DNA of 64,000 nucleotides from an uncultured Pelagibacteraceae bacterium (GTDB lineage: Bacteria > Pseudomonadota > Alphaproteobacteria > Pelagibacterales > Pelagibacteraceae). The notes below the pieces were generated by a model. That model saw nothing but the letters and a program-made list of their open reading frames with translations, was not told the DNA's origin and ran no database searches. This document shows, one piece after another, positions 1-64,000 of the stretch (position 1 is its first letter; each line of letters begins with the position of its first letter). The stretch spans positions 1-64,000 of the forward strand of contig CACDLE010000001.1 of NCBI GenBank assembly GCA_902553555.1, in the 5' to 3' direction. Position numbers and translations under genes: made by a program.

Positions 1-1551
1 ATTATCTATTTTTTTTGTTTCACCTACTTTAATATTGAGGTCATATTCTTTACTAAAGTTATGGTTTAAAATTATAAACAACATTAAAATTCCAAAACCT
101 GTATGAGATAAAAAACTTGGTAAGTTGTAATAAGATTTAGTTTTTGAATTTATTATAAAGTCCTTTAACGAGTATAAAATTAAAAACAGAGATGAAATTA
201 TAATTAAATTTGATAATAAATTGTAACTTTTTAAAAAAGAGAAAATTAAAAAATTAATAACACATGATAAAATTAAAATGAAAATTAAGGATTTAAAATC
301 ATTATATTTTTGTTTAATCCAATTTAATCTTGGTCCGATTGCCATCATTATTAAAAATGGAATGATTATCGGTGCAATTACAGAATTGTAAAAAGGTGGT
401 CCAACTGAAATTTTTGTATCGTAAAGAACTTGAGTAAAAATCGGATAAATTGTGCCTATGAATACGGTGGCTAAATAAAACATCATAAACCAATTGTTAC
501 TCAGAATAAAAGTTTCTTTACTGATAGGCTCAAGATAAAAATTATCATTAATTTTTCTTTTAAAAAAAATTACGAAGGAAAAAAATATCATTAAAGACAG
601 AAATATTAAAATATACATTCCCCTAGCTGGATCATTTGCAAATGTATGAACAGAATTTAATATCCCAGATCTAACCAAAAAGGTTCCAGTGACACTAGAA
701 ATAAAAGTTATAATTGATAAAATTAAAACCCAATTATAAAGATAATTTCTTTTTTCTAAAACTAATACTGAGTGAGCTAATGCGGTCATACAAAACCATG
801 GTATTAGAGATGCATTTTCAACTGGATCCCAAAACCAAAATCCACCCCAACCTAATTCATAGTAAGCCCAAATAGAACCAACGATTATACCTAATGATTG
901 AAAACTCCAGGAGATTAATACCCAAACTTTTATTGAAGAGGCGAAATTTTTACCATTACTGTTAGAAAGTATTGCGGCCATTGCTGCAGAAAAATAAATT
1001 GATGATCCGACAAAGCCTAAATACAGCAATGGTGGATGAATAGCTAAAGCAGGGTCCTGTAAAATTGGATTTAATCCTAAACCTTCTGAGGGAATAGGTA
1101 AAATTTTGAAAAATGGATTTGAATTTGAAATTAAAAATATTAAGAAGCCAAGTATCAAAATATTTTGCACCAACAAAGTGTTAAGACTATAGCTTTTGTT
1201 AAACTTATAATTAAATAAAAAAAATAAAAAAGAAAAGATTACCATAATATTTACCCATAAGAGCAGACTGCCCTCATGGTTGCCCCAAACACCTGCAATT
1301 TTATAAAAAATAGGTTTTGCCGTATGAGAATTTTGATAAACGGCAAGAAGTGAAAAATCTGAAAAAACAAATGCAAAAATTAATAATAAAAATGATGCAA
1401 TAATAAATGTTATTTGAAAAAAAGAGAGATAAACTAAGTTTTTTCCGATTAGGAAATTTTTTTCTTTGATATTTTGATAAGCAAAATAAATAATTGATAA
1501 TGTAATAAGAATACTTCCAAAAAGTAAAATATTTCCTAGGTTACTTAGCAT
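1..1551 (-). CDS. ccmF: Cytochrome c-type biogenesis heme lyase CcmF (truncated by window edge)
   Basis: Not in ORF track (open at edge). Reverse translation from ATG at 1551 gives MLSNLGNILLFGSILITLSIIYFAYQN..., with WGNHEGSLLLWV and WAYYELGWGGFWFWDPVENASLIPWF heme-lyase motifs; adjoins ccmE. Confidence 0.95.
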   Translation of the reverse strand, partial: MLSNLGNILLFGSILITLSIIYFAYQNIKEKNFLIGKNLVYLSFFQITFIIASFLLLIFAFVFSDFSLLAVYQNSHTAKPIFYKIAGVWGNHEGSLLLWVNIMVIFSFLFFLFNYKFNKSYSLNTLLVQNILILGFLIFLISNSNPFFKILPIPSEGLGLNPILQDPALAIHPPLLYLGFVGSSIYFSAAMAAILSNSNGKNFASSIKVWVLISWSFQSLGIIVGSIWAYYELGWGGFWFWDPVENASLIPWFCMTALAHSVLVLEKRNYLYNWVLILSIITFISSVTGTFLVRSGILNSVHTFANDPARGMYILIFLSLMIFFSFVIFFKRKINDNFYLEPISKETFILSNNWFMMFYLATVFIGTIYPIFTQVLYDTKISVGPPFYNSVIAPIIIPFLIMMAIGPRLNWIKQKYNDFKSLIFILILSCVINFLIFSFLKSYNLLSNLIIISSLFLILYSLKDFIINSKTKSYYNLPSFLSHTGFGILMLFIILNHNFSKEYDLNIKVGETKKIDN

Positions 1552-1969
1552 TTTCCTTTGATATTTTTTTCATTTGTGGAGGCATATAATTCTCATCATG
1601 TTTAGCCAATATTCTATCGGCTATTAAATATTTCTTATCATTTAGAATTCCTTCAACTACTGCTCCTTGCTCCTCAGAGAATAAATTTGGAACAGTGCCA
1701 CTATAAACAACAATTAATTCTTTTTTGTAATCTGTTAAAATAAACCTTATTTCTTTGTTGTTTTGTCGAATAGAATCTTTTTTTACCATCCCGCCTACTC
1801 TAATCATAGAGCTTGCTTCTATTGTGGTATTCGTAAAAATTTCGGACGGGGTTTTAAAGTATAGTATGTTTTGCTTAAGATTTAGATAAATAAAAATCAA
1901 AAAAGAAAGGGTGATTAAGATAATTGAGACTAGAAATAAGAGTCTTGTTTTAATTTTTTTAGTAAGCAT
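1541..1969 (-). CDS. ccmE: Cytochrome c maturation protein CcmE (heme chaperone)
   Basis: N-terminal TM plus OB-fold; VGGMVKKDSI and AKHDENYMPP (heme-binding His region); between ccmF and ccmD. Confidence 0.95.
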   Translation of the reverse strand: MLTKKIKTRLLFLVSIILITLSFLIFIYLNLKQNILYFKTPSEIFTNTTIEASSMIRVGGMVKKDSIRQNNKEIRFILTDYKKELIVVYSGTVPNLFSEEQGAVVEGILNDKKYLIADRILAKHDENYMPPQMKKISKENAK

Positions 1970-1979
1970 TCAAGATGCT

Positions 1980-2213
1980 TTAGCTTAATTTATTTTGCGA
2001 TGCTAAAATACTGCTAATAACTTTAGATGATTTGGCAATTCTCTTTTTGTGTTCTGCTGGTAATTTATCCAATTCCTTAGCAAATTCTTTTTCATATTTT
2101 TTTAAAGTTTTTCTAGTTTTGTAAAATAGCAAAGAGCAAAAAGTAAAAACTATTAAAAAGGATAACCAGACATAAAATCCATATCCACCCATTTTTAAAA
2201 ATTCAATTATCAT
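1980..2213 (-). CDS. ccmD: Heme exporter protein CcmD
   Basis: Small single-TM protein (GGYGFYVWLSFLIVF) between ccmC and ccmE. Confidence 0.85.
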   Translation of the reverse strand: MIIEFLKMGGYGFYVWLSFLIVFTFCSLLFYKTRKTLKKYEKEFAKELDKLPAEHKKRIAKSSKVISSILASQNKLS

Positions 2214-2914
2214 AATCTTTTAATGTTTTGATTCTTTATTTTAATGATTTCTGTTTTATATTTCATTAGAAAAATTAACGCACAATACAGCAATAAAACC
2301 AATAACATCAAGAATAATGGAACCAGCATGCTAGGATGAATGCTAGATGTGCCCAGAAATTTAATACTAGCTGGCTGATGTAGAGTTGACCACCACTCAA
2401 CTGAATATTTAATAATTGGAATATTAATCATTCCTAGAATTGATAAAATTGACAAAATTTTTGGTAAGTTTTCATTATTCTTAAAATACTTTAGAGAAAT
2501 AATAAATAAAACATAGAATAACATTAATACTAACATCGAAGTAAGTCTCGCGTCCCAGGCCCACCAGGTTCCCCAAGTTGGTTTTCCCCAAATAGATCCG
2601 GTAACAATTGATAGACATGTAAATAACAAACCTATTGGTGCTAAGCTTTTTATAAATAAAAATAGGTTCTTAATTTTAAATAAAAAATTTAAAATTGTAC
2701 TTACCGCAATTAATGAAAAAATTGAGAGTCCAATCCATGCAGAAGGTACATGAACATACATAATTCTAACAGAGTCGCCTTGTAGATAATCGACAGGGGA
2801 AATAATCAAAGCAAAAGAAATTCCAATTATTAAAATCACAAAAAAGATTGAATTGATGAATTTAATAAATTTGTCGATATAGACTATTATATTTCCGAAA
2901 GAAAAAAATTCCAT
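2210..2914 (-). CDS. ccmC: Heme ABC exporter permease CcmC
   Basis: GKPTWGTWWAWDARLTSML tryptophan-rich motif; ccm context; 4-nt overlap with ccmD. Confidence 0.95.
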   Translation of the reverse strand: MEFFSFGNIIVYIDKFIKFINSIFFVILIIGISFALIISPVDYLQGDSVRIMYVHVPSAWIGLSIFSLIAVSTILNFLFKIKNLFLFIKSLAPIGLLFTCLSIVTGSIWGKPTWGTWWAWDARLTSMLVLMLFYVLFIISLKYFKNNENLPKILSILSILGMINIPIIKYSVEWWSTLHQPASIKFLGTSSIHPSMLVPLFLMLLVLLLYCALIFLMKYKTEIIKIKNQNIKRL

Positions 2915-2961
2915 TACCAGCTAATTACTATAGTATTTTTTTAAAGGGAAGATGCATTTTT

Positions 2962-3014
2962 GCCTAATTGAGAATTGAGAGGGAGTAAGAAGTATGAGTA
3001 ATCCTCAATTAGGC
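2962..3014 (-). ncRNA. Candidate structured RNA / leader: perfect 11-bp inverted repeat GCCTAATTGAG...CTCAATTAGGC
   Basis: Perfect arms at 2962-2972 and 3004-3014 in the 173-bp gap between hspQ end and ccmC start; strand assigned from flanking transcription. Confidence 0.4.
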
Positions 3015-3087
3015 TCAACACAATAGACGTATATTATTTTTTTGACAGAGTTTTGAACTAAAGATGTTTAATTTATGGCGTAGGGGA

Positions 3088-3408
3088 TTAATTAGATGGT
3101 TTTAGGTAGCTTGAACCTTTTTTACCAACAAATATTTCTTCTATCAGAGGATGTTTAACCGGCTCATTTGAATCATCGATTAAAAGATTTTGTTCAGACA
3201 CATATGCCTCATAAGTAACTTCATTGCTCTCTGCCAATAAATGATAAAAAGGCTGATTTTTTCTTGGTCTCACATCTTTAGGAATTGATTGATACCACTC
3301 TTCGGAATTATTAAATTCGAAATCAACATCATAGATTACACCTCTAAAATCGAAGTGACGGTGTTTAACTACCTCTCCTATAGAAAATTTAGCTTTATTA
3401 GATGTCAT
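3088..3408 (-). CDS. hspQ: Heat shock protein HspQ (YccV-like, hemimethylated-DNA-binding family)
   Basis: AKFSIGEVVKHRHFDFRGVIYDVD... WYQSIPKDVRPRKNQPFYHLLAE...YVSEQNL family signature. Confidence 0.92.
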   Translation of the reverse strand: MTSNKAKFSIGEVVKHRHFDFRGVIYDVDFEFNNSEEWYQSIPKDVRPRKNQPFYHLLAESNEVTYEAYVSEQNLLIDDSNEPVKHPLIEEIFVGKKGSSYLKPSN

Positions 3409-3486
3409 ATTTTAATACTTATGAATTTTTTTACTAAAATCAATATATAAATTTAATAATAATTCTAATTATGCTAAAACCTAAAT

Positions 3487-4053
3487 GTGAATAAGTCATT
3501 ATTAAAATTTATCACAGACTTTGGTCCTTTATTAATATTTTTTTACTTTTATAAGAATAGTGGGAATAACTTGAGTATAGCAATACCTCCACTAATAATT
3601 TCAACAATAATAGCTGTAATTATAGTTTATATGGTTGAACGTAAAATTCCTTATGTTCCTCTTATAGGTGCAGCGCTGATATCTTTGTTTGGGGGTTTAA
3701 CTTTATATTTTAATAATCCAATATTTATTTATTTGAAGCCAACAATTATTAATTTAATATTCGCAGCGGCTTTATTGATAAGTGATACTTTTCTTAAAAA
3801 AAATCTTTTAAAATTATTTCTAGGATCTGCATTTAAAATGAATGAGTTAGGGTGGACATTACTAAATAGAAGATGGGCTTATTTTTTTATTTTTTTAGCG
3901 ATATTAAATGAAATTGTTTGGAGATCATTTGCTCCTGAGAAGGAGTACATTTGGGTAAATTTTAAGGTTTGGGGAATTTTACCTTTAACTTTTATATTCA
4001 CAGCGTTACAATTGCCATTAATAAATAAATTTAAAGAAAATGAAAAATATTAG
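3487..4053 (+). CDS. Inner membrane-spanning/septation protein A (YciB/IspZ family)
   Basis: DFGPLLIFFYFY N-terminus; LNRRWAYFFIFLAILNEIVWR. Confidence 0.9.
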   Translation: MNKSLLKFITDFGPLLIFFYFYKNSGNNLSIAIPPLIISTIIAVIIVYMVERKIPYVPLIGAALISLFGGLTLYFNNPIFIYLKPTIINLIFAAALLISDTFLKKNLLKLFLGSAFKMNELGWTLLNRRWAYFFIFLAILNEIVWRSFAPEKEYIWVNFKVWGILPLTFIFTALQLPLINKFKENEKY

Positions 4054-4381
4054 ATTAATTGTAGATAATGATCGTAAGGTAAAACAACCTTATTTTATTA
4101 AAAAAGAACTTCAAACAATTTTAAATTTGTATGCAAAAATGGTCTCTAATGGGACATGGAAAGATTATAGTCTTTATACAGGAAATAAAGAAATATCATT
4201 TAATATATATAAAAGAGCATCAGAAAAACCAATCTTAAGAATTCTTAAAAATTTTAAACCTAATTATAAAAATGAGAAATATTTAATCAAAGACAAAAAT
4301 GGTAAAGTTATTCAAAAATCGGAAAATTTAAAAATACTTATTGATAAAACCAGTTTAGGAAAGATTGAATTAATCGAGTAG
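4040..4381 (+). CDS. DUF2794 family protein
   Basis: FIKKELQTILNLYAKMVSNGTWKDYSL pattern; overlaps upstream gene by 14 nt. Confidence 0.75.
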   Translation: MKNIRLIVDNDRKVKQPYFIKKELQTILNLYAKMVSNGTWKDYSLYTGNKEISFNIYKRASEKPILRILKNFKPNYKNEKYLIKDKNGKVIQKSENLKILIDKTSLGKIELIE

Positions 4382-4382
4382 A

Positions 4383-5135
4383 CTATCTTCTTTGACCAAA
4401 AAGTCTTAAAAGCATTATAAAAAGATTTATGAAATCAAGATAGAGAGTAAGAGCACCCATCACAGCTTTTTTGCCCATTAGTTCTCCGCTATCACTTGCT
4501 AAATACATATTTTTAATCTTTTGAGTATCATATGCAGTTAAACCTACAAATACTAAAACACCAATTATGGATATTACAAAATACATCATTGAAGATTTCA
4601 GAAATAAATTTACCAAAGATGCAATTATGATTCCAATTAAACCCATCATCAAAAATGAACCTAATTTTGTTAAATCTCTTTTAGTAGTGTAACCGTAGAT
4701 ACTCATTGCTCCAAAAGTTCCAGCTGTAATAAAAAAGACCCTAGTGATACTAGTGCCTGTATAAGCAAGAAAAATAGAAGATAGTGAAGCTCCCATTAGG
4801 GCTGCGAATATCCAAAAAACCGTTTGGGCTTTAGACGCGCTCATTTTTGCAATACCAAAACTCATATAAAAAACTACACCAAGTGGCGCTAACATTACCA
4901 CCCAGGCTAAACCTGAATTATATAAAGTGTTACCTAATTGCGTGAGACCTAAAATTTCACCGTTCGGACCGCTCACGACTGCCATCTTAAACAAAAGCAG
5001 AGCTATAAAACCTGTAAGCGCAACTCCAGATGCCATGTAGTTATAAACTTTAAGCATATAAGCTCTTAAGCCCTGATCAATTATTGCTTCAGATACTGAA
5101 GATCTTGATGCTGAAGTTTGTTTATTAAAAACCAT
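4383..5135 (-). CDS. Bax inhibitor-1/YccA family membrane protein
   Basis: Seven-TM BI-1 profile; LTAYDTQKIKNMY and ALTLYLDFINLFIMLLRLFG C-terminal motifs. Confidence 0.93.
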   Translation of the reverse strand: MVFNKQTSASRSSVSEAIIDQGLRAYMLKVYNYMASGVALTGFIALLLFKMAVVSGPNGEILGLTQLGNTLYNSGLAWVVMLAPLGVVFYMSFGIAKMSASKAQTVFWIFAALMGASLSSIFLAYTGTSITRVFFITAGTFGAMSIYGYTTKRDLTKLGSFLMMGLIGIIIASLVNLFLKSSMMYFVISIIGVLVFVGLTAYDTQKIKNMYLASDSGELMGKKAVMGALTLYLDFINLFIMLLRLFGQRR

Positions 5136-5205
5136 ACATTTAATATAAGAAATTTTATTGACTTTTCAATAGGCAAATTTTCCTTTAAAAAAACACTACA
5201 ATTTT

Positions 5206-6243
5206 ATGAAATTCAATAAACTAGGGAATACTGATCTAAATGTGAGCCTTATTTGTCTCGGCACAATGACTTGGGGAACGCAAAACACCGAAAAAGAGGC
5301 TTTTGAACAGATGGATTATGCTGTAGGGCAAGGAATAAATTTTTTTGATACTGCTGAACTTTATTCTGTTCCTCCAACGCCTGACTCTTATGGCAAAACA
5401 GAAATAATGATAGGTAACTGGTTAGAAAAAAGAAAAAACAGAGACAAAATAATTTTGGCTACAAAAGTAGCTGGACCTGGTTGTAATTGGATAAGAGGAG
5501 GTGGAAATAATTTTTCTGAGAAAAAAATAGGTGAAGCTATAGATGATAGTTTAAGAAGATTAAAGACAGATTACATAGACCTTTATCAATTACATTGGCC
5601 TGAAAGATCTACAAATTGTTTCGGCAGAAGAGAATTTTCTGTAAATAAAAATGAAAAAGACTGGAATGACTTCGAGTCAATTTTAAAAGCTTTAGAAAAA
5701 TTTATAAAAAATGGAAAAATTAGATATATTGGGATGTCAAACGAAACTCCTTATGGTCTATCAAAATATTTAGAATTATCTAAAAATAAAAAACTTCCTA
5801 GAATGATGTCAGTCCAAAATCCATATAGTCTTGTTAATAGAACGTACGAAGTTGGTATGTCAGAAATATCTATAAGAGAGAAATGTGGCCTACTAGTTTA
5901 TTATCCTTTAGCTGCAGGCGCTCTTTCTGGAAAATACATGAATGGCAAAATGCCTAAAAACGCAAGAATGAGTTTGTTCAAGGGCTGGGAAAGAATGATA
6001 AACCCTTTGGCTATGAAGGCATACGAAGAATACCATAAGTTAGCAAAAGAAAATAATATTACAATGGTTCAGCTCGCTCAGGCTTTTGTAAATTCAAGAC
6101 CTTTTGTTACTAGTAATATTATTGGAGCAACATCCATGGACCAATTAAAAGAAAATATTGGAAGTATTAACGTTAAATTGAATCAAGATACGCTAGATAA
6201 AATCAATTTAATTCACAATAATAATCCAAATCCAGCACCTTAA
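5206..6243 (+). CDS. Aldo/keto reductase (Tas-like)
   Basis: GINFFDTAELYSVPP...LATKVAGPG...IDLYQLHWPER...IIGATSMDQLKENI. Confidence 0.95.
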   Translation: MKFNKLGNTDLNVSLICLGTMTWGTQNTEKEAFEQMDYAVGQGINFFDTAELYSVPPTPDSYGKTEIMIGNWLEKRKNRDKIILATKVAGPGCNWIRGGGNNFSEKKIGEAIDDSLRRLKTDYIDLYQLHWPERSTNCFGRREFSVNKNEKDWNDFESILKALEKFIKNGKIRYIGMSNETPYGLSKYLELSKNKKLPRMMSVQNPYSLVNRTYEVGMSEISIREKCGLLVYYPLAAGALSGKYMNGKMPKNARMSLFKGWERMINPLAMKAYEEYHKLAKENNITMVQLAQAFVNSRPFVTSNIIGATSMDQLKENIGSINVKLNQDTLDKINLIHNNNPNPAP

Positions 6244-6287
6244 TACAAACCATTGAAATAGATTTTTTTTAGTATAAAAAAGTACCT

Positions 6288-6788
6288 ATGAAAATAAAAA
6301 CGCTAATATATTTTTTATTATTTTGCTTTGTAACCTCAAATAGTTTCGCAAATACACCTAAATCCTCTGGCAAGTATAAGAACTGGGAAAGCTTTACCGT
6401 GATGACTGATAAAGGAAAGGTTTGTTTTGCACAAACAAAGCCAGTTAAAAGAGCTCCTGCAGCGATAAAGAGAAAAGACTCTAGAATATTCGTAACATTC
6501 AGACCAAATGAAAATGTTAAAGATGAGATAAGTATTACAAGCGGTCATGCCTATAAAAATTCAACTGTTTCTGCAAAATCAGGAAAGAGTAACTTTTCTT
6601 TTTTTTCACAAGGAGACTTTGCATGGTTACTTGATGAAAATGAGGAAAAAAAATTTATAAAGTTAATGAAAAGAGCTACAGATTTGATGATTAAAGGTAA
6701 AACAAAAGATGGTGCTGAAACAACAGACCATTACTCTATGATGGGATTTACCAAGGCCTATAACACAGCCAAAAAAGTTTGTAGTTAA
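6288..6788 (+). CDS. Invasion-associated locus B (IalB)-like secreted protein
   Basis: Signal peptide; KNWESFTVMTDKGKVCFAQTKP; MMGFTKAYNTAKKVC. Confidence 0.8.
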   Translation: MKIKTLIYFLLFCFVTSNSFANTPKSSGKYKNWESFTVMTDKGKVCFAQTKPVKRAPAAIKRKDSRIFVTFRPNENVKDEISITSGHAYKNSTVSAKSGKSNFSFFSQGDFAWLLDENEEKKFIKLMKRATDLMIKGKTKDGAETTDHYSMMGFTKAYNTAKKVCS

Positions 6789-7969
6789 TGAAAAAAATTG
6801 TTTTAGCTTACTCTGGGGGTTTAGATACCTCGATAATTCTTAAATGGTTACAAATAAATTATAAAGCTGAAGTCATCGCTTATACTTCAAATATAGGTCA
6901 AGATTTAAATAAGAAGAAAATAATTCAAAATGCAAAAAGACTCGGTGTTAAAAAAATTATAATAGAAGATTTAAAAAATATTTTTGTTAAAGACTACGTC
7001 TTTCCGATGATAAGAGCTCATGCTGTTTACGAGGGTGTTTATTTACTGGGAACCTCAATAGCAAGACCCTTAATAGCGAAAAGACAAATTGAGATTGCAA
7101 AAAAATTTAAAGCTTTTGCTGTTTCACATGGTGCTACTGGAAAAGGTAATGACCAAGTTAGGTTTGAACTTGGATATTCTTTTTTTGGGAAAAAAATTAA
7201 AGTGATAGCACCTTGGAGAGAATGGAAACTACAGTCTAGATCAGATTTAATTAAATACGCAAAAAAATATAAAATTCCAATTCCCAAGGATAAAAAAGGA
7301 GCACCTCCTTTTTCTGTGGATGACAATTTGTTTCATGTTTCAACTGAGGGTAAAGTACTTGAAGATCCTAGAAATGCTCCTCCAGAATTTATTTTTCAAA
7401 AAACTATTTCACCAGAGAAGGCAAAAAATAAAGTTACTAAAGTTAAGATAGGTTTTAAAAATAGTGACCCTATTTCACTTAACGGAAAGAAATATAAAGC
7501 TGAAATTTTGTTAGAAAAATTAAATAAAATTGGAGGAGCAAATGGTGTTGGTAGGGTAGATCTTGTAGAAAATAGATTTATCGGAATTAAATCCAGAGGA
7601 GTTTATGAAACACCTGGTGGAACTATCTTGTATTTTGCTCATAGAGCGATGGAGTCTGTAACTCTAGATAAAGCAACGATGCACGCCAAAGAGAAAATAA
7701 TGCCTTTGTATGCAGAATTAGTTTATAATGGTTATTGGTTTTCAAAAAAGAGATTAAACCTTCAAAAAATAGTAGATAAAAAAAGAAATCAAGTTAATGG
7801 AGAAGTAGTCCTTAAACTTTATAAAGGTAATATAACCATTGTTTCAAGAAGATCGAAAAACAATGCTTATTCACTAAAGAAAGTTTCTTTTGAAGAAAAT
7901 AAAACATTTAAAAAATCTAAAATTGAGAAATTTATCAAATTTCACTCAAAACAATTACATAAACAATAA
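6788..7969 (+). CDS. argG: Argininosuccinate synthase
   Basis: KIVLAYSGGLDTSIILKWL; SHGATGKGNDQVRFELGY; TLDKATMHAKEKIMPLYAELVYNGYWFS. Confidence 0.97.
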   Translation: MKKIVLAYSGGLDTSIILKWLQINYKAEVIAYTSNIGQDLNKKKIIQNAKRLGVKKIIIEDLKNIFVKDYVFPMIRAHAVYEGVYLLGTSIARPLIAKRQIEIAKKFKAFAVSHGATGKGNDQVRFELGYSFFGKKIKVIAPWREWKLQSRSDLIKYAKKYKIPIPKDKKGAPPFSVDDNLFHVSTEGKVLEDPRNAPPEFIFQKTISPEKAKNKVTKVKIGFKNSDPISLNGKKYKAEILLEKLNKIGGANGVGRVDLVENRFIGIKSRGVYETPGGTILYFAHRAMESVTLDKATMHAKEKIMPLYAELVYNGYWFSKKRLNLQKIVDKKRNQVNGEVVLKLYKGNITIVSRRSKNNAYSLKKVSFEENKTFKKSKIEKFIKFHSKQLHKQ

Positions 7970-7990
7970 AAATTTGTTAAAAGAATATAT

Positions 7991-8377
7991 ATGAATTCAA
8001 CGATTCGGAATATTCAGTTAGTAGCAGTATTAATTGTTTTAGCTGCAACAGTAATTGCATTTTTTCTTGAAATTCATGAAATGTACGAGAACAGAGATAT
8101 AAGTTTAGCAGATCTTCTTCTTATGTTCATTTACATAGAGGTCATTGGGCTGGTGAGATCTTATTGGGAAACAAGATCGGTAAGAATTACGTATCCAATG
8201 ATCATAGCTATAACAGCCTTAGCTCGATTTATAATTCTTCAAGATAAAGACCAAGATCCAACAAATTTAATTTACATATCTTTAGCTATTTTAATTGTTG
8301 CAGCTGCTACTGTTATCATAAGATTTAGAAATAGTAAGATATTAAAACTAGACACCTCAAGATCTAACGAGCTTTAA
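7991..8377 (+). CDS. Phosphate-starvation-inducible PsiE family membrane protein
   Basis: DLLLMFIYIEVIGLVRSYWETRSVRITYPMIIAITALARFIIL. Confidence 0.85.
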   Translation: MNSTIRNIQLVAVLIVLAATVIAFFLEIHEMYENRDISLADLLLMFIYIEVIGLVRSYWETRSVRITYPMIIAITALARFIILQDKDQDPTNLIYISLAILIVAAATVIIRFRNSKILKLDTSRSNEL

Positions 8378-9200
8378 AACATTCTAAAGTATTGCTTAAT
8401 AAACACGCTATCGTCATAGGTCCCACTCCACCAGGTACTGGTGTGATTGCTTTTGCCTTACTTTTTACTTCATCAAATTTGACATCTCCAACTATTTGAT
8501 TTTCTATTTTGTTGATTCCAACATCTATTACGATACAATTTTTTTTTACCCAATCAGACTTAACTAAATTTGCTACTCCTGCTGCGGCAACTAATATATC
8601 GGCTTTTTTACATTCTTCTTTAATATCTCTGGACTTAGAATGAAGTATAGTTACCGTACAATTTTCCCTCAGTAAAAGTTGTGCCATTGGTTTTCCATTT
8701 AAATTAGACCTACCAATGATTACAGCATGCAAACCTTTTAAATCTGTTTGAACAGATTTTATAAGTTTAATACATCCTAGTGGTGTGCACGGCGCAATGG
8801 CATCGTATCCTGAAGCTAAGTTTCCCACATTTAAAGGGTTAAAACCATCAACGTCTTTTTTAGGGTCAATTATATTAATTATTTTTTTTTGACTAATTTG
8901 CTTAGGTAATGGTAACTGAACCAATATTCCAGTAACTTCCTTATTGTTATTAAGAGATTTTATCTTTTCCAATATTTCTTTTTCCGAGACTGTTTCAGGA
9001 TATTTTATGACTTCAGATTTTATTCCTACTTCTTTCGCCTTTTTTTGTTTATTTTTGACGTATATCTGGCTTGGTAAATAATTGCCTATTAATATTACAC
9101 TTAACTTGGGCACATCTTTTGTATTTTGGCATATTTTTGTTAATTCATCTTTGATTTTTTTTCTTAATTTTTCAGAGTGTAATTTTCCATCTATAATCAT
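8364..9200 (-). CDS. folD: Bifunctional methylenetetrahydrofolate dehydrogenase/cyclohydrolase
   Basis: GILVQLPLPK; PKKDVDGFNPLNVG; PCTPLGCIKL; PVPGGVGPMTIACLL. Confidence 0.97.
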   Translation of the reverse strand: MIIDGKLHSEKLRKKIKDELTKICQNTKDVPKLSVILIGNYLPSQIYVKNKQKKAKEVGIKSEVIKYPETVSEKEILEKIKSLNNNKEVTGILVQLPLPKQISQKKIINIIDPKKDVDGFNPLNVGNLASGYDAIAPCTPLGCIKLIKSVQTDLKGLHAVIIGRSNLNGKPMAQLLLRENCTVTILHSKSRDIKEECKKADILVAAAGVANLVKSDWVKKNCIVIDVGINKIENQIVGDVKFDEVKSKAKAITPVPGGVGPMTIACLLSNTLECFKAR

Positions 9201-9202
9201 AT

Positions 9203-9493
9203 TTAAAATAAGCTCGGAGCTAAGTATTCAAAAACTAAGTTTCTGAAGAACATTAATGCTAATATTAATACCACGGGCGAAATATCTATTGATCCTAAGT
9301 TTGGCAAATACCTTCTAATAAAATTCAAAGGGGGAGCAGTAAGTCTATAAGATACATCAAGAATTGCATAAACAAATCTGTTTCCTGTATTTAATATATT
9401 AAAAGCAACCAACCAACTTAGAACAGCATTAATAATTAAAATCCATATGTAAAGTGTAACAATATTATCAAACAAAATTAAAGCAGACTTCAT
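9203..9493 (-). CDS. YggT family membrane protein
   Basis: YIWILIINAVLSWLVAF...LNFIRRYLPNLGSIDISPVVLILAL. Confidence 0.88.
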   Translation of the reverse strand: MKSALILFDNIVTLYIWILIINAVLSWLVAFNILNTGNRFVYAILDVSYRLTAPPLNFIRRYLPNLGSIDISPVVLILALMFFRNLVFEYLAPSLF

Positions 9494-10584
9494 TAGTTTT
9501 TCTCCACATAAATTGATGTACTTGGAAATGCAAATGATGCGCCGTTGCTTTCAACAATTTTTTTTACTTCTACTGCTAATCTTTCTTTAACTTTAAGCCA
9601 CTCACCCCATTCATTTGTTTTAGTAAAACATCTAACGTAAAGATCTATAGAACTATCAGAGAACTTATCAATTCTTACAGCGTGCTCAGTATCATCTCCT
9701 ATTTTAAAATCTTTATTACTCTCAATATATTTTTCGATTTGATCTCTTATATTTTTTAACTGATCTATAGTCGAGTTATACTGGAGTGTAATTATCCAAC
9801 TTATTCTCCAATTAGTGGTCTCACTAATATTAACTACAGCATTTTCTGCAAAAGAGGAATTTGGTATCGTTGCAATTGATTTATCAAATTTTCTAATTAC
9901 TGTTGATCTAAAACCTATTCTTTCTACGATCCCTTCCGTAATTCCTTCAACATAAATCCAGTCTCCGATTTTAAATCTTTTTTCTACTAAAACCAAAACA
10001 CCTGAAATTAAGTTTTTAAATAAATCTTGAGCGCCTAGAGCAACTGCAACGCCAAATAAACCTAAACCAGCAATTATGGGTGCAATTTTTATTCCCCAAA
10101 TATCAAGTGTGGCTGCAAAACCAAAGAAAATAATTAAAATTTTATTAGCTTTTACTACCCAATTTAGTAAATCTTTAGATAAAAGTTCCTCTACTCTTCT
10201 AATAAGGTAAGTAAGTGGCTCAACAATTTGATGTATTAACCAAAATATTAGAATTGTGATTAATGATCGGTTAATGTTATCTACAAAAACCATCATTTTT
10301 CCATCAAACTCCATGTAAGAACTTGCAACAAATATTCCAAGGACAATAGGAAAAAATTTTATAGGCCCAGTAGAAGCTTTTACTAGAGCATCATCAAACT
10401 TATTAGATGTTTTTGCAACATAGTTTTGAAGTCTTTTTAAAATGAAATTTGAGATCAAACCTCTTAATAAAAGGAACAATAAAAAGATTACTATACTAAT
10501 GCCTATTTGAGTAAAATTTATACCAGCAATTCCTTGCTGCCAAATTTCAATAAATAAATTTTTAAAATTCTCCAATATGTTCAT
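9493..10584 (-). CDS. Mechanosensitive ion channel family protein (MscS-like)
   Basis: GLGLFGVAVALGAQDLFKNLISGVLVLVEKRFKIGDWI...TVIRKFDKSIATIPNSSFA. Confidence 0.93.
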   Translation of the reverse strand: MNILENFKNLFIEIWQQGIAGINFTQIGISIVIFLLFLLLRGLISNFILKRLQNYVAKTSNKFDDALVKASTGPIKFFPIVLGIFVASSYMEFDGKMMVFVDNINRSLITILIFWLIHQIVEPLTYLIRRVEELLSKDLLNWVVKANKILIIFFGFAATLDIWGIKIAPIIAGLGLFGVAVALGAQDLFKNLISGVLVLVEKRFKIGDWIYVEGITEGIVERIGFRSTVIRKFDKSIATIPNSSFAENAVVNISETTNWRISWIITLQYNSTIDQLKNIRDQIEKYIESNKDFKIGDDTEHAVRIDKFSDSSIDLYVRCFTKTNEWGEWLKVKERLAVEVKKIVESNGASFAFPSTSIYVEKN

Positions 10585-11285
10585 TTTATTTTTTCAAGCT
10601 CTATTATTTCGTTACCTGGATTGAAAATTTTGTTGTTTTTCCACCCAGCTTTATTAAAAAAATCTACAATTTTTTTACTTATACACATAACAACGGATTG
10701 TGTCATCATTGGAGCTAAGGAATAGTTCGCAACTATACTATTAAAACTCTCTGCGCTTCTTAACGAATAAACAAATATGACATTTGGAGGATATTTTTTG
10801 ATTAGATCAATATTAGCTTCATTTAAAGAGGTTATTTTCTCCGAAAAATAATTTATAAATTTTTTAACTTTAAATCCCTCTTTTACAAGTTCTTTATCTA
10901 GTTCAAGAGTTATCTGATCCCCACAAATGTAAGCCAATTTATCATTTCTCTTAAGTTCTTTAGAATTGATAATTAAATTTTTAAGAGCGTTAACATTTCC
11001 ACTTGCTGATATTGTTTGTGTAAATCCACTTAACCTTGCAATTTTTTCAGTGACTGAGCCCACACAAAAGCATTTAATATTTTTTTTCTCTCCATCGACA
11101 CTTAAATTTTTAACAGCATTAGAACTTGTAAAAACTAAAGCATTAAAATCCTTTATGTTTATTGTTTCCATATTAGCACTTTTTATTTTCAAAGTTGGTA
11201 TGTGCAAAATTTTATGCCCTAAGTTAAAGAGTTCTTGCATTAAGTTTTCAATATCATTCAGTGGTCTTGTTAAAATTATATTCAT
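10581..11285 (-). CDS. hemD: Uroporphyrinogen-III synthase
   Basis: ILTRPLNDIENL; NALVFTSSNAVKNL; overlaps hemC. Confidence 0.88.
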   Translation of the reverse strand: MNIILTRPLNDIENLMQELFNLGHKILHIPTLKIKSANMETINIKDFNALVFTSSNAVKNLSVDGEKKNIKCFCVGSVTEKIARLSGFTQTISASGNVNALKNLIINSKELKRNDKLAYICGDQITLELDKELVKEGFKVKKFINYFSEKITSLNEANIDLIKKYPPNVIFVYSLRSAESFNSIVANYSLAPMMTQSVVMCISKKIVDFFNKAGWKNNKIFNPGNEIIELEKIK

Positions 11286-12196
11286 CTTTTTTTTTTGTAA
11301 TTACCTTCAGATTGTTTTAGTAAATCTTTTCCAGCAGAAATTCCTAGTTCTTGAGGAAATTTTTTATCTCCACTTTTTTTAATCGAAAATGATTTTAAAC
11401 CATCGTCTGAAAATAATTGTGAAGAAATGGTAATATTACCTTTGTCTATTTTTGCATAAACCCCTACAGCTGTATGGCAGTCTCCTCCAATAGTTTTTAA
11501 TAAACTTCTTTCTGTTAAAGCGCAAATTTTTGTATTTTCATCGTTAATTTTTTCCAAGATTTTCAAATTTTCAAGATCATCTTTTCTACATTGAGCAGCT
11601 ATTACTCCTTGTCCAGCTGCTGGAATAATTTTTTCTTCAGAAAATATTTCTTTAATTTCGTTTTCAAAATTTAACATTTTGATACCAGCTAAAGCTAAAA
11701 TTATTCCGTCATATTCACCTTTTTTAAGTTTAGAGATTCTGCTGTCAATATTTCCCCTAATATTTTTACATGTTATATTTTTAAAGTATGATTTGAATTG
11801 AAGTTCTCTTCTTTTTGAACTTGATCCTATCGTAAGTTTATCTCTACTAAGCGATTTATCTTTTTTAAGAACTATAACATCTCTTGGATCATTTCTTTTT
11901 AAGTAAGCTCCTATAATTAAATTATTTTCTTCAAAAGAGTCCATGTCTTTTAAAGAGTGAACAGCAATATCAATTTTTTTTTCTATTAATTGATTTTCAA
12001 TTTCTTTACAAAAAATATTTTTACCGCCAATATCTGAGATCTTTTTATCGTGAAATATATCTCCAGAGGTTTTAATAGTTTGAATCTCTATTTTTTTTTT
12101 TTGATTTGACGCTGAAAAAAATAACTTTTTTACTATTTCAGCGTAAGAAAGTGAAAGTTTACTACCACGTGCACCAATTATAATTTTTTTATTCAT
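11282..12196 (-). CDS. hemC: Hydroxymethylbilane synthase (porphobilinogen deaminase)
   Basis: IGARGSKLSLSYA; AVHSLKDMDSFEENNL; RGNIDSRISKL; TIGGDCHTAVGV cofactor Cys. Confidence 0.95.
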   Translation of the reverse strand: MNKKIIIGARGSKLSLSYAEIVKKLFFSASNQKKKIEIQTIKTSGDIFHDKKISDIGGKNIFCKEIENQLIEKKIDIAVHSLKDMDSFEENNLIIGAYLKRNDPRDVIVLKKDKSLSRDKLTIGSSSKRRELQFKSYFKNITCKNIRGNIDSRISKLKKGEYDGIILALAGIKMLNFENEIKEIFSEEKIIPAAGQGVIAAQCRKDDLENLKILEKINDENTKICALTERSLLKTIGGDCHTAVGVYAKIDKGNITISSQLFSDDGLKSFSIKKSGDKKFPQELGISAGKDLLKQSEGNYKKKR

Positions 12197-12234
12197 TTAA
12201 GTATTTTAAAGTTTATTTTATAATATCTAATCTT

Positions 12235-13311
12235 ATGGGAAAAAAACTAATTTTTTTAGGTATTGAAACTAGCTGTGACGAAACAGCGGCCTCAATAGTT
12301 CAAGAAAATTTAGATGGCAGCGCAAATGTCTTATCTTCGATTGTTTCTAGTCAAATTAAAGAACATGAAAAATTTGGAGGAGTTGTACCAGAGTTAGCAG
12401 CAAGATCTCATATTGAAAATATCGACTTTATAATTTCAAAAGCTTTAAGAGATGCTAAAACAAATTTAGATCAAATAGATGGTGTGGCTGCTACAGCTGG
12501 ACCAGGTTTAATAGTTTGTTTAACGGTTGGGTTAAACGTAGGTAAGTCAATAGCTGGCTTTGCAAATAAACCATTTGTTGCTGTTAATCATCTCGAAGGG
12601 CATGCTTTAAGTCCAGCCTTAAATAATAAAATTGAATTTCCTTATTTGCTTTTGCTAATTTCTGGAGGCCATTCTCAATACTTAATTGTAAAAGATGTAA
12701 ACGATTATAAACAAATAGGAACTACAATAGATGATGCATTAGGTGAGGCTTTTGATAAAACTGCAAAAATGTTAAATCTTGGCTATCCAGGTGGTCCAGC
12801 TGTTGAAAAATTTGCAAAACAAGGTGACAAAGACTATTACAAATTACCTGAACCTATAATTAATAAAGCTGGCTGCAATTTATCGTTTGCAGGATTAAAA
12901 ACAGCAGTTTTAATACAGTCAAAGAAAATTAAGGATAATAAAAAACTTAAATTAAATTTAGCAGCCTCATTTCAAGAAACTATAATTAAAATCTTAAATA
13001 AAAAAACTAAAGTTGCATTTAATGAATTTAAAAAATTTTCTAAAAAAGAAAATAATGTTTTTGTCGTTGCGGGAGGTGTGGCTGCTAACAAGAGTATTCG
13101 AAAAAGTTTAGAAGAACTTTCTAAAAAAAATAATTTTAAACCGATTTTTTCTGACTTCAAATTTTGTGGGGATAACGCTGCGATGATTGGTTGGGCAGGA
13201 ATACAAAGGTACAAAAGAAAATTAATTAACGACTTAAATGTAGAACCAAAATCAAGATGGCCGCTAGATAAAGCCGCTCCTTATATGAAGGGACCTGGTT
13301 TAAAACTTTGA
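12235..13311 (+). CDS. tsaD: tRNA N6-adenosine threonylcarbamoyltransferase
   Basis: LGIETSCDETAAS; VNHLEGHALSP; LLISGGHSQ; DDALGEAFDKTAKML; VAGGVAANKSIR. Confidence 0.97.
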   Translation: MGKKLIFLGIETSCDETAASIVQENLDGSANVLSSIVSSQIKEHEKFGGVVPELAARSHIENIDFIISKALRDAKTNLDQIDGVAATAGPGLIVCLTVGLNVGKSIAGFANKPFVAVNHLEGHALSPALNNKIEFPYLLLLISGGHSQYLIVKDVNDYKQIGTTIDDALGEAFDKTAKMLNLGYPGGPAVEKFAKQGDKDYYKLPEPIINKAGCNLSFAGLKTAVLIQSKKIKDNKKLKLNLAASFQETIIKILNKKTKVAFNEFKKFSKKENNVFVVAGGVAANKSIRKSLEELSKKNNFKPIFSDFKFCGDNAAMIGWAGIQRYKRKLINDLNVEPKSRWPLDKAAPYMKGPGLKL

Positions 13312-13724
13312 AAAATTACTGGTTAATTAAATCTGAGCCATATGTTTGGTCTATTGATCAACAAAAGAAAGCTGGTCGCAAAGGAGCCACGTGGGACGGA
13401 GTAAGAAATTATCAAGCTGCAAATAATTTGAAAAAAATGAAAATTGGAGATGAATGTTTTTTCTATCATTCAAATGAAGGTAAAGAAATTGTAGGAATAG
13501 TATCAGTCATTAAAAACGCCTTTATTGATAAAACTGATAGAAAAAAAAGATTTGTTGCTGTTCAGGTTAGGTTTAAAAAAAAGTTAAAAACACCTGTTAC
13601 ATTGGAAAATATAAAAAAAATAGAGCAAATTTCACATTTACCGTTGATAAAACAGAGCAGATTATCAGTAATGCCTATTGATTTTAAAAGCTGGAAAATA
13701 ATTTGTAAGATGGGTAAAATCTGA
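13308..13724 (+). CDS. EVE domain-containing protein
   Basis: NYWLIKSEPYVWSID...ATWDGVRNYQAANNLKKMKIGDECFFYHSN. Confidence 0.93.
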   Translation: MKNYWLIKSEPYVWSIDQQKKAGRKGATWDGVRNYQAANNLKKMKIGDECFFYHSNEGKEIVGIVSVIKNAFIDKTDRKKRFVAVQVRFKKKLKTPVTLENIKKIEQISHLPLIKQSRLSVMPIDFKSWKIICKMGKI

Positions 13725-13746
13725 GAAAAAATAAAAAAGGTATAAA

Positions 13747-15822
13747 GTGGCAAAAAGATCAAAAAAAAAGAATAAACGAAAAAAAACTAGATCAAAAAAA
13801 ATAAAAAGATCTAGAAGAAAAATAAAGTCTTCAAAATCTAAAGTTGGAAGATCAAAAAAAAGTATTATTGTTAAAGATGAAGAGGGAAATTCAGTTATAA
13901 AAGTTTCTGAAGCTTGGTCTAATCAAGCTTTAATAAATAGTTCTAAATACAAAAAAAAATATAATTTATCGGTTAAAGAAAATGATAAATTTTGGAAAAA
14001 AGAAGGAAAAAGAATTACCTGGATTAAACCATATTCTAAAATTAAGGATGTAAAATATAGTAAAGATGAAGTTAAAATAAAATGGTTTTACGATGGTACT
14101 TTAAATGTTTCAGCAAATTGTATTGATAGACATTTAAAGAAGAATGGCAAAAAAACTGCAATAATTTGGGTAGGAGATGATCCTTCAGATACCAAAAAAA
14201 TTACTTACAAAGAATTACATAAAAATGTTAGCAAAGCTGCTAATGCTCTAAAAAGTATAGGAATACAAAAGGGTGACAGAGTAACTATCTATTTAACCAT
14301 GATACCAGAGTTAGCATACACAATGCTTGCTTGTGCAAGAATAGGAGCGGTTCATTCTATAATTTTTGGTGGTTTCTCACCTGACTCAATAGCAACAAGA
14401 ATTAATGATTGTGAATCGGACTACTTAATTACTGCGGATGAAGGGGTAAGAGGAGGTAAAATAATACCTCTTAAAAAAATAGCTGATGAAGCTTTATCTC
14501 AGTGTCCTAATGTAAAAAAATGCGTAGTAGTTAAGAGAACTGGAAATCAAGTAAGTTGGGATGATGAAAGAGATGTTTCTTATGAAGAGCTTATAAAAAA
14601 AGTATCAGCTAAATGTGATCCAGAAGAAATGAGCGCTGAAGATCCCTTATTTATTCTCTACACTTCGGGATCAACAGGAAAACCTAAGGGTGTGTTGCAT
14701 ACTTCAGGAGGTTATCTAGTGTACGCGTCTATGACACATCAATACATTTTTGATTATAAGCCAAAAGATATTTATTGGTGCACTGCAGACATAGGCTGGG
14801 TAACTGGACATAGCTATATTATCTATGGCCCATTATCTAATGGAGCCACAACAATTATGTTTGAAGGTGTTCCAAATTATCCAGATAACTCGAGATGGTG
14901 GCAAATCGTGGATAAATATAAAGTAAATATTTTTTATACGGCTCCTACGGCCATTAGAGCTCTTATGAAGGAAGGCGATCAGCCAGTAAAGAAAACTAGT
15001 AGAAAATCTTTAAAATTACTTGGTACTGTTGGAGAACCTATCAATCCAGAGGCTTGGATGTGGTACTACAAAACAGTAGGCGACGGACGCTGCCCAATTG
15101 TCGACACTTGGTGGCAAACAGAAACAGGGGGAATTTTAATTGCTCCACAACCTGGTGCGATAGATTTAAAACCGGGATCCGCGACTAAGCCATTTTATGG
15201 AATAAAACCCGTGATAGTTGATGAGGCAGGTACAGTTCTTAAAGGAGCATGCAAAGGAAGATTATGTATGTCTGCTTCGTGGCCAGGTCAAATGCGGACA
15301 GTTTACGGTGATCATAAGAGATTTATAGATACATATTTTTCTCAATTTGATGGAAAATATTTTACTGGAGACGGATGTAGAAGAGACAAAGATGGTTATT
15401 ATTGGATAACAGGAAGAGTTGATGATGTAATTATTGTTTCTGGACATAATTTGGGAACTGCAGAAATAGAGAGTGCTTTTGTTGCACATCCTAAAGTAGC
15501 AGAAGCTGCTGTGGTTGGTTATCCTCACGATATAAAAGGAAATGGTCTGTATTGTTACGTTACTTTAAATGCTGGTGAGCAACCTGACGGAGACTTAGAA
15601 AGAGAACTAAAACTTTGGGTAAGAAAACAAATTGGACCTATAGCTACTCCAGATTTAATTCAATTTGCCCCCGGCTTGCCAAAAACAAGATCAGGTAAAA
15701 TAATGAGAAGAATTTTAAGAAAGATCGCCGCTAATGAATATAACGAATTAGGAGATACGACTACCCTTGCAGACCCATCCGTAGTAGAATCATTAGTGGA
15801 AAATAGGCAAAATAAAGATTAA
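13747..15822 (+). CDS. acs: Acetate--CoA ligase with lysine/arginine-rich N-terminal extension
   Basis: [56 protein letters not shown] start, about 45-residue K/R/S tail before the Acs-like region. Confidence 0.95.
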
Positions 15823-16445
15823 TTATTTAAATTTACTGGAATTTTTTCAAAATCAGCAACCACCAGCATCCATTTATTTTTTATGGAGTTAATTACAATT
15901 TCTTTATCCAATTCTTTTAACTCATCAGCTATTGGTGCCCAATGAAATAAAGCATTACAACTATTTGAAAAGGGCTTATCGCTACAATACTCTTTTATAT
16001 TAAAGCTATTCAATTTTTCCTTAAATTTTAATTTGTATTTTTCACACATTTCATTTGGCAAACCATTAATAATTTCATTATCTAGAATAGTTTGATAAAT
16101 TTTATTTGGATTTAAAATATCGATGTTATGTTTTATATTTAAATATGAGACAGCAAAAAAAGTTAAGTCTGTTACAGCTTCAGAAAAAATATTCCATTTT
16201 GCCTTGTTTACAGACTCGATAAAAATGTCATCGGTAAACATCATGTTCTGTTTCAAGCCCATCCTAGTTTTTAAATAACCATAAAGTGTCGACTGAGTTA
16301 CAAAAGCTGATTTTTCTTTTATAAAATTGATCAGGTCATCTTCATTATTAATCTTCAAAAATTTTTTGCTGATTTTTTCATAAGGAAATAGATAGTCTTT
16401 TACTGCTGACAGGACCTCAAATATTGCTTTTAGATTCAATTTCAA
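15819..16445 (-). CDS. Hypothetical protein
   Basis: Long ORF, normal composition, convergent 4-nt overlap with acs; no motif recognised. Confidence 0.7.
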
Positions 16446-16560
16446 GTTGTATGCTTTTTTGTCTCTTTTTTTTTCCTTATTTTTAGGGATTTATAGCACT
16501 TCAAAATAGGTTTTTTAACTTTTAATTACTCTCAAAATGGGTAGGATCTCAACCATTAAG

Positions 16561-16574
16561 TTACGTTAACGTAA
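16561..16574. promoter_or_regulatory. Perfect 14-bp palindrome TTACGTTAACGTAA upstream of symporter operon
   Basis: Sequence equals its own reverse complement; 15 bp before the ATG at 16589. Confidence 0.5.
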
Positions 16575-16588
16575 ATATAGGGGGAAAT

Positions 16589-16843
16589 ATGTCAAATAAA
16601 GAAAAACATTGGCAGAAAACTAAAGGACACATGATAATGACGTTAGTTCTTTGGGCATTCTTCTCAATGGTAATTTTCCTTTTTGGATATGAAATCAACG
16701 GAATGAGCTTTCTAGGTTATCCGTTAGCTTATTACATGACGGCACAAGGATCACTTCTTGCGTTCGTTATCATCATTTTCTGGTTTGCAAACAAACAAGA
16801 AAAGATTGATGAAGAGTTTGGTTTCGGAGAGAAGGAGGATTAA
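16589..16843 (+). CDS. DUF4212 domain protein (small subunit of Na+/solute symporter)
   Basis: Two-TM protein directly preceding the symporter; GYPLAYYMTAQGSLLAFVIIIFWFA. Confidence 0.92.
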   Translation: MSNKEKHWQKTKGHMIMTLVLWAFFSMVIFLFGYEINGMSFLGYPLAYYMTAQGSLLAFVIIIFWFANKQEKIDEEFGFGEKED

Positions 16844-18681
16844 TGTTTAAAGGTGGATTTATACAAAACCTTCCTAAGATTTATGGTTTGTATACCGGAG
16901 GCTTCTTGGTTTTCATCTTAATGATGGCAATAGCTGAGCAAGCTGGTGTAACAGCAAAAACAATTGGTATTTTGTTTGTTGCATTTACCGTGGCGATATA
17001 TGCCTTAATTGGTTATTTATCGAGAACGATACAGGTAGACGCATATTATCTTGCAGGAAGACAAGTCCCAACAGTGTTTAATGGAATGGCGACAGCGGCT
17101 GACTGGATGTCAGGTGCTTCGTTCGTAGCATTAGCAGGTGGTGTTTACTTTGGTGGTTATAGTTATATGGCCTTCTTAGTAGGTTGGACAGGTGGTTATG
17201 TGCTTGTATCAACTTTGTTAGCACCATACTTAAGAAAATTTGGATGTTACACAGTGCCAGATTTTATAGGAACAAGATACGGTGGAAACGGAGTGCGTTT
17301 CTGTGCGGTGTTAGTTCTTGTATTAGCTTCTTTCACTTATGTGACGGCTCAGATAAATGCTACAGGAACTATTGCTGCTAGAGCATTAGGTATTCCGTTT
17401 GAAGCAGGTGTATGGGTAGGTTTAGTTAGTATCTTGCTTTGTTCAATGTTAGGCGGAATGAGAGCTGTGACATGGACACAAGTAGCACAATACATTGTAT
17501 TGATTGTTGCTTACTTAATACCAGTATTCTGGATTAGTAACAAAATCGGTGCCGGTGTATTCCCACACTTAATGTTAGGTGATGAGGTAGCAAGAATAAC
17601 TCAACTTGAAGGTCAATTCGGTTTAGTCAAAAACAGTGCCGCTGATGTAAAAGCAGCAGGTGTTCCTGGTGGATTAAAATCTATCGCAGTAGCACACGCT
17701 GGTGTAGGTGCAGGTGGAATGGCAGTATGGAAATACATATCGCTGGCTATCTGTATGATGGTAGGAACTGCGTCGTTGCCTCATATCTTAATGAGATACT
17801 TCACAACTCCTTCAGTAAAATCAGCTAGAAAATCAGTAGCTTGGTCGCTATTCTTTATTTTCTTGCTTTACTCTTCAGCTCCAATGCTTGCAACTTTGTC
17901 TAAAATTTCATTGATGGATCCAAACTTACCGACAGGTATTATTGGAAAATCTATCGCTGATGTACAAAGTATAGAGTGGGTCAAACAATGGTCTTCTCAA
18001 AAACAAGTGTTCATTGCTGACTTTAACGGTGACGGCATACTACAGTTAAACGAGTGGTTCATGAGAACGGGAGTAGTAGTTCTTGCAACTCCTGAAGTTG
18101 CTGGATTACCTTACGTAATCTCTGGACTGGTTGCTGCCGGAGGTATGGCTGCAGCGATGTCAACTGCTGATGGATTAGTACTTGCGATTTCAAATGCGTT
18201 ATCGCACGATGTTTACTACAACATGATTGATCCAAAAGCGGATGTTAGAAAACGATTAATAGTAGCACGTGTTCTATTAGTTGTGGTAGGTGCGGCTGGT
18301 GCATACATTGCATCAATGCGTATCACTAGTATCCTTGGAGCAGTTGCATGGGCGTTTGACTTTGCGATGTCAGGCTTATTCTTCCCACTAGTACTTGGAG
18401 TATGGTGGAAGAGAGCTACTAGAGAAGGTGCGATAGCAGGTATGTTATCTGGTCTCGCAGCTGGAACAGCTTATCTAATCTATGTGTATCCTAAGTTTAT
18501 GGGTAACCCAGCTTGGTTAGGTATTGACCATTTAAGATTTGGTCTAATTGGTGCTCCAGTATGTTTAGTAGTAATGGTTGTTGTAAGTTTAATGACCAAA
18601 GCTCCTGATGCTGCAACTCAAAGAATGGTTGATGAAGTTAGAGTTCCTAGCGGAAAAGCTATTCTTGGTAGAGCGCACTAA
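16843..18681 (+). CDS. Sodium:solute symporter family protein (VC_2705-type, SSS family)
   Basis: YYLAGRQVPTVFNGMATAADWMSGASF; AAGGMAAAMSTADGLVLAISNALSHD; multi-TM; EF-hand-like DFNGDGILQLNE. Confidence 0.93.
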   Translation: MFKGGFIQNLPKIYGLYTGGFLVFILMMAIAEQAGVTAKTIGILFVAFTVAIYALIGYLSRTIQVDAYYLAGRQVPTVFNGMATAADWMSGASFVALAGGVYFGGYSYMAFLVGWTGGYVLVSTLLAPYLRKFGCYTVPDFIGTRYGGNGVRFCAVLVLVLASFTYVTAQINATGTIAARALGIPFEAGVWVGLVSILLCSMLGGMRAVTWTQVAQYIVLIVAYLIPVFWISNKIGAGVFPHLMLGDEVARITQLEGQFGLVKNSAADVKAAGVPGGLKSIAVAHAGVGAGGMAVWKYISLAICMMVGTASLPHILMRYFTTPSVKSARKSVAWSLFFIFLLYSSAPMLATLSKISLMDPNLPTGIIGKSIADVQSIEWVKQWSSQKQVFIADFNGDGILQLNEWFMRTGVVVLATPEVAGLPYVISGLVAAGGMAAAMSTADGLVLAISNALSHDVYYNMIDPKADVRKRLIVARVLLVVVGAAGAYIASMRITSILGAVAWAFDFAMSGLFFPLVLGVWWKRATREGAIAGMLSGLAAGTAYLIYVYPKFMGNPAWLGIDHLRFGLIGAPVCLVVMVVVSLMTKAPDAATQRMVDEVRVPSGKAILGRAH

Positions 18682-18701
18682 GGAATAAAATTAAATTATT
18701 T

Positions 18702-18732
18702 AAAGGGGCGATTTATTCGCCCCTTTTTTTTT
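18702..18732 (+). terminator. Rho-independent terminator after symporter
   Basis: AAAGGGGCGATTTATTCGCCCCTTTTTTTTT hairpin plus T-run. Confidence 0.93.
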
Positions 18733-18756
18733 GTTTCAATAATGATAATGTAAGAC

Positions 18757-19098
18757 ATGCCTATTTGGGTTTACGTATTAGACTATATTTTGGGAATAGT
18801 GATGTACACTTTAATTGGAAGAGCAGCGATGAATATCTTCCAAAGAGAGGACTCTAACTTTTTCTTCATGAGAATATTTGTTAAATTTACAAATCCCGTT
18901 CTTAAAATTTTTGATAAAATCACACCCGAATTTTTAGCAAGACCTATTGTTCCATTATATGTTGCATTTTATTTCTATTTAGTAAGATTTTATTTAATGC
19001 CGTGGTTATTAGGTTATGGGTCCATGGGCATGTTATCTTTTCCTATAGATCATGAATTCTCTAGAGAACTATACAGATTATTTAGTCCTGATAAATAA
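18757..19098 (+). CDS. Conserved hypothetical membrane protein
   Basis: Hydrophobic segments, good coding ORF; family not recognised. Confidence 0.7.
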   Translation: MPIWVYVLDYILGIVMYTLIGRAAMNIFQREDSNFFFMRIFVKFTNPVLKIFDKITPEFLARPIVPLYVAFYFYLVRFYLMPWLLGYGSMGMLSFPIDHEFSRELYRLFSPDK

Positions 19099-19103
19099 TT
19101 TTT

Positions 19104-19131
19104 TTGACAACATTTCTATATAAAATATAAA
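19104..19131 (+). promoter_or_regulatory. Sigma70-like promoter TTGACA-N16-TATAAA for rpe
   Basis: TTGACA 19104-19109, TATAAA 19126-19131; 6 nt before rpe ATG. Confidence 0.65.
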
Positions 19132-19137
19132 TAAATT

Positions 19138-19800
19138 ATGTCTTCATATGTGAAAATTTCACCCTCAATACTATCAGCAGATTTTAGTAAATTAGGTGAA
19201 GAGATAATTTCATTAGATAAAGCTGGGGCTGATTATATTCATGTTGATGTTATGGATGGACATTTTGTTCCTAATATAACTATAGGGCCTGAGATAATAA
19301 AGAAAATAAGACCTGTAACTAAAAAAATATTTGATGTTCATTTAATGATAGAACCCGTAGATAAATACATTAAAGATTTTGCTGATGCTGGGGCAGATAT
19401 AATAACATTTCATCCAGAAGCAACTCCTAACACTTTGGAAACAATAAATCTGATTAGAAAGTATAATAAAAAAGTTGGTATTTCACTAAAACCAAGGTCA
19501 GAAATAAGTTTAATTGAAAAATTTTTAGATAAAATTGATTTGATATTGGTGATGAGTGTAGAACCAGGATTTGCTGGTCAAAAATTTATGCCAGAAGTTT
19601 TACCAAAGTTAAAAAATCTTAAAGAAATGATTTCTTTAAAAAAACTAAAAATAGATTTAGAAATAGATGGAGGTATAAATTTTGAAAATAGCAAAATTGC
19701 TATTGAAGCTGGTGCAAATATTTTAGTTTCTGGCTCAACAATATTTAAAAAAAATAATGGGGACCTAAAGAAAAATATTTCACTACTAAGATCGATTTAG
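19138..19800 (+). CDS. rpe: Ribulose-phosphate 3-epimerase
   Basis: ISPSILSADFSKLGEE; HVDVMDGHFVPNITIGP; VMSVEPGFAGQKF; IDGGIN. Confidence 0.97.
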   Translation: MSSYVKISPSILSADFSKLGEEIISLDKAGADYIHVDVMDGHFVPNITIGPEIIKKIRPVTKKIFDVHLMIEPVDKYIKDFADAGADIITFHPEATPNTLETINLIRKYNKKVGISLKPRSEISLIEKFLDKIDLILVMSVEPGFAGQKFMPEVLPKLKNLKEMISLKKLKIDLEIDGGINFENSKIAIEAGANILVSGSTIFKKNNGDLKKNISLLRSI

Positions 19801-19802
19801 AG

Positions 19803-21449
19803 ATGATGATTTTGAAAACTGCTTTTTTTTATGTGTTGGCAGTTAAAATCAATTTAATCAAAATAATAAAGAGGATTTATTTTAAAACAAATTTTTATAG
19901 AGATACTCTTGTAACAAAAATACCAAATCAATTTTTTTTCTTTCCTAATCCTTTTTTGATGTCCTCATTTACAAATTATAAAAAGTTTACACATAAAATA
20001 AATAATATAGATCCTAGCAAATTGTGGAATGGAAAATATTCGATAAAAGAAAAGAGAGATCTACATAACTTTCTATGGCTGAGCTCAATTGATAGAAAGG
20101 ATGATGCATCAATTTTAAGAAAGATTATAAATTTATGGAATATTGATAATTTAAGTTACAAGTCTTTAATTTGGGAAACTAGCGTGATCAGTAAAAGAGT
20201 AATGAGCTGGATACTAAATGCTGATATTATCCTTAAGAATTCAAATTTTGAATTTAAAAGAAATTTTATAGAATCGATTGTGATTCAAACAAATCATTTA
20301 AAAAAAAATTTTAAATTTGAGATCAATAATCAAAAAAAAGTTGAAATTTTAACCACTATTATTCTCTCGGGTTTGGTATTTAAAGAATACGAAGAAAACT
20401 ATGAATATGGCATAAGTGAATTAAAAAAATTAACAAACTCTTTTTTTGATGAAATAGGCTTTCCAGTTACGAGAAATCCTGATGATCTTTACATTTATGC
20501 AAAACATTTATTGTTAATTAGAGAAACTATAAAGGACGCCCACAAATATGTGCCTGACTTCTTAGATCAGACATTAGAGAAAAATCTTCAATGTTTAAAA
20601 AACATTACAACTCCAAACGAAAGTTTGCCTTTATTTAATGGTTCATTTGAAACAAACTTGTCAAATTTTTATGATTATTTAAATCATTTCAAGATTAAGA
20701 TTAAAAAGATTAAATATCACTCGGGAAATATACATGTGCTCAGAAATAAGAAAGATATAATTTTTTTTGAAGCAGGTAGTCCACCAAAAAAGAACTTTTC
20801 TTATTGCTATCAATCTGGCCCGCTGTCTTTTGAATACTATACCGATAATAAAAAAATAATTACAAATAGTGGTTTTGGAATAAATATTTCAAATAAAGCA
20901 AGGTTATTAAGCAGGCTTACATCATCTCAATCAACTTTATGTCTCAATGATACGTCTATCGTGCAATTCGAAAAAAACAACTTAATGAACAAAGCTTATG
21001 GATATCTAATTAAAAAAGATTTCAAAACTTCTAATATTCAACAAGAAGAAGACGGTAATGAGATAAAGGTTAAAGCACAACACGATGCATATCTAAAAAA
21101 CTTTGGCTGTACTCATTTTAGGTCAGTGGGCTTTGATAAATTAAATAATAAGCTCATTGGCGAGGACACGGTTTCTAAAGATGGCAACCAAAGAGACGTT
21201 AAGTATGATATTAGATTTCACTTGTATCCTGGCTTAGCTGCAGTACAAACAATTGGAGGTAATACAGTACTAATTCAAATTAATAAAAATAGATCGCTAT
21301 TGTTTTCTACAAAAGAAAAAAGTCTTAAGATTGAAAAAAGTATTTTTTTTGGAGGTCAGAAAGTGTTAAATAATTATTGTATAGTAATTTCTGGCAGATT
21401 GGAAAATGGTCAAAAAACTATTAGTTGGGAGATAATAAAAAAAATATAA
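19803..21449 (+). CDS. Heparinase II/III family protein
   Basis: LWNGKYSIKEKRDLHNFLWL...SYCYQSGPLSFEYYTDNKKIITNSGFG; rpe/purH neighbourhood. Confidence 0.85.
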   Translation: MMILKTAFFYVLAVKINLIKIIKRIYFKTNFYRDTLVTKIPNQFFFFPNPFLMSSFTNYKKFTHKINNIDPSKLWNGKYSIKEKRDLHNFLWLSSIDRKDDASILRKIINLWNIDNLSYKSLIWETSVISKRVMSWILNADIILKNSNFEFKRNFIESIVIQTNHLKKNFKFEINNQKKVEILTTIILSGLVFKEYEENYEYGISELKKLTNSFFDEIGFPVTRNPDDLYIYAKHLLLIRETIKDAHKYVPDFLDQTLEKNLQCLKNITTPNESLPLFNGSFETNLSNFYDYLNHFKIKIKKIKYHSGNIHVLRNKKDIIFFEAGSPPKKNFSYCYQSGPLSFEYYTDNKKIITNSGFGINISNKARLLSRLTSSQSTLCLNDTSIVQFEKNNLMNKAYGYLIKKDFKTSNIQQEEDGNEIKVKAQHDAYLKNFGCTHFRSVGFDKLNNKLIGEDTVSKDGNQRDVKYDIRFHLYPGLAAVQTIGGNTVLIQINKNRSLLFSTKEKSLKIEKSIFFGGQKVLNNYCIVISGRLENGQKTISWEIIKKI

Positions 21450-21451
21450 TT

Positions 21452-23002
21452 ATGGCTAAAAAAATTAAAAATGCTCTCATATCAGTATCGGATAAAGAAA
21501 ACCTTAGAAACCTTCTAGATGTTCTAAAGAAGGCTAAAATTAATATAATAAGCTCTGGTGGAACATATAAATCAATTAAAAAATTTGGTTTTAAATGTAG
21601 AGAAATTTCAGATTATACAGGTTTCGAAGAAATGTTAGATGGTAGAGTTAAAACTCTTCATCCTAAAATTCACTCTGGAATTTTATTTAAACGATCAAAA
21701 AAATTGCACATAAAGCAAATGAATAAAAATCAATTTGAGCCGATAGATTTAGTAGTTGTAAATTTTTATCCATTTGAAGAAAAAATTAAAAAAACATCTA
21801 ACAGAGATAAGATAATAGAAAATATTGACATTGGCGGTCCTAGTATGGTCAGAGCTGCAGCAAAAAATTTTAATGATGTAACAATTATTACTGATAAACA
21901 AGACTATGTAGAACTAATTATGGAGTTAAAAAAATTTAAAGGTAAAACAAGTTATAATTTCAGACGAAAGATGGCTAGTAAAGCATATAACTTAACTGCT
22001 TATTATGACTCAATTATATCTGAATGGTTCAATAAAGACATTGGCATAAAGTTTCCAGATAGGAAGACTTTTTTTGGAAAAAGAATGAATCAATTGAGAT
22101 ATGGTGAAAACCCTCATCAAAAGAGTTGCATATATTTGAGCAGTCTTAAAAATGAAAAAACTAATTTACTTAAATTGAGTGGTAAAGATTTAAGTTTCAA
22201 TAATTACAATGACATATTTGCAGGATTAGACATACTTTTTTCTAGTTTAAAACTTCCAACAACTGTAATTATCAAACACGCTAATCCATGCGGGGTCTCT
22301 TCAGATAAATCTGCATATCAGTCATTCTTAAACGCTCAAGCTAGTGATCCTATAAGTGCTTTTGGAGGAATAGTAGCGTGCAATTTTAAGATAAATAAAA
22401 AAATTGCATCAGATATCAGTAAAACATTTTTTGAGGTGATTCTTGCAAAGGGCTTTGATAAAAATGCTTTAAATATATTAAAAAAGAAAAAAAATATGAG
22501 GGTAATCGACATTTCGAGATTTAATCATGAGTCAAAAACAACTATTAAGTTTTTCGATAACTCCTTCCTTTTACAAGAAAAAGATGAATTGGTTTTTAAT
22601 AAAAAAAACTTGAAGTTTGTCACAAAAAATAAACCCACTATTAAAGAGCTAAAAGATGTAGAATTTGCTTTCAGGATATGTAAGTACGTAAAGTCAAACG
22701 CAATAGTAATTGTAAAAGATAATTCTACTATTGGAATAGGTGCAGGACAACAAAACAGGCTGGATAGCAGTAAAATAGCTGTGCAAAAGGCAAAAAAATT
22801 TCAACCAAGAGGTCTTCATAATTCAGTAGCAGCCTCTGATGCTTTTTTCCCCTTTGCAGATGGAATAAAAGTTTTAATTAATGCTGGAGTGAAAACTATT
22901 GTTCAACCTGGTGGGTCAATTAGAGATAAAGAAGTGATAGAAGAAGCAAATAGAGCCAAAATTAAAATGATCTTTACTGGCACAAGACATTTCAATCATT
23001 AA
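21452..23002 (+). CDS. purH: Bifunctional AICAR formyltransferase/IMP cyclohydrolase
   Basis: ALISVSDKENL; ISSGGTYKSIK; DGRVKTLHPKIHSGIL; IIKHANPCGVS; RDKEVIEEANRA; start set at MAKKIKNALIS rather than listed 21425. Confidence 0.96.
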   Translation: MAKKIKNALISVSDKENLRNLLDVLKKAKINIISSGGTYKSIKKFGFKCREISDYTGFEEMLDGRVKTLHPKIHSGILFKRSKKLHIKQMNKNQFEPIDLVVVNFYPFEEKIKKTSNRDKIIENIDIGGPSMVRAAAKNFNDVTIITDKQDYVELIMELKKFKGKTSYNFRRKMASKAYNLTAYYDSIISEWFNKDIGIKFPDRKTFFGKRMNQLRYGENPHQKSCIYLSSLKNEKTNLLKLSGKDLSFNNYNDIFAGLDILFSSLKLPTTVIIKHANPCGVSSDKSAYQSFLNAQASDPISAFGGIVACNFKINKKIASDISKTFFEVILAKGFDKNALNILKKKKNMRVIDISRFNHESKTTIKFFDNSFLLQEKDELVFNKKNLKFVTKNKPTIKELKDVEFAFRICKYVKSNAIVIVKDNSTIGIGAGQQNRLDSSKIAVQKAKKFQPRGLHNSVAASDAFFPFADGIKVLINAGVKTIVQPGGSIRDKEVIEEANRAKIKMIFTGTRHFNH

Positions 23003-23338
23003 TTAAATTTTATCAATTTTTGCAGCTAAAACAAAATCGCTTTCGGCTAAGCCCTTTATAGAGTGTGTCGAAATTTTGACTTTAGCATAACCCCATCCAA
23101 ATGAGATGTCAGGATGATGACCCTCGGATTCGGCAATTTTGCCAACGCTTAGAACGAATTTTTCGCTCTCAACATAATTCCCGAACTTAAATTTTTTTTC
23201 TATGGAATAGTTTTTTTCCTTGTCTTGAATTACATCCCACCCATCAATTTTTTTTAAGTATTTATGGATTTCTTTTATGTCAAATGCTGGGATACCGCCT
23301 TCACAAGGAACACATTTCTTATTTGCTAAATCTTCCAT
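23003..23338 (-). CDS. 4a-hydroxytetrahydrobiopterin dehydratase
   Basis: AESEGHHPDISFGWGYAKVKISTHSIKGLAESDFVLAAKID; start set at MEDLANKK. Confidence 0.93.
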   Translation of the reverse strand: MEDLANKKCVPCEGGIPAFDIKEIHKYLKKIDGWDVIQDKEKNYSIEKKFKFGNYVESEKFVLSVGKIAESEGHHPDISFGWGYAKVKISTHSIKGLAESDFVLAAKIDKI

Positions 23339-23396
23339 AATTATTAACCATATCAAAAACCAATACCAAAATAATAGCTTAAACGTCGCTATTATT

Positions 23397-23471
23397 TGGA
23401 GCGGGCAAAGGGACTTGAACCCTCGACCTTCTCGTTGGCAACGAGACGCTCTACCACTGAGCTATGCCCGC
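23397..23471 (-). tRNA. tRNA-Gly (GCC), CCA encoded
   Basis: Reverse complement GCGGGCATAGCTCAGTGGTAGAGCGTCTCGTTGCCAACGAGAAGGTCGAGGGTTCAAGTCCCTTTGCCCGCTCCA folds to a cloverleaf, anticodon GCC. Confidence 0.97.
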
Positions 23472-23582
23472 AAGAGGCAATTATTATAGTTAGCGAATAT
23501 TGTAATTGCAAGCAGTATTCCAATTGTAAGGTTTAAGTTATGATAATTTAAAGTCTTTTTTAATAAAGCGTAATATTACAAA

Positions 23583-23612
23583 TTGACAGTTCTAATTTTT
23601 TAATTCTATAAT
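23583..23612 (+). promoter_or_regulatory. Consensus sigma70-like promoter TTGACA-N18-TATAAT
   Basis: TTGACA 23583-23588; TATAAT 23607-23612; ATG at 23620. Confidence 0.75.
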
Positions 23613-23619
23613 TGTGCCA

Positions 23620-24252
23620 ATGGACGAAAAATTTCCAAAACAGATACCAGTTTTTCCATTAAGTGGTGTTATCTATTTTCCCAGAACTAATTTGCCTTTA
23701 AATATTTTCGAGGAAAGATATTTAGATTTAGTTAACGATTCCTTCAGAAACAATAAATTAATGGGGATGGTGCAGTCAAAAAAAGAAAATAGATTGGTTT
23801 ACAAGGTAGGTTGTTTAGGAAAAATTAGTGATTATCAAGAAACTTCGGATGGTAGGGTTTTGATAAATCTCACGGGTATTACAAGATTTGAAATTAAAAA
23901 AGAAGTTATCACTAAAAAAAAATATAGAGAATTTGAAGTAGATTACAAAAAATATCATAATGATCTTATTTTGCCTGAAAAAATTAATTTTGATTACGAT
24001 AAAATTAGTTTTTTGGACAAGGTAAAAGATTTTTTTGAAAAGAATGGTTTAATGATTAATTGGAAAGAATTCGAAAAGTTAGATCAAGCTCAACAAATTA
24101 ATACATTATCAATGATTGCCCCCATTTCAAACGAGGAAAAGCAAAAGCTGCTAGAGATTATAAATTTCAAAGAAAAAACCAATACATTATTAAATATAAT
24201 TAAGTTCTACTCTTATAACACTCAAGACAGTGAAAAAAATACAATACAATAA
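23620..24252 (+). CDS. LON peptidase substrate-binding domain-containing protein
   Basis: IPVFPLSGVIYFPRTNLPLNIFEERYLDLV; start moved from GTG 23614 to ATG 23620 because of the -10 position. Confidence 0.93.
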   Translation: MDEKFPKQIPVFPLSGVIYFPRTNLPLNIFEERYLDLVNDSFRNNKLMGMVQSKKENRLVYKVGCLGKISDYQETSDGRVLINLTGITRFEIKKEVITKKKYREFEVDYKKYHNDLILPEKINFDYDKISFLDKVKDFFEKNGLMINWKEFEKLDQAQQINTLSMIAPISNEEKQKLLEIINFKEKTNTLLNIIKFYSYNTQDSEKNTIQ

Positions 24253-24253
24253 A

Positions 24254-25525
24254 TCAATTAGATTTATTCATTGAGTTAAAAAAATCTGAGTTATTTTTTG
24301 TATCTTTGATTTTAGAAATCAGAAATTCTATACCGTCCATTGTGCCCATGGGACTTATTATTCTTCTGAGAACATTCATTTTAGAAAGATCATCTTTTGC
24401 AAATAATAATTCTTCACGCCTAGTCCCTGATCTGGTGATATCGAGGGCTGGATATATTCTTTTATCAGCAACTTTTCTGTCTAAAATCAATTCTGAGTTT
24501 CCTGTTCCCTTAAATTCTTCAAATATTACCTCGTCCATTCTGCTTCCAGTATCTACCAAAGCGGTTGAAATTATTGTTAACGAACCACCTTGCTCTACAT
24601 TTCTTGCGGCTCCAAAAAATCTTTTTGGTCTTTGTAGAGCGTTTGCATCTACACCGCCTGTAAGTACCTTTCCTGAGCTTGGAACAACTGCATTATAAGC
24701 TCTACCAAGTCTTGTGATTGAATCTAAAAGTATGACAACATCTTTTTTATGTTCGACAAGTCTTTTTGCTTTCTCAATAACCATTTCAGCTACAGCTACG
24801 TGTCTGGAGGCAGGTTCATCAAATGTTGAGGATACTACCTCTCCCTTAACAGACCTTTGCATGTCAGTAACTTCTTCGGGTCTCTCGTCGATTAATAAGA
24901 CCATTAAGTAAATTTCTGGATGATTTGCTGTAATTGATTGAGCAATATTTTGTAAAATCATAGTTTTGCCGGCTCTTGGTGGTGAGACAATCAAAGATCT
25001 TTGGCCCTTTCCTATTGGACTCACTAGGTCAATTAATCTTGCAGTATTATCAGGTTTTTTTTCGATTTTTGTAGTTTCAATTTCTAATCTAATTCTTTTG
25101 TTAGGATAAAGTGGTGTTAAATTATCAAAGGCAATTTTATTTCTACCTTTTTCTGGTTCATCAAAATTAATCTTGCTCACTTTTAATAAAGCGAAATATC
25201 TTTCAGCATCTTTAGGCGCCCTCACTTCACCTTCTACTGTATCGCCAGTCCTTAATCCAAATCTTCGTATTTGACTTGGACTAACATAAATATCATCGGG
25301 TCCTGGAAGGTAATTAGATTCTATAGCTCTTAAAAAACCAAATCCATCTTGTAACACTTCTAGCACTCCAGAAGCACTAATCTGTTCGTTTTTTTCAGCA
25401 AGCTTTTTTAAAATAGCAAAAAGAATTTCTTGTTTTCTTAAAGTGCTAGGATTTTCGATCCCAAGTTTTTCAGCTTGAGATATCAAATCTGCTGGATTTT
25501 GTTTCTTTAGTTCTTGTAAGTTCAT
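24254..25525 (-). CDS. rho: Transcription termination factor Rho
   Basis: [60 protein letters not shown]. Confidence 0.98.
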
Positions 25526-25584
25526 GTGATTGATTTATTAGGTAAGTAGATTTAATATAATTATTTTAATCAAAATTTCAAGAG

Positions 25585-26019
25585 CTATAATGGTTTAAAA
25601 ACAACAACAAAAATAATGATTATTAACAGAACTGTTGGAATTTCATTAATTATCCTGAAAAATCTTGAACTTTTAGGATTATCATCTACTTGGAAGTCTC
25701 TAAGAAGCAATAACAAATATAAATGATAACCAGTTAAAATTAATACCAAACCAAGCTTAATTTTCATCCATAAAAATCCCAAACTTTCCACGCCCTGGGT
25801 GTGTATCAGTAATACACCGAAGATCCATGATAATAACATTGCTGGATTCATAATATAAAAATAAAGTTTACGCTCCATAATTTTAAAAGTTTCAGATTGT
25901 TCTTTATTTTCTTTAGTTTCAGAATGATAAACAAAAATTCTTGGTAAATATAATAATCCTGCCATCCAAGATATAACCGCAATTAGGTGCAAAGCTTTAA
26001 AGGTTAAATAAGCATTCAT
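25585..26019 (-). CDS. hemJ: Protoporphyrinogen oxidase HemJ (CopD-like)
   Basis: LKALHLIAVISWMAGLLYLPRIFVYH; adjacent to hemH. Confidence 0.92.
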   Translation of the reverse strand: MNAYLTFKALHLIAVISWMAGLLYLPRIFVYHSETKENKEQSETFKIMERKLYFYIMNPAMLLSWIFGVLLIHTQGVESLGFLWMKIKLGLVLILTGYHLYLLLLLRDFQVDDNPKSSRFFRIINEIPTVLLIIIIFVVVFKPL

Positions 26020-26023
26020 AAAA

Positions 26024-27016
26024 TTATAATACGTCTCTTGTTAATTTTTCTAGTAAATTAATATGATCATTGCCATCGTTTAAACATGGAACTACATCAA
26101 AGTTTTTTCCACCTGATTTCAGAAAGCTTTCCTTTCCTTGTATAGAGATTTCTTCTAGTGTTTCTACACAGTCAGATGAAAATCCTGGACAGATTACAAG
26201 AACATTTTTTTTACCTTCGCTGGGTAAACGCTCTAGGGTTTTATCAGTATAAGGTTTAAGCCAAGCCTCTGGTCCAAATCTTGATTGGAAAGTCGTTATT
26301 ATTTCGATATCTTTAAATTGTTCTCTGAGTAATCTAGATGTTTTGTGACAATAACAATGGTAAGGATCTCCTTTGTTAAAATACTTTTGGGGTATTCCAT
26401 GGTATGATGCAACAATTATATCTGGTCTCCAACTCAATGCACTAATTTTTTTGCTGAGACTATTGTTCAAAGCTTTTATGTAAAGTGGTTCTGACTCATA
26501 GTGTGGTATTATTTGCAGACTAGGTTGCCACCTCATTTCCATTAGTGTTCTAAAAACCTCATCACAAACCGTTGCGGTCGTTGCAGCTGCATACTGTGGG
26601 TAAAGGGGCAAAACAATTAACTTTTCGCATCCTGCATTATGTAATTTACTTATTTTACTTTTTATACTTGGATTTCCATACCTCATTGCATAGTCCACTA
26701 TTAAATCTTTACTGCTAATTCTATCTAAAAGCTTCTTTGTTTGCATGATCGTGTAATATCTAAGAGGTGACATGTTTTCTTTTTTCATCCAAATTTCTTT
26801 ATAGGCTTTTGCGGTCTTAGATGGTCTTAAATTGAGAATGAAAACATTTAAAATTATCTGCCAAATAAAAGGGTTTAACTCTATAACTCTCCTGTCAGAA
26901 AGGAACTCTTTTAAGTATTTTCTGATATCTAGCCAATCAGTCGAGTCTGGTGTGCCTAAATTTATTAATAGAACACCAGTTTTACCAAAATTAACTTTTG
27001 GATGATCTTCTGTCAT
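26024..27016 (-). CDS. hemH: Ferrochelatase
   Basis: VLLINLGTPDS; MRYGNPSI; VLPLYPQYAAATTATV; ASYHGIPQKY; TFQSRFGPEAWLKPYTD. Confidence 0.97.
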   Translation of the reverse strand: MTEDHPKVNFGKTGVLLINLGTPDSTDWLDIRKYLKEFLSDRRVIELNPFIWQIILNVFILNLRPSKTAKAYKEIWMKKENMSPLRYYTIMQTKKLLDRISSKDLIVDYAMRYGNPSIKSKISKLHNAGCEKLIVLPLYPQYAAATTATVCDEVFRTLMEMRWQPSLQIIPHYESEPLYIKALNNSLSKKISALSWRPDIIVASYHGIPQKYFNKGDPYHCYCHKTSRLLREQFKDIEIITTFQSRFGPEAWLKPYTDKTLERLPSEGKKNVLVICPGFSSDCVETLEEISIQGKESFLKSGGKNFDVVPCLNDGNDHINLLEKLTRDVL

Positions 27017-28023
27017 TTGTAATTAATAACTTTCTCAACTACTTTTTTTATCATATCTGGATCTGTATTTGGCAAGATACCATGTCCTAGATTAAATATG
27101 TATGCGTTATTTTTAAAAATATCTAAATATTTTTCTACTTCTTTCATAACGTCGTCTTCGTTTCTAAGCAAAATTTTTGGGCTCATGCCTCCTTGAATAC
27201 ACACATTTTTGAGATTGTTTTTGGCCCAAATGGGATCAAGATCATAATCAATGCTGATGCCATCTGGCAAAACTATATCGATAAAGTTTTTATAGTTAAT
27301 TCCTATTCCTTTTGGAAAACAAATCGACGGCAAATTTATGTGTCTTGAATAATTAACTATTTTAGAATTGGGCATATAACAGAACTTTTTTAGATTATCA
27401 TTTTTTAATAATCCAGCCCAAGAGTCAAAAATCTGCACAGCATCTGCACCTGCCTCTTTTTGAGATCTTATATGCAAATTAATTACATGTATTAATTTAT
27501 TAATTAATTCCTCGATATTATTTTGACTTTTTTTAAACGACTCAAGGTTAAGTTTATTTTCGTTGGTTTTCAAATTCAACATATATGCCAATAGCGTCCA
27601 TGGTGCGCCAACAAATGAGATTAATGCTTTATCTTTTCTTAATTTTTTTCTGGTAATTGCGATTGCGTCATAGACCGGTCTAAGTTTTTTTAGAAATTCT
27701 TGGTCTTTTATATTCAATACATTTTTAACATTAAGTTTTTCTAATATTGGCCCTTCTCCTTTAACAAAATTAACTTCTTGGCCTAATGCGTGAGGAATTA
27801 TTAAAATATCAGAAAAAATAATAGCGGCATCTAGATCGAATCTTTTAATTGGTTGTAGAGTGATTTCTGAACTTAGCTCGCTATTTAAACATAATTTAAT
27901 AAAATTTTTATTTTGTGATCTGATCTTATTAAATTCAGGTAAATATCTTCCCGCTTGTCTCATAAACCAGACTGGTTTAAAAGAAGATTCTTTCTTAATT
28001 AAACATTTTATAAATCTATTCAT
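27013..28023 (-). CDS. hemE: Uroporphyrinogen decarboxylase
   Basis: PVWFMRQAGRYLPEF; AIIFSDILIIPHALG; FVGAPWTLLAYML; NLGHGILPNTDP. Confidence 0.97.
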   Translation of the reverse strand: MNRFIKCLIKKESSFKPVWFMRQAGRYLPEFNKIRSQNKNFIKLCLNSELSSEITLQPIKRFDLDAAIIFSDILIIPHALGQEVNFVKGEGPILEKLNVKNVLNIKDQEFLKKLRPVYDAIAITRKKLRKDKALISFVGAPWTLLAYMLNLKTNENKLNLESFKKSQNNIEELINKLIHVINLHIRSQKEAGADAVQIFDSWAGLLKNDNLKKFCYMPNSKIVNYSRHINLPSICFPKGIGINYKNFIDIVLPDGISIDYDLDPIWAKNNLKNVCIQGGMSPKILLRNEDDVMKEVEKYLDIFKNNAYIFNLGHGILPNTDPDMIKKVVEKVINYK

Positions 28024-28307
28024 TAAATAAATATTATATTAATTATTATAGTTATTGTAGTAGGGCTTGTTGTTATTGATAATAAATATTTATACATTGA
28101 TATAAACACTTTACTAACAATCTTAATCTTAATTTTATCCCCAAAAAACAGCTATCTATCTGATATATTAACAATTATTGATTTTTATGCATAAAATACT
28201 CAACAATGAACAAATTGTAAAAAAGATGTTAATTATTGTGAACGAATAATATAAATTAAAAATTTACATTCAAAACTTTTGCTTATTAAGAAGATATTAA
28301 CAGGATT
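28024..28307. other. Candidate chromosomal replication origin (oriC)
   Basis: 284-bp AT-rich gap at a strand switch next to hemE; TTATCCCCA (28135-28143, one mismatch to DnaA box); palindrome TTTTATGCATAAAA; four same-strand TTATTG. Confidence 0.5.
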
Positions 28308-29129
28308 ATGAACGAAAAATACAATGTAATATTGATCTCCGATTCAACTGGAGAGACACTGGATAGAATTTTTCTATCATTGAAATCTCAATTTAAAAAT
28401 TTTGATTATGAAAAAAAGGAATTTGTTTTTGTAAGAACGGAGCAGCAAGTAGACAAAATCATCAAAGAGGGCATGGAAAAAAGCAATCCCATCATCCTTT
28501 ATACAATTGTGGAAAACAAATTAGCAAAATATTTATCCAAGAAAAGCGGTGAAAATAAAATACCGTGTTTTGGAGTACTAGGTAGTTTGATATTAGATTT
28601 TTCCAAACTTTTAAATCAAAGAGCAATACACAAACCAAGCGCACAACATGTTTTGGATGAAGATTATTATAAAAGAATAGAAGCCATACAATTTACAATG
28701 TCCCACGACGATGGAAAAAAAACAGAAGATATAAAAAATTCTGATGTAATACTATTGGGTGTAAGTAGAACAAGCAAAACCCCCACATCTATTTATCTTG
28801 CTAACAGAGGCTACAAAACTACCAATATCCCTTTGGTCCCCAACCAGAATTTACCAGAAATTCTCACTGCAAACGGAGCAGATTTGTGCGTTATCGGGCT
28901 TTATGCTGATCCTAACAGACTATCGGATATCAGGAGAAATCGTATAGCAATAATGAATGAAAACAGACTTCCTAACTACACAGACATCGAGTCGATTAAA
29001 AAAGAAATTGAAGAATCAAAAAAACTTTTCAAAAACTACAATTGGCCGACAATAGACGTAACTAGAAAATCAGTTGAGGAAACTGCCGCCTCAATTATAA
29101 AAATTATTGAGATTAAAAAAAGCAGATGA
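28308..29129 (+). CDS. Pyruvate, phosphate dikinase regulatory protein (kinase/phosphotransferase, DUF299)
   Basis: VILISDSTGETLD; LLGVSRTSKTPTSIYLANRGYKTTNIPLVP; GLYADPNRLSDIRRNR. Confidence 0.95.
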   Translation: MNEKYNVILISDSTGETLDRIFLSLKSQFKNFDYEKKEFVFVRTEQQVDKIIKEGMEKSNPIILYTIVENKLAKYLSKKSGENKIPCFGVLGSLILDFSKLLNQRAIHKPSAQHVLDEDYYKRIEAIQFTMSHDDGKKTEDIKNSDVILLGVSRTSKTPTSIYLANRGYKTTNIPLVPNQNLPEILTANGADLCVIGLYADPNRLSDIRRNRIAIMNENRLPNYTDIESIKKEIEESKKLFKNYNWPTIDVTRKSVEETAASIIKIIEIKKSR

Positions 29130-29713
29130 AAATTATATTAGCTTCCAAAAGCGGAGTAAGAAAAAAAATATTAATGAATTATAACATAAGTTGTGATGTT
29201 ATACATTCCAATGTTGATGAAGATCAGGTTAAAGAATCTTTAATAGAAAAAGGCGCAGACCCTGAAATAGTTTCAAAGAATCTAGCAGAACTTAAATCAA
29301 TAAAAGTAAGTAATTCAAACCCTGATAGATTAGTCTTGGGTGCCGACAGCGTCGTCGCACTAAAAAATGAATTAATCAATAAGCCTAGGACGCGAGATGA
29401 AGCATTAAAAATTTTAAAAAAGCTTAATGGCAAGGTTCATAATTTAATTAGCTCAGTTTGCATTTCGAAAAATGGAGCCATGCTATGGAATCACACAGAT
29501 TCCTCTGAGCTAAAAATGAAAAAGTTAGATGAAAAATTGTTAATTGAGTATTTAAATAAGATTAAAACAGAAACATTACAAGCATACGGTGTTTACCAAA
29601 TTGAGGCTAGTGGATTAGATTTATTTGAGTATGTTAAAGGTGACACTGACTCTATAATGGGTTTGCCCATTAAACAAATTATGAACTATATTAAAAATTA
29701 TAAAGATGGATAA
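29126..29713 (+). CDS. maf: Maf-like nucleoside triphosphate pyrophosphatase
   Basis: ILASKSGVRKKIL; VLGADSVVALKNELINKPRTRDEALKILKKLNG. Confidence 0.94.
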   Translation: MKIILASKSGVRKKILMNYNISCDVIHSNVDEDQVKESLIEKGADPEIVSKNLAELKSIKVSNSNPDRLVLGADSVVALKNELINKPRTRDEALKILKKLNGKVHNLISSVCISKNGAMLWNHTDSSELKMKKLDEKLLIEYLNKIKTETLQAYGVYQIEASGLDLFEYVKGDTDSIMGLPIKQIMNYIKNYKDG

Positions 29714-30533
29714 ATTAATTTTTGGAATAATAGGAAATCCAGTTTCTCACTCATTATCACCAATACTGCATAACTATTGGTTTAAAAAATATAATATAAG
29801 TGCCGAATACAAACTTTATGAAGTCCGAGAAAATGAAATTAAAAACATCATTAAAGATTTAAAAGAAAGAAAGATAAATGGCATTAATGTAACTTTGCCC
29901 TATAAAAATATTATAATTCCTCATCTATCTAGAACAATAAATGATGCCAAAGATACCCATTCTGTTAATACTATTTTCATGGATAACGAGGGAAGTTTAA
30001 TAGGAGAGAATACCGATGTATATGGTTTTCAAGCGGGATATTTACAAACGCTATCAGGCGTTAGTTCAAATAAAAAAGCTTTAATAATTGGGGCTGGAGG
30101 TGTAGCACCTTCAATCATACTTGCTTTAAAAAAATCTAATATAAACGAAATTAGTTTAATTAACAGAACTTATGAAAAATCTTTGTTTCTTAAAAAAAAA
30201 TTTCCATCAATTCAAATAGCAAGATGGGAAAATTTTGAAAAAGAAATTAGAAAATTTGATATAATCATAAATGCCACAAGTCTTGGTTTAAAAAAAGGTA
30301 TGGATTTTGATGTTAAATTTGAAAATTTTAAAGATAATCTAATTTATATTGATACAATATATAATCCCAAGCAAACAAAAATGATTAAATTTTTTAGATC
30401 AAAGAATATTCAAACTTCCAACGGACTAGATATGTTGATTTATCAAGGCCAAAAATCTTTTTATATATGGAACAAGATTAATCCTGAAGTAGATAACGAA
30501 TTAATCAATCTTCTTGAGAAAAACATAAAATGA
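29706..30533 (+). CDS. aroE: Shikimate dehydrogenase
   Basis: GIIGNPVSHSLSPILHNYWF; GINVTLPYK; LIIGAGGVAPSIILAL; DMLIYQGQKSF. Confidence 0.95.
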   Translation: MDKLIFGIIGNPVSHSLSPILHNYWFKKYNISAEYKLYEVRENEIKNIIKDLKERKINGINVTLPYKNIIIPHLSRTINDAKDTHSVNTIFMDNEGSLIGENTDVYGFQAGYLQTLSGVSSNKKALIIGAGGVAPSIILALKKSNINEISLINRTYEKSLFLKKKFPSIQIARWENFEKEIRKFDIIINATSLGLKKGMDFDVKFENFKDNLIYIDTIYNPKQTKMIKFFRSKNIQTSNGLDMLIYQGQKSFYIWNKINPEVDNELINLLEKNIK

Positions 30534-31084
30534 ATATAGGGGTTACTGGATCATTATCATCGGGAAAATCTACTGTAGTCAAATTATTGGCAAAAAAAAA
30601 TTATAAGGTTTTTAGTGCGGATAAAATTGTAAAATCATTATACAGATCATACTCTTTTAAAAGAAAACTAAAAAAAAAATTTAAAATTGAAGGTAAAAAT
30701 GTTCTAAAGGAGGTAAGAGAAAAATTATCAGATAAATCTTTAAAATTAAAGTTTTTGGGAAATTTTATCCAGCCCATGGTGAGAAAAAAAATGTTTAAAT
30801 TTTTAAAGAATAACAAAACAAAAAATAAAATTTTAGAGATCCCATTGCTCGTAGAAAATAGATTAATGAAATATTTTGACATTATTATCTTGGTGTCAGC
30901 TCCTAAAAACGTAAGGCTAAAAAGATATTTACAAAGCGGAGGAAAAAAATTTTTCTTCGATCTATTAGATAAAAATCAGATTACGATTAAAAAAAAAGTA
31001 AAGCACTGTGACTTTATAATTGTTAATAACAAGACCAAAAAATACCTTTATAGACGCACAAATGTTATTATGAATAATATATAA
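30530..31084 (+). CDS. coaE: Dephospho-CoA kinase
   Basis: IGVTGSLSSGKSTVVKLL; FSADKIVKSLY; LEIPLLVENRLMKYFDIIILV. Confidence 0.93.
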   Translation: MNIGVTGSLSSGKSTVVKLLAKKNYKVFSADKIVKSLYRSYSFKRKLKKKFKIEGKNVLKEVREKLSDKSLKLKFLGNFIQPMVRKKMFKFLKNNKTKNKILEIPLLVENRLMKYFDIIILVSAPKNVRLKRYLQSGGKKFFFDLLDKNQITIKKKVKHCDFIIVNNKTKKYLYRRTNVIMNNI

Positions 31085-31746
31085 TGAGTGAAATATTTTT
31101 AGATATCGAAACTACAGGTCTGTCCTTTAAAGAGAAGCATAGAATTGTTGAGATTGCATGTATAGAAACAAATCAACTACTGCCAACCAAAAAATTATTT
31201 CATAAATTAATTAATCCCGAAAGAGAAGTTCCAGAGGAGGCCTTTAATATTCATGGACATTCCACCAATTTGTTGAAAACGAAACAAAAATTTTCTGAAG
31301 TAGCTGATGAATTTTTATCCTTCATAAAAGATAAAGATATTATTGTTCACAACGCAAAGTTTGATATACCTTTTTTAAATTTTGAATTAAAGCTCTCAAA
31401 AAAAAATGAAATAAAAAATAATAATATAATAGATACACTCGATATTTCCCGTAGTAAATATCCAGGAACATCCAATTCTTTGGATGCACTCTGTAAAAGA
31501 TTCAATGTAGATTTATCAAGAAGAACAAAACACAACGCCTTGTTAGACTGTGAATTGTTAAGAGAAGTTTATATTAATCTTCTTGATGCCAAAGAACCAA
31601 AGTTATCCTTCATATCAAGTGTTAATGAAAAAAACGAATTACAAAAAAAATTAGACTACTCTAAAAAAATACTCTCTCCAACTGAAAAAGAATTACAAGA
31701 TCACAATAAGTTTATCAAAGCAGAAATGAAAAAAAATTACTTTTAA
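31084..31746 (+). CDS. dnaQ: DNA polymerase III epsilon subunit
   Basis: EIFLDIETTGLSFKEKHRIVEIACIE; IIVHNAKFDIPFLN; HNALLDCELLREVYINLL. Confidence 0.95.
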   Translation: MSEIFLDIETTGLSFKEKHRIVEIACIETNQLLPTKKLFHKLINPEREVPEEAFNIHGHSTNLLKTKQKFSEVADEFLSFIKDKDIIVHNAKFDIPFLNFELKLSKKNEIKNNNIIDTLDISRSKYPGTSNSLDALCKRFNVDLSRRTKHNALLDCELLREVYINLLDAKEPKLSFISSVNEKNELQKKLDYSKKILSPTEKELQDHNKFIKAEMKKNYF

Positions 31747-32159
31747 TTATTTCTTAAATTATAAAGTTTTTTGAAATCCACTTGTTCATCAATTTTGATC
31801 TCTCTAAAACCTGAGCACTCAAAAACAAATATAAAGGTTCTTCTTAATTCAGGATAAATTTCGGTTGGAACTTTAATTAATATTATTTCTTCTAAGCTTT
31901 TTTTGTCCTTAAGATTTTTGTCTAGCTCAATAAGTGATGCAAAAGTAGCTTTCGCATTAATAGTTTCAAAATCTTGATTAATCGGAATTAATTCTAATGT
32001 AGTATCAATTTCAATTATATTATTTTTGAATTGTTTGCTTTTTATATCAATTTTAAATTTATAATTAGAAATATTTTTTGTTAGCGAAAAAAAAATATCT
32101 GGGTTACTAATTTCAAATTTTAAATTTTTTATGTATTTTGATACAATTTTATAAGTCAT
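31743..32159 (-). CDS. secB: Protein-export chaperone SecB
   Basis: YIKNLKFEISNPDIFF; convergent with dnaQ; start trimmed to MTYKIV. Confidence 0.9.
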   Translation of the reverse strand: MTYKIVSKYIKNLKFEISNPDIFFSLTKNISNYKFKIDIKSKQFKNNIIEIDTTLELIPINQDFETINAKATFASLIELDKNLKDKKSLEEIILIKVPTEIYPELRRTFIFVFECSGFREIKIDEQVDFKKLYNLRNN

Positions 32160-32568
32160 CTTTTTTATTTCTATCTTCAATGACCTCTGCTTCAATTATA
32201 TCTTCGTCTTTTGATTTATAGTTATTTTTTTTAATAAGCATTGAAATTATAACTCGTCTAGCGAAAGGAATTAATAATATGAAACCAGTTATGTCTGTAA
32301 AAAATCCAGGTATTATCAAAAATAGAGCTGCGATAGCTATAGATGCGCCTGAAAATATCTCATATACGGGCACTTTGTTTTGATAAATATTAATAAATCC
32401 TGATTTCAAAGTTTTTAAACCCTGAATTCGCGCAAAGTAAATCCCCACCACAGCAGTCAAAATTATCAATAAAATTGTGTTTAACGCCCCAATATTTTCG
32501 CCAATTTTAATAAAAAGCATTATTTCTATTATTGGAATTGCAATAATTGCGATTAGTATTGTGTTCAT
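32149..32568 (-). CDS. FxsA family membrane protein
   Basis: PIIEIMLFIKIGENIGALNTILLIILTAVVGIYFARIQG; start trimmed to MNTILI. Confidence 0.92.
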   Translation of the reverse strand: MNTILIAIIAIPIIEIMLFIKIGENIGALNTILLIILTAVVGIYFARIQGLKTLKSGFINIYQNKVPVYEIFSGASIAIAALFLIIPGFFTDITGFILLIPFARRVIISMLIKKNNYKSKDEDIIEAEVIEDRNKKDDL

Positions 32569-32612
32569 TTGTCTGATACAAAAATATATTATTAAGGTAT
32601 ATTTAGCAAATA

Positions 32613-33221
32613 ATGAGTAGTAATTTTGGATATATAGACATAATTTTGCTAGCAATGATTGCTGGTTTTATAATTTTAAGATTAAGAAGCATTCTTGGCA
32701 GAAAGACTGGTCATGAGGACAAGATATATCCAGGATTTACAGAAAAAAAATTTGAAGAGTTTCAAAAAAAACAAGAAGTAAAATTTAAAAAAACTAACCC
32801 TAACGATTTAGTCGGAGAAGAAAAAGAGAAATTCATCAAAGGCGCAGAAATCGCCTATGAAACTATAATAACTGCTTTTGCAAAAGGTGATAAAAAGACT
32901 CTTAATAGTTTATTAACTTCAGAAATGTCTAACAATTTTGATAGAGCCATATCTGAAAGAGAAAACAAAGGTATTAAATCAGAACTAACGTTCATAGGAA
33001 TGAAAAAATCGAGTTTAGAAAAATACGAGAAATCTCAAAACAATATCTTTGCAACTGTTAAATTTATGTCAGATATAATCTCAGTAAAAAAAGATAAAGA
33101 TGATAAAATTATAGAAGGAAATCCAGACCGAATTAAAACTGTTACAGATCAATGGAAGTTTACAAAAAAAATTTCTAGTAACAGCCCAAATTGGTATTTA
33201 GCTGAAATTCTAAGTCAGTGA
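32613..33221 (+). CDS. Tim44/TimA family putative adaptor protein
   Basis: IDIILLAMIAGFIILRLRSILGRKTGHE; FIKGAEIAYETIITAFAKGDKKTLNSLL. Confidence 0.92.
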   Translation: MSSNFGYIDIILLAMIAGFIILRLRSILGRKTGHEDKIYPGFTEKKFEEFQKKQEVKFKKTNPNDLVGEEKEKFIKGAEIAYETIITAFAKGDKKTLNSLLTSEMSNNFDRAISERENKGIKSELTFIGMKKSSLEKYEKSQNNIFATVKFMSDIISVKKDKDDKIIEGNPDRIKTVTDQWKFTKKISSNSPNWYLAEILSQ

Positions 33222-33631
33222 AAAAAAAAGATTATTTATCAAAAAATGACCATGATGAATGGCAAAAATTCATAGACGATAAATCTCAACTTCCAGATAA
33301 AGATAAACTTGATAATCAAAAATCTACTAAGAAAAAATTTATATTTGATTTACATGGTTTTACTCTTGAAGAAGCTAATAAAAAAGTAAAAGAGATAATA
33401 ATTTCATGTAGTAGCAAAAATATTAAAGAAATTCTTTTTATCACAGGAAAAGGATTACATTCCAAAAATAATGATGTTTATAAATCAAGCGAATTAAGTA
33501 AATTAAAGTATTCAGTTCCAGATTATATAAATACTCACCCTGAAATCTCAAAACTAATATCCTCTATAACTTCACCGTCAGATAAAGAAGGTGGGGAAGG
33601 TGCAATATTAGTTAAATTAAAAAAATTATAA
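33218..33631 (+). CDS. Smr/MutS family endonuclease-domain protein
   Basis: [41 protein letters not shown]. Confidence 0.93.
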
Positions 33632-34999
33632 AATAAATTTTGAAAGATCGGTATCCTTAACCAAGTCCCCAAGGTTTTTTTGAACGAAATCTTTATCAAC
33701 AACTATTTTTTCACCAGCTCTGTCAGTGGCATTAAAGCTTATATCGTCAAGGACTTTTTCGATGATAGTATGCAATCTTCTTGCACCAATATTTTCAATT
33801 GAGGAGTTCACCTCGGTAGATATTTTTGCCAACATTTCAATACCATCATCCTTAAACTCAAGTTCAACGTTTTCAGTTTTTAACAATGCTTTGTATTGTT
33901 TAATTAAACTGTTATCTGGTTCTTTTAATATTCTTATAAAATCATTTTCATTTAGAGCGCTCAGCTCTACTCTTATCGGTAATCTTCCTTGTAATTCTGG
34001 TAATAAATCTGATGGCTTTGCTAATTGAAATGCACCTGAAGCTATAAATAATATATGGTCTGTTTTTATTGGACCGTGTTTGGTGTTCACAGTAGTTCCC
34101 TCAATTAAAGGAAGTAGATCTCTTTGAACACCTTCCCTAGAAACGTCCCCACCTATTCTGTCACCTCTAGCTGAAACTTTATCTATTTCATCTAAAAAAA
34201 CTATTCCATTATCTTCAGTTGATTTTTTCGCTTCTAGAACAATCTTATCTTCTTCAATCATCTTATCTGACTCTTGTGCAACCAAAATTTCATGAGATTC
34301 TTTCACAGTCATTTTTTTCTTTTTGCCTTTTTTATTTCCCATTGATTTACCTAATATTTCTCCGATGTTAACCATCCCCACATTTGCACCTGGCATTCCT
34401 GGTATTTCAAAGCTTGGTATTGATGAAGCAGTATCCATTACTTCTATTTCTATTTGATTGTTATCTAGATCACCATTTCTGAGTCTTTTTCTAAAACTCT
34501 CTCTAGTAGCTACTGAAGCTTTATTGCCAACTAGTGAATCTAAAACCTTTTCTTCAGCTAACAATTGGGCTTTAGCATGAACTTCTTTTCTTTTTTTCTC
34601 TCTTTCCATTGCTATGGCAATTTCAACTAAATCTCTAATAATCTGTTCAACATCTCTTCCCACATATCCGACTTCGGTGAATCTTGTTGCTTCAACTTTT
34701 ATGAATGGGGCTTCTGCTAATTTTGAAAGTCTTCTAGAAATTTCAGTTTTACCAACTCCAGTAGGTCCAATCATCAATATATTTTTGGGCAGAACTTCAT
34801 CTTTCATATCATCGGTTAAGGCTTGTCTTCTCCATCTATTTCTTAAAGCTACTGCAACTGCTTTTTTGGCCTCTTTTTGTCCAATTACATATCTATCTAA
34901 TTCAGAAACTATTTCTCTTGGAGAAAGAGCACTAACTTTGCTTTGCTCTATTTTTTCCTTAACTATATTGAGGTTTGTAACTTTTTTTGTTCCAGACAT
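33626..34999 (-). CDS. hslU: ATP-dependent protease ATPase subunit HslU
   Basis: [53 protein letters not shown]; start set at MSGTKKV. Confidence 0.97.
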
Positions 35000-35000
35000 T

Positions 35001-35540
35001 TTATAATTTTTCCATTGTGATATTGTTATTAGTAAATACGCAAATCTCCGAGGCAACTTGAATAGCTTTCTTGGCGATCTCTTCAGCGTTCATATCAGTT
35101 TCCATCAAAACTTTAGCTGCAGCTAATGCATAATTTCCACCAGATCCAATACCAATTATTCCGTCCTCTGGCTCAAGAACATCTCCTGTGCCAGAAATAA
35201 TAAAACTTTTTTCTTTATCAGCGACAGCCATTAATGCTTCTAATCTTCTTAAATATTTATCACTTCTCCAGTCCTTAGCTAGTTCCACTGCTGCTCTAGA
35301 CAAGTTACCAGCATGTTTTTCAAGTTTTGCTTCCAGCCTTTCAAAAAGAGTTAATGCATCTGCTGTCGACCCAGCAAATCCTGCAATCACGTTTCTTTTC
35401 TCAATCTTTCGAACCTTTTTGGCTTTGCTTTTAAGAACAGTATTTCCAAGGCTTACTTGTCCATCACCAACAACAATTGTTTGATTATTCTTCCTTAGCA
35501 GCACAATTGTGGTTCCATGCCATTTTTCAGCTGTATTCAT
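35001..35540 (-). CDS. hslV: ATP-dependent protease subunit HslV
   Basis: [46 protein letters not shown]. Confidence 0.97.
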
Positions 35541-35643
35541 GTTATTCTATGTGGAGATTAATTTAATTTCTTCAATAGACATTTTGTGTTTATTGATAAA
35601 ATGCCTAATTATATATATATCATAAGGGTAATTGGCGATCATT

Positions 35644-36234
35644 ATGAAACGAAAAGCAAAAATATTAAGAAAAACAAAAGAAACTAGCATTTCTGTTGCA
35701 GTAAATTTAGATGGCAAAGGCAAGTATAAGATTAAAACCGGAATAGGTTTTTTAGATCATATGTTAGAGCAACTATCAAAACATTCTTTAATAGATTTAG
35801 AAGTTAAAGCTAAAGGAGATACTCATATTGATCTTCATCACACTACAGAAGATACTGGTATTGCTATTGGAGAAGCTATCAAAAAAGCTGCTGGCAACCG
35901 AAAAGGAATTACAAGATATGCTTCCACAATGATACCTATGGATGAAACATTAAGTCGTGTTTCTATTGATGTATCGAATAGACCTTATTTAATTTGGAAA
36001 GTGGACTTAGCTGTTGAAAAATTGGGTGAAATGGATACTGAACTTTTTAAAGAATGGTTTCAAGCATTTTCACAATCAGCTGGAATTACTTTACATATCG
36101 AGAATATTTACGGTGATAATAGTCACCACAAAGTTGAGTCTTGTTACAAGGGATTAGCTAGATCACTTAAGGATGCTTTAGCAATAGATAAAAGAATTAA
36201 GAATTCTATACCTTCAACAAAAGGCTCTATTTAA
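35644..36234 (+). CDS. hisB: Imidazoleglycerol-phosphate dehydratase
   Basis: [70 protein letters not shown] 35644 preferred to TTG 35632. Confidence 0.97.
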
Positions 36235-36236
36235 AT

Positions 36237-36866
36237 TTGATGAATGTCACAATTGTTGACTACCAATCGGGCAATATAAGCTCAGTCATTAACTCTTTTA
36301 CAGAGGTTGCTAGAGGTAAAGTTAATCTTGAGGTAACCTCAGACATAAAGAAAATTAAATCAAGTGATAAAATTGTTTTACCTGGTCAAGGTTCATTTAA
36401 AAGCTGTGTAGATTCTTTAAATAGTATTGATGGATTAGTTGATACACTTAAAGAATTTGCAATAACTTACAAGAAACCTCTATTAGGAATCTGTGTAGGG
36501 TTACAAATGTTTGCTGACATCGGTTATGAAGATGAAGAGACAAAAGGACTAGGCTGGATCGCTGGAAAAGTTTCAAGAATTGATAATCAAAATGGAAAAT
36601 TTAAACTTCCACACATTGGTTGGAACGAAATTGAAATTCAAAAAGAAAGTAAAATCTTTAAAGATATAAAAAATAAATCTCATATGTATTTCGTGCACAG
36701 TTATGAGTTTGTTCCTGAAGATAAATCAGTGATTTCAGCAACAACAGATTATTCATCAAAGATTGTATGTGCAGTCGCGAGAGAAAATTTATTTGGTACT
36801 CAATTTCACCCAGAGAAAAGTGATAAAACAGGATTAAAAATAATAGATAACTTTATAAAACTTTAA
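36237..36866 (+). CDS. hisH: Imidazole glycerol phosphate synthase subunit HisH
   Basis: DYQSGNISSV; KPLLGICVGLQMFAD; FGTQFHPEKSDKTGLKI. Confidence 0.96.
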   Translation: MMNVTIVDYQSGNISSVINSFTEVARGKVNLEVTSDIKKIKSSDKIVLPGQGSFKSCVDSLNSIDGLVDTLKEFAITYKKPLLGICVGLQMFADIGYEDEETKGLGWIAGKVSRIDNQNGKFKLPHIGWNEIEIQKESKIFKDIKNKSHMYFVHSYEFVPEDKSVISATTDYSSKIVCAVARENLFGTQFHPEKSDKTGLKIIDNFIKL

Positions 36867-37588
36867 TGAAAATATTTCCTGCAATAGACATAAAAGAAAA
36901 AAAATGCGTGAGATTGATCAAAGGAGACTTCGAAAATAAAACTGAATATAAAACTTCACCTATTGATCAAGCAGGAAAATACAAAGATCACGGTTTTAAA
37001 TATTTACACATTGTTGACTTAGATGGAGCCTTAACAGGTAAGACAGTTAACCTAGATGTTATTCAAGAAATAGTAAGCAAGTATGATTTGAAGATTGAAA
37101 TAGGTGGCGGTATTAGATCTATAGATAGCATTAAGCAATACATTGATGCAGGTGTTGAAAAAGTAATTCTAGGAAGTGGCGCGATTAAAAATAAAGAATT
37201 TTTAAAAGATGCGTGTCAAAAATATAAAAAACAAATTGCTTTAGGATTAGACGCAAAGGATGGAAATCTTTATGTTTCAGGTTGGAAAGAAAATCTTAGC
37301 ATTAAAACTTTAGACTTTCTTAAAGAAGTTAATAGCTATGGTGTGAGTCGGATTATTTACACAGATATTAATAGAGATGGAATGAAGACTAGCCCCAATT
37401 TTGATGAAACCGTTAAAATTGCAAAGCTTTCTAATTGTCCTGTTGTTATTTCAGGTGGAGTTTCTTCAATAAACGATATTAAGAAAGCAAAAGATTTAGA
37501 TAATAAAAAAATTGAAGGTATAATTGTCGGCAAGGCTATTTACGATGGTGATATTAAGTTAGATGAGCTAGCAAAAGAGTTAGATTAA
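36866..37588 (+). CDS. hisA: Phosphoribosylformimino-AICAR ribotide isomerase
   Basis: IFPAIDIKEKKCVRLIKGDF; LHIVDLDGALTGK; EIGGGIRS; YTDINRDGM. Confidence 0.96.
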   Translation: MKIFPAIDIKEKKCVRLIKGDFENKTEYKTSPIDQAGKYKDHGFKYLHIVDLDGALTGKTVNLDVIQEIVSKYDLKIEIGGGIRSIDSIKQYIDAGVEKVILGSGAIKNKEFLKDACQKYKKQIALGLDAKDGNLYVSGWKENLSIKTLDFLKEVNSYGVSRIIYTDINRDGMKTSPNFDETVKIAKLSNCPVVISGGVSSINDIKKAKDLDNKKIEGIIVGKAIYDGDIKLDELAKELD

Positions 37589-37589
37589 A

Positions 37590-37724
37590 ATGGTTGCAAA
37601 ATTATCTACGATTAGACGTAAAATAAGAAATGGAGAAAAACTTGGTTTTTCAGAAAGAGCTAGAGCTGTAAACAAAGGATTATTACCAAGCAAAGCAAAA
37701 AAAAGGAAAAATGTTAAAAAATAG
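37590..37724 (+). CDS. Unlisted 44-aa basic small protein between hisA and hisF
   Basis: ATG 37590 to TAG 37722-37724: [44 protein letters not shown]; overlaps hisF start by 14 nt. Confidence 0.55.
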
Positions 37725-38469
37725 AATTATACCTTGTTTAGATGTTAAAAACGGAAGAGTCGTAAAAGGTATTAACTTTGTTGAGTTAAAAGATGCTGGT
37801 GATCCAGTAGAACAAGCTAAAATTTATAGCAATGGCGGCGCTGATGAAATTTGTTTCTTAGATATTACTGCATCTAATGAAAATAGGGATACGATAATAG
37901 ATATAGTGAGAAAAACTGCAAAAGAATGTTTCGTTCCTTTAACTGTTGGAGGAGGTGTAAGAACTATTCAAAATATTACTGATCTATTGCTAGCTGGGGC
38001 AGATAAAGTTTCTATTAATACAGCGGCAGTAAAAAATGTTGACTTTGTTAAAGATGCTTCTAAAAAATTTGGATCTCAATGTATTGTTGTAGCCATTGAT
38101 GCTAAAAAAGTTTCAGAAAATAAATGGGAAGTATTTACACATGGAGGCAGAAATAAAACAGGTATTGATGTTATAGAGTATGCTAAAAAAATTGAATATA
38201 ACGGAGCTGGAGAAATTCTCCTAACCTCTATGGATAAAGATGGAACTAAATCCGGTTATGATATTGATCTATTAAAGGCAATTACAAAAAACACCAATAT
38301 CCCCGTTATAGCATCAGGTGGAGTTGGAAAATTAGATCATTTATATGATGGTATAGTTAAAGGCGGAGCCAGTGCTGTCCTAGCAGCTTCAATTTTTCAC
38401 TATGGCGAACTTACTATTAAAGATACAAAAGAATATTTAAAATCAAAGAATATTCCAGTAAGGTTGTAA
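37711..38469 (+). CDS. hisF: Imidazole glycerol phosphate synthase subunit HisF
   Basis: [54 protein letters not shown]. Confidence 0.97.
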
Positions 38470-38470
38470 A

Positions 38471-38755
38471 ATGCTTAAAAATTTGGAAGATTTAATAAAA
38501 ACGATTAGAGATCGAAAAAATTCATCCTCTGATAAGTCTTATACAAATAAACTATTAAATGACAAAAATTTATCTGTTTCTAAAGTGAAGGAAGAGGTGG
38601 CTGAGCTGATCGAAGCTGTGGAAAAAAATACAAATAAAATTCACGAAAGCGCTGATGTGATATATCATCTTTTAGTATACTTAGAAGCTAATAACATTAA
38701 AATTGAAGATGTTATGAAAGAGTTAGAAAAAAGGAAAAATAATGCCTTACGATAA
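38471..38755 (+). CDS. hisE: Phosphoribosyl-ATP pyrophosphatase
   Basis: KVKEEVAELIEAVEKN...HESADVIYHLLVYLE. Confidence 0.93.
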   Translation: MLKNLEDLIKTIRDRKNSSSDKSYTNKLLNDKNLSVSKVKEEVAELIEAVEKNTNKIHESADVIYHLLVYLEANNIKIEDVMKELEKRKNNALR

Positions 38756-39098
38756 AAATAATATTTTTGCAAAGATTATCAGAGGAGAAATACCCTGTAA
38801 AAAAATTTTTGAAAATGATCATGTTTTGTCATTTCACGATATAAATCCGCAAAAAAAAATTCATGCATTAGTAATTCCCAAGGGTGAATATGTGGATCTA
38901 GATGATTTTAATAAGAAGGCAAGTGAAAAGGAAATAATTGAATTACATAAAGCAATTAGTTATGTCTCGAGCTTATTAGGAGTCACAAACAAAGGTTATA
39001 GAGTTCTTTCGAATATTGGACTTGACGGAGGTCAAGAAGTTCCTCACCTTCACTTCCACATATTTGCTGGTGAAAAAATGGGAAAGATGGTTGTTTAA
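38742..39098 (+). CDS. HIT family (HinT-like) protein
   Basis: NIFAKIIRGEIPCKKIFENDHVLSFHDINPQ; GQEVPHLHFHIFAGEKMG. Confidence 0.95.
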   Translation: MPYDKNNIFAKIIRGEIPCKKIFENDHVLSFHDINPQKKIHALVIPKGEYVDLDDFNKKASEKEIIELHKAISYVSSLLGVTNKGYRVLSNIGLDGGQEVPHLHFHIFAGEKMGKMVV

Positions 39099-39099
39099 T

Positions 39100-39609
39100 A
39101 TGAAAAAAGTAAAAAGATATTTTTTGGATTATCAGATTTCCCCAAAAGACCAGGCGATAGAAATCGAGCATCAAGTTTCATTTGAAATTTATCTTAATAA
39201 TAAAAAAAATTATGAAATAAATAAATTTTTTTATAAACAAATTGGAAAAGATCATTTCTGGAGAGATAGACTTGTTTGGACTGACAAACAGTGGCTCAAA
39301 TACTCATCAAACCCTCTATTAAACACTTGGGTTTTAAAAAATAAAAATAACGATTTGATAGGCTATTATGAAATAGAAAAACATGAAAACAAAGAATTTG
39401 AGCTTATAAATATGGGAGTGCTAGATAATTTTAGATCCAACAATTTTGGCGCGCTTTTACTCAAACACGTTATTAAGCAGTCACAAAGTGAAAAAGCTGA
39501 AAAAGTGTGGGTTCACACATGTTCGCTTGATCATAAATTTGCATTAAAAAACTACTTAGCAAGAGGATTTAAAATTTTTAAAAAAGAGCAAATAAATTTC
39601 GTTGCTTAG
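39100..39609 (+). CDS. GNAT family N-acetyltransferase
   Basis: INMGVLDNFRSNNFGALLLKHVIKQS; start trimmed to ATG 39100 after the HIT stop. Confidence 0.8.
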   Translation: MKKVKRYFLDYQISPKDQAIEIEHQVSFEIYLNNKKNYEINKFFYKQIGKDHFWRDRLVWTDKQWLKYSSNPLLNTWVLKNKNNDLIGYYEIEKHENKEFELINMGVLDNFRSNNFGALLLKHVIKQSQSEKAEKVWVHTCSLDHKFALKNYLARGFKIFKKEQINFVA

Positions 39610-40163
39610 CTTCTACTAGGCAGAGAAAAAATTTCATCATCAATCATTTTATTTTTAGACACTATATCAATTTTAAATATAATTTCATTATTGTATTGAT
39701 CTCTCGAAACCCAACCTGCTAGTAAAAAATTATTTTTATCAAATTGAATAAGTGTTTTAGACCCGTTTTCTGAATAAAAAACAATATTTAAATAATCATC
39801 AACGATTAACTCACTTGAAGTGATAATTTTAATCAATTCTTTTTTACTAAGAATGCTAATAAAATTTGATTTTGATAAAGGATAAAAAATGGACTTATTA
39901 TATCTCCTCTGTGTGATCGACATCATTTTTTCATTAACTATTAATTCCTTCTTATTTATATTATCATATTTGCATTTAAGTTTATTTGGAAATAACAAAA
40001 TACAGAAACCTTTTTCTGTAATCTCGTTAGTTGTTTGTGAAAAATTAAATTGAATATTGTCTATTTTTTTCAAAGTATTTACTATATTTGATTTTTCATC
40101 AGCTTTTAAGGTTGTAAAATTAAAAAAAAAAAAATAAAAGATAAAAAATATTAAGACTTTCAA
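39606..40163 (-). CDS. lolA: Outer membrane lipoprotein carrier LolA family
   Basis: Signal peptide; IDNIQFNFSQTTNEITEKGFCILLFPNKLKCKYD; WVSRDQYNNEIIFKI. Confidence 0.8.
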   Translation of the reverse strand: MKVLIFFIFYFFFFNFTTLKADEKSNIVNTLKKIDNIQFNFSQTTNEITEKGFCILLFPNKLKCKYDNINKKELIVNEKMMSITQRRYNKSIFYPLSKSNFISILSKKELIKIITSSELIVDDYLNIVFYSENGSKTLIQFDKNNFLLAGWVSRDQYNNEIIFKIDIVSKNKMIDDEIFSLPSRS

Positions 40164-40165
40164 AA

Positions 40166-42247
40166 CTACAGAACCTCTCGTTTACCCACGTGGTTGGCTT
40201 TACTTACCACTCCTTTTTCTTCCATTGTATCAATAATTCTTGCTGCTCTGTTGTATCCAATTTGCAGCTTTCTTTGTAGAAAACTGGTCGATGCTTTTCC
40301 TTCAGATTTGACTAAATTAATTGCTTCTTCATATAATTCGTCTCCATCCTCATTTGAAACTAGTTCGGAATTTTCTGAAGAATTTGTAGCAATTGTAATA
40401 TCTTCAATATAATCAGGTTCACCTTGTTTTCGGAGAACACCACTAATGTTCATAATTTCTTTATCGGAAATGTACGGTCCGTGAATCCTAATGATTCTAT
40501 TTGCAGATGACATAAAGAGCATATCACCTTTGCCTAATAATTGTTCTGCTCCTTGCTCACCTAAGATTGTTCTGCTGTCAATTTTTGAACTTACTTGAAA
40601 AGATACTCTAGTTGGAAAATTTGCTTTAATTGTACCAGTTATCACGTCTACACTAGGCCTCTGGGTTGCCATTATTATGTGAATTCCTGCAGCTCTAGCC
40701 ATCTGTGATAATTTTTGAATATAATTTTCAATCTCTTTTCCAGCCACCAACATCAAGTCTGACATCTCATCAACTACTACTACAATGTAAGGCATCTTTA
40801 GTTTGTGCTTTTCATTATAACCATCAATATTTCTAACACCCACTTTAGACATCAATTTATATCTGTTGTTCATCTCTCTTACAGTCCATCCTAAAGCTGA
40901 TGTAGCTTTTTTAGCATCTGTTATAACAGGAGTTAATAAGTGTGGAATTCCCTCATAAGCTGACAGCTCCAACATTTTTGGGTCTATCAAAATCAATTTG
41001 CACAATTCAGGACTTAACTTATATAAAAGAGATGTAATAATAGTGTTGATGCAAACAGACTTTCCTGACCCAGTTGTCCCTGCAATTAATAAGTGAGGCA
41101 TTGATGTTAAATCACCTATTATAGGAACTCCTGAAATACTTTTACCTAAAGCTATTGGTAATTTTACATCTCTACTTTTAAATTTTTCATTAGAAATTAT
41201 CTCTCGCAAAAAAACACTCTCCCTTTTTTCGTTAGGGATTTCTATTCCAACTGTATTTTTACCGGGTATAACTGCAACTCTGGCTGATGTAGAGCTTGTA
41301 TTTCTAGCTAAATCATCTGATAAATTTATTATCTTTGAAACTTTAACACCAGCCGCAGGTTCAAATTCATATAAACTAACAACTGGCCCATTATTTATTT
41401 TTTTTATTTCACCACTAATTCCAAAATCTTGCAATATTCCCTCCATAAATTTTGCATCTGGTCTATTATTATTAAGATCTTTAGGCGATAATTTTGTTAG
41501 ATTTTTTTCTAATAAATCTAATGAAGGCAATTGAAATTTTTTAGGAATTGCATTTATCTTTGTTTGTTCTTTAGAAAATAAAAAACTTTGCTGAATATCC
41601 TTTTTGTCTTCAGCTAAATTATTTTGGTTAATTATATTTTCCTCTATTGTTTTAGTATTTTCTATTTTTTTTCTTAAAAATAAAAAAGAAAATAAGTTTT
41701 TTGATATTTTCTTTAAACTTATGTCAGAACTCAACGTAAAAAATATGACTGTAAGAAATATCAATATAAAACTACTATATTTATTTTCAATTATCGGAAT
41801 ATGTTGGTAGACAAAATTATAAACTAATTCTCCAACAAATCCAGAATTACCATTGTCTATTAACCAAAATGAATTATCAAAAGTAATATGTAGAAAAGTA
41901 CATCCAAAAATTAGATACAAGGTTAAAAATAAAAATTTGTAAATAATATTTTTAAGCTCTTTTACAAATACTAGTTTTATACCCCAAGAAATAATCGTAA
42001 CTAAAATTAAAAACGAGATCAGCCCAAAACTTTGTAATAAAAAATCTGATGTTTTACTGCCATATATGCCAAAGAAATTTTTTATATTAGAGGTGCTTTC
42101 ACCATAAATTATAGAAGGATCAGCAGGTGAATAAGTTGCGAATGAAATTGTTAAAGCTATTCCTAGAGAAATTAACAATAATCCCACAAACTCAAAGGTT
42201 CGTTTTTTTAAAAAATTTGTTAAACTATTTAAAAAGTTTGTATTCAT
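40166..42247 (-). CDS. ftsK: DNA translocase FtsK
   Basis: PHLLIAGTTGSGKSVCINTIITSLLYK; HIIMATQRPSVDVITG; C-terminal gamma domain LQRKLQIGYNRAARIID. Confidence 0.96.
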   Translation of the reverse strand: MNTNFLNSLTNFLKKRTFEFVGLLLISLGIALTISFATYSPADPSIIYGESTSNIKNFFGIYGSKTSDFLLQSFGLISFLILVTIISWGIKLVFVKELKNIIYKFLFLTLYLIFGCTFLHITFDNSFWLIDNGNSGFVGELVYNFVYQHIPIIENKYSSFILIFLTVIFFTLSSDISLKKISKNLFSFLFLRKKIENTKTIEENIINQNNLAEDKKDIQQSFLFSKEQTKINAIPKKFQLPSLDLLEKNLTKLSPKDLNNNRPDAKFMEGILQDFGISGEIKKINNGPVVSLYEFEPAAGVKVSKIINLSDDLARNTSSTSARVAVIPGKNTVGIEIPNEKRESVFLREIISNEKFKSRDVKLPIALGKSISGVPIIGDLTSMPHLLIAGTTGSGKSVCINTIITSLLYKLSPELCKLILIDPKMLELSAYEGIPHLLTPVITDAKKATSALGWTVREMNNRYKLMSKVGVRNIDGYNEKHKLKMPYIVVVVDEMSDLMLVAGKEIENYIQKLSQMARAAGIHIIMATQRPSVDVITGTIKANFPTRVSFQVSSKIDSRTILGEQGAEQLLGKGDMLFMSSANRIIRIHGPYISDKEIMNISGVLRKQGEPDYIEDITIATNSSENSELVSNEDGDELYEEAINLVKSEGKASTSFLQRKLQIGYNRAARIIDTMEEKGVVSKANHVGKREVL

Positions 42248-42280
42248 ATCGAATCGTAATACCTACTTTTTATCATTATT

Positions 42281-43411
42281 ATGAAAAAACATAAAATATG
42301 CATTGTGGGTGGCGGTTTAACTGGTCTGATATCTGCGCTTGTTTTAGCTAAAAAAGGATTGGATATAGATTTAATGGTTGAAAATTTATCTCCTAAAAAC
42401 AAAGATTTAAGAGTTACTGCAATATCCGAAAAAAACATGGAATTTTTAAAATCTACTATAAAAAATATCAATTTAAAATTATTTTACCCTGTAAAAAAAA
42501 TTAATCTCTTTTTTGAAAAAAATAATCAAACAAAAAATTTTTTAAATTTTAATGAAAATAAAAATTTAATGTTCTTTTTTGAAAACAGATTGACTAAAAA
42601 ACATTTAACTAAATTATTGAAAAAAACCAATGTTAAAATCCAAAAAAAAACAATAAAATCAATCGATCTGGCGGAAAATAAAGTTTCTACTAAACTGTCT
42701 TCAAAATCTTATGATTTAGTTGTTTTATGTTTAGGATCTAACTCTCCAATTTATCAAAAAATAAGTGGAAAAAGGGAAATCAAAAAAAATTATAAGGAGC
42801 ACTCTATAACCTGTTCAGTCAAACATCAGATTAAAAATATTGGAGCTCAGCAGTTTTTTTTAAAAGAAGGACCTCTTGCAATATTACCCTATAATAATAA
42901 TAAATTTTCAGTTGTATGGAGTATAGAAGATAAATATTTTATGAAAAATCAAAAAAATATTTCAAATTATTTAAAAATAAAACTCTCAAATTTGTTAAAA
43001 ACAAAGAAAATATCATTGGGTAATATTCAAAGTTATCCTTTAAAGTTGTTGCTAAAAAGAAGTTATTACAAAAAGAACACGATAATTCTAGGAGATGGAC
43101 TGCATGTAGTTCACCCTTTAGCAGGTCAAGGGTTTAATTTAATTTTAAGAGATCTTGAAAAATTAAATAATCTTATTTCCAATAATCTTAGGTTGGGTTT
43201 AACTATAAAAGATTCTAATATTCCAAAAGACTTATCGGATAGTAGAAAGCCAGAAAACTTATTAATGGGATTAGGAATAGACACAACAAGAGAATTTTTT
43301 AAGAGCAACAAATATTTAGATCCAATAAAGGAAAATATGTTAAATAATTTTTCCAAATCAAAATTATTAAAAGAGATTACGAAAAGAATTGCAAACCTAG
43401 GTTTAAACTAA
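42281..43411 (+). CDS. FAD-dependent monooxygenase, UbiH/UbiF/COQ6-like
   Basis: ICIVGGGLTGLISALVLAKKGL; TIILGDGLHVVHPLAGQGFNLILRDLEKL. Confidence 0.88.
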   Translation: MKKHKICIVGGGLTGLISALVLAKKGLDIDLMVENLSPKNKDLRVTAISEKNMEFLKSTIKNINLKLFYPVKKINLFFEKNNQTKNFLNFNENKNLMFFFENRLTKKHLTKLLKKTNVKIQKKTIKSIDLAENKVSTKLSSKSYDLVVLCLGSNSPIYQKISGKREIKKNYKEHSITCSVKHQIKNIGAQQFFLKEGPLAILPYNNNKFSVVWSIEDKYFMKNQKNISNYLKIKLSNLLKTKKISLGNIQSYPLKLLLKRSYYKKNTIILGDGLHVVHPLAGQGFNLILRDLEKLNNLISNNLRLGLTIKDSNIPKDLSDSRKPENLLMGLGIDTTREFFKSNKYLDPIKENMLNNFSKSKLLKEITKRIANLGLN

Positions 43412-44739
43412 TGAATATTTTCGCTTTGTCTTCTGGCAGAGGCCCATGTGGTATAGCTATTATAAGAATGTCGGGCCCAGACACTTTAAGTGTATGTAAG
43501 CTAATTTCAAAAGAAAAAATAATTAAAGAAAATGAGATAAACCTATGTAAATTTTTTGACCCAAGCAATGGTGCTATTATTGATCCAGAAGCTTTAATTT
43601 TGTGGTTTCCTAAGCCAAATAGTTTTACAGGTGACGATTTAGCAGAATTTCATGTTCATGGAAGCAACGCAATTATAAGCTATTTTCTTAAAGTACTATC
43701 TAGGCAAAAAAACTGCAGAATGGCCGAACCAGGAGAATTCACAAAAAAAGCTTTTCAAAATAATAAAATTGACCTTCTAAAAGCCGAGAGTATTGGGGAT
43801 TTAATACACTCTGAAACCGAACTACAAAGAAAACAATCGGTAAATTTAGTTAATGGACAGGCCTCAAAATATTATGATGATTTAAGATCAAAATTAATAA
43901 AATCCCTATCTTTCATCGAGGCCAAAATAGATTTTAGTGAAGATGATCTACCTGACAATGTTCTGAAAGAAGCTCATAAAAACATAAAATTAATACACAG
44001 TGATATCAGTAAGATTATAAATGATAACAAGGTAGGAGAAAAAATCAGGGAAGGATTTAGAGTCTCAATTATTGGAGAAACAAATGTTGGTAAATCATCA
44101 TTATTAAATTTGCTATCGAAAAGAGAGGTAGCAATAGTTTCAGATGAAGCTGGAACAACTAGAGATGTTATAGAGACATATCTAAACTTGGATGGTTATC
44201 CAGTTATTCTGGCAGATACAGCCGGGATTAGAGATTCAAAGAATGATGTTGAAAAAAAAGGAATATCATTAGCGTTAAGTAAATTTAAAGAGGCCGATCT
44301 AAATATTCTAGTAGTTGATAATTCAAAAAAAGAAATTAGCGATAAAATAAAGTCTATGATTAATGAAGACACAATAATTTTATTGAATAAATCTGATGTT
44401 CAAGCCCAAGAAAGTCATAAATTTAATACTGACAGTATTTTAGCCTCAGTTAAAAATAATAAAAATATTGATAAACTAATAAATCTTATTAAAAAAAAAT
44501 TAAGTAAGAAATATTCATCGAATAATAATATTTTAATTACAAGAGAAAGGCATAGAGTTAAATTAAAAGAATGTTTGAATGAAATAGATAAATTTCTCAA
44601 AAAAGATCAAAATAAAGATCTCGAGTTAGCTGCAGAGGATCTAAGAATGGCTACACGTCATTTAGGTAGTATAGTTGGCAAAGTAGATGTGGAAGAAATT
44701 CTTGGATCTATTTTTAAGGACTTCTGTATAGGTAAATAA
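43411..44739 (+). CDS. mnmE: tRNA modification GTPase MnmE
   Basis: SGRGPCGIAIIRMSGP; IIGETNVGKSSLLNLLS; DEAGTTRDVIE; ADTAGIRDS; VEEILGSIFKDFCIGK. Confidence 0.97.
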   Translation: MNIFALSSGRGPCGIAIIRMSGPDTLSVCKLISKEKIIKENEINLCKFFDPSNGAIIDPEALILWFPKPNSFTGDDLAEFHVHGSNAIISYFLKVLSRQKNCRMAEPGEFTKKAFQNNKIDLLKAESIGDLIHSETELQRKQSVNLVNGQASKYYDDLRSKLIKSLSFIEAKIDFSEDDLPDNVLKEAHKNIKLIHSDISKIINDNKVGEKIREGFRVSIIGETNVGKSSLLNLLSKREVAIVSDEAGTTRDVIETYLNLDGYPVILADTAGIRDSKNDVEKKGISLALSKFKEADLNILVVDNSKKEISDKIKSMINEDTIILLNKSDVQAQESHKFNTDSILASVKNNKNIDKLINLIKKKLSKKYSSNNNILITRERHRVKLKECLNEIDKFLKKDQNKDLELAAEDLRMATRHLGSIVGKVDVEEILGSIFKDFCIGK

Positions 44740-44781
44740 AATAGCTCTTGTATTATTAATTAAGAGCGTTACATTCTTCTC

Positions 44782-46650
44782 ATGGCTAAAGAAAGCTATG
44801 ATATTGTAGTTATAGGTGGTGGACATGCTGGATGTGAGGCTGCTGCAGCTTCTGCTAGAATGGGCGTCAATACTGCACTTTTTACACATAAAATTGAGAC
44901 TATTGGGGAGATGTCCTGCAATCCAGCCATAGGAGGACTTGGTAAAGGGCATTTGGTTCGAGAAATTGATGCGCTAGACGGTGTAATGGGAGTTGTTTCT
45001 GACAAATCAGGTATTCAGTTTCGATTATTGAATAGAAGTAGAGGTCCAGCAGTTAGAGGACCACGAACACAATCCGACAGAGCACTTTACAAAAAGCACA
45101 TGCAAAAAATCTTACTAAATTATAAAAACTTAACTGTAGTAGCCGACCCTGTAATAAAATTTTTGTTTAATGATAATCAAGTTATAGGTTTCGTATGTCA
45201 AAGTGGGAAGGAGATAAGATGTAAGGAACTTATTTTGACGACTGGAACATTTTTAAACGGTCTAATCCATATAGGTGAAACACAAATCCCAGCAGGAAGA
45301 TATGACGAAAAACCATCTACTGGACTAAGCGAACAACTTGCTAGATTTAAAATGAAAATAGGTAGACTTAAAACTGGCACTCCTCCTAGGTTGGACGGCT
45401 CAACAATTAATTATGACGATCTAGAAATGCAGCCCGCTGATGATAATCCTTACTTCTTTTCTTTTTTAACAACTAAATTAGAGAACAAACAAATTTCATG
45501 TGGCATGACATATACAAATGATGAAGTTCATAAAATTATTAGTGATAATATTAATAGGAGTGCTATGTACTCTGGCAACATCAAAGGTGTCGGACCTAGA
45601 TATTGTCCCTCGATAGAAGATAAGATTGTAAAGTTTAAAGAAAAACACAAACATCAAATTTTTTTAGAACCCGAAGGATTAAATGACAATACTGTTTACC
45701 CAAATGGTATATCTACTTCTTTACCAGAAGAAGTCCAACTTAAAATATTAAGTAAAATCAAGGGTTTAGAGGGTGTTAGAATGAAAAGAGCAGGGTATGC
45801 TATAGAGTATGATTATGTAGATCCTAGGGAGCTAAATCCAACGCTTGAAACTAAAAAAATTAAATCTTTATTTTTAGCGGGACAAATAAATGGGACTACT
45901 GGGTATGAAGAAGCAGCTGCTCAGGGGTTAATTGCGGGTATTAATGCGGCGCTAAAAATTTTAAAAAAAGAAGAATTTATTTTAGACAGATCGGAGTCAT
46001 ACATTGGAGTAATGATCGATGATCTAATTACGAAAGGTGTTTCTGAACCATATCGTATGTTTACTTCTAGAGCCGAATATAGATTATCTTTAAGAGCTGA
46101 TAATGCAGATCAAAGATTAACTCCATCAGGTATAAAAATAAATTGTGTGGGTAAAAACAGATCAAAGGTATTTTTAGATAAACAAAAAAAATTAACAAGC
46201 ATTTTAGATTATCTTAAATCAAATTTTATATCTCCAAATGAGGCAAGTAAGTATGAAATAAAAATTGCTCAAGATGGCGTCAAAAGATCCGGTATAGAGT
46301 TAATGGCTCAGCGAAATCTAAATATGGCAAAACTAAGGCAGATATGGCCTATGCTACCATCGTTTGGTACTGACTTAGATGACCAAGTTGAAATGGATGC
46401 TCATTACTCTGGCTACCTCAAAAGACAGTCTCATGATATAGCTGCATTTAAAAAAGATGAAGGTATTAAAATACCTGATAAGATTGATTACGATATATTT
46501 AGTGGATTATCTAACGAGATTAAATCTAAGTTGAAGACAATAAAGCCTAAAACTTTAGGCCAAGCCTTAAGAATTGATGGTGTTACTCCAGCTGCAGCTA
46601 TAATATTATTAGGATATATCAAATCTACAAAGAAAAGGGCCTCAGCTTGA
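44782..46650 (+). CDS. mnmG: tRNA uridine-5-carboxymethylaminomethyl(34) synthesis enzyme MnmG
   Basis: [62 protein letters not shown]. Confidence 0.98.
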
Positions 46651-47273
46651 TAAGTGAGACCAATGTAAAAAAAATACTTTTTGAAAATCTTAAATTTGAT
46701 AAGCTTAAAATAAAAAAATTAGACGATTTTGTCAAAAATCTTCTTATTTTTAATAAAAAACATAATTTAATATCAAAGAAAACCGAAAAATCAATTTGGG
46801 ATAGACATATTCTTGATAGTGCCCAATTAGTGAAATTTATTAATCCCAAAATTTGTAATAGTATAGCAGATTTAGGTACTGGGGGAGGTTTTCCAGGTAT
46901 TATTTTAGCTATCTTTTTTAATAATTTCAATTTTCACGTGAAACTTTATGAAAAGTCACCTTTAAAGTGCTTATTTCTTAATGATATCGTCAATATAATT
47001 AAAATTAATGCGATAATTATTAATAATGATATAAATAATGAAAAAATTGACTCAAACTATGTTGTTTGTAGAGCATTTAAGAAAATACCCCAAATATTGA
47101 ATATTTCACGTGAAAAATGCATTAAAAGGCATAAACTAATACTAATGAGAGGAAGAAGTGCACAAGAAGAGCTAAAAAAAGCTTTTAAGGAACAAAATTA
47201 TAGGTATAGATTAGAAAAAAGCATAACAGATAGTGAGTCGAAGATAGTTATTATCGATGTAAAGAAAAAATGA
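46647..47273 (+). CDS. rsmG: 16S rRNA m7G527 methyltransferase RsmG
   Basis: [41 protein letters not shown]; gidA-gidB-parAB order. Confidence 0.94.
46930..46945. promoter_or_regulatory. parS-like ParB-binding palindrome (ATTTTCACGTGAAACT)
   Basis: 13/16 match to TGTTTCACGTGAAACA; inside rsmG. Confidence 0.72.
47102..47117. promoter_or_regulatory. parS-like ParB-binding palindrome (TATTTCACGTGAAAAA)
   Basis: 14/16 match to TGTTTCACGTGAAACA; inside rsmG, in a different codon phase from the first site. Confidence 0.75.
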
Positions 47274-48067
47274 GAAAGCCAAACATAATTGCTGTGATAA
47301 ATCAAAAGGGTGGAGTAGGCAAAACCACAACAGTTATAAATTTGGCAGCATCACTGTCCATTATGGGTCAAAATAATTTAATAATAGATTTAGACCCACA
47401 AGGTAATGCTACCACGGGATTAGGCAAATCTAATAATGATGACGAGAACAACATTTATAAATTATTAATTAAAGAAATTGAATTAAACAATGCATTACAA
47501 ACTACAGCTTTTGAAAAATTAGATTTAATAGGTTCAAATGTTAACTTGTCTGGTTTAGAAGTTGAAACCGCTAACGAGGAAAATCGAGCCTTTATCCTGA
47601 AAGAAATCTTGGAAAAAGATTCTAATTTAATTAGTAAGTACAATAATATTTTTATAGATTGTCCACCATCTTTAAGTCTGCTAACAATTATGGCTCTAGT
47701 TTCTTCACATGAAATTTTAGTTCCATTGCAAACTGAATTCTTTGCTTTGGAAGGTATAACGCAACTTGTCAAAACAATAGATAGAATTAAGGTTAATTTG
47801 AATCCTACTTTAAATGTAAGAGGAATTTTACTTACCATGTTTGATAAGAGAAACAAACTATCATCACAAGTAGATAAGGAAGCTAGAAATTATTTTAAAG
47901 AAAAGGTTTACGCATCAGTGATACCAAGAAATGTAAGATTGTCAGAAGCCCCATCACATGGTCAACCATGCGTAACTTACGATAAATCATGTAGTGGAAG
48001 TAAAGCTTATTTAAAATTAGCAAAAGAATTTATTATTCAAAAAGATAACTTTGGTAGTGCCGCGTGA
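47270..48067 (+). CDS. parA: Chromosome partitioning ATPase ParA
   Basis: IIAVINQKGGVGKTTTVINLAASL; LIDLDPQGNATTGLG; IDCPPSLSLLTI. Confidence 0.97.
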   Translation: MRKPNIIAVINQKGGVGKTTTVINLAASLSIMGQNNLIIDLDPQGNATTGLGKSNNDDENNIYKLLIKEIELNNALQTTAFEKLDLIGSNVNLSGLEVETANEENRAFILKEILEKDSNLISKYNNIFIDCPPSLSLLTIMALVSSHEILVPLQTEFFALEGITQLVKTIDRIKVNLNPTLNVRGILLTMFDKRNKLSSQVDKEARNYFKEKVYASVIPRNVRLSEAPSHGQPCVTYDKSCSGSKAYLKLAKEFIIQKDNFGSAA

Positions 48068-48918
48068 ATTCAAAAAAAAAAGGCTTAGGAAAAGGTTTGT
48101 CCGCACTGTTTGGTGACCAAAAAAAAGACCAAAATACTAATAAAAAGGCGGAGAATTTAACGAAAGCTCTGATTGGAGATTTAGCTCGTAATAAATATCA
48201 ACCAAGGACAATTTTCGACGACGAGAAACTAAAAGAACTTTCTGCCTCAATAAAAAAAAATGGTATTATACAGCCAATAGCAGTAAGAAAAAGCAAATCA
48301 TCAAAAGAGACATATGAAATAGTTGCTGGCGAAAGAAGATGGCTTGCTGCACAAAAAGCAGGATTGCATGAAGTACCTATAACTATATTAGATCTCAACG
48401 ATAGTGAGACATTAGAAGTAGCCATAGTTGAAAACATTCAGAGGGAAGATCTAAATATTATAGAGGAAGCGAAAGGTTATAAAAGATTACACGAAGAATT
48501 TGGGTATGATCAAGATAAGATAGCTAAGTTCATGTCTAAAAGTAGAAGTCATGTAAGCAATACTTTAAGGTTATTAAATTTACCTAAAGATATTATATCT
48601 ATGTTAGAACAAGGAGAGCTCACAGCAGGCCAGGCTCGTCCTCTTATAGGGATGCCTAATGCTTCCTCTATTGCTGAAGAAATTGTTGCAAAAAAACTAT
48701 CTGCTAGATCGATTGAAAATTTAAAAAAAAGAAAAGAGAAATCTTTTACTGTTGATCCAAATATATTTGAAGTACAACGCGAACTTGAAAGGGTATTGGG
48801 TTATCGTATTCAAATTGTAAATAAAAAAAATAATTCAGGAAAGCTAGTCGTTGAGTATAAAAATTTAGACCAATTGGAATATATTTCAAATTTACTCAAA
48901 AATAAGTCCAAGTCGTAG
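48064..48918 (+). CDS. parB: Chromosome partitioning protein ParB
   Basis: GLGKGLSALFGD; KYQPRTIFDDEKLKELSASIKKNGIIQPIAVR; VAGERRWLAAQKAGL; ENIQREDLN. Confidence 0.97.
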   Translation: MNSKKKGLGKGLSALFGDQKKDQNTNKKAENLTKALIGDLARNKYQPRTIFDDEKLKELSASIKKNGIIQPIAVRKSKSSKETYEIVAGERRWLAAQKAGLHEVPITILDLNDSETLEVAIVENIQREDLNIIEEAKGYKRLHEEFGYDQDKIAKFMSKSRSHVSNTLRLLNLPKDIISMLEQGELTAGQARPLIGMPNASSIAEEIVAKKLSARSIENLKKRKEKSFTVDPNIFEVQRELERVLGYRIQIVNKKNNSGKLVVEYKNLDQLEYISNLLKNKSKS

Positions 48919-49897
48919 AGCAAATATTATTTAAGGAGTTTTTAATTAGTGTAAGCCCATTCACGTTAGAATTTGTTTTCATCATTTTATCTATTTTGCC
49001 TAAATACTTAACTGCCTCTAGAACGCTTGATTTATCCCATTTATTCATCATTTTTTTATAGATAGGCTTGTCTTTCCAAAATATTGGAGGTTTAATAGTG
49101 TCCACAGCATTATCTAAATTAACGTTTTTGTTAACCAGATTAAATATATCTAAAAGTTTTAATAATCTTGTGTTTATAGAGTTAAAATATATATAAGCAT
49201 CTTCTTTTATAAAAACAAAATCATTTAGTAAATTGTTCAATTTTAACTTATTTTTAGTTAGAACAGCGTCTCTGATATCATTAAAAATCTCGTTAGTATC
49301 TGATCTTAGAAGTATCTCTAATTCATTTTCGTCTATTTTGTTTTTATCAAAATAAGTTTTAATTTTTATAATGTTGCTTATTAATTTTGTTCTATCCAAA
49401 TTACAAAATCCAACAATCATCCTAATATGGTTATCATTTATATTAGTAAATTCTTTAAGGTTGTTGATGGCTAACTTTTTTAAAGTAACTTCATTGTCCT
49501 GATAACAAGCAACTGCTATTGCTGTTTTATCTTTTTCAAAAAGATTTCGTAAGGTTGATTTTTTATCCAATATATCAGAGAAGAGTATAATATTTTTATG
49601 ATACTTATCACTCATCAAATATTCAATATTTTTTGTGATTTTATCATTTGCTTGATTGACAAAAATTATTTTTTCCTTACTAAACAATGACTCATTTTTT
49701 GCTTCGTTTATTAAAATATCTTTATTTTTACTGAAATCTTCGTCATAAAGATTTAGAATCTCAATCCCTTTATATTTTTTTTTGATTTTAAATTTTAAGT
49801 GATCTTTTAATCCATTGTTTTCGCCATAAAAAAGGGCAAATTTGTGTTTATCGATCGTGTCTATATTATTTTCTATTTGGTAACTTTTAATGATCAT
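48896..49897 (-). CDS. holA: DNA polymerase III delta subunit
   Basis: FALFYGENNGLKDHLKFKIKKK; leuS-lptE-holA order; convergent with parB. Confidence 0.85.
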   Translation of the reverse strand: MIIKSYQIENNIDTIDKHKFALFYGENNGLKDHLKFKIKKKYKGIEILNLYDEDFSKNKDILINEAKNESLFSKEKIIFVNQANDKITKNIEYLMSDKYHKNIILFSDILDKKSTLRNLFEKDKTAIAVACYQDNEVTLKKLAINNLKEFTNINDNHIRMIVGFCNLDRTKLISNIIKIKTYFDKNKIDENELEILLRSDTNEIFNDIRDAVLTKNKLKLNNLLNDFVFIKEDAYIYFNSINTRLLKLLDIFNLVNKNVNLDNAVDTIKPPIFWKDKPIYKKMMNKWDKSSVLEAVKYLGKIDKMMKTNSNVNGLTLIKNSLNNICSTTWTYF

Positions 49898-50362
49898 CTA
49901 TTTAAACTTAATTTTCAAATCCTCCATTATTTGATCAACAGTTTGATCGATTAAAGTATTATAAGCATTTTTTTCATTTTCTTTTGTATCGGCGTATCTT
50001 TTTACTACTTCATATACAAAGTCATTTGAATACAATTTAGCTATGCTTTCATCACCATCTTTGTTTCTTACTACAGTTTGTGCCTTTAATCCTAATTGAT
50101 ATTTTGTTACTTTATTTTGAAGATTTTTTTCAGCCACATCTTTTGTTTTTTTTAGATCTATAATTATGTTTAAAGGATTAGCTCCAGATTTAACAAAATT
50201 ATTTTTTAATTTCTTCTTAATCAAAAATGCTGCTCTTTTTTCACCTGATATAGTTATTTCATTTATGTAAAAATCTTGGTTAGAGGAGTTAATTTTTTGA
50301 TATGAGCAGTTATTTAATAGTAATAAAAGTACAATTAATAAGCAGTTCCATTTTTTTTTCAT
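49898..50362 (-). CDS. lptE: LPS-assembly lipoprotein LptE-like
   Basis: Lipoprotein signal LLLNNCSYQ; between leuS and holA. Confidence 0.8.
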   Translation of the reverse strand: MKKKWNCLLIVLLLLLNNCSYQKINSSNQDFYINEITISGEKRAAFLIKKKLKNNFVKSGANPLNIIIDLKKTKDVAEKNLQNKVTKYQLGLKAQTVVRNKDGDESIAKLYSNDFVYEVVKRYADTKENEKNAYNTLIDQTVDQIMEDLKIKFK

Positions 50363-52893
50363 TACTTTATTTCAATTATAAAATTAATAATTTTGTTTTT
50401 TACAAATATTGTTTTTTTAATTTTATTATTTGCTAAATTTCTGCTCATTTTCACATTTTTTTTACAAATTTCAACTACATCATTTTGGTTAATGTTTTTT
50501 TCTACTTCCAGAATTGTTTTTGTTCTACCATTCAATTGTACTGCTATCTTAATTTTTTCTTTATCTATCAATTTTTTGTCCACAGCAGGCCATTTTGAAA
50601 CATTATTAGTTCCAAGTAATTCAAGGCATTCATGAGCAAGGTGCGGTGTAAATGGAATAAGAATTTTCATGACTTTAATTATATTATTTTTCATACATTT
50701 ATTACTTATTTTTTTATTTAAATATTCATTAAAAAGATTATAAAGTTCGTATACACACGCAATAACAACATTTAAATTAAAATTTTCGATTAGATTTGTT
50801 ATCCTAAAAATATAAGAATTAATCTTAAGCTCAAAATCTTCGTCCAAATCGTCTTGAGATTCTTTTCTATCAATAATTAAAAGATTTAAATTATAAATTT
50901 TTTGAAGAAATTTATAAGCAGCATTTACACCTTGGTTTGACCATTGAACATCTTTTTCTGGGGGACTATCTGACAAAATAAACCATCTTACAGCGTCGGC
51001 ACCGTAAGATTTTATCATGCTTTCCGGATCTATAATATTTTTTTTTGATTTTGACATCGACTCTGAAGATCCAACTATAACTTTTGATTGATCATCTTTT
51101 TTAATAAAATTACCATCATCATCTTTTTCAATTTCATCTGGACTAAGCCATTTGCCATTAGAGTCTTTATAAGTTTCATGACAAACCATACCTTGTGTAA
51201 ATAGACCCTTAAAAGGTTCGGTATATTTTATTTTCGTGTCATTTTTTTTTAGAGCTCTCATAAAAAATCTCGAATACAATAAGTGCAATATTGCATGTTC
51301 TACTCCACCAATATATTGATCAACTGGCATCCAATAATTTACTTTATCTAAGTCGAAAGCCGACTCCTCTTTTTTTGGGGAACAAAATCTCAAGAAATAC
51401 CAAGAAGAGTCAACAAATGTATCCAAGGTATCAGTTTCTCTTATGGCAGGTTTTCCAGATATCTTATCTTTAGTAAATTTCCAGGATTTATGATGGTCTA
51501 ATGGATTACCATTTGTCTTTAAGTCAATGTCTTTTGGGAGTTTAATTGGTAATTCATTTTTTTCGACCGGCTTTATAGTGCCATTTTCTAGGTGTATCAT
51601 CGGAATTGGACAACCCCAATATCTTTGTCTAGATATCCCCCAATCTCTTAATCTGTAGGAAACTTTCTTACTTCCGATTTTTAGATTTTCTATTTTTTGA
51701 ATTATTTTTACTTTGGCAGATTCTACGTTCATATTATTTAAGAAATCTGAATTTACTAAAATTCCATCTCCAGTATATGCTTCTTTAAGATTATTAAAAT
51801 TTTTAGGTTGTTTCTTATTTTCAGCAACTACCTCAGTGATTTTCAAATTATATTTTTTTGCAAAATCAAAGTCTCTTTGATCGTGCGCTGGACAACCAAA
51901 TATTGCGCCAGTTCCATAATCCATTAATATAAAATTTGCTACAAATACGGGCAGTTTATGGTTTTTTTTAAAAGGATGGTCACAAAATAATTTTGTTTCA
52001 AAACCAATTTTGTCAGCATTTGCTAGCGCCTCTTCGGTGGTGCCTGTTTTAGAACATTCTTCTTTGAATTTGATAAATTTGTCATTATTTGAAAATTTTG
52101 TGCATAAAGGATGATCTACAGATATGGCAATAAATGACGCTCCAAAAATCGTGTCAGGTCTTGTTGTAAAGATTTTTATTTTTTTTACTGAGTCGGAAAG
52201 TTTAAAATCGATTTCACAACCTACTGATTTTCCAATCCAGTTTTTTTGCATGTTTTTTACTTTTTCTGGCCAATTATCCAAAATATCTAAACCACTAAGC
52301 AATTCTTCAGAAAACTTTGTAATGTCAAAAAACCATTGATATAGCTTCTTTCTTTCAACTATGGCCCCAGATCTCCAACCACGACCATTTACTACTTGCT
52401 CATTAGCTAAAACGGTTTTTTCTATAGGATCCCAATTGACGTAATTCTCTTTTCTTTTTACAAAACCACGATGATAAAAATCTATAAAAATTTCTTGTTG
52501 ATGTTTGTAATATTTTTCATCACAAGTAGAAATTTCTAAATCCCAATCAATTGAGAGACCCATTAATTTAAGTTGTCTTTTCATTTCTGCAATATTCTTC
52601 TCCGTCCATTCTCTTGGATGCAAATTATTTTCTTTGGCAGCATTTTCAGCTGGTAAACCAAATGCATCCCAACCCATCGGATGTAAAACATTGAATCCAT
52701 TTAAGAATTTAAATCGGGCTATAACGTCTCCTATAGTATAATTTCTTACGTGTCCCATATGTATTTTTCCTGATGGGTAGGGAAACATTTCTAGGCAATA
52801 AAATTTTTTTGCTGTCTTATTATTGTATAATTTATTCTTTTCGAAAACTGTTTGCCATTTTTTTTCAATAGCTTGAAAATTAAGTCTTTCCAT
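50362..52893 (-). CDS. leuS: Leucyl-tRNA synthetase
   Basis: [57 protein letters not shown]. Confidence 0.98.
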
Positions 52894-52905
52894 ACAATCT
52901 AAAAA

Positions 52906-53448
52906 TTAATTATTCTTTTGTTGTTTTTCTAAAAGGCTTGCTTCCTTTAAAATTGATGCTACTAATTCTTCCTGAATACGAGATTTAAAAACTTCGACTT
53001 TACATGACTCATTGACTGAACATTGCTTCCTATGCACTGTAACTTTCACACTGTTAGTTTGGACTTTATTAGATAGAAATCTTACTGTAATTTTTAAAGC
53101 TTGTTTATTATTAGAATTGTCCGTGTACCAATCTGAAATTATCATTCCTCCTGAATAATCAACAGTTGTTAACGGTAAAAAATCTAGAATATCTAATGTA
53201 GCTCTCCACAGAGGATTTGAAGTACTAAACTCATAGTTTGTTCCTTTACCGTCTTTTCCTATTATAGAACCTAAACTTACTCCACGACCTTCCTTAACAT
53301 TTTTTTTTGCTCTTTCAGGTCCAGAAATTGGTACTTGTCTAGTATCAACTTTCTTAAAAAAACCTTTTCCGCAAGAAGAAGTTAAGAAAAAAACAGATAA
53401 AAGAGTTGCTAAAATGATAAATTTTATGTTCATAAATGTAAGATACAA
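52906..53448 (-). CDS. DUF3576 family lipoprotein
   Basis: Lipobox LTSSCG; NPLWRATLDILDFLPLTTVDYSGGMIISDWYTD. Confidence 0.88.
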   Translation of the reverse strand: MYLTFMNIKFIILATLLSVFFLTSSCGKGFFKKVDTRQVPISGPERAKKNVKEGRGVSLGSIIGKDGKGTNYEFSTSNPLWRATLDILDFLPLTTVDYSGGMIISDWYTDNSNNKQALKITVRFLSNKVQTNSVKVTVHRKQCSVNESCKVEVFKSRIQEELVASILKEASLLEKQQKNN

Positions 53449-53509
53449 CGGATAATAGCATTAGTAATCAATAATCCAATAAAATTGAGTAAAATGGGGC
53501 TTTTTTATA

Positions 53510-53527
53510 TGTGGTATTTTTACCACA
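53510..53527. promoter_or_regulatory. Inverted repeat TGTGGTA-TTTT-TACCACA upstream of porin
   Basis: Perfect 7-bp arms, 4-nt loop, no strong T-run after the 3' arm. Confidence 0.45.
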
Positions 53528-53598
53528 CTAATAAAGAGAATTCATTGATATAGTAGGTTTTAATACAAATTAAGCTTAAAAACATAGATAAATCTACT

Positions 53599-53614
53599 GT
53601 TAATTATAATTAAC
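53599..53614. promoter_or_regulatory. Perfect 16-bp palindrome GTTAATTATAATTAAC upstream of porin
   Basis: Self reverse-complementary; 21 bp before the porin ATG. Confidence 0.45.
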
Positions 53615-53635
53615 GTTTTAACAAAAGGAGAAACA

Positions 53636-54712
53636 ATGAATAAATTAACAAAACTATTGTTCTCAGTTATTTCTTCAGTGATGCTAGTTACATCAGCTTA
53701 TGCTGGTGACTTTGCAGTGACAGGTGGTGTAAAAACTACTTACACAATCTTAAGTAATAGCGGAACAACTGGAACACACGGTGTTGGTAAAGGACTTGGA
53801 ATATCAAATGAGTTCTCACTATCAGCTTCTGGTGAACTAGACAACGGTATGACATGGTCATATGCTCAAGATATCGATGGTGCTACAGTACAGGATGATG
53901 CAAATCTTTCATTCGGAACTGACTACGGTACTTTCAAAATTTGTATATCTGAGTGTGGACTATCTACAAAATATGCGTTTGACAATTCTGCATACGGTGT
54001 AGGTTCTGATAACGGTTACGGTGGTGGAGCTGCTTCAACAACTACAATGCAGTATGGAAACAACATCAGCGGTTCAAACAACGTTCAGTACCATGCTCCA
54101 GCAGACCTGTTACCATTAGGAATGACTTTCAAAGTTGGAACGACTCCAGGTGGATACGGTGGAACAGCAAATGACTCATCTCACTCAGTAGTAGGAACAA
54201 AATCAACTGGTGATATGACTCAATACGCTGTTACAATGGCGCCAATTGATGGTTTAACATTATCAGGTTCATACTATGAATTTGATGCTATGGGTAACCA
54301 AGATGCTAGACAAACTAAAGAAGGTGGTTCTTTAGCATTTAATTATTCAATGGGTCCAGTATCATTCGGTTATGGTGAAACAAAACACGCACCAGCACAA
54401 AGAATGAACAACGCAGTAGCAACTCAATTAGTACAACACTATGAAAACGAAGCATATTCAGTTGGATTTGCAGTAAATGATGCTTTATCTGTATCATACA
54501 CTGCAGAGAGCTCAGAGAAACAATCTAGAGCTATCTCTAACACTAACGTTACAACAAGAGGTGACGTAGAAATGGATATCGATACAATAGATGTAGCTTA
54601 CACGATGGGTGGTATGACTTTATCACTATCTAACTCTGAAACATCTAATGCTTCATACACATCAGGTGACGATGTAACAGAAACAATCGTTGCTATGTCA
54701 TTAGCGTTCTAA
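53636..54712 (+). CDS. Outer-membrane porin-like protein
   Basis: Signal peptide ending SAYAG; beta-strand-rich Gly/Ser/Thr repeats; C-terminal ...AMSLAF; strong SD AAAGGAG and downstream terminator. Confidence 0.85.
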   Translation: MNKLTKLLFSVISSVMLVTSAYAGDFAVTGGVKTTYTILSNSGTTGTHGVGKGLGISNEFSLSASGELDNGMTWSYAQDIDGATVQDDANLSFGTDYGTFKICISECGLSTKYAFDNSAYGVGSDNGYGGGAASTTTMQYGNNISGSNNVQYHAPADLLPLGMTFKVGTTPGGYGGTANDSSHSVVGTKSTGDMTQYAVTMAPIDGLTLSGSYYEFDAMGNQDARQTKEGGSLAFNYSMGPVSFGYGETKHAPAQRMNNAVATQLVQHYENEAYSVGFAVNDALSVSYTAESSEKQSRAISNTNVTTRGDVEMDIDTIDVAYTMGGMTLSLSNSETSNASYTSGDDVTETIVAMSLAF

Positions 54713-54733
54713 TTAGTTAGTTAGAATTAAAAT

Positions 54734-55309
54734 TTAAAAAAGCCGGTTAATAAATTTAGCCGGCTTTTTTTTTATTGCAGATAAAAAAGCTATAGAATTA
54801 CTCTTAACCATTTTAAGTTTTGATAGATTATTAATGTTAATACCCCCTAATGGAATTATTTCAACTGGAGTCCTTTTTGCTATTGTGTTAAATTTTGTGA
54901 TACCTAAAAACCCTTTCTTAGATAAATAGCTTGTTTGAAAGAGTCTAGATACCAATATTTTTTGGCACCCTTGTTTTAATTTAATGACTATTTCTTTATG
55001 ATTATGTGCAGATCCAATTATCTCGTAGAAAAAATGCTTATATCTTATTAAACTTAAATCTTTATTATGAGCAGATATATAGAGCCCATCTGCTTTGACC
55101 TTGGTGAGCATTAAGGTGTTATTTGCTATAAAAAACTTTATTCCTTTTCTTCTACATAATTTAGCGTAATTTTTAATCTGAGCTATGCTTTCTTTGGAAT
55201 CTTCATTCCTATAAATAATAACCAATTTGTATCTAGTTTTAACTAAATCTAAATTAAATGATCTAGTATTCTCTAGAAATAAATAGTATTTTTTTTTAAA
55301 AATAAACAT
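54734..55309 (-). CDS. Thiamine phosphate synthase/TenI-like protein (divergent)
   Basis: VKADGLYISAHN; IIGSAHNHKEI; VEIIPLGGININNLSKL TIM-barrel pattern; start set at MFIFKKKY. Confidence 0.75.
   Translation of the reverse strand: MFIFKKKYYLFLENTRSFNLDLVKTRYKLVIIYRNEDSKESIAQIKNYAKLCRRKGIKFFIANNTLMLTKVKADGLYISAHNKDLSLIRYKHFFYEIIGSAHNHKEIVIKLKQGCQKILVSRLFQTSYLSKKGFLGITKFNTIAKRTPVEIIPLGGININNLSKLKMVKSNSIAFLSAIKKKPAKFINRLF
54736..54773 (+). terminator. Rho-independent terminator after porin (also inside the 3' end of the convergent CDS)
   Basis: AAAAAAGCCGGTTAATAAATTTAGCCGGCTTTTTTTTT. Confidence 0.92.
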
Positions 55310-55942
55310 ATGAATATAATAGACAGTTTTAATCAAATTAAACAGAAAATTGAAAATTCTAGAACAGAAATTATTGCTGTCAGTAAAACTTTCACTCTAG
55401 ACCATATTAAGCCTTTAATACAGCACGGCCATAAACATTTTGGTGAAAATAAAGTTCAAGAGGCCGAGAAAAAATGGAAAAACATTAAAAGTTCAAATAA
55501 TATAAAACTTCACATGATAGGATCATTGCAATCTAATAAGGCCAAAAAAGCAATTGAACTATTTGATTATATTCATTCTCTAGATAGCGAAAAACTTGCA
55601 AAAGAATTAGATAAAAGGGAAAAGCAATTAAAAAAAAAATTAAGTTATTTTATACAAGTGAATTTAGGATCAGAGGAACAAAAAGGTGGAATAGAAATTG
55701 ATAATTTAGATAATTTTTTTAAATTTGTAACAAAAGAAACAAGTTTATCCGTCATTGGTTTGATGGCCATTCCGCCGAATGACACTAATTATGAAAGATA
55801 CTTCTCGCAAATATCAAATTTGAATAAAAAATTTGAATTTAATCAATTGAGCATTGGAATGTCGAATGATTACATGACGGCTATAAAGTATGGCGCATCA
55901 TTTGTGAGAATAGGGAGCGCTATTTTTGGTCCTAGATCCTAA
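55310..55942 (+). CDS. YggS family PLP-binding protein
   Basis: IIAVSKTF; HFGENKVQEAEKKW; HMIGSLQSNKAKKAI; FIQVNLGSEEQKGG; GLMAIPP; SIGMSNDYMTAIKYGASFVRIGSAIFG. Confidence 0.95.
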   Translation: MNIIDSFNQIKQKIENSRTEIIAVSKTFTLDHIKPLIQHGHKHFGENKVQEAEKKWKNIKSSNNIKLHMIGSLQSNKAKKAIELFDYIHSLDSEKLAKELDKREKQLKKKLSYFIQVNLGSEEQKGGIEIDNLDNFFKFVTKETSLSVIGLMAIPPNDTNYERYFSQISNLNKKFEFNQLSIGMSNDYMTAIKYGASFVRIGSAIFGPRS

Positions 55943-56427
55943 GATATTGTTATATAGCTTTTCTTAGTAATGCTTGCAATTATATCTATGATGTTTTTTT
56001 TTGAGACAGCAATACATCCTAATGTAGGAGAATAATTTCTTTTTGCAACATGCATGAAAATTGCACTCCCTTTATTTTTTTTTGTTGGATTAATATTATA
56101 ATTAATAACCACTATAATATCGTAAATGTTATTTGATTTATAAAGTTTTTCGGCTTTATATTTAAATGGAAGTTTTACAAATCTATTATATTTTTTAGAC
56201 CTGATATCGTCGCACCATCCAAAATCTTTTTTGATAGGTATAGTTTTTAATCTTGATTTTATTTTTACTCTGTCTTTCCTATAGAATATGTATTTTAGTT
56301 TAAATTTACCTTTGGGTGTACATTTATCCCCTTCTTTTTTTTTATTGGTAATTCCTCTTTTACCAATTGCACATTTTACCTTATAATCTTTAAAATAAAG
56401 GCATTTGTTTTTTAAAAGGATATTCAT
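55939..56427 (-). CDS. L,D-transpeptidase (YkuD) family protein
   Basis: KCAIGKRGITNKKKEGDKCTPKGKFKLKYIFYR; GSAIFMHVAKRNYSPTLGCIAVSKK (HxxxxxxxxxGC-type active site); start set at MNILLKNK. Confidence 0.88.
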   Translation of the reverse strand: MNILLKNKCLYFKDYKVKCAIGKRGITNKKKEGDKCTPKGKFKLKYIFYRKDRVKIKSRLKTIPIKKDFGWCDDIRSKKYNRFVKLPFKYKAEKLYKSNNIYDIIVVINYNINPTKKNKGSAIFMHVAKRNYSPTLGCIAVSKKNIIDIIASITKKSYITIS

Positions 56428-57055
56428 GGTTGATAAAAAAAATATCATTTTAGCTATAGGAAATAAAGAATTTAATAAAACCTTAATTGAGTTGAAAGAA
56501 TATTTCAGTTTTACTTTAGAAATATCTGATGATTTTTCAAAAGAGGACCTAAAGAGCAAATATCATGGCTATATAATTCATGAAGATATTTTTAAAAATC
56601 CAAATTTAAATAGCATACTCGATGACAACACATCAAATAAAGTAATTTGTTATGAGAGAGATAACAAAATTATCAAAAGAGATTACGAAAAGATTTATTT
56701 ACCAGCTTCATTGGAGCATATAAACACAATAGTCATTAATAATATTATTAAAAAAAAATTTAAATATAATTCTTCAGTAAAAGTTTTAGATTATATATTA
56801 GACAAAAATTTAAGAAAATTAATGAAAGATCAAAAATCATTAGAGTTAACAGAAAAGGAAATTGATTTAATATTACTCTTAAGCAAGAATTTTTTTACAA
56901 AAAAAAAGGAGATCTTATCTAGGATTTGGAACTATTCAGACGAAGCAGATACCCATACTGTTGAAACACATATTTATAGATTGAGAAAAAAGGTTAAAAA
57001 AATATTTGATGATGAAACTTTCATTAAAAATGAAAAAGAAGGTTATAAAATTTGA
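56426..57055 (+). CDS. OmpR-type winged-helix DNA-binding protein with degenerate receiver-like N-terminus
   Basis: LTEKEIDLILLLSKN...KKEILSRIWNYSDEADTHTVETHIYRLRKKV...EGYKI; start set at MVDKKN. Confidence 0.85.
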   Translation: MVDKKNIILAIGNKEFNKTLIELKEYFSFTLEISDDFSKEDLKSKYHGYIIHEDIFKNPNLNSILDDNTSNKVICYERDNKIIKRDYEKIYLPASLEHINTIVINNIIKKKFKYNSSVKVLDYILDKNLRKLMKDQKSLELTEKEIDLILLLSKNFFTKKKEILSRIWNYSDEADTHTVETHIYRLRKKVKKIFDDETFIKNEKEGYKI

Positions 57056-57174
57056 AAAAGAGAAATAAATTTGCAAAAGAATTAAAGACTCCAAAATATC
57101 GCTCTAGAATTGTTAAACCTAAGAAAGGCAAAGGTAGTTTTACAAGAATTAAGAAAAATAAATATTTACAATGA
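57052..57174 (+). CDS. Unlisted 40-aa protein resembling alternative ribosome-rescue factor ArfA
   Basis: TTG 57052 to TGA 57172-57174: MKKRNKFAKELKTPKYRSRIVKPKKGKGSFTRIKKNKYLQ; L..P..R.R.....KKGKGS(F/Y).R as in ArfA; TTGA overlap with the upstream stop. Confidence 0.72.
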   Translation: MKKRNKFAKELKTPKYRSRIVKPKKGKGSFTRIKKNKYLQ

Positions 57175-57191
57175 AATTAATTATAAAAATT

Positions 57192-58118
57192 TTATAATCT
57201 GGCTCCAACCTGCTGAATAATTCTAGCAGATAGATCCGTCCCCTTTTCTAAACTTTCTTTTAAATCAAAATTGTTTATATAACCGTGTAAAAATCCAGCA
57301 GCGAATAAATCACCAGCTCCAGTTAAATCTTTTATTTTTAAATCTTTCTTGGCGTTTGCCTCTATGACTTTTTTGTTTTGAATTGCTATCGCCCCATTTT
57401 CACCTCGAGTAACAACTACTAATTTTTTAATACTTTTTGCAAAATCAATAACATCGTTTAAATTTTTAGCACCTATCAATGTAGTTATTTCTTGTTCATT
57501 TGCAAAAGTAACTGTTAATTTATTCTTAACTAATTCCAAGAAATATTCTTTGTGTCTTTCTACACAAAATAAATCAGAAAGTGACATTGCAGATTTTTTT
57601 GAATTTTTTATTGCCTTATTAAAAGCTTTTTGTGGATCACCTTTGTCCCACAAATATCCCTCTAAAAATGTTAAATCACATTGCTTAATCATTTTTTCAT
57701 CTATATCTTTTTCATTTATTTTTCCCGCGACACCTAAAAAAGTACACATTGTTCTTTCTGAGTCTGGTGTTACTAAAATTAGACAAGTTCCAGTTGGAAT
57801 TTTTTCTTGTTTTATATTGTAATGAAATTTAACGTTTTCTTTAATTAGTCCTGCAGAATATTTTTTTCCTAAATCGTCATTATTTACTTTGCCAATGAAA
57901 CCAACCTTATTACCTAGTTGTGATAGGCCAACAATTGAGTTTGCAACTGATCCACCTGATATTGTTTTTTCTATTTTTAAATTACCAAGAAGTTTCTTAA
58001 ACTCCAACTCATCAACTAACTTCATTGTGCTCTTAGTTAAGCCGTTGTTAGTTAAAAAACTCTCCTCAACTTTACAAATTACATCTACAATTGCATTTCC
58101 TATACCTAGAATTCTCAT
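57192..58118 (-). CDS. PfkB-family adenosine/sugar kinase
   Basis: GNAIVDVICKVEE; SGGSVANSIVGLSQLG; VVTRGENGAIAI; DLTGAGDLFAAGFLHG. Confidence 0.94.
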   Translation of the reverse strand: MRILGIGNAIVDVICKVEESFLTNNGLTKSTMKLVDELEFKKLLGNLKIEKTISGGSVANSIVGLSQLGNKVGFIGKVNNDDLGKKYSAGLIKENVKFHYNIKQEKIPTGTCLILVTPDSERTMCTFLGVAGKINEKDIDEKMIKQCDLTFLEGYLWDKGDPQKAFNKAIKNSKKSAMSLSDLFCVERHKEYFLELVKNKLTVTFANEQEITTLIGAKNLNDVIDFAKSIKKLVVVTRGENGAIAIQNKKVIEANAKKDLKIKDLTGAGDLFAAGFLHGYINNFDLKESLEKGTDLSARIIQQVGARL

Positions 58119-58119
58119 A

Positions 58120-58773
58120 TCAAGCCTTTTTTGTCATAAATTTCTTTTTTCTATTTGGGTAACAGCTTTTACAAATTTTGCAAGAAATACCGAAACAATC
58201 TCGAGCCTTACAATATTCTCTACCATACCAAATTATTTGAAGATGAAGTTTATTCCAGTTTTTCTTAGGAAATATATTTTTTAAATCCTTCTCTGTTTGA
58301 ATAACATTCTTACCATTAGTTAATCCCCATCTTTGCGCTAAACGATGTATATGAGTATCAACTGGAAATGCTGGAAGACCAAATCCTTGAGACATAACAA
58401 CACTAGCTGTTTTGTGACCTACGCCAGGAAGTTCTTCAAGGTCACTATAATTATTTGGAACTTTACCATTGTATTTTTCCATTAGAGTTTTAGATAAATA
58501 GTAAATACTTTTGGCTTTGACTCTAAATATACCAATCCTTTTGATTAGTCTTTCAATTTTTTTTCTACCTAATTTTACAAAATGTTTAGGATGATTGTAT
58601 TTGGGGTAAATTTCCTTTGTAACATTATTAACATTCACATCGGTACATTGAGCTGATAGTAGAACTGAAACTAACAATGTAAAAGTGTTTTTATAATTTA
58701 GAGGTATAGGAACTTTAGGATATGTCTTATTCAATATTTTTTGAATAATTTTAGATTTTCTCTTATTATTCAC
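58120..58773 (-). CDS. nth: Endonuclease III
   Basis: LLSAQCTDVNVN; LPGVGHKTASVV; PVDTHIHRLAQRWGL; CX6CX2CX5C-type Fe-S cluster. Confidence 0.96.
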   Translation of the reverse strand: MNNKRKSKIIQKILNKTYPKVPIPLNYKNTFTLLVSVLLSAQCTDVNVNNVTKEIYPKYNHPKHFVKLGRKKIERLIKRIGIFRVKAKSIYYLSKTLMEKYNGKVPNNYSDLEELPGVGHKTASVVMSQGFGLPAFPVDTHIHRLAQRWGLTNGKNVIQTEKDLKNIFPKKNWNKLHLQIIWYGREYCKARDCFGISCKICKSCYPNRKKKFMTKKA

Positions 58774-59546
58774 TTGAAATCTAACAGGTCGCGCATTGAA
58801 TAGAGGCCAGGTTTCTTACGCATTAACCATTTTGAGGCAATCAAAGCCCCCTCAGAGTATAGTGCTCTATCAAATGATTCATGATTTAATTTAATTATTT
58901 CTTTACCGCTTGAAAAACTAACTTCGTGCTCACCTATGACCTTACCTTTTCTAACGGAATTAAAATTAATTTTTTTACCAAAAGGAAATGATTTTTTGTT
59001 TAGATATTTCTTGCCGATTAAATTGTAAAAGTTTTTTTTCCTACCATCAGCAATACCCTTACCCAACATAAGCGCAGTTCCAGACGGGTAATCTATCTTA
59101 TTTTTATGATGAATCTCATAAACCTTAGTTAAAAACTTTGAGCCTAAAGATTTAGAAGCTATTTCTGTTAAATACATTAAAAGATTAACCCCTAAACTCA
59201 TATTACCAGCTTTAAGAATTGGAATTCTTTTTGAAATATTTTTAATTATGTTTTCTTCTTTTTTATTAAAACCAGTCGTTCCAATTACAACTCTCTTTTT
59301 TAATTTTGATGCAATTTTTAAAACTTCTAAGGTGCATTTCGGCACTGTGAAATCTATTATTACATTAGAACTCTTAAATGCTTTTTCTGAATTAAGAGTT
59401 AGTTGTATTCCAGATAATTTTTTAGAGACTTTTTTGTTTTCAGTTAATGCAGTTAGTTTAAAATCTCTATTTTGTTTTGTAGACCTAATGAGTTGTTGAC
59501 CCATTCTTCCTAGACATCCAGTAATTGCAATTTTAATTTTTCTCAT
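58770..59546 (-). CDS. dapB: 4-hydroxy-tetrahydrodipicolinate reductase
   Basis: IAITGCLGRMGQQLIR; VIIDFTVPKCTLEVL; VIGTTGFNKKEEN; EIHHKNKIDYPSGTAL; start set at MRKIKIA. Confidence 0.96.
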   Translation of the reverse strand: MRKIKIAITGCLGRMGQQLIRSTKQNRDFKLTALTENKKVSKKLSGIQLTLNSEKAFKSSNVIIDFTVPKCTLEVLKIASKLKKRVVIGTTGFNKKEENIIKNISKRIPILKAGNMSLGVNLLMYLTEIASKSLGSKFLTKVYEIHHKNKIDYPSGTALMLGKGIADGRKKNFYNLIGKKYLNKKSFPFGKKINFNSVRKGKVIGEHEVSFSSGKEIIKLNHESFDRALYSEGALIASKWLMRKKPGLYSMRDLLDFK

Positions 59547-59710
59547 TAAATAAGATTTATAATTACAACAATAATAACAACAATTACAGCCCAAATAGAT
59601 ATATTTTTCATGAATTGTTTTAATCTATTATTGGTACTTAAAAATGATGGTAAAACTAAAAATAATACTGCAATTAAAAAAATTGCTGATATCATTTCTT
59701 GAGTAAACAT
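59546..59710 (-). CDS. Unlisted 54-aa two-TM small membrane protein
   Basis: ATG 59710 to TAA 59546: MFTQEMISAIFLIAVLFLVLPSFLSTNNRLKQFMKNISIWAVIVVIIVVIINLI; TAATG overlap with dapB start. Confidence 0.65.
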   Translation of the reverse strand: MFTQEMISAIFLIAVLFLVLPSFLSTNNRLKQFMKNISIWAVIVVIIVVIINLI

Positions 59711-59716
59711 TAATAA

Positions 59717-60844
59717 TTAGGAATTTTTCCAGAATTTTTTTGCCCTATCAAAAAAGCTTTTAATAATTGGGCTTGATTTATCAGTCTCTAATTTTTTAAA
59801 TTCTTCTAAAAGTTCGCGCTGTTTCGAGCTTAGATTTGAGGGAATTTCTGTTATAATTTTAATATATAAATCTCCATAGCCATTTCCTCGAAGCAAAGGC
59901 ATGCCCTTGCCTCTTAATCTCAGCTGCTTACCATGTTGTGTTCCAGATGGAATTTTGATTTTTGCTCTTCCACCATCAATTGATGGTACTTCAACAGATG
60001 TACCCAAAGCAGCATCTGTAAAAGTTATTGGTAATTCGAAATATAGATGTTCATCGGATCTTTTAAAAATACTATGGTTATCAATAGAGATAAATAAATA
60101 TAAGTCACCCGTCGCCCCTCCCTTGCTTCCAGCTTCACCCTTGCCTGACACTCTAATTCTTGTTCCATCATCTACGCCCTTTGGTATCTTCACAGAAACA
60201 CTCTCTTTGGCTTGGGTTTTCCCGTTTCCTCTGCATTGTCTACATGGATTGCCGATAGTTTCACCATAACCACTACATTCAGGACAGGTTTGTTGAATTG
60301 TAAAAAAACCTTGATTTGATCTAACTTTACCTCGTCCATTGCAATAATTACATGTTTTGGGTTTCGATCCTGGCTCTGAACCTTGTCCGGTACACCTAGA
60401 GCATTTTTTATATGTTGTGTAATTTACTTTTTTGTTGAGCCCTGAGTATGCATCTTCTAGACTAATAGAAACATCATATCTTAAATCGTTTCCTCTATTA
60501 GAACCTCTTCTTGATGATCCTCTTCTACCACCAAAAATATCGTCACCAAAAAAATCTTCAAAAATATCTGAAAAAGATGATCCAAAATCAAAATTACCAA
60601 ATCCTTGATTTCCTCCACCTTCAAACGCTGCATGTCCAAACTGATCATAATTAGTCTTTCTTTTATCATCGGATAATACATGGTAGGCTTCACTAGCTTC
60701 TTTAAACTTTTCCTCTGAGGATTTGTCACCTTTGTTCTTATCTGGGTGGTGCTTTAAAGCTAATTTACGGTAAGCTTTCTTTATCTCATCTTTTGATGCA
60801 GTTTTGGAAATGCCTAAGATTTCATAATAATCTCTTTTTGCCAC
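59717..60844 (-). CDS. dnaJ: Chaperone DnaJ
   Basis: DYYEILGISKTASKDEIKKAYRKLALKHHPDKN; four CxxCxG zinc repeats. Confidence 0.98.
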   Translation of the reverse strand: MAKRDYYEILGISKTASKDEIKKAYRKLALKHHPDKNKGDKSSEEKFKEASEAYHVLSDDKRKTNYDQFGHAAFEGGGNQGFGNFDFGSSFSDIFEDFFGDDIFGGRRGSSRRGSNRGNDLRYDVSISLEDAYSGLNKKVNYTTYKKCSRCTGQGSEPGSKPKTCNYCNGRGKVRSNQGFFTIQQTCPECSGYGETIGNPCRQCRGNGKTQAKESVSVKIPKGVDDGTRIRVSGKGEAGSKGGATGDLYLFISIDNHSIFKRSDEHLYFELPITFTDAALGTSVEVPSIDGGRAKIKIPSGTQHGKQLRLRGKGMPLLRGNGYGDLYIKIITEIPSNLSSKQRELLEEFKKLETDKSSPIIKSFFDRAKKFWKNS

Positions 60845-60867
60845 AAGAAATTGCTCCTTTTTTTATC

Positions 60868-62787
60868 TTAGGCGCTTTTTTCTTTATCGTCTTTTACGTC
60901 TTCAAAATCAGCGTCGACAACATTTTCTTTGTCTTTCCCTTTATCGTTAGGATCTTTTTTGTCATCTTTAGGTTGGTCTTTTTGTTGGCTTTTATAAACA
61001 GCTTCACCTAGTTTCATAGAAACTTGTATTAAATTTTGAGTCTTTTTCTTTATGTCTTCAATATCATTACCTTTTAAGGCTTCTTTTAAATCTGAAACTC
61101 CTGTTTCAATAGACTTCTTCTCTTCAGCGGAGATTTTATCTCCATGTTCTTTTAAGCTTTTCTCTGTTGAAAATACTATGCTATCGGCTTGATTTCTTGC
61201 ATCTACAGAGTCCCTTTTCTTTTTGTCAGCTTCTTTGTTTGCCTCTGCGTCTTTTACCATTTTATTGATCTCTTCGTCTGATAAACCTCCTGATGCCTGA
61301 ATCTGTATTTTTTGTTCTTTACCAGTACCCTTATCTTTAGCTGAAACACTTACTATCCCATTTGCATCAATATCAAACGTAACCTCAATTTGTGGAGTGC
61401 CTCTAGCAGCTGGAGGAATACCCACTAATTCAAAATTTCCTAAAAGCTTGTTATCAGCAGCCATTTCCCTTTCACCTTGTAAAACTCTGATGGATACAGC
61501 AGGTTGATTGTCCTCAGCAGTTGAGAAGACCTGACTTTTTTTTGTTGGTATAGTAGTGTTTTTGTCTATAAGTTTTGTAGACACGCCCCCTAATGTTTCA
61601 ATGCCCAATGAAAGTGGAGTTACATCTAACAATAAAACATCTTTTACATCACCTTGTAATACACCTGCTTGAATTGCTGCGCCCATTGCAACAACTTCAT
61701 CTGGATTGACACTTTTATTTGGTTCTTTGCCAAAAAAGTTTTTAACTGTCTCTATAATTTTGGGCATTCTTGTCATTCCACCAACTAATACTATTTCATT
61801 AATTTCAGCTGCAGAGAAACCTGAATCTTTCAAGGCCGTTTTGCAAGGGCTAAGAGTTCTTTCAATCAAACCTTGAACCAATGCTTCTAATTTAGCTCTA
61901 GTAAATTTTAAATTTAAGTGTTTAGGACCTGATTTGTCGGCAGTAATAAATGGAAGATTTATTTCAGTTTGTGTAGCAGAAGAAAGCTCAATTTTAGCTT
62001 TTTCAGCCGCTTCTTTTAATCTTTGTAGCGCAAGTTTATCTGATTTTAAATTTATTCCATTGTCTTTTTTAAATTCTCCAGCTAAATATTCGACTATAGT
62101 GTCGTCAAAATCCTCTCCACCTAAAAATGTGTCTCCATTTGTAGATTTAACTTCAAAAACACCGTCACCAATTTCTAGAATAGAAATATCAAAAGTTCCG
62201 CCACCGAGATCATAAACAGCAATTTTTTTTCCACCTTTTTTATCTAATCCATAAGCAAGTGATGCAGCTGTTGGTTCATTTATAATTCTTAAAACTTCTA
62301 GACCAGCTATTTTCCCAGCATCTTTTGTTGCTTGTCTTTGTGAGTCGTTAAAATAAGCTGGCACTGTAATAACCGCCTTAGTAACAGCTTGTCCTAAATA
62401 TTTTTCTGCTGTCTCTTTCATTTTCTGCAGAACAAAAGCTGATATTTGTGACGGTGAATATTTTTTTCCTTTTCCTTCTACCCATGCATCACCGTTATCT
62501 GACTTTGATATTTTATATGGAACTTTGGTTATATCTTTTTGAACAGATGGTCCATCAAATTTTCTTCCGATCAGTCTTTTTACAGCAAATATTGTATCTT
62601 CAGGATTTGTTACCGCTTGTCTTTTTGCTGGTTGTCCAACTAACTTTTCTTCTTTTTCCAAAAAAGCTACTACAGAAGGAGTTGTTCTAGCTCCTTCAGC
62701 ATTCTCTAAAACTTTAGCTTGTGTTCCGTCCATAATAGCAACACAAGAATTTGTTGTTCCTAAATCTATTCCTATAACTCTGCTCAT
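60868..62787 (-). CDS. dnaK: Chaperone DnaK
   Basis: [54 protein letters not shown]. Confidence 0.99.
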
Positions 62788-62847
62788 AATTTTCCTTTAT
62801 TAGTAGTTTTTATATGGGGTCTAAAAATTATTCTACAAGTCATGTTT

Positions 62848-63417
62848 CTAGTTTTTTTTCTTGTTTTTTGTATCTTTTTTCTTAGAAATACCGACAAATG
62901 AGGGTCTTAGCAGTCTCTCACCAAACATAAAGCCAGATTGAATTTCTTGAATAATAGTTCCTGGCTCTACCTTATCATCTTCAATTTCAAGCATCGCTTG
63001 ATGAAAATTTGGGTCAAATTTTTTGTTTAAACATTCTATCTTTATGATTTTATTCTTTTCAAAAGTTGAAATTAGATCCTTTTCAATTATTTCGAAATTT
63101 TTTAAAAACTTTTCGAATTCTTTGCTTTTTGTTAAAACTTCATCTTCGGACATTGACTTTTTTGCTCTTTGTAAATTATCTAACAAAGTTAAAATTTCTC
63201 TAGCAAAATTAAATCCACCAAAGTCGAACGCTTCTTTAACTTCTTTTTCAAATCTTCTTCTTTGATTTTCCGAATTTGCTAATGCTCTAAGAAGCTTTTC
63301 CTCTGATGATTTTAATTTCTCTTCAATGGATTGATCTGTATTTTCTTTAATAGGTTCTTCTTCAGATAATTGCTTATTGTCTTTATTAATAGGTTTGTCT
63401 TTGTTAGATTCGCTCAT
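62848..63417 (-). CDS. grpE: Nucleotide exchange factor GrpE
   Basis: LLRALANSENQRRRFEKEV; FDPNFHQAMLEIED; GTIIQEIQSGFMFGERLLRPSFVGISK. Confidence 0.95.
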   Translation of the reverse strand: MSESNKDKPINKDNKQLSEEEPIKENTDQSIEEKLKSSEEKLLRALANSENQRRRFEKEVKEAFDFGGFNFAREILTLLDNLQRAKKSMSEDEVLTKSKEFEKFLKNFEIIEKDLISTFEKNKIIKIECLNKKFDPNFHQAMLEIEDDKVEPGTIIQEIQSGFMFGERLLRPSFVGISKKKDTKNKKKN

Positions 63418-63459
63418 ACACATTTATATAATATGGAAAAATAGAATTACTAGAGCAGA

Positions 63460-64000
63460 ATGATAAAAAAAAACATACTATTAATTGGCACCCATAATGA
63501 CGGAAAATTTAAAGAAATAAGCAAATTAATTAGTAAAAAATTAAAAAAAATCTCGCCAAAAAGTTTAAATATTAAAGCTCCTAAAGAAACAGGCAAAACT
63601 TTTAAATCTAATTCCGAACTTAAAGCTAATTTTTTTTATAAAAAATCAAACTTAGTTTCTTTATCAGATGACTCAGGCTTAGAGATCAAATGTTTAAAAA
63701 ATAGACCTGGAATCTATTCTGCTCGATGGGCAAAAAAGTATGGAAGTTTCAATAAAGCTATGAAAGTAATATTAAAAAAAATAAAAAAAAAAAGAAATAG
63801 AAATGCTAGATTTGTGTGCAGTCTTTCCATTAAGTTAAGTAATAATAAAATTGTTACTTCAATCGGAACAATTTCAGGACATATCTCAAGCAGAATAATT
63901 GGAACCAAGGGATTTGGTTATGATCCGATCTTTGTACCTAATGGCTCTAAAATTACTTTTGGGCAAATGAATCTTCAAAAAAAAATGAAAATTGATCATA
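63460..64000 (+). CDS. rdgB: Non-canonical purine NTP (XTP/dITP) pyrophosphatase (truncated by window edge)
   Basis: Not in ORF track. MIKKNILLIGTHNDGKFKEISKL...SLSDDSGLEIKCLKNRPGIYSARWA...GFGYDPIFVPNG. Confidence 0.94.
   Translation, partial: MIKKNILLIGTHNDGKFKEISKLISKKLKKISPKSLNIKAPKETGKTFKSNSELKANFFYKKSNLVSLSDDSGLEIKCLKNRPGIYSARWAKKYGSFNKAMKVILKKIKKKRNRNARFVCSLSIKLSNNKIVTSIGTISGHISSRIIGTKGFGYDPIFVPNGSKITFGQMNLQKKMKIDH

Follow-up and report, generated by a model that had tools for sequence, protein, structure and literature searches.

An AT-rich gap between hemE and the PPDK regulator gene as the probable chromosomal replication origin of an uncultured Pelagibacteraceae bacterium

The non-coding gap of 284 bp between hemE and the gene for the PPDK regulator (PPSR) is very probably the chromosomal replication origin of this bacterium, inherited in place from the alphaproteobacterial ancestor, as judged from its position and from comparative sequence evidence. 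A sequence-only reading of the same DNA had already proposed this, and the proposal is supported by synteny with verified origins, by the conservation of the gap and its persistence past changes of its flanks, by a nearby parABS system and by switches in strand bias. As an origin it is of the known hemE-COG1806 kind, and its interest lies in the drifted DnaA sites.

The window, meaning the whole stretch of 64,000 nucleotides that was analysed, consists of bases 1-64000 of contig C1 (217,386 bp), from an assembly of 715,560 bp in 19 contigs that is 63% complete. The gap occupies positions 28024-28307, with no strand assigned. Its AT content exceeds the genome average, at 81% compared with 70% for the window (19.0% versus 30.1% GC). 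It is flanked on the left by hemE (27013-28023, - strand; NCBIfam TIGR01464 above cut-off) and on the right by PPSR (28308-29129, + strand; NCBIfam NF003742 above cut-off, and PF03618), the two genes diverging from the gap. PF03618 is DUF299, the domain of COG1806 (PMC1914354), and the gap thus sits between hemE and COG1806. In phage records PPSR had distant matches only, which were uninformative. The statement that the origin lies beside hemE in Caulobacter and Rickettsia holds for this same gene pair: hemE and COG1806 flank the Caulobacter origin, which was identified by experiment, and also the sites predicted as origins in Rickettsia (PMC1914354).

All letters and coordinates that had been given for the gap and its motifs were correct on re-checking, and neither tRNA nor Rfam RNA was found within the 284 bp. 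The description of the gap as the longest clean one in the window stands in that it is the longest stretch without open reading frames of at least 60 aa, with one exception at 55943-56404, which falls within a YkuD-like frame of the opposite strand. This YkuD-like gene (55939-56559, - strand) adjoins, at 56405-57055, a predicted OmpR-type protein, for which the family matches lie mostly in the DNA-binding half at the C-terminus.

Conservation among relatives, on which the proposal had been made to depend, was found in more than 100 relatives and at three taxonomic depths. The hemE-adjacent gap measures 261-297 bp in 55 loci of the window's family, comprising 29 loci of the window's genus (265-284 bp, with nearly invariant blocks in the alignment) and 26 further loci (261-297 bp), 20 of which belong to seven other genera. 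At the level of the class, 30 loci were chosen only for the presence of PPSR, and hemE was upstream in all 30, across a gap of 329-679 bp in 28 of them and a longer one in two. The gene order to the right of the gap, PPSR-maf-aroE-coaE-dnaQ, is also that of Caulobacter. PPSR was missing from all 24 sister-family genomes tested, and there a gap of 252-281 bp was found between hemE and maf in 21 loci (maf named by reading). The left flank can change as well: the complete genome G172 has rho in place of hemE abutting a gap of 354 bp, in which the element TATTAGGTCATGTT is retained, and its sole hemE match, with 31% identity, lies 577 kb away. Loss of the hemE beside PPSR was observed as a trait of genus g5, with hemE copies of 31-32% identity far away (G172:C1 718088-719050 and G236:C1 412369-413331), which are perhaps replacements by a foreign copy. 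Finally, a second complete genome, G253 (L261, C1 about 328-339 kb), carries a core of about 11 kb, rho-hemH-hemE-gap-PPSR-aroE-dnaQ-hslU-hisB, whose orientation is the reverse of that in the window and whose flanks (lon...ccmC and mnmE...dnaK) are unchanged: an inversion in place.

These rearrangements bear on whether the gap might be no more than a long region of promoters for the divergent genes hemE and PPSR, with the origin elsewhere. Both neighbours do point away from the gap, and the conserved blocks close to the two start codons might act as promoters. However, the gap is kept despite the exchange of hemE for rho, the loss of PPSR and the inversion of the core, and a plain hemE/PPSR promoter region is therefore no explanation for it. 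The hemE-proximal element likewise survives the changes from hemE to rho and from PPSR to maf, the position of the verified alphaproteobacterial origin has the same kinds of element and box, and strand switches are found close by in complete genomes, all of which makes a mere promoter region very unlikely indeed. A BLAST ranking of intergenic conservation placed the gap 10th of 15 and 7th of 13, a ranking confounded by missed short genes. One such gene is a HIT-family-like open frame on the + strand of the window (about 38740-39099, about 118 aa, with an HLHFH motif); a TTG ORF at 39016 overlaps it in another frame, and the true start of that ORF is probably later.

Strand bias was analysed in sampled stretches of the two complete relatives. 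For G172, of which 720 of 1,211 kb were sampled, two-breakpoint fits gave one pair of switches, in GC skew and in gene strand, at 160 and 168 kb and the opposite pair at 772-774 kb, the gap being at 141.5 kb. In G253 the gap is at 335.7 kb, and the sampled stretches cover 400 of 1,309 kb. Both raw GC skew and gene strand have their switches at 291 kb and about 1,050 kb there, and the orientation-corrected four-fold T/A bias switches at 353 kb (F = 100, versus 93 at the gap), a switch that 0 of 150 block permutations reached. A skew minimum far from the locus, which had been named as evidence against the proposal, was thus not seen, the switches lying 18-45 kb off the gap in these two sampled genomes. 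Four of five genomes of the window's genus have their T/A switch 25-28 kb to the right of the gap, and it reaches clear significance in just two of them, G034 and G002. The contig of the window itself presented a change of orientation-corrected four-fold GC skew at the gap, with a terminus-like sign (reached by 6 of 150 permutations). A search for dif using a gammaproteobacterial-type pattern returned nothing in the family. The skew signals bracket the gap, at a resolution no better than about 45 kb.

Given such offsets, an origin outside the gap yet in the same 60-kb neighbourhood has to be considered, such as the surroundings of parAB/leuS-adk or the ccmC side. Such a position would suit the T/A switch, which is at +25 to +28 kb in three genomes (G034, G002 and G036) and at +18 kb in G253. 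In both cases it falls between parB or leuS and adk, despite the inverted core of G253. The switches of GC skew and gene strand, 20-45 kb from the gap, would also suit it. Against this, the indicators disagree on the side, the G253 bins are all T-rich to the left of the gap and A-rich to the right of it except for the leuS bin, and that neighbourhood yielded no other gap of comparable kind, conserved, AT-rich, non-coding and with DnaA-like sites in repeated copies. We consider this placement very unlikely, and the hemE-PPSR gap itself remains our preferred site.

The cluster mnmE-mnmG-rsmG-parA-parB is typically origin-proximal. It is present in the window at 15-21 kb from the gap and stays close in other genera. 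The genes from mnmG onward occupy 44782-48918 on the + strand, with mnmG starting at 44782, rsmG (named by reading only) at 46647, parA at 47270 and parB at 48064. A parS-like site, TATTTCACGTGAAAAA (47102-47117, no strand), is found within rsmG, just upstream of parA and 19 kb from the gap, and parS-like sites also occur 18-21 kb from PPSR in G016, G017 and G019. Apart from this group at 18-21 kb, the matches from the canonical parS search were weak and scattered.

The statement that no dnaA is adjacent was confirmed, the gap upstream of dnaA being 69-74 kb away; in Caulobacter and Rickettsia, too, dnaA is presumably not directly beside the origin. This upstream gap is itself conserved and AT-rich (96701-96951 of C1, 20% GC), which speaks for an origin there. 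Nevertheless, eight of nine upstream regions were without any DnaA box of at most one mismatch, the single such box being about 1.1 kb away, and the skew switches point elsewhere. We rejected the dnaA-upstream gap because it has essentially no DnaA boxes, and give an origin there a close to negligible probability.

Turning to the content of the hemE-PPSR gap, the elements that matter are the triplets of TAG type next to hemE and the repeats of the octamer TATNAACA, rather than the near-DnaA box and the palindrome to which the sequence-only reading had drawn attention. The chance occurrence of motifs in the gap was assessed with 2000 dinucleotide shuffles. The near-box TTATCCCCA (28135-28143, + strand), with one mismatch to the DnaA box, and the 14-bp palindrome TTTTATGCATAAAA (28183-28196) are both present, but both are at chance level (P = 0.10 and P = 0.14; shuffled sequence yields such a box about one time in ten and such a palindrome about one time in seven) and unconserved in the 29-gap alignment. 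The four TTATTG motifs (28052, 28073, 28175 and 28233) fared better, being above chance at P = 0.0005 in a post hoc test, and two of the four fall within conserved blocks. As for the suggested DNA unwinding element at 28076-28110, the trio-like tract at 28049-28063 is the better-supported unwinding site.

This tract, TAG TTA TTG TAG TAG on the + strand, resembles the DnaA-trios and contains (T[AT]G)x3 with a shuffle P of 0.004. It is followed by a GC-rich spacer, GGCT (28064-28067, + strand), which reads GGCC, GGTC, TGCC or TCCC in relatives and leads from the triplets to a putative degenerate DnaA box on the - strand (28068-28076). The box reads TGTTGTTAT on the + strand and has 3 mismatches to TTATCCACA on the - strand; it is a weak copy recognised by alignment, and the same position beside the triplets reads TGTGGAATT, TGTGAATAA or TGTAGATAA in relatives. 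A T at the join is common to both parts of the element (28049-28076). Two further blocks on the + strand stand out in the 29-gap alignment, TTTATACATTGATATAAACAC at 28089-28109 and TGTTAATTATTGTG at 28227-28240, in which TGTTAATTA.TGT is nearly invariant.

A looser motif, (TNG)x3, occurs on the same strand in 17 of 21 sister-family gaps (0.7 expected) and in 18 of 30 other alphaproteobacterial gaps (2.1 expected), and on the opposite strand in only 2 sister-family gaps and in none of the 30 class-level ones. Examples are TAG TAG TAG TAG TTG - TGCC - TGTGTGTTT from the sister family and TGG TGG TGG TTG - GGCC - TGTGAG from the class-level set. In those other Alphaproteobacteria (L083-L112) the arrangement was observed as T-N-G triplets, often TGG, with a GGCC-like spacer and TGTG, on the hemE side of the gap and on one strand only. 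Within the window's genus (TNG)x3 is found in 4 of 29 gaps, our own gap carrying the stricter (T[AT]G)x3, and it is found in 0 of 20 loci from the family's other genera, where TAT/TAG tracts are visible by eye. With profiles of the element built from other families, the gap was not the top match in any of the contigs scanned; either the matches were mostly G-rich coding sequence or the gap came at rank 28 in its own contig. Inside the family's gaps, the sister-family profile scored best at an offset of 20-24 from hemE in most cases.

The octamer TATNAACA resembles the last eight bases of the DnaA box with the second C changed to A. Our gap holds three copies on the + strand against 0.08 expected (shuffle P = 0.0015): TATAAACA at 28101-28108, and TATTAACA at 28166-28173 and at 28295-28302, the last being 5 bp before the PPSR start and conserved as TTTATTAACA. 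The gap is the single densest TATNAACA window in its own 217-kb contig and in those of G036, G034 and G002. The octamer was picked post hoc, after viewing the alignment; it was present again in 24 of 26 loci retrieved later, although these are relatives of one another and do not count as independent. At the same position the gaps of genus g140 have TTATCTACA, TTATACACA or TTATCCACA, and the sister-genus and sister-family gaps likewise hold TTATCCACA, TTATCTACA or TTATACACA. The TATNAACA repeats are candidate variant DnaA sites. The bacterium's own DnaA retains the RDHTTV motif, and the protein therefore shows no sign of altered specificity.

That canonical boxes would be few had been anticipated, and our gap has a single box with at most one mismatch (P = 0.10), with several such boxes being present in several sister genera; by canonical DnaA-box density the gap is not singled out within its own contig. 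The number of DnaA boxes at the hemE-COG1806 locus ranges from 0 to 9 among the 30 class-level gaps. Canonical boxes are therefore usual rather than defining, and the assignment rests on position and comparative evidence. A consensus scan for IHF sites found none in our gap, 6 of 30 family gaps being positive; with only 3 of 30 class-level gaps positive, this is a weak test. One CtrA-type TTAA-N7-TTAA is located at 28286, and 19 of 30 family gaps have one, in a count uncontrolled for composition. No ctrA orthologue was established here, and ctrA has been reported absent from Pelagibacter (PMC2877005).

If these elements act together, DnaA would bind degenerate sites over the gap, both the box at 28068-28076 and the TATNAACA repeats. 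From there it could spread past the short G/C spacer and reach the TAG/TTG triplets at 28049-28063 as single-stranded DNA. The AT-rich side would open towards hemE, where the helicase would be loaded, and ParB would capture the sister chromosomes at the parS-like site next to parAB, 19 kb away. Perhaps a TATNAACA-type site has largely taken the place of canonical DnaA boxes in this genus while its DnaA motif stayed ordinary. Initiation would then depend on the triplet module together with weak sites, and drift in a streamlined lineage would have produced a minimal origin of low affinity. Taken jointly with a triplet rule that across the Alphaproteobacteria would be T-N-G and not T-A-G, this is a tentative proposal, which we regard as possible rather than probable.

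If the bacterium belongs to SAR11, an assignment based on the sequence-only reading, genome size and GC content, it is among the most abundant cells in the sea. Estimates of growth rate from metagenome coverage depend on a known origin, and the gap would provide a precise anchor that is recognisable in fragmentary genomes, one that tools counting canonical boxes or searching beside dnaA could miss. Moreover, canonical DnaA boxes dwindle from one sister genus to another, whereas position, length and the unwinding-type element stay; with this natural series the needs of a minimal bacterial origin become testable. Among the open papers covered, we found none stating that the SAR11 origin is at hemE.

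Among known systems, the closest in flanking genes and in having an AT-rich intergenic gap are Cori of Caulobacter crescentus, between hemE/CC_3763 and COG1806/CC_0001, and the predicted Rickettsia origins (PMC1914354). The Caulobacter gap is longer, 404 bp versus 284 bp, and has five canonical DnaA boxes, whereas no such array and no IHF site were found in ours. A second comparison is with the basal unwinding system, known from B. subtilis and H. pylori among others, which consists of DnaA boxes, a GC-rich spacer and DnaA-trios, and with which our triplet tract, short GC-rich spacer and DnaA box share order and polarity (PMC8287927, PMC8235120). The published rule asks for at least 3 NAN triplets no more than 16 bp from a DnaA box, which may have up to 2 mismatches. 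Read away from the spacer, our triplets are TAG, TAG, TTG, TTA and TAG, and our box has 3 mismatches; the tract thus mixes TAG with TTG and TTA, and triplets elsewhere in the class are often TGG, whereas the published search requires a middle A. Closer matches to that rule were seen by eye in some relatives, for example L246 and L250. The hemE-maf gap of the sister family (21 genomes), finally, is like ours in position, length (252-281 bp), triplet element and strand, and differs in the loss of PPSR and in having more canonical DnaA boxes.

Follow-up and report, generated by a model that had tools for sequence, protein, structure and literature searches.

The open reading frame at positions 57,052 to 57,174 of the 64,000-nucleotide stretch of DNA analysed here (the window) is very probably a minimal chromosomal arfA gene of the Pelagibacteraceae, whose product would act as an RF2-dependent backup rescue factor made by coupled translation, a function suggested by homology. 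The ArfA family frees ribosomes stuck on broken messages, and few cell types in the sea outnumber SAR11, the group that supplied the window. The original prediction had placed a 40-residue ArfA-like frame between TTG 57052 and TGA 57174, with its start overlapping the upstream stop codon, and both the frame and the TTGA overlap are present in the window sequence exactly as described. The features of the locus are as follows.

56426 to 57055, forward strand: upstream winged-helix regulator of the OmpR type, ATG at 56426, ending in TGA (Trans_reg_C, 49.7 bits)
57052 to 57055, forward strand: TTGA, start-stop overlap of the arfA-like gene with the regulator; an equivalent NTGA is found in 30/30 same-genus homologues
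57052 to 57174, forward strand: arfA-like gene, TTG start, TGA stop, 40 amino acids, with the core L..PKYR.RIVKPKKGKGSF.R
57118 to 57147, forward strand: codons for PKKGKGSFTR, residues 23-32, the counterpart of the E. coli ArfA segment lying in the ribosomal mRNA channel (structure in PMC5378476)
57192 to 58118, reverse strand: kinase of the pfkB family, convergent with arfA, its stop 17 bases past the arfA stop

The claim that the frame encodes an ArfA homologue is supported by profile search. The translation of 57052-57174, MKKRNKFAKELKTPKYRSRIVKPKKGKGSFTRIKKNKYLQ, scores 26.7 bits (E=3.8e-6) in a protein search with the Pfam ArfA model (PF03889), whose curated cut-off is 25.5 bits; in a six-frame search with this model, 24 of 61 relatives pass the cut-off and the window frame itself reaches 24.8 bits. 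PDB sequences matched at E values up to 10 are ArfA chains only (E 0.007-0.016), and the alignment lays window residues 5-35 on E. coli ArfA 14-44 in the ungapped register n+9, leaving the first nine residues of the E. coli protein without a counterpart. Ten decoys made by shuffling or reversing the sequence, and so identical in composition, all fail to match ArfA, and an NCBIfam search with the frame returned no match. All 30 same-genus orthologues, which make up the alignment and profile A1, match ArfA and no other family. Invariant among them are K2-K6, A8, L11, K15, Y16, R19, K24-S29 and R32. The basic KKGKGS block of the mRNA channel (K24, K25, G26, K27, G28, S29) is thereby kept together with R32, as is Tyr16, which occupies the position of E. 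coli Phe25, an RF2 contact. An aromatic residue, Tyr or Phe, is found at this position in 79 of 80 genome loci and in 80/80 viral loci (159/160 together).

The protein appears to be an authentic, conserved and minimal ArfA, and its family, partners and residues point with high confidence to a function in rescue. Residues 31-48 of E. coli ArfA occupy the mRNA tunnel, while the mid-region of the protein extends the RF2 beta-sheet (PMC5378476). By homology, the SAR11 protein would bind the ribosome and recruit RF2, its central part docking on the release factor through the invariant Tyr16, and the docked RF2 would then release the peptide by hydrolysing the stuck peptidyl-tRNA. Contacts to ArfA in the cryo-EM structure involve Val198, Phe217 and Trp319 of RF2 (PMC5378476); compared with E. 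coli RF2, the RF2 of genus-mate G034 keeps all three, in GVHR, HTSF and IGWG, respectively. Synthesis would end at an ordinary stop near the trimming point of E. coli ArfA, the function of which survives truncation at Asn47 and is lost after Met40 (PMC5378476). In register n+9, the end of the window protein corresponds to E. coli residue 49, and that of 35-residue homologues to residue 44.

The same residues bear on the identity of the release factor. An ArfA-derived rescue factor with another partner, RF1 or both release factors, like Francisella ArfT, is an unlikely reading, which agrees with a length of 35-40 amino acids (40 in ArfT), with the fact that no non-stop control is seen, as for arfT, and with changes in the hydrophobic patch, where two of three E. 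coli ArfA residues, Leu19 and Leu24, give way to Glu/Asp10 and Lys15 in the ungapped alignment. It is opposed by the near-universal aromatic at the Phe25 position, which ArfT does not have (PMC6299226), by the full KKGKGS motif, absent from ArfT, and by the conserved RF2 pocket; the window frame, with KKGKGSF and Tyr16, departs from ArfT-like features. The family profile does not call for the Leu19/Leu24 patch, which belongs to the structure of E. coli ArfA in particular. As these leucines are not kept, details of the RF2 contact may differ in SAR11 ArfA. E. coli ArfA itself will not work with an RF2 from another species.

Such an ArfA would operate beside trans-translation; in the known family, the protein frees peptidyl-tRNA together with RF2, and its gene is synthetic lethal with ssrA. 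SmpB and a tmRNA of the alpha type were both detected in 16/16 high-quality relatives, and no genome has more than two PF00472 matches, which seem to be RF1 and RF2. The ArfB model, which passes in two control genomes, stays below its cut-off in every one of 118 genomes from the order, where the matches listed are frames of RF1/RF2 size. ArfB was thus rejected as an alternative backup; the 40-residue frame itself is devoid of the GGQ catalytic domain. With tmRNA and SmpB present and ArfB not found in these 118 genomes, ArfA is the only recognised backup, and it would stand in for trans-translation in a lineage without recognisable ArfB. The assembly to which the window belongs, 63% complete, yields RF1 only, with no RF2, tmRNA or SmpB, so that these partners are attributed on the basis of the genus.

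The predicted arrangement, in which arfA adjoins and overlaps a winged-helix regulator, is conserved. The regulator stop TGA (57053-57055) is shared by the TTG start of arfA, and all 30 aligned same-genus copies begin on the regulator stop, as ATGA, GTGA, TTGA or CTGA. The TTG start holds for the window, and homologues also use ATG, GTG and, rarely, CTG (two of the 30 same-genus copies, L013 and L022, and 4 of 95 NTGA loci). A motif search of 124 partly redundant loci picked out the regulator in 110, of which 95 have NTGA and 15 overlap directly in another way, TAATG for example; it did not recognise the regulator in loci of genera g5 and g287, which are arranged differently. Five Pelagibacteraceae genomes without an arfA match keep the regulator in the same position, along with the convergent gene, and the regulator stop is TAA or TAG in them. 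TGA closes 17 of the 64 window frames that span 150 codons or more, so the constant TGA of the regulator goes with the arfA start. In the regulator, the OmpR-type DNA-binding domain alone is recognised, with no receiver domain found between 56426 and 57055; its relatives are present across the order.

Translational coupling, by which the protein would be made from the mRNA of the winged-helix regulator, is the likely route of arfA synthesis. A very improbable reading of the same geometry makes the frame a C-terminal extension of the regulator, produced by -1 frameshifting at NTGA. It could draw on the four-base overlap of the two frames in most loci and on the CTG at the putative start in a few, and is contradicted by in-frame stops directly or closely preceding the ATG in some loci of other genera, by the lack of a conserved slippery heptamer on inspection by eye, and by phages that carry the peptide without the regulator. 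It was rejected as inconsistent with the varied overlaps, which include NTGA, TAATG and longer forms. E. coli arfA is made from a non-stop mRNA through a terminator and an RNase III hairpin within the frame, a control that affects its upstream partner zntR (PMC10107115). A search for a terminator within the window frame found none, the RNA of the frame folds no better than its shuffles (z=0.25), and the 30 copies give a mean z of -0.34, one of them below -2, against mononucleotide shuffles. With no internal terminator and no significant hairpin, non-stop control is not supported and was rejected for the window gene. Non-stop synthesis is one way in which known ArfA genes are regulated and lies outside the sequence definition of the family; the regulator upstream of arfA is a notable parallel with zntR, for which E. 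coli-type control is not supported.

Conservation in sister genomes is extensive and, like the ArfA profile match, bears out the original prediction on a point at which it could have failed. A single-sequence search finds the frame in 33 of the 60 nearest other genomes (34/61 with the window's own). Among 248 Pelagibacteraceae genomes with a completeness of 80% or more, the A1 profile finds it in 208, spread over 9/10 genera, and in 116/140 of the high-quality subset; a few of the 208 matches are weak (E 0.005-0.02; genus g283 and G602). Named carriers include many Pelagibacteraceae single-cell genomes and HIMB058. The streamlined alphaproteobacterial host of the original prediction can be refined to Pelagibacteraceae (SAR11), in which the gene is near-core and not a local oddity; as some genomes of the family do without it, it is not indispensable. 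Across a class-wide sample of Alphaproteobacteria, 17/385 genomes match in all, some of the matches outside Pelagibacteraceae being convincing ArfA proteins. The same-genus copies are under purifying selection, with a mean pS of 0.62 and pN of 0.11 (pN/pS about 0.18) and variation at 33/34 third codon positions against 12/34 second positions in the 30 copies. A spurious lysine-rich frame of an AT-rich genome, as the short length, non-ATG start and low-complexity composition might suggest, can be dismissed almost entirely in view of the profile match with negative decoys, the family-wide conservation and the pN/pS of 0.18.

Viral sequences contain ArfA-like peptides as well: they are found in pelagiphages, in a roseophage, in phages of Caulobacter and Brevundimonas and at 146 stretches of IMG/VR. 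The peptides of marine phages in IMG/VR and gp30 of pelagiphage HTVC027P share the core with SAR11 ArfA, are 54-81% identical to the window protein along some 30-40 residues, and differ in being phage-borne, with other neighbours and without the host regulator, whose motif is found in 0 of 80 kept IMG/VR loci. The gene is common in marine viral contigs (L144-L223, IMG/VR), and in L146 it apparently lies, by eye, between clamp-loader genes of a T4-like phage. ArfA- or DUF7230-like frames fall in gaps between annotated genes of phages Cr30 (L295) and Henu6 (L296), so that the deposited annotation lacks them.

Certain peptides of Alphaproteobacteria and phages possess the ArfA framework without GKGS and match DUF7230 (PF23876), one of them from Pelagibacteraceae genome G448 (L283). 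DUF7230 shares the framework K.NP.AK.L...YR.KVV..K...Y.RK and differs from ArfA in missing the GKGS stretch. Comparison of A1 with the GKGS-less set by hhalign gives a probability of 95%, part of the set having itself been found through similarity to A1. DUF7230 looks like a sister form of ArfA from which GKGS is absent. Peptides of this type (L283, L287-L292, L296, L297) are distributed among bacteria and many Acinetobacter and Sinorhizobium phages. In the sister family of the order, short peptides of L244 (G038) and L245 (G045) show the N-terminal half, K.NP.AK.LRTPK.R, without KKGKGS. A tentative extension, somewhat short of even odds, would place ArfA in a wide and mostly unannotated superfamily of rescue factors of 35-50 amino acids in Alphaproteobacteria and phages, including the GKGS-less DUF7230, of which SAR11 would keep one member as its only trans-translation backup, controlled by coupling to a regulator instead of by non-stop mRNA, with exchange between hosts and phages.

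A review limits ArfA to some of the beta- and gammaproteobacteria (PMC8012679), and a 2024 survey of 15,259 genomes by nucleotide profile search reported arfA in 0/2,376 Alphaproteobacteria (PMC11633108), the class in which it is conserved here across most of the SAR11 family. A nucleotide profile search may well miss an AT-rich gene of 105-120 bases. Together, review and survey see ArfA, apart from the Bacillus BrfA group, only in gammaproteobacteria and part of the betaproteobacteria. In open-licence literature, the one relevant paper found to link ArfA or ribosome rescue with SAR11 or Pelagibacter concerns a phage gene, HTVC027P gp30 (PMC12753301). Should the SAR11 gene prove functional, a rescue factor of 35-40 residues would give bacteria that rank with the most streamlined of all free-living ones a second pathway in the absence of ArfB, and copies of it would be present in marine phages. 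SAR11 ArfA would also serve structure-function studies as a naturally minimal version of the protein, and could point to what DUF7230 does.

Among known systems, ArfA of E. coli and other gamma- and betaproteobacteria (PF03889) shares with the SAR11 protein the core L..P.[FY]R.R...KKGKGS[FY].R, an RF2 with a matching pocket, coexistence with tmRNA-SmpB and a transcription regulator as the upstream neighbour of its gene (zntR in E. coli). The SAR11 form differs by its alphaproteobacterial host, by the absence of the first nine residues and of the hydrophobic C-terminal tail, by an ordinary stop without terminator or significant hairpin, and by a start that overlaps the regulator stop. Francisella ArfT, part of a broad family described in passages that mention neither Alphaproteobacteria nor phages (PMC6514570), is similar in its length of about 40 amino acids, its charged C-terminal half and the lack of reported non-stop control, and differs in having KKGGSTNKK for KKGKGS and in lacking an aromatic residue where E. 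coli ArfA has Phe25 (PMC6299226). Bacillus BrfA is likewise a small RF2-dependent rescue protein, the mode of action presumed for SAR11 ArfA, and differs, by its description, in its distinct sequence, N-terminal helices and non-stop control (PMC6881298).
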